Positions 1 through 38,611 are shown, numbered from the stretch's first letter. The stretch is 38,611 nt of DNA from Candidatus Kapaibacterium sp. (GCA_018882585.1 VFFB01000012.1:1-38611), one strand, 5' to 3'. The notes: generated from the sequence alone by a model not told the origin. Translations and numbers: made by a program.

Positions 1-1140
1 GGCTGGGACAGATACACGGCCTTTATCGAGATCGACAACGACTTCTCTGCCGAGGATCGGAATCGTTACGACTCGCTTGTCTACACCAGAACGAACGGAG
101 TCGAGGCCCTTCGTGTGACATGTGCGCACGAGCTGCACCACGCCATCCAGGTTGGCACCTACGGCTATACGGGAGTGGAGTTCATGGTATACGAACTCAC
201 CTCGACTTGGATGGAGCAGATCGTGTATCCCGAGATCTACGATTGGCATCTGCATACGTCTGCCCTGCTGCGTCAGCCATGGTTGTATGCGTTCTCGCGT
301 GACGATGCCTTTGCCGGATACGCATGGGGCTGGTTCGGCTGGCCGTTGCATGAGCGGAGCGATACATTGCTGCGGCACGTTTGGACGCGGATCTCGTCGG
401 GCGAGCGCCCATTCACGGCAATGGTCGGAGCTTGCCGTGATGTTGGCACAACCCTTTCCGAGATCTTCTGCGACGCGATGCCATCGCTGTATGCCACGGG
501 AACGCGTGGAGCACAGAATCGCCATCTGGCGGGCGCCGCACAGCTGCCTGAGATCGGCTACAGTGCAGATGAGCTGGCCAGACCCCCATCGTCAAGTGCC
601 GGCGGCACACTGCCGGCGTTCGGCATCAACGCGTTGCGGTTCATGATTCCGGGAAGTGGCGGATCGCCGATCTCGACATCAATCCTGATCACCGCTCCCG
701 ACGAGGCGTCGCTCACGAATCGGCAAGGCAGCAGTACGGAGTATAACGTTCTGGCGACCGCATCGCCGTTGGCAACCGATCAGACTGTGCAGGGTTCGAC
801 ATGGGGCATTCGCATCGACCCTTCGGATAGGACCTGCTCCCATGTGTCGGGTCTTCGCACCGCCATTCCCAGCGGCCCGTACCCGCAACCCTATGTTTCC
901 GGTCAGCACGACGCGTTGCGTTTCCCCATTGCCAATGCCCGGCCCGGAGAGAAGGCCATTGTGCGTGTGCGCAGTTCTGCCTTCGGGCAGCCCGCGTTGT
1001 ATAACGCCGTGGTCGAACTCGACGACGACCGCCTTGTTGTTGCGTGGCACGATGCCCGCTTGATCGGCACGGGCATCTACCTTGTCGAGATCGAGAACGG
1101 ATCTGAGACCTCCACCCATAAGGTGGTGATCAGGCGATGA
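1..1140 (+). CDS. Secreted zincin-like metalloprotease with T9SS-like C-terminus (5' partial)
   Basis: The reading frame is open from base 1, so the gene starts left of the window; 379 codons are visible. An HELHHAIQ motif at 127-150 fits the HExxH zinc site of zincin proteases. It is followed by a STWMEQIVYPE segment, an arrangement I recall from the MXAN_6640-type putative metalloproteases, where a downstream Glu is the likely third ligand. The last ~75 residues form a beta-rich module ending in a GIYLVEI segment and a basic VVIRR tail, as in T9SS type A sorting domains, so the protein is probably exported and anchored or released by T9SS. The stop overlaps the next start (ATGA). The GTG at 115 lies inside the catalytic region and is not the real start. 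Family assignment is from motif memory; the substrate is unknown. Confidence 0.72.
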   Translation, partial: GWDRYTAFIEIDNDFSAEDRNRYDSLVYTRTNGVEALRVTCAHELHHAIQVGTYGYTGVEFMVYELTSTWMEQIVYPEIYDWHLHTSALLRQPWLYAFSRDDAFAGYAWGWFGWPLHERSDTLLRHVWTRISSGERPFTAMVGACRDVGTTLSEIFCDAMPSLYATGTRGAQNRHLAGAAQLPEIGYSADELARPPSSSAGGTLPAFGINALRFMIPGSGGSPISTSILITAPDEASLTNRQGSSTEYNVLATASPLATDQTVQGSTWGIRIDPSDRTCSHVSGLRTAIPSGPYPQPYVSGQHDALRFPIANARPGEKAIVRVRSSAFGQPALYNAVVELDDDRLVVAWHDARLIGTGIYLVEIENGSETSTHKVVIRR

Positions 1141-1760
1141 CGCGCCAGCTGACAGCAACGGCAATACACAAGCGGTACGGACCCCGCCCGATCCTGCGTG
1201 ATGTGCATGTCACCGCGTACGGTGGCGAGTGCCTTGGCATTGTTGGTGACAACGGCTCCGGCAAGTCGACACTCTTACGTGTTCTTGCAGGAGTTCTGAC
1301 GCCCGATGCGGGAAGCCTGGGTTTGAAGGTCAACGGAACAGATGTGGCACCAGAGCTTATTCCGCAGCATGCGGGCTTTGTAGCACCGTATCTGCGGCTA
1401 TACGACGAGTTCACGTCGACCGAACTGCTGCATTTGCATGCGCGGTGGCACGGTCGGCATGTCGACGCCACGCATGTTGAGAACATCCTTGACCGAGTCG
1501 GCCTTACCGACCGCGCGGACGACGTCATCCGCACATTCTCGTCGGGCCTGCAGCAGCGCATGAGTATCGCCCTTGCCGTGCATCTTTCTCCCGATGTCCT
1601 TATTCTTGACGAACCATCCGTAACACTGGATCGACGTGGCCGTGACGTGTTAGAGGCAGAGATTCTGCGAGCGCGCGCCGACGGTGTTATTGTCATCCTG
1701 GCAACTAACGACGACCGAGAGCGGCAGCTATGCACATCCATCTTCAACGTTTCGTCGTAG
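1137..1760 (+). CDS. ABC transporter ATP-binding protein, CcmA-like
   Basis: A 207-residue ABC ATPase, the same length as E. coli CcmA (haem exporter ATPase). Walker A is GDNGSGKST (residues 37-45), the signature is the CcmA-like FSSGLQQR (134-141) rather than LSGGQ, and Walker B is DVLILDEP (153-160). At the H-loop, where His is normal, I read ATND with Asn191. No CcmB, CcmC or other permease is adjacent, so the membrane partner and substrate cannot be told. It starts by ATGA overlap with the upstream protease gene and its 3' end overlaps the next gene by 31 bases, so the three are probably co-transcribed. It could serve cytochrome c maturation, or be a stand-alone exporter ATPase whose permease is elsewhere. 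Confidence 0.85.
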   Translation: MTRQLTATAIHKRYGPRPILRDVHVTAYGGECLGIVGDNGSGKSTLLRVLAGVLTPDAGSLGLKVNGTDVAPELIPQHAGFVAPYLRLYDEFTSTELLHLHARWHGRHVDATHVENILDRVGLTDRADDVIRTFSSGLQQRMSIALAVHLSPDVLILDEPSVTLDRRGRDVLEAEILRARADGVIVILATNDDRERQLCTSIFNVSS

Positions 1761-2635
1761 CCGCGGCCGTCGCTGCAGCGTCGAGTCTTCTCATCAGTTG
1801 CTCCGAGACAGCCCATAGCGCGGGCAGCAGCAGCGAGCCACCTCGCCCCCTACCGATCAGCACTTGGAAGCTGCCTGACTCGCTGAGTTTCTGTGGCGAA
1901 CGCGTGCCGCTGAACATACCGGAGGTCCGCGAGCGTGCCGAACGTGAATTCTACATGAATCTTCAGACCCCTGGACAGATCATTCTGTACCTTAAGCGAT
2001 CGGCGCGATACTTCCCCATGTATCAGCGAATCCTGAAGGAGATGAATGCACCGCAGGACCTGCGATTTCTTTCAGTTGCCGAAAGCGCCCTGTTCATGGC
2101 GCGATCGTCGAAGGACGCCGTAGGACTTTGGCAGTTCATGGCCGCAACGGCTAGGGATCATGGTTTGCAAGTGGACGAGGACGTTGACGAGCGTCGTCAT
2201 CCCGAGCGAAGCACGCGGGCGGCCGTGAAATACTTGCGAGCGGGATATGACAGCAACGGCTCGTGGACGGATGCAGCCGCCGGTTACAACATGGGGCACA
2301 CGTCGTATGCCAAGAGTCGCGAGTTTCAGTCGGGGCGCTCGTTCTACGACTGCTACCTGAACGAAGAGACATCTCGCTACGTGTTGCGCATCGCCGTAAT
2401 CAAGCATATCATGGAACATGCACACGACTACGGCATCATCGTACCTGCGAACGAGCGTTATCAGGCCGACAAGACCAAGCGCATTCGAGTGACCACGGCG
2501 ATCGACAATCTTGCCAATTGGGCATCGACCAATGGCACGACCTACAAGGATGTGAAGTTGCTCAATCCTTGGATCCTTGGCCGAAAGCTTCCCGCACCTG
2601 CACGCGAAGCATGGGAGATCGACATCCCGATCTGA
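1730..2635 (+). CDS. Lytic murein transglycosylase lipoprotein (MltD-like, SLT/GH23)
   Basis: 301 residues. The N-terminus is a lipoprotein signal with lipobox LISC (Cys24). The lytic transglycosylase fold follows: the ES motif in SVAESALF with catalytic Glu118, then GLWQFM (132-137) and AAGYNMG (183-189), all hallmarks of Slt/MltD catalytic domains that cleave the MurNAc-GlcNAc bond to form 1,6-anhydroMurNAc. The ~50 C-terminal residues (TTAIDNLANWA through LNPWIL) look like one degenerate LysM-like repeat, whereas typical MltD carries two or more. It likely acts at the periplasmic face of the outer membrane. The ATG at 1730 is inside the ABC ATPase gene, and no other start preserves the signal peptide. 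Its pairing with the ATPase is unexplained. Confidence 0.88.
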   Translation: MHIHLQRFVVAAAVAAASSLLISCSETAHSAGSSSEPPRPLPISTWKLPDSLSFCGERVPLNIPEVRERAEREFYMNLQTPGQIILYLKRSARYFPMYQRILKEMNAPQDLRFLSVAESALFMARSSKDAVGLWQFMAATARDHGLQVDEDVDERRHPERSTRAAVKYLRAGYDSNGSWTDAAAGYNMGHTSYAKSREFQSGRSFYDCYLNEETSRYVLRIAVIKHIMEHAHDYGIIVPANERYQADKTKRIRVTTAIDNLANWASTNGTTYKDVKLLNPWILGRKLPAPAREAWEIDIPI

Positions 2636-2702
2636 CAAGATCAGCCTAGCGCTCTTGGAGCAGCCTACGTACAACATGAGGCGCACACACCCAGAAACAA
2701 AA

Positions 2703-2730
2703 CAGCCGCGAACTTCGATGTTCGCGGCTG
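2703..2730 (-). terminator. Rho-independent terminator for the DUF1573 gene
   Basis: Perfect 11-bp inverted repeat (2703-2713 with 2720-2730) around a 6-base loop. On the minus strand the stem is followed by TTTTGTTT, so it best serves the minus-strand gene ending at 2800, about 70 bases upstream. The plus-strand side has no T tract, though the stem may also slow transcripts coming from the transglycosylase gene. Confidence 0.75.
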
Positions 2731-2799
2731 CATGTCCGGACCGATATCCGGAAAAACAATCTCTGGACGTAGCTGCCCCCGAAAGAGGCTGCGTTTCTT

Positions 2800-3534
2800 T
2801 TACTTGGCCTTCTGGAAGACCGGCGACGCCGACTCCATCACCATGCCGTAGGCCATGATATCGACCGAGGCGTGATCGGGATGGTTGGTCTTAAAGGACA
2901 CCTTGCCATTGAAGCTGCCCTTGGCCTGCGGGATCACCGTGGCAACAAGTTCGAACTTCTCTCCGGGCTTCAGGGTCTTCGTTCCCTTCATGTTCAGCAC
3001 AAGACCATTGTCGACCTTGATATCAGAGATCACGATGTCGCTCTGATCGTCATTGCGGAGTTCCACCTTCGCCGTTGCCTCTTGGCCGACCTTCATGTCT
3101 TGGAATGAGAAGAACTGATTCGGCGACACATTGAGCGCGCGCTGAATCTCCGCCTTCAGGAACAGGTACGTGACCGAGGTATCCTTACCACCAGAGTGAC
3201 GGACCGTGATGCTCTTGGTGAGCGGACCCGACTGGCTGGGGCTGATGTTCAGACGGACCTTCATCGTGCTGATCTCACCGGCGGCCAGCTCCGTTTTATC
3301 GGGGTCGGTCTTGGTGCATCCACATCCAGGCTTGATCTCGACGAGCTTCAGGATGCCGTCGCCCGAACCAACGTTCTTCATCTTGATCTCGGCTTCAAGG
3401 TATCCCTCTTTCGGTGGCTTTACCTTGCCCCAATCGTACGTTTCACCACCGATCACCTCGAACTTTGGCTGTCCGCAGGCGATCAGTGCGGAACCAACAA
3501 ACACGGCGAGTGCCGAAAGTGTGAACCGAAACAT
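2800..3534 (-). CDS. DUF1573 domain lipoprotein
   Basis: 244 residues from the ATG at 3534, preceded by GGAG 12 bases upstream. Longer in-frame readings upstream cross the promoter and lack a signal sequence. The N-terminus MFRFTLSALAVF leads to lipobox LIACGQ (Cys20), so this is a probable lipoprotein. The body is one or two Ig-like beta sandwiches of the DUF1573 type: YDWGKV near the start of the domain, and a PGCGCT motif, the family's usual PxCGCT signature. These proteins are common in Bacteroidota and Planctomycetota; the role is unknown. A second sandwich with FSFQDMKVGQ resembles HYDIN-like repeats. It has its own promoter and terminator, so it is probably monocistronic. Confidence 0.85.
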   Translation of the reverse strand: MFRFTLSALAVFVGSALIACGQPKFEVIGGETYDWGKVKPPKEGYLEAEIKMKNVGSGDGILKLVEIKPGCGCTKTDPDKTELAAGEISTMKVRLNISPSQSGPLTKSITVRHSGGKDTSVTYLFLKAEIQRALNVSPNQFFSFQDMKVGQEATAKVELRNDDQSDIVISDIKVDNGLVLNMKGTKTLKPGEKFELVATVIPQAKGSFNGKVSFKTNHPDHASVDIMAYGMVMESASPVFQKAK

Positions 3535-3602
3535 TTGTGTGTACTCCGTTGAGCGTTGCGTGAGTTGAAAAAGATTCAAGGTTGTTTTTGACGCGATACA
3601 TG

Positions 3603-3610
3603 CAAATATA
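3603..3610 (-). promoter_or_regulatory. Bacteroidota-type -7 promoter element (DUF1573 gene)
   Basis: The minus strand reads TATATTTG, an exact match to the TAnnTTTG element. A TTG lies about 22 bases upstream as the -33 part. Transcription would start near 3596, giving a ~60-base leader to the start at 3534. It sits in the 103-base gap after the barrel gene, which suggests the DUF1573 gene is transcribed independently. Confidence 0.6.
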
Positions 3611-3637
3611 GTGCGTAGAATGGCGGACGGTGCAACT

Positions 3638-4405
3638 CTATAGTGCGCGCATGACACGCAAGAGCATGGCAGCTTCGCCGGTCTTCCAGGTAACGCCATT
3701 GGCCGTATTCATCAGTGGCAGTCCAATTGTCAGCAGCGGCGACAGGTACAGTCCATTGGCAATGCTGATGTCATACCCCAGCGTGATCAGCGGCGACACC
3801 AGAAGGGGTGTTGCATCGGGCACGCCCACAACGGGAATGTCGATCGACCGTGATGGCGGATTTGTGTTGAAGGTGTAGTCGGAAGGAGAGATCACATCCA
3901 AACGGTGTGTGGCAGTGGTGCCAAGTAGAAGACTCAGCCGCAGCGCAGCACCCACGGACAAATGGCTGCGACCAAGCCGATAGCGCACACCGCCTGTAAT
4001 GTCGGCGTAGTGCAGGTTCGCATTGTACGTGTATTGCGTCACCAGCAGCCTTCCATCCGACAACGGCTCATCGAAGGTTGGCGGAGCCGACATGCCGGCC
4101 GTCATAAGCCGATATCCAGCCATCCCATGAACTGCAATGTTTGCCGATGTCCATTGTTCGTATCCGACCACTATCGACAGCGGGAGACCCGTCCCGTTTT
4201 CGTAGGTGCAGCACGCTACGGGCACATCCTGTTCGAGGTATGGCAGACGCCCCTGATGGATGGCATAGCCACCGCCGACAGCAGCCCCCAGAAACCGCGT
4301 TGGGCTTGACGTCGGATATCGAGCAGAGTACTGCCAGTCGAATCCCTGTGCTACGGTGATCTTCGCACAGAACAATAGCGCGAGAATGGTTGCAAGGAGT
4401 CTCAT
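3638..4405 (-). CDS. Predicted outer-membrane beta-barrel protein
   Basis: 255 residues with a clear signal peptide (MRLLATILALLFCAKITVAQ, cleavage near residue 20). The mature part is a run of amphipathic strands separated by short turns (GAAVGGGYAI, LSIVVGYEQW, AVHGMAGYRLM, ADITGGVRYRLG, LSVGAALRLSLLLG, YLSPLLTIGLPL). The end is not a textbook barrel terminus, since it closes in MLLRVMRAL. Size and pattern fit a small PorT/OmpA-like barrel of 8-10 strands; no enzymatic motif is seen. Its start overlaps the stop of the T9SS-sorted gene upstream (ATGA), indicating translational coupling. The second such pair in the window is at 11525. Function unknown; a cargo-anchoring role is inference. Confidence 0.65.
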   Translation of the reverse strand: MRLLATILALLFCAKITVAQGFDWQYSARYPTSSPTRFLGAAVGGGYAIHQGRLPYLEQDVPVACCTYENGTGLPLSIVVGYEQWTSANIAVHGMAGYRLMTAGMSAPPTFDEPLSDGRLLVTQYTYNANLHYADITGGVRYRLGRSHLSVGAALRLSLLLGTTATHRLDVISPSDYTFNTNPPSRSIDIPVVGVPDATPLLVSPLITLGYDISIANGLYLSPLLTIGLPLMNTANGVTWKTGEAAMLLRVMRAL

Positions 4406-6696
4406 GGAAGCCGAACCAAGGGTAATGCCATTCGACGGCGACCTGCAATGACGTCAACGACGTAGTGTCCTGCATCGAACTCGCGGAGCGGTATCCCTAT
4501 CAGTTGTAGCCCCGGCTCCAACTGTGTGTGCGGCATTTGGTATCTGACCGCGCCTTGGGCATCGACGACGCGCAGGTGGATCGGCTCGGCATCAACAACC
4601 ATTACCGCTACCGTCGTCTCTTCGGTGGCAGGATTGGGATAGAGCGAGGCCATGACGCTCATACCGGAAGACACGGTCTTGTACTCAAGGCCGCAGACAC
4701 TGTCAAGTTCGAAGCGACCGCTCCGAGGACGCACTACCAGCGCCGACGGACACGATGTAGATCCGAACGTCACGCCGGCAGCCGTGATCGCCAGCTCCGT
4801 GGAGGGTCTCTTCCCGAGAAAGGTGTCGAACGTGAGCACTACGACCGTGTCCTTCGGAAGAAAATTCGTCGGCATTTCAAGGTCGACCAACAGTGTTCCC
4901 GGAGACGTCTCCGTCGCTGCACGCTCCGTAGCTCCCTCTGCACCTGTTCCGATCTTGGCAACGGCCCGGAACCGCAATAGCGAAGGGTCATAGCTGGCGT
5001 TGATGACGCAGCGAGTCGTTGTGGCCGCGACGAGCGGATCGACGACGACCGGCACCGCAACAACACGACCGGGACGCGACCGAACAACGGCTGGCAGTGC
5101 AACACGGATGGTGTCCGGAGCGACAACGCTAGCCGTCATTGCCACGGCTAATGGCTCTCGCAGACCATTCGTATGCAGGAACAGCGTTCCGCTGTCGGCG
5201 CCGAGTTGGTTTGGCCTATAGGTAACAATGACGTTCTCATTGCCACCGGGCGGAATATTGATCACCCTTCGCGAATAGACCGCCTCACCCGATGCAACGG
5301 CATACGTGATGCTGTCGATACGCAGATCGGTATTGCCAACGTTCGCAAGACGCAGTGTGCGCGAAACGTCCGAATCACAGCGGTCTAACTTGACAACTGT
5401 CCCAAAGTTCAATGAAGCAGGCGTGATCTGCAGCTGCGGCAGCAGACCTCGGCCTTTCACGTAAAACGTGATATCCTGGGCTCCGTCGGGAACGCCGGTG
5501 ATCCCTCGGTTACGCAGGTCTGTGCGAATGACGTAGCGCATGGAGTGCAGTCCGGGATCGACCGGGACGAATCGGACCACGAGTGTATCACTCCAGCCGA
5601 CGCTAAGACCGGCCCCACCTTGCGACACAGCACGAGCGATCTCGAACGCCGCCGTATCTCGGGCGGTGCCGATGCGCTCCTCACGAAGGATGCCGATCGG
5701 ACAATTCCCGTCGTTCTTGACAACGACAGTGGCTGTACTTCCAACGTTATCTGCAAAGACATCGCCAAAGTCGATCGTATCACCATCGACACGTACCGGC
5801 AACGGAGTACCCGTTCCTGCAAGTATCTGCAGACGTTGTTCGACGCCAACACCCTTGACCATGGCAAGTACGCTGTCAACTTTTGCCGTTGGGTCCGGTC
5901 GATATGCGACAACAAAGTATGCGCTATCTGCGCCTCTGTCGATCGGTGCATACTGCAGCGACCATGTCACATCACCTTTCGGCGGGAAGCTGACCTGTGC
6001 GAAGGTCGTCGCGCTGATCTCCGGAGTACCGACCACCGGCGACAGCATCGTAACGCGCTGTGCCTCGACCGGCATGGTCTGGTCTACGATGTTGGTCAAG
6101 GTATACTGTCGAACAGGTGCAGCCGGTATCGGCCGCACGTAGACCGAGTCAAACCCAACCGTCGGCGTCGTGGTTGCCAGGATCTTCGTCGTCTTGAGCC
6201 CCCTCAGCGTAAACCTGCCGAACGTGATCACATCGAGCGGGTTCAGACTGTCTGACACGCGCACATCCAACTTGCAGAGATTCACAACGTCGGGCGGCAG
6301 ACCGGGATCACCCACGACAGCTCGGAACTGAATTCGCACGATACCGGTCTCGCCCGGACGAACGTAGCGGGGTAGTTTGATATTATCGAGCGGAACATAC
6401 TCCTCCTTGAATGGAGCATTCCCAGGGACACGACCACCCGTGGTGTCGTTGTAGATAATGAAGTACGGGTCGTTGGCTTGTGGCCATGCTTCGCGGAGCG
6501 CCACAGTTCGATCCGTGCGATTACGCACATACAGCGTGCGCGTCACAGGGAACCCTTCTCTGGTTACGCCAAAGTTGATCTCCGTGTTGGACGGATCGTC
6601 GACACTCCAATACAGATCGACCTTCGGCTGCGCGAGCGCACTGCCGCTGGCAAGCATCAGCAGGAAGAAGAGCACCTGCGGCAACGGCTTGTTCAC
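4402..6696 (-). CDS. T9SS-sorted surface protein with HYDIN-like and cohesin-like domains
   Basis: 764 residues from GTG 6696 (771 from ATG 6717). I prefer GTG because AGGTG lies 5 bases before it and it gives a compact signal peptide MNKPLPQVLFFLL...ALAQ; the ATG has no Shine-Dalgarno and abuts a hairpin. In ATG numbering, Ig-like beta sandwiches fill ~35-530, the clearest being choice-of-anchor D/HYDIN-type units containing DTIDFGDVFADN and PASLNFGTVVKL. Residues ~535-670 resemble a cohesin fold (RPGRVVAVPVVVD, then ASYDPSLLRF). Residues 687-771 are a T9SS type A sorting domain beginning LYPNPATEETTV. The product is probably a surface-anchored structural or adhesive protein. It lies 52 bases downstream of nuoN and overlaps the barrel gene by ATGA. 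The cohesin call rests on pattern only. Confidence 0.8.
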   Translation of the reverse strand: MNKPLPQVLFFLLMLASGSALAQPKVDLYWSVDDPSNTEINFGVTREGFPVTRTLYVRNRTDRTVALREAWPQANDPYFIIYNDTTGGRVPGNAPFKEEYVPLDNIKLPRYVRPGETGIVRIQFRAVVGDPGLPPDVVNLCKLDVRVSDSLNPLDVITFGRFTLRGLKTTKILATTTPTVGFDSVYVRPIPAAPVRQYTLTNIVDQTMPVEAQRVTMLSPVVGTPEISATTFAQVSFPPKGDVTWSLQYAPIDRGADSAYFVVAYRPDPTAKVDSVLAMVKGVGVEQRLQILAGTGTPLPVRVDGDTIDFGDVFADNVGSTATVVVKNDGNCPIGILREERIGTARDTAAFEIARAVSQGGAGLSVGWSDTLVVRFVPVDPGLHSMRYVIRTDLRNRGITGVPDGAQDITFYVKGRGLLPQLQITPASLNFGTVVKLDRCDSDVSRTLRLANVGNTDLRIDSITYAVASGEAVYSRRVINIPPGGNENVIVTYRPNQLGADSGTLFLHTNGLREPLAVAMTASVVAPDTIRVALPAVVRSRPGRVVAVPVVVDPLVAATTTRCVINASYDPSLLRFRAVAKIGTGAEGATERAATETSPGTLLVDLEMPTNFLPKDTVVVLTFDTFLGKRPSTELAITAAGVTFGSTSCPSALVVRPRSGRFELDSVCGLEYKTVSSGMSVMASLYPNPATEETTVAVMVVDAEPIHLRVVDAQGAVRYQMPHTQLEPGLQLIGIPLREFDAGHYVVDVIAGRRRMALPLVRLP

Positions 6697-6717
6697 GATT
6701 GCACCTGCGGTAGACAT

Positions 6718-6739
6718 CTACTGCGACAACAGGCAGTAG
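6718..6739 (-). other. Hairpin between nuoN and the T9SS protein gene
   Basis: Perfect 7-bp stem (6718-6724 with 6733-6739) and 8-base loop, 9 bases after the nuoN stop. Its distal arm directly abuts the ATG at 6717. There is no T run, so it is not a classical terminator. It may attenuate read-through, stabilise the nuoMN mRNA end, or restrict initiation at the ATG. Confidence 0.45.
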
Positions 6740-6748
6740 GCCTAAATG

Positions 6749-8200
6749 TTACCACGTGCGGTAAATGTTCAACAGCAGCGACGGGAGAACGCCCAGCACG
6801 ACAACGGCGATCGTTGCCACGGCAAGCGTGATACCCGCCATACCGGTCGGTGCCGGCTCTGTAGCGTGTTCCGCCTCTTGGAAGTACATCTTCACCACCA
6901 TGCCCAAGTAGAAGTACACCGAGATCACTGACGACACGACGGCAACAATGGTAAGCCATGTGAAACCGGCCTCGATGGCGGACAGGAAAAGAAGGTACTT
7001 GCCAAAGAATCCTGCAAACGGCGGGATGCCTGCCAGCGAGAACATGAAGACCGCCATCAGACCCGCAAGCAGCGGCTGACGCTTGCCAAGACCACGGTAA
7101 TCGTCGAGCATGACGTTCGTGCCATCTGCCTTCTCGACAAGTCCGACGATCACGAAGGCTCCGATCTGCATGAACACGTACGATGTGACGTAGAAAAGAA
7201 TGCCAGCAGCTCCGTCGGCCGACCCGCTTACAAGACCCATCATGAGGTAGCCTGCATGAGCGATCGACGAGTAGGCAAGCATGCGTTTGACGTTCGTTTG
7301 CGCAATGGCCGATATGTTACCGACCAGCATGGTGATGGCAGCAATGATGGCAAGGACCATCTGCAGTTGCGGTGCATAGGCCGCCGCAGCCGCACCGGCA
7401 CCTACCGGCATCACCGCCATGATGATCGGAATGAAGGCGCTGAACGCTGCCGCCTTACCTGCTGTCGACATGAAGGCCGTCACCGCCGTCGGCGAGCCTT
7501 CGTACACGTCAGGAGCCCACTGGTGGAATGGGAAAGCTGCAACCTTGAAACTCAGGCCAATCGTCATGAGCACGGCACCGGCCGCAAGCAGCAGCGGGAA
7601 CCGCAGCGTTCCACCATGCGCGGCAAGTCCGATGTCAACGTAGTCGAGCGAGCCCGTGGCGCCGTAAAGTAGCGCCATACCATACACAAGGAATCCGGAT
7701 GCAAACGCACCCAGCAGGAAGTACTTCAGCGCAGCCTCGACCGACCGTTCCTGCATCTTGAAGAACCCGGCCATGACATAGAACGAGATTGACATGAGCT
7801 CGACGCCAACGAACGTCACCACAAGATTGTTCGAATGCGCCATCAGGATCATGCCCGACACGGCAGAGACGAGCAGCGTGTAGAACTCATCGTACTCCGA
7901 CTCGCTCCGTTGCAGGTACGGCCTGGCGGCCAACATCGTCATCAGTCCGGCAGCACAGAACAGCACATCAAAGTAGTTGGCATAGCCCCCTACCGTGATC
8001 ATGTGCTGGAATGCCGTGGTTTTATGGTACGACGTCAACGCGGCAAGCGTTCCCGTCACGGCCAACGTGCCGGCATAGTAGCCAAAGACTAGTTTCGTGT
8101 TTCGCACAAAGGCTTGAATCACGATACCAACGGCACCGAGGGCAAGCCAAATGACGATGAGGGGCAAGGAGCCGACGAGATCGAAGGGCTGCATGGTCAT
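6749..8200 (-). CDS. nuoN: NADH-quinone oxidoreductase subunit N
   Basis: 483 residues, normal for NuoN. This is an antiporter-like, 14-helix subunit of the complex I membrane arm that contributes one proton channel. The conserved ionisable residues are in place: Glu134 in VGVELMSISFYVMAG, Lys219 in LSFKVAAFPFHQWAPDVYEG, and Lys249 in STAGKAAAF. The HQWAPDVYEGSPT motif is diagnostic for NuoN over NuoM or NuoL. It starts 8 bases after the nuoM stop, so the two form one transcript. Last of the visible nuo genes. Confidence 0.96.
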   Translation of the reverse strand: MTMQPFDLVGSLPLIVIWLALGAVGIVIQAFVRNTKLVFGYYAGTLAVTGTLAALTSYHKTTAFQHMITVGGYANYFDVLFCAAGLMTMLAARPYLQRSESEYDEFYTLLVSAVSGMILMAHSNNLVVTFVGVELMSISFYVMAGFFKMQERSVEAALKYFLLGAFASGFLVYGMALLYGATGSLDYVDIGLAAHGGTLRFPLLLAAGAVLMTIGLSFKVAAFPFHQWAPDVYEGSPTAVTAFMSTAGKAAAFSAFIPIIMAVMPVGAGAAAAAYAPQLQMVLAIIAAITMLVGNISAIAQTNVKRMLAYSSIAHAGYLMMGLVSGSADGAAGILFYVTSYVFMQIGAFVIVGLVEKADGTNVMLDDYRGLGKRQPLLAGLMAVFMFSLAGIPPFAGFFGKYLLFLSAIEAGFTWLTIVAVVSSVISVYFYLGMVVKMYFQEAEHATEPAPTGMAGITLAVATIAVVVLGVLPSLLLNIYRTW

Positions 8201-8208
8201 GTCTCGGG

Positions 8209-9738
8209 TCAGGGTTGCTGCGATGGACGGCTGAACTTGTAAAACTCGACCTTGCCGACGGCGGCCTGGACACTCTTCTCAGAGAGATCCATGAACGTAC
8301 GCGGCGCTATGCCAAGCCACACGATGAAGATGACCAGCGGCACCAGCTGCCAGTACTCGATCGTGCGAAGATCACGCAGATGATGATTCTCGGGATTGTT
8401 GTTGGTGCCGAACATGACCCGCTGGAACATCCACAGCAGATAGACGGCAGCAAAGATCACGCCGCTCGCACTGATGATGGCATAGGCCCAGTTGTTCAGG
8501 AACGGCGAACGGAACGCACCGATCAACGTGAAGAACTCGCCGACGAAACCGTTCAGACCCGGAAGACCGACCGATGCGAACATGGCTATGGCGAACATGA
8601 CAGCAAAGCGGGGCATCACATTGGTGATGCCACCGTAGTCGCCGATCTCACGCGTATGACGACGCTCGTACAAGACGCCAACACACAAGAACAGCATGCC
8701 CGTCGACAGACCGTGATTGACCATCTGGATTACAGCGCCCTGGACACCTTCCACGGTGATGGAGAAGATGCCAAGCACCACAAAGCCCAGGTGACTGACC
8801 GACGAGTACGCAACAAGCTTCTTGATGTCGGTCTGCACCATGGCAACAAGTGCGCCATAAATGATTCCGATCACGGCAAGCACACTGATGGGGCCGGCAA
8901 GTTCCGCCGACGTCTGCGGGAACAGTTCCAGGTTGAACCGGATCAGGCCATAGGTTCCCATCTTGAGCAGCACGGCGGCCAGGATCACCGAACCCGCCGT
9001 AGGTGCCTGCACGTGGGCATCAGGCAACCACGTATGGAATGGGAACAACGGCACCTTGATGAAGAATGCCAAGGCAAAGGCCATGAACAGCCAGAACTGC
9101 ACGTCCATCGGAATGGCGGGAGCGATCATGCGAAGCTTCATCAGGTCGGCAGTGAATCCTACGCCTGCTTCCACACCGTACAATCCAAGCCATATGATGG
9201 CCACCAGCATCAGCAGCGATCCCGCTAGCGTGTACAGGAAGAACTTGACGGCCGCATAAATGCGATCCTTGCCACCCCATATGCCGATGATGAAATACAT
9301 CGGAATGAGGATGACCTCCCAGAACACGTAAAACAGGAAGGTGTCCAATGCAGCAAACACGCCCGTCATGCCAAACTGTAGCATGAGCATCAGCGCGTAG
9401 TACTCCTTGGTCTGCTTCGTGATCGAATCCCATGATGCCAAAATGGCGATCGGCATCATAAAGGTCGTCAGCAGAACCAACAGCAGCGACGTCCCATCAA
9501 TACCGATACGGAACCCTGCGTCAAGCGCCGGGATCCACTGTGAGTTTATCGTAAACTGCATCGCCGTGGACGTTCGATCGAACCCCGGCAACAGCAGCAG
9601 CGATACAAGGAATGTGATTACGGTCATGACCAATGTCGTGACCTTGATGGCTTTGACCTGCGAACGCTCAATGAGCATCACGGCGAGCGAGCCCGCCAGC
9701 GGCAGAAAGATCGTAGCCAGTAGTGCCGACACTCCCAT
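8209..9738 (-). CDS. nuoM: NADH-quinone oxidoreductase subunit M
   Basis: 509 residues, typical for NuoM, the central antiporter-like proton channel of the complex I membrane arm. Diagnostic stretches: FYVFWEVILIPMYFIIG (Glu141, equivalent to E. coli Glu144), FFIKVPLFPFHTWLPDAH (Lys228) and AAVLLKMGTYGLIRF (Lys259). The HTWLPDAHVQAPT motif separates it from Mrp antiporter subunits. Upstream lies a divergent gene, not nuoL or nuoK, so nuoM opens its own operon. The remaining complex I genes must lie elsewhere. Confidence 0.96.
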   Translation of the reverse strand: MGVSALLATIFLPLAGSLAVMLIERSQVKAIKVTTLVMTVITFLVSLLLLPGFDRTSTAMQFTINSQWIPALDAGFRIGIDGTSLLLVLLTTFMMPIAILASWDSITKQTKEYYALMLMLQFGMTGVFAALDTFLFYVFWEVILIPMYFIIGIWGGKDRIYAAVKFFLYTLAGSLLMLVAIIWLGLYGVEAGVGFTADLMKLRMIAPAIPMDVQFWLFMAFALAFFIKVPLFPFHTWLPDAHVQAPTAGSVILAAVLLKMGTYGLIRFNLELFPQTSAELAGPISVLAVIGIIYGALVAMVQTDIKKLVAYSSVSHLGFVVLGIFSITVEGVQGAVIQMVNHGLSTGMLFLCVGVLYERRHTREIGDYGGITNVMPRFAVMFAIAMFASVGLPGLNGFVGEFFTLIGAFRSPFLNNWAYAIISASGVIFAAVYLLWMFQRVMFGTNNNPENHHLRDLRTIEYWQLVPLVIFIVWLGIAPRTFMDLSEKSVQAAVGKVEFYKFSRPSQQP

Positions 9739-9857
9739 ACGGTTCCGGTTTGGGGGGTGAAGATGGATACAAAAATCAGTGCAATATAGGAGTTTTCAGG
9801 GCACGGGAACGACGTATCTTGTCAACGTAGGTATAGTTACGAGAGGACTCCATCCTG
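9739..9857. promoter_or_regulatory. Divergent promoter region, nuoM and histidine kinase
   Basis: A 119-base gap between divergent genes must hold promoters for both. The best minus-strand candidate is TATATTGC at 9782-9789, a weakened TAnnTTTG about 45 bases before nuoM. On the plus strand TATCTTGT (9815-9822) is a similar near-match before the kinase. Neither is exact, so specific boxes are tentative. Confidence 0.35.
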
Positions 9858-10583
9858 ATGCACGCCACACCTTCGAACGATACACCAATAAGCCGCATAC
9901 AGCACCAGGCTGACGTCCTTTCGCTCTTGGCGCATGATCTGCGGGGCTCGCTTGCAAATGTGCATGCCGCACTCCACGAGGCGATCGCCTGCCTGAACGA
10001 TGCCGTCGAACCGGATACGGTCACCCTGTTGACGGATTCCGAGCTTGCCATTGAGCGCATGATCGACGCCGTTGCGTCCATGATGGTCCTCGCCCGGGCT
10101 GATCGGCTGCAGATCGATATGGTTGACCTTGGCTTCGTCTTGCCGGACATCCTGGACCAGCACAGGCCGCATGCCGACGAGAAGCAGATCGTCCTTGACG
10201 GTCCCGACACAACGGGCGACCTGCCATGGCTGATGGCCGACAGTACGGTTCTCGGCGTGATCCTCGGCAATCTTGTGTCAAATGCCGTCAAGTACTCACC
10301 CAATGGCAGCACGGTCCGAATCTGCGCATCGTCGGCCGACGATGGCGTGGCGATTGATGTGATCGACGAGGGGCCGGGAATCCCGCCCGAAGACGTCGAA
10401 CGTCTGTTCGAACAACCGGGCACGCTGTCGACCCGCCCAACAGGCGGCGAATCTTCAACCGGACTTGGACTGTATCTCTGCGCGCGCCTTGCCAAACGCA
10501 TGGGGGCGAGACTTATGTATGCGGCTGCCGATCAGGGTGGGACCAAGATGACACTGCTGTGCTCACATGCAAAGCACTCCTGA
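9858..10583 (+). CDS. Soluble orphan sensor histidine kinase
   Basis: 241 residues with no transmembrane segment and no recognisable sensor (PAS, GAF or HAMP) domain. The phosphoacceptor helix has LLAHDLRGSLANV with His26. The HATPase_c part has the N box LGNLVSNAVKYSPNG (Asn142), G1 box DEGPGIP (170-176) and G2 box TGLGLYL (201-207). It would autophosphorylate His26 and pass phosphate to a response regulator, but none is encoded in the window. The input may come from a partner protein binding the short N-terminus. It is the only gene in its transcript, diverging from nuoM and converging on the barrel gene at 10764. Confidence 0.9.
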   Translation: MHATPSNDTPISRIQHQADVLSLLAHDLRGSLANVHAALHEAIACLNDAVEPDTVTLLTDSELAIERMIDAVASMMVLARADRLQIDMVDLGFVLPDILDQHRPHADEKQIVLDGPDTTGDLPWLMADSTVLGVILGNLVSNAVKYSPNGSTVRICASSADDGVAIDVIDEGPGIPPEDVERLFEQPGTLSTRPTGGESSTGLGLYLCARLAKRMGARLMYAAADQGGTKMTLLCSHAKHS

Positions 10584-10669
10584 GCAGCATGCGATCTTCT
10601 ACGCTTGGTAGATCCAAACAAGGACAGCATTTTGTCGCGCACCTTTTACCGCTCGTGCGAACGCAGACG

Positions 10670-10687
10670 GCGGCGGGCAACCGCCGC
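10670..10687. other. GC-rich hairpin in convergent intergenic region
   Basis: Perfect 7-bp GC stem (10670-10676 with 10681-10687) closed by a GCAA tetraloop, in the 180-base gap between the convergent kinase and barrel genes. No T tract follows on either strand. A second small inverted repeat (cacgtc/gacgtg) lies about 20 bases further right. It is probably a bidirectional transcription or RNA-stability element; the rest of the gap shows nothing I recognise. Confidence 0.45.
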
Positions 10688-10763
10688 ACCGGTCTGACGC
10701 CACGTCGGTGACGTGCAGTTGAGGTCAGGCGGGCATGCACCAACGTGTATGTCCGCTGTTGTT

Positions 10764-11525
10764 TCATAGAATGCGCTTCGATAGCGTGACGCCGATTTGG
10801 ACGCTTATCGGCATCCAGCCACCTATGCCGTCAGGCCCTTTACCGGCGCCAACCGCGACAAATGGCGTGCAGTACATCCCCGTGTTTCCGTGCATCCCAA
10901 CCATGATGTCGCGTCCCACGCCAAGATTGCCGCTCAGCCTCCACGCTGCAGGCAGTCGCGACCGATGACGCACAGCAGCCTGCTCAAGGTGATACGGCAA
11001 CACAGCAGCATTGAGTTCACGCTGCCAAAGGATGGTCGCATCATCGCCTATGGGAAGGTCGGCACGAAACCCAAGCATGATGTGCCAGCCCGCCGTGCCG
11101 AAGGCTCGTCGCCCTTCGGCTAGGATCGTAACCACGGGCCGATCCTGCGTCAGATCAAACACAGCATTCCGCACCGAGGTATCAGCGGTCACAGGCGTCG
11201 TCGTTCGCGCAGTCAGACGTTGCAGCCCAAGTCCGATTCCAGCAGTCAGGGCATGCAAGGACATCGCCGGACGATACGTGCACACAGCAACGGCCGATGC
11301 ACCGACGATCGTTCCGCCAGGCAGGCTGATGGTCATAATGTCGGCGTTGGGTGCCGTCCCCAGGGTGAAGGGTAGTTCAATTGGCCCCGACGTGATGCCC
11401 GCTACTGCCATCCCGCGCACGCCCAGCATCCAGGCGTCGTCGGCATGACCGCAGCGCATGACATTGCCCCCTATCAGACACTGTAGCAGGAAGACAAGAA
11501 TGATCGGTAAGGGGCGAGGGTTCAT
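10764..11525 (-). CDS. Predicted outer-membrane barrel, last gene of the surface operon
   Basis: 253 residues with a hydrophobic signal sequence (MNPRPLPIILVFLLQCLIGG). The mature chain alternates amphipathic strands and turns (AVAVCTYRPAMSLHALTAGIGLGLQRL, WHIMLGFRADLPIGDDATILWQ split by loops, WRLSGNLGVGRDIMVGMHGN, PISVQIGVTLSKRIL), consistent with a small beta barrel. No catalytic motif is seen. Its ATG overlaps the stop of the T9SS-like gene upstream (ATGA), the same cargo-then-barrel arrangement as at 4405. I do not recognise the family. A role as surface anchor or exit partner for the preceding secreted proteins is inference from position only. Confidence 0.6.
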   Translation of the reverse strand: MNPRPLPIILVFLLQCLIGGNVMRCGHADDAWMLGVRGMAVAGITSGPIELPFTLGTAPNADIMTISLPGGTIVGASAVAVCTYRPAMSLHALTAGIGLGLQRLTARTTTPVTADTSVRNAVFDLTQDRPVVTILAEGRRAFGTAGWHIMLGFRADLPIGDDATILWQRELNAAVLPYHLEQAAVRHRSRLPAAWRLSGNLGVGRDIMVGMHGNTGMYCTPFVAVGAGKGPDGIGGWMPISVQIGVTLSKRIL

Positions 11526-12832
11526 CGAAGGTGCTGCGCTTTGAGTACGATGCGTGACAACTCGTCGATGCTACGGTCATCAATGGGATGACCAATGATA
11601 ACGATGTTGACTAAACCCTGCGAGGCGATATCGCCCACGTTGAACGATGCACGGTAGCCGCTGCCGCGCTGGACCATGAGGTTGACCATCGGGTGTCCAT
11701 CGGCATCAACAAGGTCGCCCAGCTTGTTCCCAAGCACGTCATATGCCGCGGCGTCGATGCGCAGACGGTCGTCGGCATCAAACAGCACGTCAACGCGATC
11801 ACGAAAGGGATTCCGCAGTACGGAGGCATTGCTGACGATGGCATTGGGAATGTGCACGACGGCCGTATCAAAGATGATGCGATCGCCGCGACCAGCTCGC
11901 ACACCTACAAGTCGATAGGCATAGGCTTCTCTGCGGTACTCCACGCCATCGAGAATGTCATCGACCGTGCGTCCCTTATCGCACGTGCCGCAGGCTGCCA
12001 ACGATGTGTTGTTGGCATAGTCGAGATTGGCACGGGCCTGAAACTCGAGAACGTTTGGCCGACGTCGGTCTACCAGCGCTCGTTCGATCAGGAAACCGTC
12101 GAGCTGCTCTTCGCACACGGTTGAGAAGCGAAGCTGCACCGAGAGGTCTCCGCGATAGAGGGCTTCGAATGCCATGATCTGGACTGAATCACAATCAGGC
12201 GTCGTGGACGACCCGATGCCATATCGTGTTGCGATCTCGACATTGTCGTGGCGTCGGTAGACGTAGACTTCCTGTCCTGCCGCTGTGATGATACTATCCT
12301 GGACAAGTTTCGCCGCATGTGCCTGCCAGACTTCGGTGGGCTCGGCAAAGGCGAGCTCTGTCGATATGGCACTGCCATCGACCGTCGACAGTGCAAAACG
12401 TCCAATACGTATGGTTGGACGAGTGGCCGACAGCTGGATGGTTTGATCCAAACTGTCGGGACCGTAGACCAAGATGCGTATCCGTCCCTGAACGATATCA
12501 GCCGTGCAGGTGTAGCCGCGCATCTGCGTTGCGTCATACGGCACCAGAGCGAGATCACTGCTTCCCGGAACGAGATCAATACGGTGGACGCCCGCGATCA
12601 GGCCACCGGTCTGCCGCAACGCAACGGCTTCGATGCGCAACGTCGTGTTCGCCCAGTGCTGCCACGAGTCGTCAACACGTGTGACCACAACGTCGAACTC
12701 GACGCGGTCCTGCCGCTGGTCATCGACCATCAACAGCGAGATCCTCGCGTCAACCTTTTGCGCATGCAGCGATGCAGTACCCAGCATGCTCAGGGCCAGC
12801 ACTGCAACGACGATAAGATTACGGTACTGCAC
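11522..12832 (-). CDS. Secreted protein with T9SS-like C-terminal domain
   Basis: 436 residues starting at GTG 12832, which lies inside the 3' end of the upstream gene (14-base overlap). It has a signal peptide ending SLHAQ near residue 25. The N-terminal half is beta-rich without recognised family motifs. There is a Cys-containing stretch, AACGTCDKGRTVDD, near the middle. The C-terminal ~100 residues begin RNPFRDRVDVLF and contain AAYDVLGNKLGDLVDADG, the NPF...YDxxGxxv layout of T9SS type A sorting domains, although the tail (VLKAQHLR) is atypical. It is probably surface exposed. The coupled downstream barrel may be its partner. Function unknown. Confidence 0.7.
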   Translation of the reverse strand: MQYRNLIVVAVLALSMLGTASLHAQKVDARISLLMVDDQRQDRVEFDVVVTRVDDSWQHWANTTLRIEAVALRQTGGLIAGVHRIDLVPGSSDLALVPYDATQMRGYTCTADIVQGRIRILVYGPDSLDQTIQLSATRPTIRIGRFALSTVDGSAISTELAFAEPTEVWQAHAAKLVQDSIITAAGQEVYVYRRHDNVEIATRYGIGSSTTPDCDSVQIMAFEALYRGDLSVQLRFSTVCEEQLDGFLIERALVDRRRPNVLEFQARANLDYANNTSLAACGTCDKGRTVDDILDGVEYRREAYAYRLVGVRAGRGDRIIFDTAVVHIPNAIVSNASVLRNPFRDRVDVLFDADDRLRIDAAAYDVLGNKLGDLVDADGHPMVNLMVQRGSGYRASFNVGDIASQGLVNIVIIGHPIDDRSIDELSRIVLKAQHLR

Positions 12833-14903
12833 CTGCGCGTCCCCTGTTGTTCCAGATCAGGTTGAGATCGTTGGTGCCAAGGATACCGTCAAGCGATACA
12901 TCAAGAGGCAGATACCCCTCATCGTTCAGGGGCACCGGCCAGATGATGTCATCACGACCGATTAGGTTCGAGATGTCGACATCACCCGCTGGCATGGCCC
13001 AGCGGCGCTGCCCATCCTGCACTCCGGCAAAGACGAGTGATGCGGGCCCGCCGAACACGCTCTCGCCACGGCTAAGGTCGGCGGTGATCTCGCCCTCGCC
13101 AGGTCGAACGATAAGCGGTTCAGCCGTCATGACCGAAAGGTGATTGCGATGGTGGAGCGCCATGTAGTAGCGTCCAGTTCGCACTTGACGCGCAGTCACT
13201 CGAAACGTGGTCTGCGGGTCGACAACGTGACCGTTTGCCGAGAGCAGACCGGGATAATAGTATCGGCGACCACCGGTGACCTCGCTGCGCAACTCGACAA
13301 CGATCCAGTCAACAATGGAATCGGCAAGAGGTAAATGCGCACTCACGCCACCACCCGACCACAGGTCAAATGGATAGCCCGAGGGCGACGTGGTCGGGAT
13401 CACGTCGTTGGTACGCAACGTTGTCCGCATCCGAGGTTCGGCATCGGCCGCTCGCGTAACCAGCGCTCCCTCCAGAAACGCCCGAACATCCAGTACGACA
13501 GATGGCGTTGTCGACGACAGACCAATGGCAAAGTCTCCGTTTGCAACCACGCCTCTGCTGATGCCACGTCGCCACTGCGGCCGCATTGGATCGCCATTCG
13601 TCGGCAGATCACTTACGCCGTGGTCGACGTAATCCGAGCCGTCATACCGCAACAACATAAGCGAGTCGAGCATCGAGCGCAGACCATCACGGACTTCGAT
13701 CACCGTATCTGTTTCGACCGGTGCGGTCGGCTGCACACGCCACGCATAGCCGACGTCGGCGCGGAACGTACTGTCGGCCACCGGCCGACCATCCTGATCA
13801 AGCATCGTCAGCTGATAATACCTGCGCACTTTGTCGACACTCCCTGCTGCCTGTGGCGGCATGGTCAGCCGCTTTGTTCGCAGTGAGATCGCAGCGATGC
13901 TTCCGCGATCTGCCACATCGTTGAATCGCACGTAGGTGTCGATGGCATTCATCTGCAACGCCCTACCTATGTCGACGTTCGTGCGAATCAGCGTACCGTC
14001 GACCTCTGCCCACGGACTCGCGCATGCGACGTCCTTGGCCGAGTTGAAAGTCAGTACATATCGCTGCGTGATGTCGGGCTCGGTATGGATGTGTCCGCCA
14101 AGGACCAGATCACCATGCACCGTCAGGTCGTGCGACAACGTGATGCCACCAAGATTCTCCTGCAGCAAGCTCGCCACCACGTCTCCACCTGTCGGCATCT
14201 CGGCACCGGTGCGCACCAGCCGCGTACCATAGTACCGCAGATTCATGACACCTGCGGGGATAGGGGGCGAGGTTATACTTCCGGCGTCACTGCGCCATAG
14301 CCATGCGGAATCCGCAAGCATCAGCCAGCCGGCGGAGCGAGCTTCGACGATACCATCCTGGAGGTCCAGCCGTCGCGTGATGCTCAGCATGGCCTGGTCC
14401 AACAGCTGTATCGTCGATCGATTCGCGGTTTCGAGAACAGGTACGACGCCTACACCCGACAGTCGCTGGGGTCGATCGCCGTCGAGACGCAGCGTTGCAT
14501 CGCCCACGTCAGACGACATCCTTCCGTTATGCTGCACACCGCCCCGTGCCCGAATGGGCTGCGGCGTCTGCATGATGATCTGCGCTTCGACCGACGTTGC
14601 GAGCATCGCTTCGACGGTAAGCGCTTGCGCCGTATCGTCGACGATCTTGCGAGATGCGCCGGCGACGTAGAGCGACTCGTAGGAGACCGAGGCCACACGC
14701 TGCGTGTCGGCACCATCATCGCCGATATATTCGACGTGACCGCCGATCGAAGGCTGCGCGATCGTCGCATCTCCGTGAATACGCAGACGTCCCGTGTTAA
14801 CAATGATGCCCTCGCTCTGCAGCAGGCCATGCGTCGATTGCGCAAACGCTGTTGCTGCCACCAGGAATACCGCGAGTGCCGCATACCAAGCAAGACCGAT
14901 CAT
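12819..14903 (-). CDS. Large secreted repeat protein with dockerin-like C-terminus
   Basis: 694 residues with a signal peptide (MIGLAWYAALAVFLVAATAFAQ). The N-terminal half has repeated beta units of the form xxYxGxxxQ...YxxL...L, such as LRLDGDRPQRLSG and LRYYGTRLVRTG, like the filamentous repeat stretches of Bacteroidota surface proteins. Residues ~575-590 contain YYMALHHRNHLSVMTA, a motif common near the ends of so-called hemagglutinin proteins of Bacteroidota. The C-terminus has two calcium-loop-like segments, DVDISNLIGRDD (641-652) and DVSLDGILGTND (668-679), spaced as in a type I dockerin, then NNRGRAGAVP. It is coupled to its upstream neighbour by ATGA. It probably acts outside the cell as an adhesin or scaffold partner. 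The calcium and cohesin-binding idea is inference. Confidence 0.75.
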   Translation of the reverse strand: MIGLAWYAALAVFLVAATAFAQSTHGLLQSEGIIVNTGRLRIHGDATIAQPSIGGHVEYIGDDGADTQRVASVSYESLYVAGASRKIVDDTAQALTVEAMLATSVEAQIIMQTPQPIRARGGVQHNGRMSSDVGDATLRLDGDRPQRLSGVGVVPVLETANRSTIQLLDQAMLSITRRLDLQDGIVEARSAGWLMLADSAWLWRSDAGSITSPPIPAGVMNLRYYGTRLVRTGAEMPTGGDVVASLLQENLGGITLSHDLTVHGDLVLGGHIHTEPDITQRYVLTFNSAKDVACASPWAEVDGTLIRTNVDIGRALQMNAIDTYVRFNDVADRGSIAAISLRTKRLTMPPQAAGSVDKVRRYYQLTMLDQDGRPVADSTFRADVGYAWRVQPTAPVETDTVIEVRDGLRSMLDSLMLLRYDGSDYVDHGVSDLPTNGDPMRPQWRRGISRGVVANGDFAIGLSSTTPSVVLDVRAFLEGALVTRAADAEPRMRTTLRTNDVIPTTSPSGYPFDLWSGGGVSAHLPLADSIVDWIVVELRSEVTGGRRYYYPGLLSANGHVVDPQTTFRVTARQVRTGRYYMALHHRNHLSVMTAEPLIVRPGEGEITADLSRGESVFGGPASLVFAGVQDGQRRWAMPAGDVDISNLIGRDDIIWPVPLNDEGYLPLDVSLDGILGTNDLNLIWNNRGRAGAVP

Positions 14904-17059
14904 GGCAACCCCACCGACAGGATCCCGGCGTTGGTGACGGTCGCACCCGGGCTTACGAGCAATCGCGGCGTGCTGAACTCAGCCGACGGATACACGACGA
15001 GTCCGCCATCGATAGGTCTGTTCGAGATGTCCTGTTCAGCGACATCCACAGGTGACGTCGCCCTGCGCTGCACGCGCACAACCGACGTTGGTGCGGGCAC
15101 GAGTGAGAACGCATAGGCTGCAGCATCACTGCCAACAAGCAATGCCGAGTTCGGCTGATCGCCGATTTCAACGCTGGACGCCATCTGCGTCGGAAACAGT
15201 TCGGCAATGCGATAGCTGTCGGTTGCACGCTCGTACCCCACGTGGACCGTATAGCCATTGATCATCACAGCGTCTTGTGGCTCGGGCTCTCTGCCCTCGT
15301 CCCAAGTCATTGGATTGCTCCATCGCCCATGAGCAATGGCCTGCAGTACATCACGGCTGCCACGCAGCAACACATCATAGCCACTGGGAATCACCATGTT
15401 GTCTGGTCCGGTACTACCAAGCCCCTTCAGCTCGACGTAACCCATGACATCTGCTGCCGCGGCACGGCGCGCATACGAGGGTGGAAGCGTCGGCACAAGC
15501 TTGGTTGCCAATTGCTGCGGCCGATCCGTTGCCCGCATGAAGCGCAGCAGATGCTGCGACGTCGACGTCGCCCACGCTGAAGGAAGGTCCTCGATCGTAT
15601 AACCAATACGTATCGTTGCCCTCCAATCGCCAAGTGCCGAGAGGGTTACTTTTCGTCGCACGTCCGTTGACGCGTCATAGACTACGGGGTCGGTCTTCGG
15701 CCGAACATCCAATGTCAGAATCGTTGGAGTCGAGTCAAAGGTCAGCAGCGTTTGTGCGTTGTTGTATGCGAATGTCGTTCCCGCTGCAGCCGTTCGGAGG
15801 TCCCTGCGCATTGCTCCTATCACTTCGGATACACCGGAATAGTCTGCAACGCCGTCTCGCATGGCCACGGTATCAGCACCGGCATCGATCATGGCCGAGT
15901 GAACGTATAAATCACGCTGAAGATGGACGTTGCCGTCGACAGTCTTACCGCCCTGTGCGGCTCGGAGACTACCATATGCCGCCGCCGGCCCGGCCGCGAG
16001 GATCGTCTGCGGTTGACGTCCCTCGTAGTTCACAAGCGACGTGGCAGCATAGGTCGCGTTGGCGTGCTGTCCGAAAGCATTCACGTAGACACCTCGAATG
16101 CGAAGCTCTGCAGTATCGCCCACGTGCAACAAGGACGAGGCAGCATCATATAGCCGTAGCAATGCACTTGTGTCAACAACGGTGGTTGATGTCGGCCGCA
16201 TCAGCAGTCTACCATCCACAACATCGACAGTATCAGTAAACCAGGTCGAGTCTGCCGTCGTAACATGCCCTCCGTCTTCGATGCGCAGGTTCGCGGCAAC
16301 GCGTGCTTCGCTGCCCCATGTCATACGACCCTGTATGATGGTGGGAGCTCTCGACTCGATGCGCAGGATCTGCTCGACGATCGTGCTGTCACCCTGCGCA
16401 AGACGCTTCGGCCCATTTCGCAGCAACAGATGCCGGTACCGGTCGATGCCTGACACTTGCCCATATTCCGGGGTCAAGGTCTGCGGACGATTTCCATCGA
16501 AGATGAACCATCCTTCGTAGCGACGCGCACCGCCTGCAGCTTCGTACGATCCGGCAACAGCTGTCCCGTCTAAAATCTGCTTTGTGGCTGCGCCGCCGAG
16601 TGCAAGGTCCGTATAATGCCGACGTTGTATGCGCTGCAGTCCGGCACCACGAACGAACCGGACCAGGCCTCCGATACGCGACAGTGTGTCGCGCCCCATC
16701 GCCGTTGCACCATCTGCATCACCGGATGCATCGGTGAACAGGTGTTCCGATCCGGTGATCTCGATCGTACCCATGTTGACGATATCATTGAGAGGGGCAG
16801 CGTTCAGCCACATTGATGTATCGGCGACAAACGTGATGGTTCCGCTATTCGCACATGCGGCTGCCGTCGCGGTATGGATGACTCCGTCAACGACGATACG
16901 TCCTTGATTGACGATCGTGCCGTCGTCGAAGAGGTCTCCGTGGATAGATACGAGCGCGTCGCGGCCGACGACCATGCGTTCACCACGAATGGCTATTCCC
17001 TGGGCATGACCAAGGGTTGCGCACAGGAGGCAAAGCGTCACGATTGCTGTGCGGCTCAT
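14900..17059 (-). CDS. Large secreted beta-repeat protein, adhesin-like
   Basis: 719 residues from ATG 17059, chosen because it overlaps the preceding stop (ATGA) and begins a clean signal peptide (MSRTAIVTLCLLCATLGHAQ). An upstream in-frame start would prepend 14 residues unlike a leader. The first ~100 residues are a beta-helix-like ladder (VSIHGDLFDDGTIVNQGRI). Three repeats start near 132, 185 and 343, the latter two with FDGNRPQTL and YEGRQPQTI, the GxxxQTI unit typical of Bacteroidota surface fibres. Near 578 is GRWSNPMTWDEGREPEPQD followed by YTVHVG, a GxWsxxxTWxxGxxP module common in T9SS-secreted proteins. No catalytic residues and no clear sorting domain are seen. It is a paralogue-like partner of the next gene down. 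Function unknown; adhesion or filament role is inferred. Confidence 0.75.
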   Translation of the reverse strand: MSRTAIVTLCLLCATLGHAQGIAIRGERMVVGRDALVSIHGDLFDDGTIVNQGRIVVDGVIHTATAAACANSGTITFVADTSMWLNAAPLNDIVNMGTIEITGSEHLFTDASGDADGATAMGRDTLSRIGGLVRFVRGAGLQRIQRRHYTDLALGGAATKQILDGTAVAGSYEAAGGARRYEGWFIFDGNRPQTLTPEYGQVSGIDRYRHLLLRNGPKRLAQGDSTIVEQILRIESRAPTIIQGRMTWGSEARVAANLRIEDGGHVTTADSTWFTDTVDVVDGRLLMRPTSTTVVDTSALLRLYDAASSLLHVGDTAELRIRGVYVNAFGQHANATYAATSLVNYEGRQPQTILAAGPAAAYGSLRAAQGGKTVDGNVHLQRDLYVHSAMIDAGADTVAMRDGVADYSGVSEVIGAMRRDLRTAAAGTTFAYNNAQTLLTFDSTPTILTLDVRPKTDPVVYDASTDVRRKVTLSALGDWRATIRIGYTIEDLPSAWATSTSQHLLRFMRATDRPQQLATKLVPTLPPSYARRAAAADVMGYVELKGLGSTGPDNMVIPSGYDVLLRGSRDVLQAIAHGRWSNPMTWDEGREPEPQDAVMINGYTVHVGYERATDSYRIAELFPTQMASSVEIGDQPNSALLVGSDAAAYAFSLVPAPTSVVRVQRRATSPVDVAEQDISNRPIDGGLVVYPSAEFSTPRLLVSPGATVTNAGILSVGLP

Positions 17060-18324
17060 GTTCCCTTCCGTGCGATCACCTGCCATTGATCGCCATCCCA
17101 TATCATGAACACAGCCTCGCCACCCGAGAGCGTTCCACTTGTCGAACCAACATTCAGGTTCGTACCGGCTAGCGTAAACTTGTTTCCATTACCAGCGGCA
17201 TCGTTCTGCACGACAAGGATCTGACCGATCACGGCGCCGTCTTCGAGGTAGACACTACCAACGTTACCCGTGGGCAGCAGCCGTATGTAGGCCGCCGTTG
17301 AGGATGGCAACGTCATGTTCGCTGTGACGGAGCTGGTTGTGTAGTTCGAGAAAGCACTGATCGACAACGGCGACACGGACGTTACGCGCCATGCCAGGTC
17401 GGCCTGTGAATAGACAAACGTGGCTGTAGCACCGGGTGTGATCACGAAATCGTTGCCGTCGGTAGTCAACACACGATTGCCCGCTGTGGATGATGTAGCG
17501 TTACTCGGGATGACCATGTTCTCGGCGGTGGCATTCGTAATGCACAGCACCTTCCCGTCTGTCCCGCCTGCAAAGCCGGTCCACGTCGACGCAGCCGTGA
17601 TCGTGCCCGTGACATGAACGTAGCTGCGATTGTTCGATGTGCCGAAGTCCACGTTGTGATGTGGTCCAACCGACGTAACAGTGTGCGTCCGTTGTCGATA
17701 TGCCACTGCACCGTTCACATCAAGGTCGGTCCGTGGCGTACGCGTCTGCACCCCTACCCGTCCGGACAGAAGGGCCGCATAGTTCACCGTAGCTCCGATC
17801 GCCGACGCATCAATGGCAACCGACGTATCGGCACTGCCTGACAACTCAATGCTGAGTCCCCGTCGATAGGGACCTCCGGTTGACGTACTTCGCAGAGCGA
17901 GCACGGTGTCGGCAGACGTCACCGCCCCATCGCGCAACAGTCGGAGCCCGGGCGACGTCGTCGACGTGGCCGTAATGGACAGACGCTTTGCCGTAGAGTC
18001 AAAGACAAATGACGCTGATCCGCGAAGCGATGATGCGCCGGTGAAGAACGGCACCTGGCCGGCAGTGCCAAGGAGCGACGGCGCAGCTGCAAACGATGTG
18101 ATGCCTGTGGAGCCATCAACAGACAACATCCACGTACCCGGCGTTAGCTGCTGCGGCAGCACCAAGGTGTACGGCACCGTCGAAGCCGGTGCATATAGTG
18201 AAATCGCCTGCTGATTATCCCCTGCTTCGAGCCGGATGCCCTTGAATGCTTCGTACGATGTCTGTGCCGAGAGTGCGGCGGCAGACATCAACATCAGAGC
18301 AGGCAGGATTCGTCGTAGCGTCAT
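17056..18324 (-). CDS. Secreted tail-fibre-like protein with two W-ending modules
   Basis: 422 residues with a signal peptide ending ALSAQ near residue 21. The head (ISLYAPASTVPYTLVLP, then WMLSVDGSTGITSF) matches the YxLxLPxxxxxxxxLxxxxG lead-in seen in phage tail fibres and many Bacteroidota surface proteins. VGVQTRTPRTDLDVNG, mid-protein, is the VGIGTxTPxxxLDVxG motif of the same class. Two related C-terminal modules follow: one near 235-315 ending in ADLAWRVTSV, and the last ~90 residues ending in FMIWDGDQWQVIAR. The second resembles the end of the neighbouring 216-residue protein. It starts 13 bases after that gene. It is probably a trimeric or fibrous surface protein; the target is unknown. 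Confidence 0.72.
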   Translation of the reverse strand: MTLRRILPALMLMSAAALSAQTSYEAFKGIRLEAGDNQQAISLYAPASTVPYTLVLPQQLTPGTWMLSVDGSTGITSFAAAPSLLGTAGQVPFFTGASSLRGSASFVFDSTAKRLSITATSTTSPGLRLLRDGAVTSADTVLALRSTSTGGPYRRGLSIELSGSADTSVAIDASAIGATVNYAALLSGRVGVQTRTPRTDLDVNGAVAYRQRTHTVTSVGPHHNVDFGTSNNRSYVHVTGTITAASTWTGFAGGTDGKVLCITNATAENMVIPSNATSSTAGNRVLTTDGNDFVITPGATATFVYSQADLAWRVTSVSPLSISAFSNYTTSSVTANMTLPSSTAAYIRLLPTGNVGSVYLEDGAVIGQILVVQNDAAGNGNKFTLAGTNLNVGSTSGTLSGGEAVFMIWDGDQWQVIARKGT

Positions 18325-18337
18325 GGCGGGTTAACTC

Positions 18338-18988
18338 TTAGTTGTTTCGACGTGACAGCTCGATCCACTGCAGCGATACGGCATCCCAGAGCAGCGTCAT
18401 GGTATCGTTATTCAGCAGGTCGGCATCACCCGACAGTACCAGGTTGCCGGCGTTATCGATCATACGGATGCCGAAACCCGCATTTGGGGTAGCAACTCGC
18501 AGCACAACCTGCTGTCCGTTTACCAAGCCATTCGCCAAACCGATAACCCGGTTTACGGGCGGAGCATCCGGCGTGATCCGCAGCACCGATGTTCCGGCAG
18601 CGACAGGGATTACCATGTTGTTCATCAGCACGGCAATGGGCTGCACCTGTATCGGCTGCGGCTGGGTCCAGGCAGGAGCGCCGTTCACGATGCCAAGCAC
18701 CGTTCCGTTCGCTCCTGCCGGCAACCACGAGAGTGCCACATCATTCGCGCTGCCGTTGACTGACGTCAACAGCGCGTGATGGGCATTGACGGTATCGACT
18801 GGCAGACGAAGCACGTAGTTCCGAGGCATGGCAGAGGCTGCCTGTACCGACACATGATGCGTTCCGGACGTGCTCAGATGCCGCATCTCCGTTGCTCGCA
18901 CGGGAAGCTCCTGACCTTGCAGCGTCTGGGCGATCGCGACGCACAGAACGGCAATGAAGAGAATCTGAAGTGGACGTCTATCGTTCAT
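18338..18988 (-). CDS. Short secreted tail-fibre-like protein
   Basis: 216 residues from ATG 18988; an in-frame GTG lies 12 bases upstream (19000) but the ATG gives the tidier leader (MNDRRPLQILFIAVLCVAIA). The mature start ELPVRATEMRHLSTSG resembles LPVRTRSLQLLGTG of the upstream neighbour. NYVLRLPVDTVNAHHALLTS matches the YxLxLP lead-in of tail-fibre heads. The C-terminal module ends MTLLWDAVSLQWIELSRR, related to the end of the 422-residue protein downstream. It is essentially a head plus one module, the minimal version of the family. It sits 35 bases after the preceding gene and is probably co-transcribed. Confidence 0.7.
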   Translation of the reverse strand: MNDRRPLQILFIAVLCVAIAQTLQGQELPVRATEMRHLSTSGTHHVSVQAASAMPRNYVLRLPVDTVNAHHALLTSVNGSANDVALSWLPAGANGTVLGIVNGAPAWTQPQPIQVQPIAVLMNNMVIPVAAGTSVLRITPDAPPVNRVIGLANGLVNGQQVVLRVATPNAGFGIRMIDNAGNLVLSGDADLLNNDTMTLLWDAVSLQWIELSRRNN

Positions 18989-19023
18989 GTCGGAAGTCAC
19001 TACGCTTCACCACGTGAGCGCCA

Positions 19024-20007
19024 TTACGGATTTGCGTTTGCAGCCCACATGATGGTTTCGGTCCCGACCATGGGTGCTGTAGACTGGATTGTGAATCCTG
19101 TGAGCGTCACATCGGTGATCTCGATAATCGTACCGTTCCCGCTTAGCAGGTTTGCCGTCACGGTGATATCTGTCGCCGTAACTGGTGCGGCAAATGCCAC
19201 CGGGAATGTTACGGTATGCGAATAGCCCGCTGTGACGGCTTGACGACCCGACTTGTAGTATCGGTTCGGATTGGCCGTCCATGTTGCGGTCCCATCGCCG
19301 TTCGACACGTAGATGTAACTCGCCGTCGCAGCACCGGCCGCATTCGTCGAAGGCGTTACGGTATACGTACCGGCAGGCAGCCCATCAACCTGGATGGTTG
19401 CATTGTTTGCCTGATTACCGGTCGCAATCGTAATGGTGTTGGCACTTCCATCATTCATCACCAGTGAGCCCGACGTGGCACCTCCAAGCGTGAGCGTACC
19501 GGTCTCGCCGGCAATGGCTGCATTCACCGCACCGGCAGCAGTCTGCACTTCCAGGAGTCCAGCTGCAGCACCGGTCACACCTCCACCGATCATGACCTTG
19601 CCATTCGCATCGAAGCGGAAGGTAGGGTCCGAGGCTAGGGTATTCTGGTCGGTGAAATACGCAATCTCATTCCCGCCGCCATCGACATTGCCTTTCCCGT
19701 CGATGATGTTGGCCTTTTCCCACTCCAGACGCATTGTTCCTGCTGCTGTCATACGGGCTTTTACGTAGCCACTGTCGCCGACAACAAACGGCGTATTGAC
19801 GCCAGTTGCCGCGCCGTCTGCCAACGGCCACTCAATTGTATATGCCGTCACGTTGCCTGTTGCCTGCATCGTGATGGCTGTATTGTTGCCGGTGCCCAGC
19901 AACTGCAGTGATCGCGTCCGTACCGGAAGCTGTGCGTATGCTTCAGATGCGAACAAGGCCGATGCGATGGCAATGACTGTCCACCGCATGATGGTCGAGA
20001 ACTTCAT
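19024..20007 (-). CDS. Secreted tail-fibre-like protein with lectin-like C-terminus
   Basis: 327 residues from ATG 20007, set by a strong Shine-Dalgarno GAGGGG 7 bases upstream and a normal signal peptide (MKFSTIMRWTVIAIASALFA...AYAQ). A longer reading to 20109 has no leader. The head LPVRTRSLQLLGTG and YTIEWPLADG lead-in link it to its neighbours. The middle is low-complexity and rich in Gly, Ala and Thr. The C-terminal ~75 residues (TDITVTANLLSGNG, then FTIQSTAPMVGTETIMWAA) resemble the C-terminus of the 283-residue protein upstream and the beta-sandwich tips of tail fibres with H-type lectin fold. It is probably a surface recognition protein; the ligand is unknown. Confidence 0.72.
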   Translation of the reverse strand: MKFSTIMRWTVIAIASALFASEAYAQLPVRTRSLQLLGTGNNTAITMQATGNVTAYTIEWPLADGAATGVNTPFVVGDSGYVKARMTAAGTMRLEWEKANIIDGKGNVDGGGNEIAYFTDQNTLASDPTFRFDANGKVMIGGGVTGAAAGLLEVQTAAGAVNAAIAGETGTLTLGGATSGSLVMNDGSANTITIATGNQANNATIQVDGLPAGTYTVTPSTNAAGAATASYIYVSNGDGTATWTANPNRYYKSGRQAVTAGYSHTVTFPVAFAAPVTATDITVTANLLSGNGTIIEITDVTLTGFTIQSTAPMVGTETIMWAANANP

Positions 20008-20052
20008 GGAAGTACCCCTCGGAACTGTGAAGAAAAACACGTGATGTGCCAG

Positions 20053-20078
20053 GCCACGTCGTCGTGACGGGACGTGGC
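20053..20078 (-). other. Leader hairpin before the 327-residue protein gene
   Basis: Perfect 8-bp stem (20053-20060 with 20071-20078) around a 10-base loop, in the 98-base gap between the first two genes of the surface operon. On the minus strand a TTTTT run follows about 20 bases after the stem, just before the strong Shine-Dalgarno. A weak TAnnTTTG-like box (minus TGTATTTG, 20086-20093) lies upstream, so this may be the leader of an internal promoter. It could equally be a processing site. Confidence 0.4.
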
Positions 20079-20105
20079 GTGTGAGCAAATACAAGGGAGA
20101 GAGCG

Positions 20106-20957
20106 TCATCGATCGACCACCATCCAGTTGATTGCCTCGCCGGGGTTCAAGCCTCCGGGAAAGCTGATGGTGAACCGATCGGCCAGACGCGACGATCGAA
20201 CGATGAAGGGGGTAATGCTTACCGACGTGACCGATTCAGGCGTAACGGTGATGCTGGCCTCTGCACTCAGGGCCGTCGCCGTCGGGACCACGATGACAAC
20301 ATTGAACTGGACCTCGTTCGTGGCATTCACATAGCGGCCGGCATGCACACCAAGAATGGTAACGAGTGCTGATCGATCGGCCTTGACCAGGCGTCCGTCG
20401 CCAAGCGCGACCACCGGTCCGGCCATCGCAAGGTCGAGCCCGACTTCGGGCTGGCCGGCAAGTGACGTCATGGTGATGCGACCGTCTGTGCCGTCAATGC
20501 GCAGACGTTCAGTGTTGTTTGTCACAATTCGGAGCGTCGAGGCATCAGTCGAACCAAGAACGGCTTCCGGCGGCAGGTTGGCATTACCTGTAAGGAGCCA
20601 GACTTGATCGGCGCCGACTGCATCTTGTCCGGCCGCAAGGGTCCGCCATTGCGGCAGCAGCGGCGTCCCAGCATTGTATTCGAACCGCAGTTGCGTCACG
20701 TTGAAGACAAGTAGGCCCGTAGCGGGCAGCATGATGGCATCACGCTCGATCGTCGAAAGTCGCGGTATCAGCAAACCTCTGTCGCTGGCAACAAGATCAA
20801 GGATCGCCGATCGGTCCGGTGTGAGCGTTCCGATGCCAACGTTCCCGTCCTGTGCCTTCAGTGCTCCGCCGTAGGCGAAAATCACGAAGGCCCAGGCCAG
20901 GAATGCTCCGACCTTTCGCCGACAGATTCCCGTCGACGACTCCGTCATGGCGTACAT
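20106..20957 (-). CDS. Secreted tail-fibre-like protein, first gene of the surface operon
   Basis: 283 residues from ATG 20957. GTG at 20969 and ATG at 20948 are alternatives; a GGAG sits too close to the GTG and rather far from the ATG, so the start is uncertain. The signal sequence has an unusual n-region (TESSTGICRRKVG) before a hydrophobic core, ending LKAQ. NVGIGTLTPDRSAILDLVAS followed by RGLLIPRLSTIERDAI and GLLVFNVTQ is the classic VGIGTxxPxxxAxLDxxSxxxGxLxPRMTxxxRxAI layout of Bacteroidota tail-fibre-like surface proteins. The C-terminal ~80 residues (ASITVTPESVTSVSI, then FTISFPGG and EAINWMVVD) resemble the end of the next protein. Probably surface exposed; function unknown. Confidence 0.72.
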   Translation of the reverse strand: MYAMTESSTGICRRKVGAFLAWAFVIFAYGGALKAQDGNVGIGTLTPDRSAILDLVASDRGLLIPRLSTIERDAIMLPATGLLVFNVTQLRFEYNAGTPLLPQWRTLAAGQDAVGADQVWLLTGNANLPPEAVLGSTDASTLRIVTNNTERLRIDGTDGRITMTSLAGQPEVGLDLAMAGPVVALGDGRLVKADRSALVTILGVHAGRYVNATNEVQFNVVIVVPTATALSAEASITVTPESVTSVSITPFIVRSSRLADRFTISFPGGLNPGEAINWMVVDR

Positions 20958-21047
20958 GTTCAACGCCACGGTCTCCTGTGTTGTGTACGTGACCTCGGAT
21001 CCACTCCGGCCCCTTACCGGAATGCCCCTCGTTGAATGGACGGACCG

Positions 21048-21055
21048 TAGATTTG
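21048..21055 (+). promoter_or_regulatory. Possible Bacteroidota-type promoter element for pth
   Basis: TAGATTTG is an exact TAnnTTTG match in the 290-base gap (20958-21247) between the divergent surface operon and pth. No well-spaced -33 TTG is visible (the nearest is only ~13 bases upstream), and it would give a ~185-base leader. It lies in the loop of a GGACGG/CCGTCC inverted repeat. The remainder of the gap shows no ORF with coding support, no tRNA and no clear minus-strand promoter. Confidence 0.35.
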
Positions 21056-21247
21056 CGTGGCCGTCCGTTTTGCTTCGACTCCTTTGTTCGTCCTGCTTCA
21101 GTGCAGCACACCATCAGCGTCGAAGCGCTGCGATACTACGGCAATCCCCACCGCCATCCATTCTGTAGAGACACGGATTCTTGCGCAGGTTTGAAGATTC
21201 CTGCATCTGACGCGGTGATTCTACGTTCTTCCTCCTTTGCCTTCTGT

Positions 21248-21817
21248 ATGTCAACACTCGTCTTCATTGGTCTTGGCAACCCCGGCAGTGACTATGCCGA
21301 TACACGCCACAACATTGGATGGATGGTTATCGATGCGTTTGCTTCAAAGCATAATGCAACGTGGACTTCACCTAGCGGTCTGTTCATGCATGCGATGTGT
21401 CGTATTGCGCGGCGCGAGGTTCATCTTGTCAAGCCAATGACCTACATGAACGAATCAGGCAAGGCGGCGAAGCGCATCCTTGGACAGCTGCATGCCACTC
21501 CATCGCAGTGCGTGGTCATCGTTGACGAGTATAACTTCCCCGTCGGACGCGTCCATCTGCGTCCACAGGGCAGCGATGGTGGACACAACGGTCTGGCCTC
21601 CATGATCAAGGAACTTGGGACGGAGGCGTTCTGGCGTCTGCGTTGTGGTATTGACCGGAGGTTTGGTCCCGGAGGTATGGCCGACTATGTGCTTGGCCCA
21701 TTCGAACCACAGGAATGCGGCACGCGCGACGAAATGATCACCAAGGCCGTCGCTGCGCTCGAGGACGTTATCAAGCTCGGTCCGGAGCGGGCGCAGTCGA
21801 TCATCAATAAAGGTTGA
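21248..21817 (+). CDS. pth: Peptidyl-tRNA hydrolase
   Basis: 189 residues from ATG 21248, the position conserved for the family (start directly before the VFIGLGNPG strand). In-frame codons upstream encode non-conserved sequence. Pth cleaves the ester bond of peptidyl-tRNA released by stalled ribosomes. The catalytic set is present: Asn11 in GLGNPG, His21 in DTRHNIGW and Asp93 in VVIVDEYNFPVGRV. The tRNA-binding SDGGHNGLASMI motif (109-120) is also intact. No Shine-Dalgarno is obvious. It is convergent with the SpoIIE-type gene, leaving only 11 bases between stops. Confidence 0.96.
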   Translation: MSTLVFIGLGNPGSDYADTRHNIGWMVIDAFASKHNATWTSPSGLFMHAMCRIARREVHLVKPMTYMNESGKAAKRILGQLHATPSQCVVIVDEYNFPVGRVHLRPQGSDGGHNGLASMIKELGTEAFWRLRCGIDRRFGPGGMADYVLGPFEPQECGTRDEMITKAVAALEDVIKLGPERAQSIINKG

Positions 21818-21828
21818 ACAGGGCGCCA

Positions 21829-23058
21829 TCAGCGCCGTCTGATCACCACCACGGTCCGGTCATCGGTATAGCGGGCACCTGCAGAGAACGTCACCACATC
21901 ATCCATGAGCGCCAATGCAATCTGCCGTGCATCGCTCTGGTGGTGTTCGGCCAGGAATGTGCGCAGTCGTGCCTCGCCAAAGATCGTGCCATGTACGTCC
22001 TGCGCCTCGCTGATGCCATCGGTGAAGAGCAACAGCACATCGCCATGGTCCATGTTGATGTTCTCGACGTGAAACTTCTGCTCCTCGACGATACCCAGGA
22101 TACCGCCGGTTGGCTGAAGTCCGCGGCACGTTCCGTCGGCAGCCGAATAGTGAAGTGGCGGACAGTGCCCGGCGTTCACATACAGGACAAGACCATTGCT
22201 CGATGACGTGAGTTCACATAGAAACAGCGAGACGAAGCGCTCCAGCGGAAAGGTGTCGTAGATCAGATCGTTCAGTCGTCCAACAAGCGACGACATCTTG
22301 ATGTTGAAGCCTGCTCCCATTCGCATGGCACCGCTGACGAACAATGCCTGGACGGCTGCCGGCATCCCCTTGCTTGCAGCATCCGATACGACAATGCTCA
22401 GCCGTTCGTCGTCGCCGGGCGATGCCAGATAGTCAAAATAGTCGCCACCCACAACGGCATCGGGTGAAGAGATGCCATAGACATCGTATTCGCGAAACGT
22501 TGTCGCATGGTCCGGCACAAGGCCGCGTTGGATCTCCCATGCCTGGTCCAGGTCGCGCCGCAGTCTGTGCTCACGTTGCGTGGCTTGCATCGTACGCAAT
22601 GCTGTTGTCGCGACACCTCCAACGACGACGAGTGTATCAGTGAACTCATCGCTGTGTTCCTTGGCGGTAAAGGCCAGGGCATACTGAAACAGTCGGCCCT
22701 GCTGGCGGCGCTGAAGATCGCCGACACCGACCATGGAATACGTTCGTGCGTGGCCTGCCTCGGTCTTCGCATCAACGACAACCGTGCGCGTTGTAGCGAG
22801 CATCGACAGCGCGGGGATATCCGTGGTTGACCGACGTGTTCCTTCGGACAGGAACTCTACTTCGCCTTCCTGATGACGAAGCGTGTAGATCTCATCGACA
22901 GGATCGAGCTCCCAGATACGGCCACCGGTAACCACGAAGCGATCGTCCTCGACAATGTCATGCACCAGGGACCGAAGCATGTCGAGGGGTGTTGCGTGTG
23001 TCTGCGACAGCAGGTGATCGATCAGCTTATAGGTCGACCGTTGATAGCGGCCGCTCAT
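21829..23058 (-). CDS. PP2C-type serine phosphatase (SpoIIE/RsbU-like) with N-terminal sensor-like region
   Basis: 409 residues. Residues ~1-160 look GAF-like, with alternating strands and helices and no transmembrane segment. A coiled linker (~158-185) ends in EIQRGLVPD, the usual QxxLLP-type entry to the RsbU phosphatase domain. Metal-binding acidic residues are in GGDYFDY (Asp206), VSDAASKGMPAA (Asp226), LFTDGISEA (Asp347) and TDDRTVVVI (Asp399/400). Such enzymes dephosphorylate anti-sigma antagonists in partner-switching pathways, but no STAS antagonist or HPK-like kinase is adjacent. Its ATG overlaps the LON-domain gene stop (ATGA). It is the last gene of the long suf transcription unit. 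Confidence 0.88.
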   Translation of the reverse strand: MSGRYQRSTYKLIDHLLSQTHATPLDMLRSLVHDIVEDDRFVVTGGRIWELDPVDEIYTLRHQEGEVEFLSEGTRRSTTDIPALSMLATTRTVVVDAKTEAGHARTYSMVGVGDLQRRQQGRLFQYALAFTAKEHSDEFTDTLVVVGGVATTALRTMQATQREHRLRRDLDQAWEIQRGLVPDHATTFREYDVYGISSPDAVVGGDYFDYLASPGDDERLSIVVSDAASKGMPAAVQALFVSGAMRMGAGFNIKMSSLVGRLNDLIYDTFPLERFVSLFLCELTSSSNGLVLYVNAGHCPPLHYSAADGTCRGLQPTGGILGIVEEQKFHVENINMDHGDVLLLFTDGISEAQDVHGTIFGEARLRTFLAEHHQSDARQIALALMDDVVTFSAGARYTDDRTVVVIRRR

Positions 23059-23690
23059 GACGATCGATCCGGGATGATGTAGCCGTCGTTCATGATCACA
23101 CGCTGGACCAGTTGCTCCCGTTCGATGGTTGGGATCATCCGCTCGAGATGATCACGCAGATACTCGATACGTTCGTTTTCGTCGGTCAGCTCGAGCAGAT
23201 GTTGCTTTTGCTTTGTGTCGAGACCGGACTTCAGCGCCATGATGTATGACACATCATGCGACGTGTCGAAGTACTCCTGGATCTTCAGCGGTTCCCGACC
23301 GGGATAGACCAACGACAGTAACGTCGAAAACAGATTGGCGCATTCCTTCAGCAGCACGAGATCGATCGGGGCGTCGATATCGGCCACTTCCTCGACATCT
23401 GCAACGACGTAGGGGGCAACGTTCTTTTGTACGTCGAGGACGCGATATCGACGTCCGCCTTGGACGATAACGTCCATGCGTCCGTCGGCGTAGCGTTGCA
23501 GCACGCGCATAACCGTTGCTGTGCAGCCAATGCCATGCATGTGCGTGCCTTCGACAAGGTTGATGCCGAAGGCACGCGACTCATTGACACATTCGTTGAT
23601 GAGCTGCTTGTAGCGGGGCTCGAAGATGTGCAGTGGCAGCTGTGCCGACGGCAGCATCACAAGATTGAGCGGGAACAGACCGATCGTCAC
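23055..23690 (-). CDS. Stand-alone LON substrate-binding domain protein
   Basis: 211 residues from GTG 23690, four bases after the SOD stop. The sequence IGLFPLNLVMLPSAQLPLHIFEPRYKQL, split across the domain start, is the FPLxxxVLPGxxLPLxIFEPRY signature of the Lon N-terminal substrate-binding domain, and GCTATVMRV and GGRRYRVLDV continue it. A helical region (~110-205) completes the fold. No AAA+ or protease domain follows, so it cannot hydrolyse protein alone. Families like this are widespread; their role, perhaps in recognising damaged proteins, is unsettled. It is coupled by ATGA to the phosphatase gene. Confidence 0.88.
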   Translation of the reverse strand: MTIGLFPLNLVMLPSAQLPLHIFEPRYKQLINECVNESRAFGINLVEGTHMHGIGCTATVMRVLQRYADGRMDVIVQGGRRYRVLDVQKNVAPYVVADVEEVADIDAPIDLVLLKECANLFSTLLSLVYPGREPLKIQEYFDTSHDVSYIMALKSGLDTKQKQHLLELTDENERIEYLRDHLERMIPTIEREQLVQRVIMNDGYIIPDRSS

Positions 23691-23694
23691 AGTG

Positions 23695-24321
23695 TTACTT
23701 ACGGCCCTTCAGGAATCGCTCATTGATGCGACCCCAATGCAGATTGTTCAGGAAGGCATCGATGTACTTGACGCGACCCGGACCATCCTTGTGATAGTAG
23801 GCATGTTCGAAGACGTCGCACGAGACCAGCGGGAAACCGCCCCAGATCGCACCATAGTGGTGCTCGTCGACAAGCACGTTCAGCAGACGTCCCGAGTACA
23901 AGGTGTCGATACACAACACGCCCCAGCCTGAAAGTTTTGCAGCCGTTGCCGTGGCCTTGAAGTCTGCCTTCCAAGCGTCGAACGAGCCGAACTCGGCCTC
24001 GATGGCAGCAAGCACATCCGGCCCCTTGCTCGGGTCACCGTCACCACCAAGTACTTCCCAGTACACGTCATGCAGCACGGTGCCGGCATGATTCCAGGTA
24101 AAGCGGCGCTTCAGCTCGCCAAAGTCGCTCCAGTTGCCATTCGCTGCCCCTTTATCGACATTGGGCAGGGCTGCCTCGATCTTGTTCAGGAATGTAACGT
24201 ATCCCTTGTGGTGGGTGTTATAATGCCAGTCCGATGTTTCGGGAGAGATCACGTCGGCGAGCAATGTCTTTGCCTCGTCATCCGAATACGGACGGGCGTT
24301 GAACTTCCATTCATAAGCCAT
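23695..24321 (-). CDS. Superoxide dismutase, Fe/Mn family
   Basis: 208 residues. It disproportionates superoxide using Fe or Mn. By alignment from memory the ligands are His33, His84 (in LHDVYW), Asp169 and His173 (in DVFEHAYY), with gateway Tyr41 and second-shell His37. The usual Trp of DxWEHAYY is Phe, and at the Gln position that tunes metal preference I see a His pair (VDEHHYG). Both features remind me of archaeal/cambialistic SODs more than of typical bacterial SodA or SodB. Metal choice cannot be decided. Strong Shine-Dalgarno AAGGAG 7 bases before ATG. It follows the A-type carrier gene by 18 bases, so it is probably in the suf transcript. No signal peptide, so cytoplasmic. Confidence 0.93.
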   Translation of the reverse strand: MAYEWKFNARPYSDDEAKTLLADVISPETSDWHYNTHHKGYVTFLNKIEAALPNVDKGAANGNWSDFGELKRRFTWNHAGTVLHDVYWEVLGGDGDPSKGPDVLAAIEAEFGSFDAWKADFKATATAAKLSGWGVLCIDTLYSGRLLNVLVDEHHYGAIWGGFPLVSCDVFEHAYYHKDGPGRVKYIDAFLNNLHWGRINERFLKGRK

Positions 24322-24339
24322 GGTGGGACTCCTTGTGTG

Positions 24340-24738
24340 TTAGGCGCCGAACGATGAACCGCATCCGCAGGTCTTCGTGGCATTGGGGTTGTTGAACGTG
24401 AAACCGCGGCCCATCAGGCCATCGCTGAAATCGAGCGTAACGCCCATTAGATAGAACATGGACTTGGCGTCGATGAATACGCGTACGCCTTCGGCATCAA
24501 GCACAAGATCATGGTCCCGCGACTGTGCGTCGAATCCAAGGGTGTACGACAGGCCCGAGCAGCCACCACCCTTGACGCCGAGCCGAAGCCCGTAGTCGTC
24601 GGGAATGCTGTTCTGTTCCTTGATCTTCTTGACCTCGGTGATCGCCTTTGGCGTGATGCTGATGTTATCGTTTTCGTCTGTGCCAGTGATCCCCGTAGGA
24701 ATCGAAATGGCATCGGCACTCATGATGGCAACGGACAT
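24340..24738 (-). CDS. sufA: A-type Fe-S carrier, SufA/ErpA-like
   Basis: 132 residues from ATG 24738, with GGAG 10-11 bases upstream. A longer reading to 24885 runs back into the Rrf2 gene without homology. HesB/IscA fold: ITPKAITEVKKI start motif, then LRLGVKGGGCSGLSY with Cys60, and the C-terminal CGCGSSF with Cys124 and Cys126, the three cluster ligands. It receives clusters from SufBCD and hands them to target proteins. An N-terminal extension of ~25 residues precedes the fold. The symbol is by family and operon context; ErpA or IscA-like function is possible. It lies between the Rrf2 regulator and SOD. Confidence 0.92.
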   Translation of the reverse strand: MSVAIMSADAISIPTGITGTDENDNISITPKAITEVKKIKEQNSIPDDYGLRLGVKGGGCSGLSYTLGFDAQSRDHDLVLDAEGVRVFIDAKSMFYLMGVTLDFSDGLMGRGFTFNNPNATKTCGCGSSFGA

Positions 24739-24770
24739 GGTCGTGCTCCGTAAATGGTTGTCTGTAAAGA

Positions 24771-25199
24771 TTAGGAAAGTTCGAGTTGGACAAGGGTGGG
24801 CCGGGCGAGCTCGGCAACCGACATGGACCGGAAGGTCTCGTCGATACGCTCCTGCAATACGGCCAGCGGTTCCTTGATGGTGCATGCTCCGTGCACGGAG
24901 CAGTCGTGATCGTGCTTGCTTTGGCAGCTCACGATGGCGGGACTGTCTCCTTCGACAGCGGCAATGATATCTGCGATCGAGATCTCGGTAGGCGGTACGG
25001 CAAGAGCATAGCCCCCTTGTACACCCTGCGACGAGCGAACGTGTCCGGCACGCACGAGCTGCTGCAGCACCTTGGCAACAAGCGTGAACGATATATCGAA
25101 CTGCGCCGCGATCTCTTTGGCAGACACAAGGCCGGGCCTGTGCGCCATGGTCTGGACGGCGAAGAGGGCGTATTCGACACGTTTTGAGATCTTCAGCAT
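24771..25199 (-). CDS. Rrf2 family Fe-S-sensing transcriptional regulator (IscR/SufR-like)
   Basis: 142 residues. The N-terminal winged helix has the family start (KISKRVEYALFAV), a recognition region SAKEIAAQFDISFTLVAKVL and the wing GVQGGYALA. Three cysteines, Cys92, Cys100 and Cys106, sit where IscR holds its [2Fe-2S] cluster (E. coli Cys92, 98, 104), with slightly different spacing. This supports a cluster-sensing IscR-like repressor rather than CymR, which lacks them. It is embedded in the suf operon, 9 bases from the reductase gene. A GACT-N5-AGTC palindrome upstream of sufB is a plausible target, giving feedback control by Fe-S status. Confidence 0.9.
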   Translation of the reverse strand: MLKISKRVEYALFAVQTMAHRPGLVSAKEIAAQFDISFTLVAKVLQQLVRAGHVRSSQGVQGGYALAVPPTEISIADIIAAVEGDSPAIVSCQSKHDHDCSVHGACTIKEPLAVLQERIDETFRSMSVAELARPTLVQLELS

Positions 25200-25208
25200 C
25201 GGTTCGGT

Positions 25209-26300
25209 CTATTGGTCGTAGTCAGCAACAACATCGTCGGTGATCGGATGGGATTGGCACGTCAGGATATACCCTTCGTCGATCTCGTCGTCCGAAAGTG
25301 CCTCGCGTTCATCCATGATGACGCGTCCGCTCAGGAGCTTTGCCCTGCAGGTGCAGCAGGCGCCGATCTGACAGGCAAACGGCGGGTCAAGATTCGCACG
25401 CTGCGCTGCCGTCAGGATCGTTTCATCGGGATCAACGTCGAAGGTGCTTTCCGTGCCATACAGCCGAATGGTAACCGATCGCGTCTTCCGCTCGGCAGTT
25501 GCACCGTCGGGCTGTGTTTCTTCGTGATTCATGGGTTGGGACTTGTGCGTTGAGATGGTGAAGTACTCTCGATGGATGTTCGACTCCGGAACGGCAAGCT
25601 GATGCAATGCGCGACCAACGGCTTCCATCATTCCCTGTGGACCGCAGATGTAGTGCTGACATGCCGCAGCATCGGACGTTACGGATGACAACAGCATCGC
25701 CGCCATATCTGCGTCGAGAAGCCCGGCGTATGACGTACGAGTGGCTGTTGCGTTGTCTTCGAGTACATGCAGCTGCCGGAACCTGTCCGGATGCGCCAAT
25801 GCAAGACCGTCAATGACGTCGGCAAACATGATCGATCGTTCATTCCGATTTGCGTAGATCAGCGTCACAGACCTGTTTGGTTGCGCATCGAGAATACTCT
25901 TAAGCATGCTCAGGATGGGCGTGATGCCACTTCCACCGGCATACAGCACGATCGGGTCGGCCGAAGGAGTATCGACATCAATGGTGAACGAACCCATCGG
26001 CGGATAGAGTTCAAGCATGTCTCCCGGCTTGACGTGATCGTTCAGATACTGGCTCATTGCCCCGTTGGCAACGCGCTTCACGCCAATCGTCAGCGGCTCA
26101 TCTCCACGAGGCGAGCTGCAGATGGAGTAATTCCTGCGTTGCTCCACGCCGTCGATCACAGCCTTTACCGTGAGGTACTGTCCGGGAACAAAGCTGAACG
26201 CAGAACGGTCCGCCTCTGCCACCCTGAACGAAATGGCAACGGACTCATCGGTCGGACGTGCGACCGATGCAACGGTGAGACTATGAAACGTTACGGCCAT
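25209..26300 (-). CDS. Ferredoxin reductase fused to plant-type [2Fe-2S] ferredoxin (PaaE-like)
   Basis: 363 residues from ATG 26300, which overlaps the sufT stop as TGATG; an upstream reading would extend into sufT. Order: FAD-binding barrel with RRNYSICSS (RxYS, residues 55-63), NAD(P)H domain with AGGSGITP (121-128) and YICGPQGMM (218-225), linker, and a C-terminal ferredoxin domain with Cys310, Cys315, Cys318 and Cys348 (CxxxxCxxC-x29-C). It moves electrons from NAD(P)H through FAD to the 2Fe-2S cluster and on to a partner. PaaE of phenylacetyl-CoA epoxidase has this layout, but no paaABC genes are near. Placement between sufT and the regulator suggests a reductant for Fe-S assembly or repair, an inference. 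Confidence 0.88.
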   Translation of the reverse strand: MAVTFHSLTVASVARPTDESVAISFRVAEADRSAFSFVPGQYLTVKAVIDGVEQRRNYSICSSPRGDEPLTIGVKRVANGAMSQYLNDHVKPGDMLELYPPMGSFTIDVDTPSADPIVLYAGGSGITPILSMLKSILDAQPNRSVTLIYANRNERSIMFADVIDGLALAHPDRFRQLHVLEDNATATRTSYAGLLDADMAAMLLSSVTSDAAACQHYICGPQGMMEAVGRALHQLAVPESNIHREYFTISTHKSQPMNHEETQPDGATAERKTRSVTIRLYGTESTFDVDPDETILTAAQRANLDPPFACQIGACCTCRAKLLSGRVIMDEREALSDDEIDEGYILTCQSHPITDDVVADYDQ

Positions 26301-26608
26301 CAGAACAATCCGATCTGGAAGAGTGCGGCTTCGGACATCATGCTTTTGTCCCACGGCGGGTCGAAGGTGATGTACACATTACAATCACGCACACCCTCCA
26401 TTGCCTTGACACTGCGTTCAACTTCGGCAGGAAGCGACTGTGCAGAGGGACAGTTGGGCGTCGTGAGTGTCATGACCACTTCAACGAGATCGCCGTCGAC
26501 TATGCGAACTTCGTAAATCAATCCGAGTTCGTAAATGTCGATCGGTATTTCGGGGTCAAAGATCGTATGCAGCGTCTCAATGACACGGTCTCGCAGATGC
26601 TCGCTCAT
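26300..26608 (-). CDS. sufT: SufT, MIP18/DUF59 Fe-S maturation protein
   Basis: 102 residues of the MIP18 (DUF59) family. Conserved features: FDPEIPIDIYELGLIYEV (residues 17-34), TTPNCPSAQ with the conserved Cys53, and FDPPWDKSMMSE near the C-terminus. SufT helps load Fe-S clusters into client proteins, mainly under high Fe-S demand. PaaD is a paralogue with a similar core, but the position between sufE and the reductase in a complete suf operon favours SufT. It overlaps sufE by four bases (ATGA) and the reductase gene by one. Confidence 0.92.
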   Translation of the reverse strand: MSEHLRDRVIETLHTIFDPEIPIDIYELGLIYEVRIVDGDLVEVVMTLTTPNCPSAQSLPAEVERSVKAMEGVRDCNVYITFDPPWDKSMMSEAALFQIGLF

Positions 26609-27039
26609 GCAGTCCTCCGCGACAGAGCAAGAGCATATAACTGGATCTGCTTCAGCATGCTGGCAAGGCCGTTGGCTCGATTGGCCGACAGAGCCTGCGT
26701 CAGTCCGATGCGTTCGATAAAATCAGGTTTCATGCCAAGGATCTCGTCAGCCGTTCTGTCGTTGTACACAAACAGGAGCATGGCAATAATGCCCTTCACG
26801 ATCGAAGCATCGCTATCGGCCTCGAAGTGAATTCGACCATCCTGCACGGACGGATGCAGCCACACCTGGGACTGGCAACCTTTTACCTTGTACGTTTCAG
26901 ATCGATGCTCTTCTGGATAAGGGGCAAGGGTCTTGCCAAAGGAGATGATGTGGGCATAGCGATCCTCCCACGACGGGAGGAATTCGAACTGTTCCACCAG
27001 GTCGTTCGCGGCTTGCGCCATGGTCATCGCCGGAGTCAT
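26605..27039 (-). CDS. sufE: SufE cysteine desulfurase activator
   Basis: 144 residues, normal for SufE. It accepts persulfide sulfur from SufS and delivers it to SufBCD. The acceptor is Cys55 in YKVKGCQSQVWL, the family signature. EFLPSWEDRYAHIISFG near the start and the C-terminal LSANRANGLASML helix are also typical. It starts by ATGA overlap with sufS, so desulfurase and activator are translationally coupled, and overlaps sufT downstream. Confidence 0.95.
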   Translation of the reverse strand: MTPAMTMAQAANDLVEQFEFLPSWEDRYAHIISFGKTLAPYPEEHRSETYKVKGCQSQVWLHPSVQDGRIHFEADSDASIVKGIIAMLLFVYNDRTADEILGMKPDFIERIGLTQALSANRANGLASMLKQIQLYALALSRRTA

Positions 27040-28262
27040 CGAAGCATCTCCACAGCTTTTGCTACAGCGTGAACGCTTTGTTGCACGTCATCGTGGCTTG
27101 TATGCACTCCGAACGACATGCGCACGGTCGACGAAACGCCAAAGCGGTCCATCAGCGGTTGCGCACAGTGATGTCCAACACGCATCGCCACGCCCATGCG
27201 GTCGGCGATCATGCCGATGTCGGATGCATGGACACCGTCAACTACGAAAGAGATGATTCCGACCTTGTTCGGAGACGTTCCGATGATGCGCATTCCGTCG
27301 ATCCTTGACAGTTCTTCCGTGGCATGTGCCAGCAGTTCGGCCTCGTGGTGCCGCAGTGCATCGCAATCAATGCTCCGAAACCACTCGATGGCTGCAGCAA
27401 GGCCGATGGCACCCTCAAGATGCGGCGTACCCGCTTCGAATCGCATCGGTGGTTCGGCGTAGGTCGTACCTGCGAACGACACTCGGTCGATCATTGCCCC
27501 TCCACCTTGATACGGCGGCATGGATGCGAGCATCTCACGACGGCCATACAAGACACCGACCCCCGTTGGTCCATACAGCTTGTGGGCAGAAAACGCGTAA
27601 AAGTCGCAGCCAATATCGCGGACATTGACGTTGCCATGCTGCACTGCCTGTGCACCATCAACGAACGTGACAATGCCTCGTTCACGGGCCATGGCACATA
27701 GCCGGGCTACGTTATTGACGGTACCAAGGACGTTCGAGACGTGCGTGACGGCAAGGATGCGTATGTCAGCGGTAAGCATCTGCCGGGCGGAGGCATCGTC
27801 CAGTGAGCCATCCTCCAACACCGGAATTGGCCGTACTGATGCTCCCGTTTCGGCGGCGACCATCTGCCATGGCACGATGTTGGCATGGTGCTCCATGGCC
27901 GACACAAGGATGACGTCTTCCGTCTGCACGTGCTGACGGCCCCATGTTGCCGCAACCAGGTTGACAGACTCTGTCGTCCCTTTCGTGAAGATGATCTCGT
28001 CGGCATTCGCGCCAAGCATGGCAGCGACCTGCGTCCTGGCGCCCTCGAACATCTCCGTCGCTTCCGCAGCCAACGTGTGCGATCCGCGATGCACATTGCT
28101 GTAGTGCTGTTCGTCGAACGAACGCATGGCATCAAGAACATGTCGGGGCTTCATCGTCGTTGCCGCGCTGTCCATGTAGACCAAGGGTCTACCGTCGTGC
28201 ACACGGCGCGAGAGGATCGGGAATTCGGCTCGGATCGCCGCGATGTCGAACGTTGCGGTCAC
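27036..28262 (-). CDS. sufS: Cysteine desulfurase SufS
   Basis: 408 residues from GTG 28262, which overlaps the sufD stop (GTGA) and gives the family's usual ~406-residue length. The frame extends upstream but only inside sufD. This PLP enzyme converts cysteine to alanine and leaves a persulfide. The PLP lysine is Lys228 in FYAFSAHKLYGPTG; His125 (SAMEHHANIVPW) and Asp202 (VDGAQAV) contact the cofactor. The persulfide Cys366 is in RVGHHCAQPLMDRFG, the short-loop group II form that needs SufE. pdxJ, for PLP synthesis, lies elsewhere in the window. Confidence 0.95.
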   Translation of the reverse strand: MTATFDIAAIRAEFPILSRRVHDGRPLVYMDSAATTMKPRHVLDAMRSFDEQHYSNVHRGSHTLAAEATEMFEGARTQVAAMLGANADEIIFTKGTTESVNLVAATWGRQHVQTEDVILVSAMEHHANIVPWQMVAAETGASVRPIPVLEDGSLDDASARQMLTADIRILAVTHVSNVLGTVNNVARLCAMARERGIVTFVDGAQAVQHGNVNVRDIGCDFYAFSAHKLYGPTGVGVLYGRREMLASMPPYQGGGAMIDRVSFAGTTYAEPPMRFEAGTPHLEGAIGLAAAIEWFRSIDCDALRHHEAELLAHATEELSRIDGMRIIGTSPNKVGIISFVVDGVHASDIGMIADRMGVAMRVGHHCAQPLMDRFGVSSTVRMSFGVHTSHDDVQQSVHAVAKAVEMLR

Positions 28263-29563
28263 GCCAATGCTTCGTCGATCAGTGCAACCATGTGCGTGCG
28301 GATCGCATCGTCGTCCAGGTGATCCATCACCTCGGCGGCAAAGGCATGCGTCAAGAGTTTGCGTGCATCGCCTTCGGGAAGGCCGCGTGCCCGCAGGTAG
28401 AACAGTGCGTCTTCGTTCAGCTGACCCGTGGTGGCACCGTGCGAGCACTTGACATCATCGGCCCAGATCTCGAGCTGTGGCTTCGCGTTGATCTGTGCAG
28501 ACTCGCTTAGCAGCAGCGCGTGGTTGGACTGATAGGCTGTGGTCTTTTGCGCGTCTTCGCGGACGAAGATTTTGCCGTTGAAGACGCCGACAGACTTGTC
28601 GTCGTAGACGCCCTTGTATAACTCTTCGCTATGGCAGTGCGGAGCGACATGGTCAACGACGGTATGATTATCGGCGAACGACGTACCGTCAAGCACCGAA
28701 ACGCCGTACAGGTATCCCGACGCACCCGGCTCTACAAGTCGTACATGCAGGTCGTTGCGCACGAACCTGCCTCCGGTGACCACGGTAGCGCACACGGCAC
28801 GAGCGTCACGTGCCACGACGGCAGCCGTTGAACCAATGTGCGAGGCGTTGTTCGCATCGTGCAACAATTTGAAGTAACGAACATGGCTTCCTGCTTCGGC
28901 CAAGACTTCGACGACCGTGACGTCGAGCGCCTGGAAGGTGCCGACGGTGTGATGCGATTCGATGATCGTGGCCTCGGCATGTGTGTCTGCAAGAATCAAC
29001 ACACGGGGCGTATGCAGGATGTCCGACGCACGAGCGTCGCCAACGCACAGGATGTGCAGCGGCCGTGCAAGTCTACCGTGCACGTGCACCAGTATGCCCT
29101 GCTGTGTCAGCGCAGCATTCACGGCCACAAAGGGATGTGCCGATGCCGGCGTGATATGGCCGAACGCTGCTGCAACGCGCGGGTGCGAGGCCAGAAGGTC
29201 ATCGGTGATCATCTGCACGGTCACCGCTGCATCGCCTTCGGGCAACGTCGAGACGTCGGTGCGCACCATGCCGTTCACAACGACAAGGCGCCATGCATCG
29301 ACGTCGGGCATATGGCCAAGCGCTGCAAGGTCATGCGCTGCAAGGTCGCTATCGGGTGATTGCTGCAGATCGCTGGCAAGCAGTGGCAACACGTTGGTGT
29401 ACTTCCACTCCTCGTGACGGATGGTGGGCACGCCTTGGGTCGTGAACGCCTCAAGGGCCGATCGACGCAGTGCGTGCAACGCTCCGCCGGCGGCACCGTT
29501 GATACGCTGTTCGAGCGAGCCGAAGGCGTTGCGGATATTATCGTTGAAACGTTCGATCGACAC
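28259..29563 (-). CDS. sufD: Fe-S scaffold complex subunit SufD
   Basis: 434 residues, in the SufD size range. N-terminal helices with RHEEWKYTNVLPL match the (E)EWRYT segment of SufD. A right-handed beta-helix core follows, and LEIWADDVKCSHGATTGQ (Cys373, His375) corresponds to the assembly-site region around E. coli His360. It is the inactive-cluster paralogue of SufB and forms SufBC2D. It sits one base after the sufC stop and overlaps sufS by GTGA. SufD is the least conserved member, but the context removes doubt. Confidence 0.94.
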   Translation of the reverse strand: MSIERFNDNIRNAFGSLEQRINGAAGGALHALRRSALEAFTTQGVPTIRHEEWKYTNVLPLLASDLQQSPDSDLAAHDLAALGHMPDVDAWRLVVVNGMVRTDVSTLPEGDAAVTVQMITDDLLASHPRVAAAFGHITPASAHPFVAVNAALTQQGILVHVHGRLARPLHILCVGDARASDILHTPRVLILADTHAEATIIESHHTVGTFQALDVTVVEVLAEAGSHVRYFKLLHDANNASHIGSTAAVVARDARAVCATVVTGGRFVRNDLHVRLVEPGASGYLYGVSVLDGTSFADNHTVVDHVAPHCHSEELYKGVYDDKSVGVFNGKIFVREDAQKTTAYQSNHALLLSESAQINAKPQLEIWADDVKCSHGATTGQLNEDALFYLRARGLPEGDARKLLTHAFAAEVMDHLDDDAIRTHMVALIDEALA

Positions 29564-29564
29564 G

Positions 29565-30332
29565 TCAGGCCTCCACCGGTACGGTGTTCTTCACCCAGTC
29601 GTATCCCTTGGCTTCCAGCTCAAGGGCAAGTTCCTTGCCCCCTGACATGGCAATGCGTCCGTTCACAAGCACGTGAACAACGTCGGGTACGATGTAATCC
29701 AGCAACCGCTGATAGTGCGTGATCACGACGGTGGCATTGGATGGAGAACGAAGTGCATTGACGCCCGAGGCGACGATGCGCAACGCGTCGATGTCAAGAC
29801 CGGAGTCGGTCTCGTCAAGCACGGACAGCGTCGGCTCGAGCATGGCCATCTGAAACACTTCGTTGCGCTTCTTCTCGCCGCCGGAGAACCCCTCATTGAG
29901 CGAGCGGCTCAAGAAGCTTTGATCCATTTCGACGAGCTTCATTTTCTCGCGCATCAAGGCAAGAAATGCTGCGGCCTCCAGCGGCTCCTGGCCGCGATAC
30001 TTACGCACGGCATTGACGCTGGTCTTGAGGAAGTTCGCAGTTGATACACCCGGGATCTCCACAGGGTATTGGAAGGCAAGGAACAGTCCTTCGCCGGCGC
30101 GCTCCTCCGGTGCCATCTCAAGCAGATCCTTCTGCATGAAGGTCACGCTACCGCCAAGAACCTCATAGTCCTCGCGGCCGGCAAGCACGCTCGCCAACGT
30201 TGATTTACCGGAGCCGTTGGGCCCCATGATGGCGTGAACTTCACCCGGGCGCACCGTGAGCGAAACGCCCTTCAGGATCTCGCGTCCTTCGATGCCGGCC
30301 CGCAGATTATCGATCGTCAGAATTGGTTGCAT
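29565..30332 (-). CDS. sufC: Fe-S assembly ATPase SufC
   Basis: 255 residues. A cytosolic ABC-type ATPase that drives conformational change in SufBC2D. Walker A GPNGSGKST (37-45), signature FSGGEKKRNE (149-158, the KKRNE ending is SufC-specific), Walker B LSVLDETDSGLD (Asp173, Glu174) and switch His206 in ITHYQRL. No membrane partner is expected. It sits 49 bases after sufB and one base before sufD. Confidence 0.97.
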   Translation of the reverse strand: MQPILTIDNLRAGIEGREILKGVSLTVRPGEVHAIMGPNGSGKSTLASVLAGREDYEVLGGSVTFMQKDLLEMAPEERAGEGLFLAFQYPVEIPGVSTANFLKTSVNAVRKYRGQEPLEAAAFLALMREKMKLVEMDQSFLSRSLNEGFSGGEKKRNEVFQMAMLEPTLSVLDETDSGLDIDALRIVASGVNALRSPSNATVVITHYQRLLDYIVPDVVHVLVNGRIAMSGGKELALELEAKGYDWVKNTVPVEA

Positions 30333-30381
30333 GGTAGGTGTGATATGGTGTATTGACGTGGGAGGTGGAAGACGGGGCTCC

Positions 30382-31827
30382 TTATCCGACGGAGCCTTCG
30401 AGCGATATGACTAGAAGCTTTTTGGCTTCGACGGCGAACTCCATCGGAAGCTGATCGATCACGTCGCGGACATATCCGTTCACGATCAATGCCACCGCCT
30501 CTTCCGTGCCGATACCGCGCTGGTTGCAGTAGAACAAAATGTCTTCGCCGATCTTCGATGTTGTTGCTTCGTGCTCGACGGTTGCCGTCTGGTTGCCGAC
30601 TTCAAGGTAGGGGAAGGTGTGCGCTCCGCAGGTCGAGCCGATCAGCAGTGAATCGCACTGCGAGAAGTTGCGGGCATTTACGGCATTACGTCCAACCTTG
30701 ACAAGGCCACGGTACGAGTTCTGGCTATTACCGGCCGAGATGCCTTTGGACACAATGCGTGAACGCGTATTGCGACCAAGATGGTACATCTTGGTGCCGG
30801 TGTCGGCCTGCTGCATGTTGTTGGTCACGGCAACGCTGTAAAACTCACCGACGGTATCGTTGCCTTTCAACACGACGCTCGGATATTTCCATGTGATGGC
30901 CGATCCGGTCTCGACCTGCGTCCACGAGATCTTGCTTCGATCACCCTGGCAGATGCCACGCTTCGTAACGAAGTTGTAGATGCCGCCCTTGCCTTCTTTG
31001 TCGCCGGGATACCAGTTCTGCACCGTCGAGTACTTGATCTCGGCATCGGCATGGGCAACAAGTTCGACCACAGCGGCATGCAACTGGTTTTCGTCGCGCT
31101 GCGGCGCCGTGCATCCTTCCAGGTACGAAACGTAGCTGCCCTCGTCGGCAATGATCAGCGTCCGCTCAAACTGACCTGTGTTACGGGCATTGATTCGGAA
31201 GTAGGTGCTGAGTTCCATCGGACAGCGAACGCCCTTGGGCACGTAGACGAATGATCCATCGCTGAACACGGCAGAATTCAACGCAGCGTAGAAATTGTCG
31301 TTCTGCGGAACCACGCTGCCCAGATACTTCTTGACAAGTTCAGGGTGCTCACGAACGGCCTCGCTCATCGGACAGAAAATGATGCCCTTCTCGCGCAGCG
31401 CCTCCTGGAACGTGGTCTTCACGCTCACGCTGTCAAGCACGGCATCGACGGCAACGCCGGCCAGCAGCTTCTGCTCTTCGAGAGGAATGCCCAGCTTTTC
31501 GAAGGTGGCAAGCAACTCCGGATCGACCTCATCCAACGAGTTCAACTCGGGACGCTTCTTTGGCGCAGCCCAGTAGATGATGTCCTGAAAGTCGACCGCA
31601 GGGTAGTTCACATTGGCCCACGTCGGTTCCGTCATGGCCTGCCACTGACGGAATGCCTTCAGACGCCATTCAAGCATCCAATCGGGCTCCTCCTTCTTTG
31701 CCGAGATAAAACGGACAACGTCTTCACTCAGCCCCTTGGGAAGCATCTCCTGTTCAATGTCGGAGACGAATCCATACTTGTATTCTCCCTGAACGACGTC
31801 GTCCAGTATCTGCTGTTCCTGTTCCAT
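30382..31827 (-). CDS. sufB: Fe-S scaffold complex subunit SufB
   Basis: 481 residues, typical for SufB, the scaffold where the nascent cluster forms with SufC and SufD. The conserved Cys400 lies in [14 protein letters not shown] (E. coli Cys405), followed by [20 protein letters not shown] containing the acidic cluster-site residues. [17 protein letters not shown] and LEGCTAP are also family marks. The ATG is followed by EQEQQILDD. It is the first gene of the suf operon; an IscR-like operator core lies 43-55 bases upstream of its start. Confidence 0.97.
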
Positions 31828-31869
31828 GTTCCTGTGTGTCGGTGTTACGGAAGCCGATGACGAAAATAC

Positions 31870-31882
31870 GACTTTTTTAGTC
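31870..31882 (-). promoter_or_regulatory. Putative IscR-type operator before sufB
   Basis: The palindrome GACT-N5-AGTC with an all A/T spacer is the core of the IscR type 1 site (flanked consensus ATAsyyGACT-N5-AGTCrrsTAT). The flanks match only partly. It directly adjoins a weak -7-like box (minus TATTTTCG, 31861-31868), so a bound repressor would block sufB transcription. The IscR-like gene is in the same operon. Confidence 0.6.
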
Positions 31883-31966
31883 CGAGATCAGGAACAGGAC
31901 AAGGGGCGTCGTGGTTCCCCGGACGAACGACAGCATTTGCGTGAATGGAACAGGCAGAAACGAAGA

Positions 31967-31997
31967 CGTCCCGACCGCATGCGATGCGATCGGGACG
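31967..31997 (-). terminator. Strong hairpin after the SBBP gene
   Basis: 14-base arms (31967-31980 with 31984-31997), with one C-A mismatch and a 3-base loop, lie 25 bases downstream of the stop of the minus-strand gene at 32022. On the minus strand a mixed TCTTCGTTTCTG tract follows. Probably an intrinsic terminator insulating the suf promoter, though the U tract is imperfect. Confidence 0.65.
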
Positions 31998-32021
31998 CCG
32001 AATGATTGGACTGTTGTTGAA

Positions 32022-35000
32022 TCAGCGTTGGATGACGAACGTGCCCTGAGCGACGCGGCCTGCCGAAGTAAACTCAAGGATGTACGTTGCCGGCGCCAAT
32101 GACTGGACAGGAATGCTGATCACTTGGGTCGATCCCGGACGCACCATGCTGACGACACGGCCGCTCAAGTCAATGATACGGACTACCATGGATTCTTGCG
32201 GCTGATCGACTGCAAGACGAACAACCTCATCGGCAGGTTGCGGTCCCAGGATACGGGCACCAAGATCAGAAAGTTCCTCTGCCGAATTGACGGCCTTGTT
32301 GACCTTTACTGTCGCTGCTTCCGATGTCACAACGCCGCATCCGCCGGTAACGACGCAACGATAGGTGGCTGCGTCGGCCATCGCAGCCGCAGCCACCTTG
32401 TAGGTTGCTGCGGTGGCGCCATCGATGTTGGTGCCATCTTTGGACCATTGATACGTGAGCGTACCGCCTGTTGCCGTTACGCCCAGTTCGAAGGCGGCGC
32501 CTTCGTCGACGGTAACGTCCTGCGGCTGTTTGGAGATCGCCGTCGGCGTTGCCTCCGTCACGTCCACCACTGTCGAGTTCAGCTGCGGGTTGCAGGAGCC
32601 GGTAACCACACAATCATACTTACCGAGGCTTGATGCCGACACAGTGAGTTCGAGCGTGCTCTTGGTGGCACCGTTGATGTTCGAACCGTTATGTCTCCAC
32701 TGATACTTGACACTCGTGCCCGAAGCCTCGATAGAGAGTGTCACGGGCTGGCCAACGCAGGCACTTGCCGCAACCGGCTGTCGATCGATCTTGGGTGGCA
32801 GATTCAGTGTGAACGGGGCAGGCGTGCTTGAGAGATGGCCGCGTTCGGAGCGGATTGCCATACGATATGTTGAACCTGGCTGCAGGTCCGTTGGCTTCCA
32901 TGTATATGCCTTTGTGGTGAGTCCCTTTGCGATCTCGGTCCACGTAGTGCCATTGTCCGTAGACAGCTCGAGCGAGTACTTGTCATCGGCAAGCATGTCC
33001 AGTACCTGCCATGTGACAGGTATGTTGGCCCCAACGCAATAGGACTCGCCACCGCGAGGCGAGGCAAGTTCGAGCGAGCCGAAGGCGAACTTGCCCAGGA
33101 AGATATCCTGGCCAGATGCCTTCGTGTTATACGACTGTTCGTGCGTCGGCAGGTTGGTCGATGTCGTTGACATTGCATAAACAATGTCGCCCTTGGGGTC
33201 GACGATGGCAGCTCGCACGGTATCGTCCGCGCTCGCACCCAGCAGCGTGCAGTACCGATTCGTCGTGGTATTGATCAGCGCCACGAATCCATCCGTAGTA
33301 CCCGCACGATTCGACTCTGAGCCCGTGCCTGTCGTTGGGAAGTCTACCGAGACCGTATATCCATAGATAACAGCAGTGGTCGATGTTGTATACGGCTTTG
33401 CACCCAGGACTTCGTCGTTGCCCGAACCACCGTAGTAGGTAAGGCTCTTCAGGTCGCGACCATCATCGGACATGACAGCCATGAAGATGTCCTGACCTCC
33501 GATCGGCGTGGTATTGAGCGTACTGACAGCTTCGAGATTCGGCGAATTGGTCACGCCCACAACGTGCGCACGGCCAAGATCATCGACGAAGACCCCACGA
33601 CCTTGTTCGTCGCCTGAACCACCGAGGTAGGACGAGTACGTACCGTCGTCCGACTTTGCAAGGGCCAGCTCGTTATTGAACTTCGTGATGAATGCATCCG
33701 TGATTCCGCCGCCAAACGTTCGGTCGTACGGCAGACGTCCCGAGGCAAAAAAGCTGGGAGTCGGAGCCGTTTCAAAATCCGATGACGATGTCGAGCCGGT
33801 GATGTAGACGCCTGATGCGTTGTCGACGGCGATCGCCGTGATGATCTCGTCGCCGCTCCGTCCGAAGAACCTTCCCTGCAACATTGTGCCGGATTGCGAA
33901 AAGCTGGCAACGAAGCCTTCGATACCGCCCAGGTTAGCGCCGCCGCCGGGCGTTGTCGACTGCCGTCCACGCCAGTCCGACACGGTAACGCTTACAGGGA
34001 ACGTAACCGGGAAGTTTGCATTCGACAGGGTTGTACCGGCTACGTAGATCGTCAGATTCTTGTCAACGGCCACACCGCGAGGCGAATCATCCTTGTTTCC
34101 GCCGTGATAGGTGGCCAACTTCAGTGCGGTCAGATTCGAGTCCAGCTTGACCAGGAATCCATCCAGACCAGCCTTGTAGATCTGCCCCGACGCTCCCGAC
34201 GATGTGGGGAAATTCGCTGACTGTGTTTCACCGACGATATAGACGCTGTTAGCCTTATCAACGCACATGCCGCGGGCTCTATCATGATCGCTACCGCCGA
34301 TAAAGGCAAAGGAGATGACCTTTGTGAGTTTGGGGTCCATACGCGCAATGAACGCATCTGTCTGTCCCGTACTACCATGATTGACCGTGCTACCGGCGTC
34401 CGGGAACTGGATCTCCTCGGCAGCGCCTGCAATGATAACTTCCTGGCGCGCGGTGTACTCAAGCCCTGCGATCAGATCATTTCCCTTGCTGCCAATGTAG
34501 GCACCGTAGACCACCGGGTCGATCAGCAGTCGCTTGGCTGGGTCATAGCCTTCAATGTTGAACGACAAGGCAATGCCATCGTCGACAGGTTCCATGGCAA
34601 AACTCGCGTTCAGCGGTGTGCCCTCCTGTTCGACGTGTAGCCGATCCAGCCGCAGACAGTTATCGATCATGACCTGCCGAATCTCGCCATGCGCGTCGGC
34701 CATGGTCATGAACCTTGCCACGTACGGCCAGCGCAGGGCCACGCGGGCGAGCTCAGCCCCGGGCCGAACGTCAAGGTCGAACCGCAGTTGTTCATCTTGC
34801 AGGGTGTACACGACGTCGACACCGGGATAGACGTTCGTGACCGTCACACGGTCAGAAACGTGCACGACGTGCGCCGACTTACCCCGATAGAACGCCACGA
34901 CCTGGTCGGTAGGGTGATAGACCGTGCCCGTTGCGCCCGTCGTGTTCTGCCACTCTGCTCGTAGCGTCGTGGTGGGCGCATCAGGCACGTCGGCCGTGCG

Positions 35001-35201
35001 AACCCTTGTAAAGGTCATTCCGGCAGGTGTCACAAACACGTCCAGCGTTGGTGTCCGCGCCGCGAATAACACCTCAGCCGGCCACTGACCATGGTTCGGA
35101 ATGAATCCCGTTGGTCGTGGTGAAGGGGCTGCCACGGCGGTGGCAACAGAAAGCGTGAAGACCATGGCAAGCATGGCCATCAATGGGAAGAATCGATTCA
35201 T
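32022..35201 (-). CDS. T9SS-sorted protein with SBBP repeats and Ig-like domains
   Basis: 1059 residues from ATG 35201; an in-frame start 24 bases upstream merely prepends residues before the signal peptide (MNRFFPLMAMLAMVFTLSV...). Near residue 33 is FIPNHGQWPAEVLF, the entry motif of the DUF7948-type module common before SBBP repeats. From ~235 to ~690 come about seven beta-propeller-like repeats of the form GGSGxDxxxGxxVDxxxxxYVxGxTxSxxFP. Then come a PRGGESYCVGANIPVTW sandwich and two Ig-like domains with KYQWRHNGSNINGATKSTL and TYQWSKDGTNIDGATAATY. The last ~85 residues are a T9SS type A domain (DLSGRVVSM). Likely a large surface or released protein. It diverges from pdxJ. Ligand unknown. 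Confidence 0.85.
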   Translation of the reverse strand: MNRFFPLMAMLAMVFTLSVATAVAAPSPRPTGFIPNHGQWPAEVLFAARTPTLDVFVTPAGMTFTRVRTADVPDAPTTTLRAEWQNTTGATGTVYHPTDQVVAFYRGKSAHVVHVSDRVTVTNVYPGVDVVYTLQDEQLRFDLDVRPGAELARVALRWPYVARFMTMADAHGEIRQVMIDNCLRLDRLHVEQEGTPLNASFAMEPVDDGIALSFNIEGYDPAKRLLIDPVVYGAYIGSKGNDLIAGLEYTARQEVIIAGAAEEIQFPDAGSTVNHGSTGQTDAFIARMDPKLTKVISFAFIGGSDHDRARGMCVDKANSVYIVGETQSANFPTSSGASGQIYKAGLDGFLVKLDSNLTALKLATYHGGNKDDSPRGVAVDKNLTIYVAGTTLSNANFPVTFPVSVTVSDWRGRQSTTPGGGANLGGIEGFVASFSQSGTMLQGRFFGRSGDEIITAIAVDNASGVYITGSTSSSDFETAPTPSFFASGRLPYDRTFGGGITDAFITKFNNELALAKSDDGTYSSYLGGSGDEQGRGVFVDDLGRAHVVGVTNSPNLEAVSTLNTTPIGGQDIFMAVMSDDGRDLKSLTYYGGSGNDEVLGAKPYTTSTTAVIYGYTVSVDFPTTGTGSESNRAGTTDGFVALINTTTNRYCTLLGASADDTVRAAIVDPKGDIVYAMSTTSTNLPTHEQSYNTKASGQDIFLGKFAFGSLELASPRGGESYCVGANIPVTWQVLDMLADDKYSLELSTDNGTTWTEIAKGLTTKAYTWKPTDLQPGSTYRMAIRSERGHLSSTPAPFTLNLPPKIDRQPVAASACVGQPVTLSIEASGTSVKYQWRHNGSNINGATKSTLELTVSASSLGKYDCVVTGSCNPQLNSTVVDVTEATPTAISKQPQDVTVDEGAAFELGVTATGGTLTYQWSKDGTNIDGATAATYKVAAAAMADAATYRCVVTGGCGVVTSEAATVKVNKAVNSAEELSDLGARILGPQPADEVVRLAVDQPQESMVVRIIDLSGRVVSMVRPGSTQVISIPVQSLAPATYILEFTSAGRVAQGTFVIQR

Positions 35202-35232
35202 ACAGATGATTCCTGGTGACTGCAATGTATCG

Positions 35233-35256
35233 GCAAAGATCGCTATGCAAAGATCG
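35233..35256. repeat. 10-bp tandem direct repeat in divergent promoter region
   Basis: GCAAAGATCG occurs at 35233-35242 and again at 35247-35256, a 14-base period, 32 bases upstream of the SBBP gene start. It could be a pair of regulator half-sites or two overlapping weak promoter boxes (minus GATCTTTG resembles TAnnTTTG with one mismatch). Confidence 0.5.
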
Positions 35257-35291
35257 TTGAAAACCGCGCATGTTTTAGCACGGGTTCATCC

Positions 35292-35299
35292 TACTTTTG
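35292..35299 (+). promoter_or_regulatory. Bacteroidota-type -7 promoter element of pdxJ
   Basis: TACTTTTG matches TAnnTTTG exactly, with a TGTTTTAG segment about 20 bases upstream in the -33 position. Transcription would begin near 35306, leaving a ~43-base leader that contains GGGAG 6 bases before the pdxJ ATG. Confidence 0.6.
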
Positions 35300-35348
35300 C
35301 GCACGCAGAACAACAGCAGAGCACGTAAAAAGTTTCTCCGGGAGCGTC

Positions 35349-36074
35349 ATGCGACTTGCCGTCAATATCGACCACATTGCAACGGTGCGCGAGGCGCGCG
35401 GCGGCATCGAGCCCGACCCCGTTCACGCGGCCGTGATCGCTGAATTGGCCGGTGCCGAGGGCATCGTTTGCCACCTCCGCGAGGACCGTCGCCACGTCAA
35501 CGACCGGGACGTACGTGTCCTTCGTGAGGTCGTTTCGACCAAGCTGGACCTCGAAATGGCTGCAACTGGCGAGATCATCGCCTTCGCCTTGGACGTGCTA
35601 CCTGACCTGGTAACGATCGTCCCTGAAAAACGTGAGGAACTCACGACAGAGGGTGGCCTTGACGTCGCGGCCAACGTGAGGTTCTATACCGACCTTGTGA
35701 GTGCGATGCACGACAAGCGCATCGACGTCTCCTACTTCATCGATCCCGACCTGCATCAGGTCGAGGCAGCAGCCCGCTGCGGAGCCAATATCATCGAGCT
35801 TCACACCGGAACGTATGCCAATTCCCGAAGCCGTGCCGAGGCAGAGGCCGAACTCACGCGACTTCGGCTTGCCGCCGAGGCAGCATCCGAAGCAGGACTT
35901 ATCGTCACCGCAGGGCATGGCCTTGACCGCCGCAACATTGCCCCTATATGCCGCATTCCACAGATCGAAGAGGTCAGCATAGGACATGCACTGATCTCCC
36001 GCGCCATGTTCGTTGGCATGAAAGGGGCGGTGGAAGAGATGCTTGATACGATTGCCACGGCAACACGGATGTGA
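35349..36074 (+). CDS. pdxJ: Pyridoxine 5'-phosphate synthase
   Basis: 241 residues, standard for PdxJ. It condenses 1-deoxyxylulose 5-phosphate with 3-amino-2-oxopropyl phosphate to form pyridoxine 5'-phosphate, the last ring-forming step of DXP-dependent B6 synthesis. Active-site residues by comparison with E. coli are His42 (GIVCHLREDRRHV), Glu69 (LDLEMA) and His190 (TAGHGLDRRN). LAVNIDHIATVREARGG at the N-terminus, VPEKREELTTEGGLDV and IELHTGTYA complete the signature. GGGAG precedes the ATG by 6 bases. Monocistronic, converging on sdhB with an 18-base gap. Confidence 0.97.
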   Translation: MRLAVNIDHIATVREARGGIEPDPVHAAVIAELAGAEGIVCHLREDRRHVNDRDVRVLREVVSTKLDLEMAATGEIIAFALDVLPDLVTIVPEKREELTTEGGLDVAANVRFYTDLVSAMHDKRIDVSYFIDPDLHQVEAAARCGANIIELHTGTYANSRSRAEAEAELTRLRLAAEAASEAGLIVTAGHGLDRRNIAPICRIPQIEEVSIGHALISRAMFVGMKGAVEEMLDTIATATRM

Positions 36075-36092
36075 CCGCAGCAAGTTGCCGGG

Positions 36093-36842
36093 TCAGTCCC
36101 GGCCTACCCTGGCAGCCGCGGTGTAATCGCGGTTGAGCATGGCAATAAACTCCACCGAGATGCCCTTCGGACATGCGGCTTCGCATTCGTAGTGGTTGGT
36201 GCACGAGCCGAACCCTTCGGCATCCATCGTCAGCACCATCGACTCGGCACGCGAGAGTCGCTCGGCCTGTCCCTGCGGCAGCGAGCTCAAGTGTCCGGCC
36301 TTGGCACCAACAAACAGCATAGCCGAGGCATTCGGACATGCAGCAACACAGGCGCCACAGCCTATGCAGGCGGCTGCGTCCATGGCTTTATCTGCATCAC
36401 GCTTTGGAATGGGGATGGTGTTGCCGTCTTGAGCATTCCCCGTGTTTACGCTGATGAATCCACCGGACTGGATAATGCGGTCGAACGAGCTGCGATCGAC
36501 CACAAGGTCCCGCACCACCGGGAATGCCTTGGCACGCCACGGTTCGATGTAGATTTCATCGCCATCCTTAAAGCTGCGCATGTGCAGCTGACATGCCGTG
36601 GTTCGGGCGTGGGGGCCATGCGGACGACCGTTGATGACCATGCCACACGTTCCGCAGATACCCTCGCGACAATCGTGATCGAAGGCCACGGGTTCTTCGC
36701 CCTTCTCCATGAGCTGCTCGTTCAGCACGTCGAGCATCTCAAGGAAGCTCATGTGCTCACTTACGCCGGCAAGATCATAGGTCTTGAGCATGCCGGCCGC
36801 ATCGGGGCCGGCCTGACGCCAGATGTGCAACCGAAGGTTCAT
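36093..36842 (-). CDS. sdhB: Succinate dehydrogenase/fumarate reductase iron-sulfur subunit
   Basis: 249 residues from ATG 36842, which overlaps the sdhA stop by one base (TAATG). It relays electrons from the flavoprotein to quinone. The [2Fe-2S] cluster is bound by Cys58, 63, 66 and 84 ([14 protein letters not shown] region). The C-terminal ferredoxin domain has the 4Fe-4S motif [12 protein letters not shown] (Cys159, 162, 165, with Cys169 shared) and the 3Fe-4S ligands Cys214 and Cys220 with Cys224 ([14 protein letters not shown]). The [10 protein letters not shown] form is typical of the type B enzymes of Bacteroidota using menaquinone. Direction of the reaction cannot be decided. Confidence 0.95.
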
Positions 36843-38611
36843 TACTTGTAACTCCGTGTAGCCAGTTTCACATGTTCGAATTCGAGCGACTCCTTGTGCA
36901 GCACCGGAGCCGATCCGGCACCGGTGTATTCCCAAGCAGCCACGTAGCAGAACTCCTCGTCATTACGCTGCGCCTCGCCATCCTCGGTCTGATACTCTTC
37001 GCGGAAATGTCCGCCGCACGACTCATTGCGGTGAAGCGCGTCGTGACACATCAGCTCGCCAAACTCCAGGAAGTCGGCAACGCGCGAGGCATGTTCGAGG
37101 GCCTGATTCAGCTGCTCGCCCGCGCCGGGCACGTACAGATTCTGCCAGAACTCTTCGCGAAGCTCAGGGATGCGCTTCAACGCTTCCTTCAGACCGGCCT
37201 CGTTCCGAGCCATGCCGCACTTGTCCCACATTATCTTGCCAAGCTCGCGATGGAATGACGCCGGCGTACGCTTGCCGTTGATCGAAAGCAGTTTCGAGAT
37301 CTTGGCCTGAGATTCCTGCACCGCGGCAACAGCCTCGGGTGCATCCGATGCTACCTTGCCTAGACCGCCCTTGGCGAAGTATCCACCTATGGTGTACGGA
37401 ATGACGAAGTATCCGTCGGCAAGTCCTTGCATCAAGGCGCTGGCACCAAGACGATTGGCACCATGGTCCGAGAAGTTTGCTTCACCAAGCACGAAGCACC
37501 CGGGAATGGTCGACATCAGGTCGTAGTCGACCCACAAGCCGCCCATGGTGTAATGCACGGCAGGATAGATGCGCATCGGCGTCGAATAGGGGTCGTCACC
37601 GGTAATGCGCTCGTACATCTCGAACAGGTTGCCGTAGCGGTCTTCGATCGTCTTCCGCCCAAGTCGATTGATCGCGTCAGCGAAGTCAAGATAGACGCCA
37701 AGGCCGCCGGGGCCCACTCCGCGTCCGTCGTCGCAGGCTTCCTTCGCAGCTCGCGAAGCGATGTCGCGAGGCGAGAGATTACCGAACGACGGATACTTGC
37801 GCTCCAGGTAGTAATCACGCTCGTTCTCGGGGATGTCCTGCGGAGCACGCTTATCCCCTTTCGCCTTAGGCACCCAGATTCGTCCGTCATTCCGCAGCGA
37901 TTCCGACATCAGCGTGAGCTTTGACTGGTAATCACCACTCACAGGAATGCACGTAGGATGGATCTGCGTGTAGCACGGGTTGGCGAACAATGCCCCACGC
38001 TTGTGCGCACGGTACGCTGCCGTCACGTTACATGCCTTGGCATTCGTCGACAGGTAAAAAACGTTGCCGTAGCCGCCCGTGGCAAGAACAACGGCGTCGC
38101 CCATCAACGACGAGACCTCGCCGCTTACCAAGTCGCGCATAACAATACCGCGGGCACGACCGTCGACGACGACCAGGTCCATCATCTCTTTCTTGGTGTG
38201 AAGCTTCACCTTGCCAAGCCCCACCTGACGGCTCAACGCCTGGTAGGCGCCGATAAGCAGCTGCTGTCCCGTCTGACCTCGGGCGTAGAACGTCCGCGAA
38301 ACCTGCGCACCACCAAACGAGCGGTTGGCAAGGTATCCGCCGTACTCGCGAGCGAAGGGCACCCCTTGGGCAACACACTGGTCGATGATGTTCACACTTA
38401 CCTGGGCCAGACGGTAGACGTTGGCCTCGCGGGCGCGGAAGTCACCGCCCTTGATGGTATCGTAGAACAGTCGGTACACCGAGTCGCCGTCATTCTGATA
38501 GTTCTTCGCAGCATTGATACCGCCTTGCGCAGCGATCGAGTGCGCACGGCGCGGCGAATCGTGATATGTCACGGCGTGGACGTTATAGCCCAATTCGGCT
38601 AGTGTTGCGGC
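36842..38611 (-). CDS. sdhA: Succinate dehydrogenase/fumarate reductase flavoprotein subunit (5' partial)
   Basis: 589 codons are visible; the frame continues past the right edge ([14 protein letters not shown]). The missing N-terminus holds the first part of the FAD GxGxxG site. Visible: the covalent FAD His in [27 protein letters not shown], substrate-site [15 protein letters not shown] and [13 protein letters not shown], the [10 protein letters not shown] segment, and [18 protein letters not shown]. The long form with a C-terminal ...[17 protein letters not shown] tail is the Bacteroidota/epsilon type found with a single b-type cytochrome subunit, which would be encoded beyond the window. 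TTG at 38593 is internal and not the start. Confidence 0.95.

Follow-up and report, generated by a model that had tools for sequence, protein, structure and literature searches.

A conserved Kapabacteriales operon that may encode a modular, T9SS-exported cell-surface assembly with a cohesin-like receptor

The stretch of Candidatus Kapaibacterium sp. DNA that we analyzed (GCA_018882585.1 VFFB01000012.1:1-38611; 38,611 nucleotides, referred to here as the window) carries on its minus strand, at 10764-20969, an operon of eight ORFs, g1 to g8, which recurs across an order that is widespread and for the most part uncultured, and which now has a testable identity. We put at about 60% the probability that it encodes one modular cell-surface assembly, exported by the T9SS, anchored in the envelope, and most likely adhesive, in which g6 docks onto g7; we infer both the adhesive role and the participation of all products in one structure. 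Cohesin and dockerin are a snap-together pair known from cellulose-digesting bacteria. We suggest that g7 is exported by the T9SS through its C-terminal domain (CTD) and held at the outer membrane beside the g8 barrel, which may be its anchor and which, in most lineages, would grip the cell wall via an OmpA domain. On g7, the cohesin-fold domain would serve as the receptor for the Ig-like and dockerin-like tail of g6, and giant tail-bearing proteins of some families would also dock there; g5 and, in many lineages, c5 would extend the base, and the outermost, variable parts, presumed to contact the substrate, would be tail-fibre-like proteins (g1 to g4 here) or giant proteins elsewhere. The products of g1 to g6, in which no sorting domain was recognized, perhaps cross the outer membrane riding on g7. 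If the docking is true, a cohesin-dockerin pair serves here in constructing a surface structure and not in enzyme display, and it offers the T9SS a possible route for carrying proteins that lack a sorting signal. It is possible, and we advance it only tentatively, that the whole is a distinct Kapabacteriales surface organelle, with swappable phage-tail-like tips and giants mounted on a T9SS-exported, wall-anchored receptor, joined by a noncellulosomal cohesin-dockerin pair, and with dockerin-tagged proteins that lack a sorting domain perhaps being exported as passengers of the cohesin protein.

The initial annotation had described eight consecutive minus-strand genes with signal peptides; all of the ORFs are present (Table 1), and a hydrophobic stretch with a plausible cleavage site is found at all eight N termini by a simple heuristic, not SignalP. 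The lengths given there, from 283 aa for g1 to 253 aa for g8, and the close packing were matched, with alternative starts for g1, g2, g3, and g5: neighboring genes overlap or lie no more than 23 bases apart, and the successive spacings of -4, +23, +13, -46 (-4 with the 719-aa start of g5), -4, -14, and -4 bases appear compatible with a single transcript. Promoter and terminator patterns at the operon did not exceed shuffle expectation, and an NCBIfam search of the operon proteins was uninformative. An 84-aa ORF at 10513-10767 was considered as a ninth gene and dropped, as it overlaps the convergent kinase and has no family match. The operon is flanked on one side by this histidine-kinase-like gene and nuo genes and on the other by pth and a SpoIIE phosphatase. 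The histidine-kinase-like gene has an orthologue in the operon locus of one relative (G006); within the window's family, TPR-HisKA kinases or a SpoIIE phosphatase adjoin the operon, and downstream of it, in many of the other families, lie a CHASE-PAS-HisKA kinase and a response regulator. The repeated presence of kinases, response regulator, or phosphatase beside the operon suggests that it is under sensory control.

Table 1. Coordinates of the operon genes, their predicted domains, and flanking genes in the window
Feature	Position	Strand	Description
g1	20106..20969	-	287 aa, or 283 aa from later start; secreted tail-fibre-type protein, variable module
g2	19024..20109	-	361 aa, 327 aa from plausible later start; secreted tail-fibre-type protein, variable module
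g3	18338..19000	-	220/216 aa; small, secreted, fibre-type
g4	17056..18324	-	422 aa; secreted fibre protein with Phage_depo_C beta-sandwich
g5	14900..17101	-	733/719 aa, start possibly 17059; secreted repeat protein, putative constant base part
g6	12819..14903	-	694 aa; secreted protein with predicted beta-helix and C-terminal Ig-like and dockerin-like tail
g6 residues 25-367	13803..14831	-	predicted parallel beta-helix of phage tailspike type; 5w6p Z 11.3, 6f7k Z 11.2
g6 residues 455-694	12822..13541	-	C-terminal tail module (Ig-like and dockerin-like)
g6 dockerin-like end	12822..12995	-	two Ca-loops, the second (DVSLDGILGTND) intact and the first degenerate in the window
g7	11522..12832	-	436 aa; secreted; predicted cohesin fold, FN3, and T9SS-type C-terminal domain
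g7 residues 26-208	12209..12757	-	cohesin-like domain; VIA matches to cohesin chains
g7 residues 330-436	11525..11845	-	predicted T9SS C-terminal sorting domain; PorU CTD match
g8	10764..11525	-	253 aa; outer-membrane barrel protein
Histidine-kinase-like gene	9858..10583	+	convergent, possible regulator; HATPase_c 1.9e-22
SpoIIE-type phosphatase	21829..23058	-	upstream of operon; SpoIIE 3.2e-40

Recurrence of the same gene order in relatives had been proposed beforehand as a check, and the order is indeed conserved across families. Among 60 genomes of the order Kapabacteriales, including the window's own genome (G000; 2.79 Mb), g5 and g6 are each present in 47, g6 being absent from the other 13. 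In 70 named loci, whose genes were read by our own simple caller (longest ORF first, greedy) and among which adjacency was counted over testable cases, g5 is followed on the same strand by an adjacent g6 in 50 of 54 and g6 by g7 in 51 of 53, and, of 54 cases, g7 has g8 as its immediate neighbor in 29 and leads to it through the WD40 protein c16 in 17. As the relatives and the named loci share members, the two sets of counts are not independent. The named copies are mostly MAGs labelled Kapaibacterium or Ignavibacteria, Kapaibacterium being placed at NCBI in the class Eximiradiia of the Bacteroidota, and a phylum-wide sample of 395 genomes searched with the g5 profile gave matches in 26 genomes of the order and a single weak match outside it. 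In one family (f7), g5 and g6 are fused into one protein of 1457-1549 aa, and in another (f9) a shorter fusion has dropped the g6 helix but retains that of g5 together with the tail of g6. At four empty sites (G002, G007, G010, and G022), nuoM-pth-w20 stands without the operon, nuoM and pth being neighbors; the histidine-kinase-like gene and the SpoIIE phosphatase are missing there too, and full-length g7 is also absent from these genomes. Because operon, kinase, and phosphatase are all missing at these sites, the operon comes and goes as a block, and because the order is conserved across families, the clustering of g1 to g8 is real and far beyond chance. The idea that the genes are parts of one extracellular structure without a named counterpart is therefore favored by conserved order, in-order fusions, and whole-block absence; the adhesive fibre, or indeed the one structure, that it envisaged is something we continue to infer.

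Sequence comparison indicates that g1 to g4 form a variable part and g5 to g8 a constant part: among genomes of the window's family, the median product of coverage and identity is 7 for the fibre cassette against 34-48 for g5 to g8, and the number of fibre genes varies from genome to genome. The four fibre genes are not the small end of a fixed set graded from small modules to barrel, as first described. The protein g1 has the head motif NVGIGT..P..SA.LDL...G.L.PR and groups with the fibre cluster of the relatives; g2, with orthologues in five loci of the window's family, and g3 gave weak Pfam matches below cut-off, to Gp53-like_C (E 0.0087) and Phage_depo_C (E 0.0037), respectively, and g4 matched Phage_depo_C at 7.2e-13 (49.3 bits; cut-off 25). 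In two near-identical genomes (97% in g5), the fibre gene adjoining c5 differs, its middle being about 97% identical and its ends far less so, a mosaic pattern. Other families have at the fibre position either a giant of about 3000 aa or one long fibre (about 1000-1300 aa). In many loci, g5 is preceded by c5, a small protein of helix type that was not found in the window; a remnant of it inside g5 or g6 was considered and ruled out, as the c5 profile has no match in either, and c5 is treated as missing there. Neither Por_Secre_tail nor CHU_C was recognized at the C termini of g1 to g6.

The constant part had been thought to include two large beta-repeat proteins. This description suits g5, the beta-repeat character of which is read from sequence alignment, and does not suit g6, which is predicted to be a tailspike-like beta-helix ending in an Ig-like and dockerin-like tail. 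The structure prediction of g6 (pLDDT 85.9) aligned by VIA with the tailspike 5w6p over 243 residues (rmsd 5.0 for the predicted model); tailspike helices came from the VIA comparison, and Foldseek with the same model returned nothing at E<=0.001. Residues 466-640 gave low-Z VIA matches (Z 4-5) to prealbumin/CnaB-like domains. At the dockerin-like end, where the model is not confident (pLDDT 41-55), D668, G673, D679, N685, and N686 are invariant across 51 sequences, Pfam Dockerin_1 was recognized in 8 of 51 members (best, 1.8e-5), and a scan of 40 tails with a loose Ca-loop pattern found at least one loop in 39 and two in 19, the first loop being degenerate in f7 as it is in the window. Compared with PDB sequences, the tail profile had as its best match, weak at E 0.11, the chain 5lxv_B, which is the dockerin of a scaffoldin complex.

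The call of a cohesin fold for the N-terminal domain of g7 rests on a predicted structure (pLDDT 92.4), which looks like cohesins in VIA comparisons: among the matches listed, those confined to residues 26-208 were all cohesin chains (Z 9.9 for 4fl4, 9.4 for 3l8q, 9.3 for 2b59 and 5m0y, and 9.0 for 3fnk, 5k39, and 2bm3), a Z of 9-10 being moderate for a beta-sandwich. Pfam Cohesin did not match g7, hmmsearch of the domain against PDB gave no cohesin match at E<=10, and hhalign against three type I cohesins gave a probability of only 1%. Residues 215-330 are FN3-like. The protein had been described as a T9SS-like cargo, and its predicted sorting domain fits that description, matching the PorU CTD 6za2 by VIA (Z 10.1, rmsd 2.4, 92 aligned) and resembling a type A domain, so that g7 combines a signal-peptide-like N terminus with a C-terminal sorting domain, as a T9SS cargo with a type A CTD does. 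Por_Secre_tail is weak in the g7 family (9 of 32 members; best, 2.8e-4), and profile positions 338-406 match many other proteins of the same genomes. Among the relatives, SprA_N is found in 59 of 60 genomes and Por_Secre_tail in all 60. The g8 barrel, also named as such at the outset, is a truncated member of an OmpA-anchored family: a C-terminal OmpA domain is found in 17 of 28 members (best, 1.7e-19) and OMP_b-brl_2 in 7 of 28, and the OmpA domain is missing from g8 of the window's family (f1), the window included. With a predicted sorting domain in g7 and an OmpA-type g8 family, the earlier statement that no known secretion component is included is true only of translocon parts.

The predicted partners travel together. 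The tail module is present in 47 and the g7 cohesin-like domain in 46 of the 60 genomes, the latter in single copy save for two extra weak fragments in G044; 46 genomes have both, 13 have neither, one has the tail only, and none has the cohesin only. Linked genes are lost together, so that this co-occurrence is not fully independent evidence and its P value overstates the independence; two genomes (G028 and G054) are more telling, as their g7 lies on a separate contig yet is retained alongside a g5-g6 fusion. In three families (f4, f8, and f10), the same tail is found at the extreme C terminus of secreted proteins of 358-5573 aa. Outside the order, the g7-type cohesin has one match, and the tail is present in other Bacteroidota classes, there without a detected g7-type cohesin; in several loci of those classes, next after the tail gene comes a protein of 363-413 aa with an FN3-like region and a clear Por_Secre_tail (6e-9 to 1e-14). 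The N-terminal domains of these similarly built proteins matched that of g7 with a probability of 93% when two direct matches were part of the set and of 29% (E 5.8e-4) without them, and homology across classes is thus suggestive only. The existence of similarly built gene pairs means that the principle, a tail protein paired with an N-domain, FN3, and CTD protein, may be general in Bacteroidota.

The reading that competes most closely with a joint assembly is that these are coregulated surface proteins displayed separately, the likeness to cohesin and dockerin reflecting only a shared fold and Ca-loops. Docking of g6 onto g7 is so far our own deduction, g7 has no sequence match to cohesins, the fibre genes differ in number and kind, and the tail exists elsewhere without a detected g7-type cohesin, points that favor separate display; against it stand the strict conservation of order, the g5-g6 fusions, the loss of the block, and the co-occurrence of a single cohesin with the tail even where they are unlinked (G028 and G054). 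We consider separate display unlikely, if deserving of serious attention.

Gliding is a good deal less probable. An apparatus equivalent to SprB-SprF, with a giant adhesin on an outer-membrane shuttle moved along a track, would account for the giant secreted proteins upstream and the outer-membrane barrel downstream in many families, in genomes that possess the T9SS, but the barrel matches OMP_b-brl_2, PorP/SprF is not among the matches listed at E<=0.1 for the 28 g8-family members, the CTD resembles a type A domain, and anchoring to the wall through OmpA points to a complex that is static. The cohesin fold and dockerin-like tail might also recall a cellulosome-like system, in which cohesin-dockerin pairs display enzymes, and a cohesin scaffoldin anchored through the T9SS, with dockerin-bearing enzymes, has been inferred in Cloacimonadota (PMC8542988); a catalytic domain is present in none of the operon proteins, however, there is only one cohesin, and in the window's genome g6 is the only tail-bearing protein, so we regard this as very improbable. 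Descent from a domesticated phage tail or particle, to which the tail-fibre and tailspike-type folds could point, we hold to be the most improbable of all: a PHROG search with the eight proteins gave no match below E 0.01, only weak ones of unknown function, all of the genes have signal peptides by our heuristic, and the operon is kept over many families, in the loci of which phage structural genes were not noted.

The joint, wall-anchored assembly that we favor has relatives in described systems. We found no paper describing the operon or any surface structure of the order, and a literature search on T9SS or adhesins in Kapabacteria brought up no relevant work. For Flavobacterium operons that combine a T9SS cargo, a barrel, and the OmpA-type PorE, it has been proposed that the products assemble into static complexes anchored to the wall (PMC12618676, PMC9143113). 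In these, a type B cargo is joined to a PorP/SprF shuttle and PorE, and in Porphyromonas PorP-PorE-PG1035, likewise, a cargo stands beside an outer-membrane barrel and an OmpA-type wall-binding part (PMC12618676, PMC9143113); in the Kapabacteriales operon, in contrast, a single protein, from a different barrel family, unites barrel and OmpA domain, the CTD resembles type A, and the cargo has a predicted cohesin fold and adjoins beta-helix and fibre proteins without a CTD. Type II cohesins of cellulosomes, which bind X-module-dockerin dyads, also present a surface-bound cohesin fold to a partner that ends in an Ig-like module and then a dockerin (PMC4582956), whereas here the operon has no enzymes, there is one cohesin per genome, without sequence match to known ones, and the T9SS takes the place of SLH anchoring. 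The inferred Cloacimonadota scaffoldin resembles g7 in uniting cohesin with a T9SS-type sorting domain and in having dockerin partners (PMC8542988) but is a large, multicohesin protein for enzymes, unlike the small, single-cohesin protein of a fibre operon. The SprB-SprF gliding adhesin shares with our operon a large T9SS-dependent surface protein and a dedicated outer-membrane partner (PMC12635249) and differs from it in that our barrel family has an OmpA anchor and no PorP/SprF match among those listed, and in CTD class. The operon thus works partly like the T9SS cargo-barrel-PorE operons and partly like cohesin-dockerin attachment and belongs fully to neither; its parts are known, and their combination is new.

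Genes for a SpoIIE-type phosphatase and an HATPase_c protein flank the operon in the window, and both are absent from the operon-less loci of four relatives, an arrangement which gives a hint of a dedicated switch. In many families, the genes that come after the OmpA-barrel gene encode a response regulator with a single domain, together with a sensor kinase of the CHASE-PAS-HisKA architecture. Several families also carry, between the cohesin-fold gene g7 and the barrel gene g8, a gene for the WD40 protein c16, the C terminus of which resembles, as judged by eye, a T9SS sorting domain.

Between two near-identical genomes, one fibre gene is a mosaic (L052 versus L054), with identity of ~97% in the middle and much lower at the ends. 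The C termini of the repeat protein g5, the small helix-type protein c5, and the giant protein of L147 have in common a brief terminal motif of the form N.G.(I/L).(V/I)G, which may be a helix cap or a signal.

At L178 and L188 (G031 and G034), secreted proteins with lengths of 4136 and 5573 aa end in an Ig-like plus dockerin tail of the g6 type, with two good Ca-loops. Outside Kapabacteriales, two-gene pairs (L214, L215, L216, L217, and L221) encode a dockerin-tailed protein and then a 363- to 413-aa protein in which FN3 is accompanied by a clear T9SS sorting domain. Also outside the order, a 745-aa protein of G269 has an N-domain like that of g7, together with Big_1 repeats and a sorting domain that is weak.

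Coordinates of the operon-flanking genes and of related features at other loci
Feature	Position	Remark
HATPase_c gene	window 9858-10583	
SpoIIE-type phosphatase gene	window 21829-23058	
c16, WD40 beta-propeller protein	L147:15312-17201	
Response regulator and sensor kinase	L147:18624-21201	likewise L127, L156, and many other loci
Fibre gene	L052:10702-12918	
Fibre gene	L054:6350-8647	
745-aa protein	L213:8258-10495	same class, outside the order
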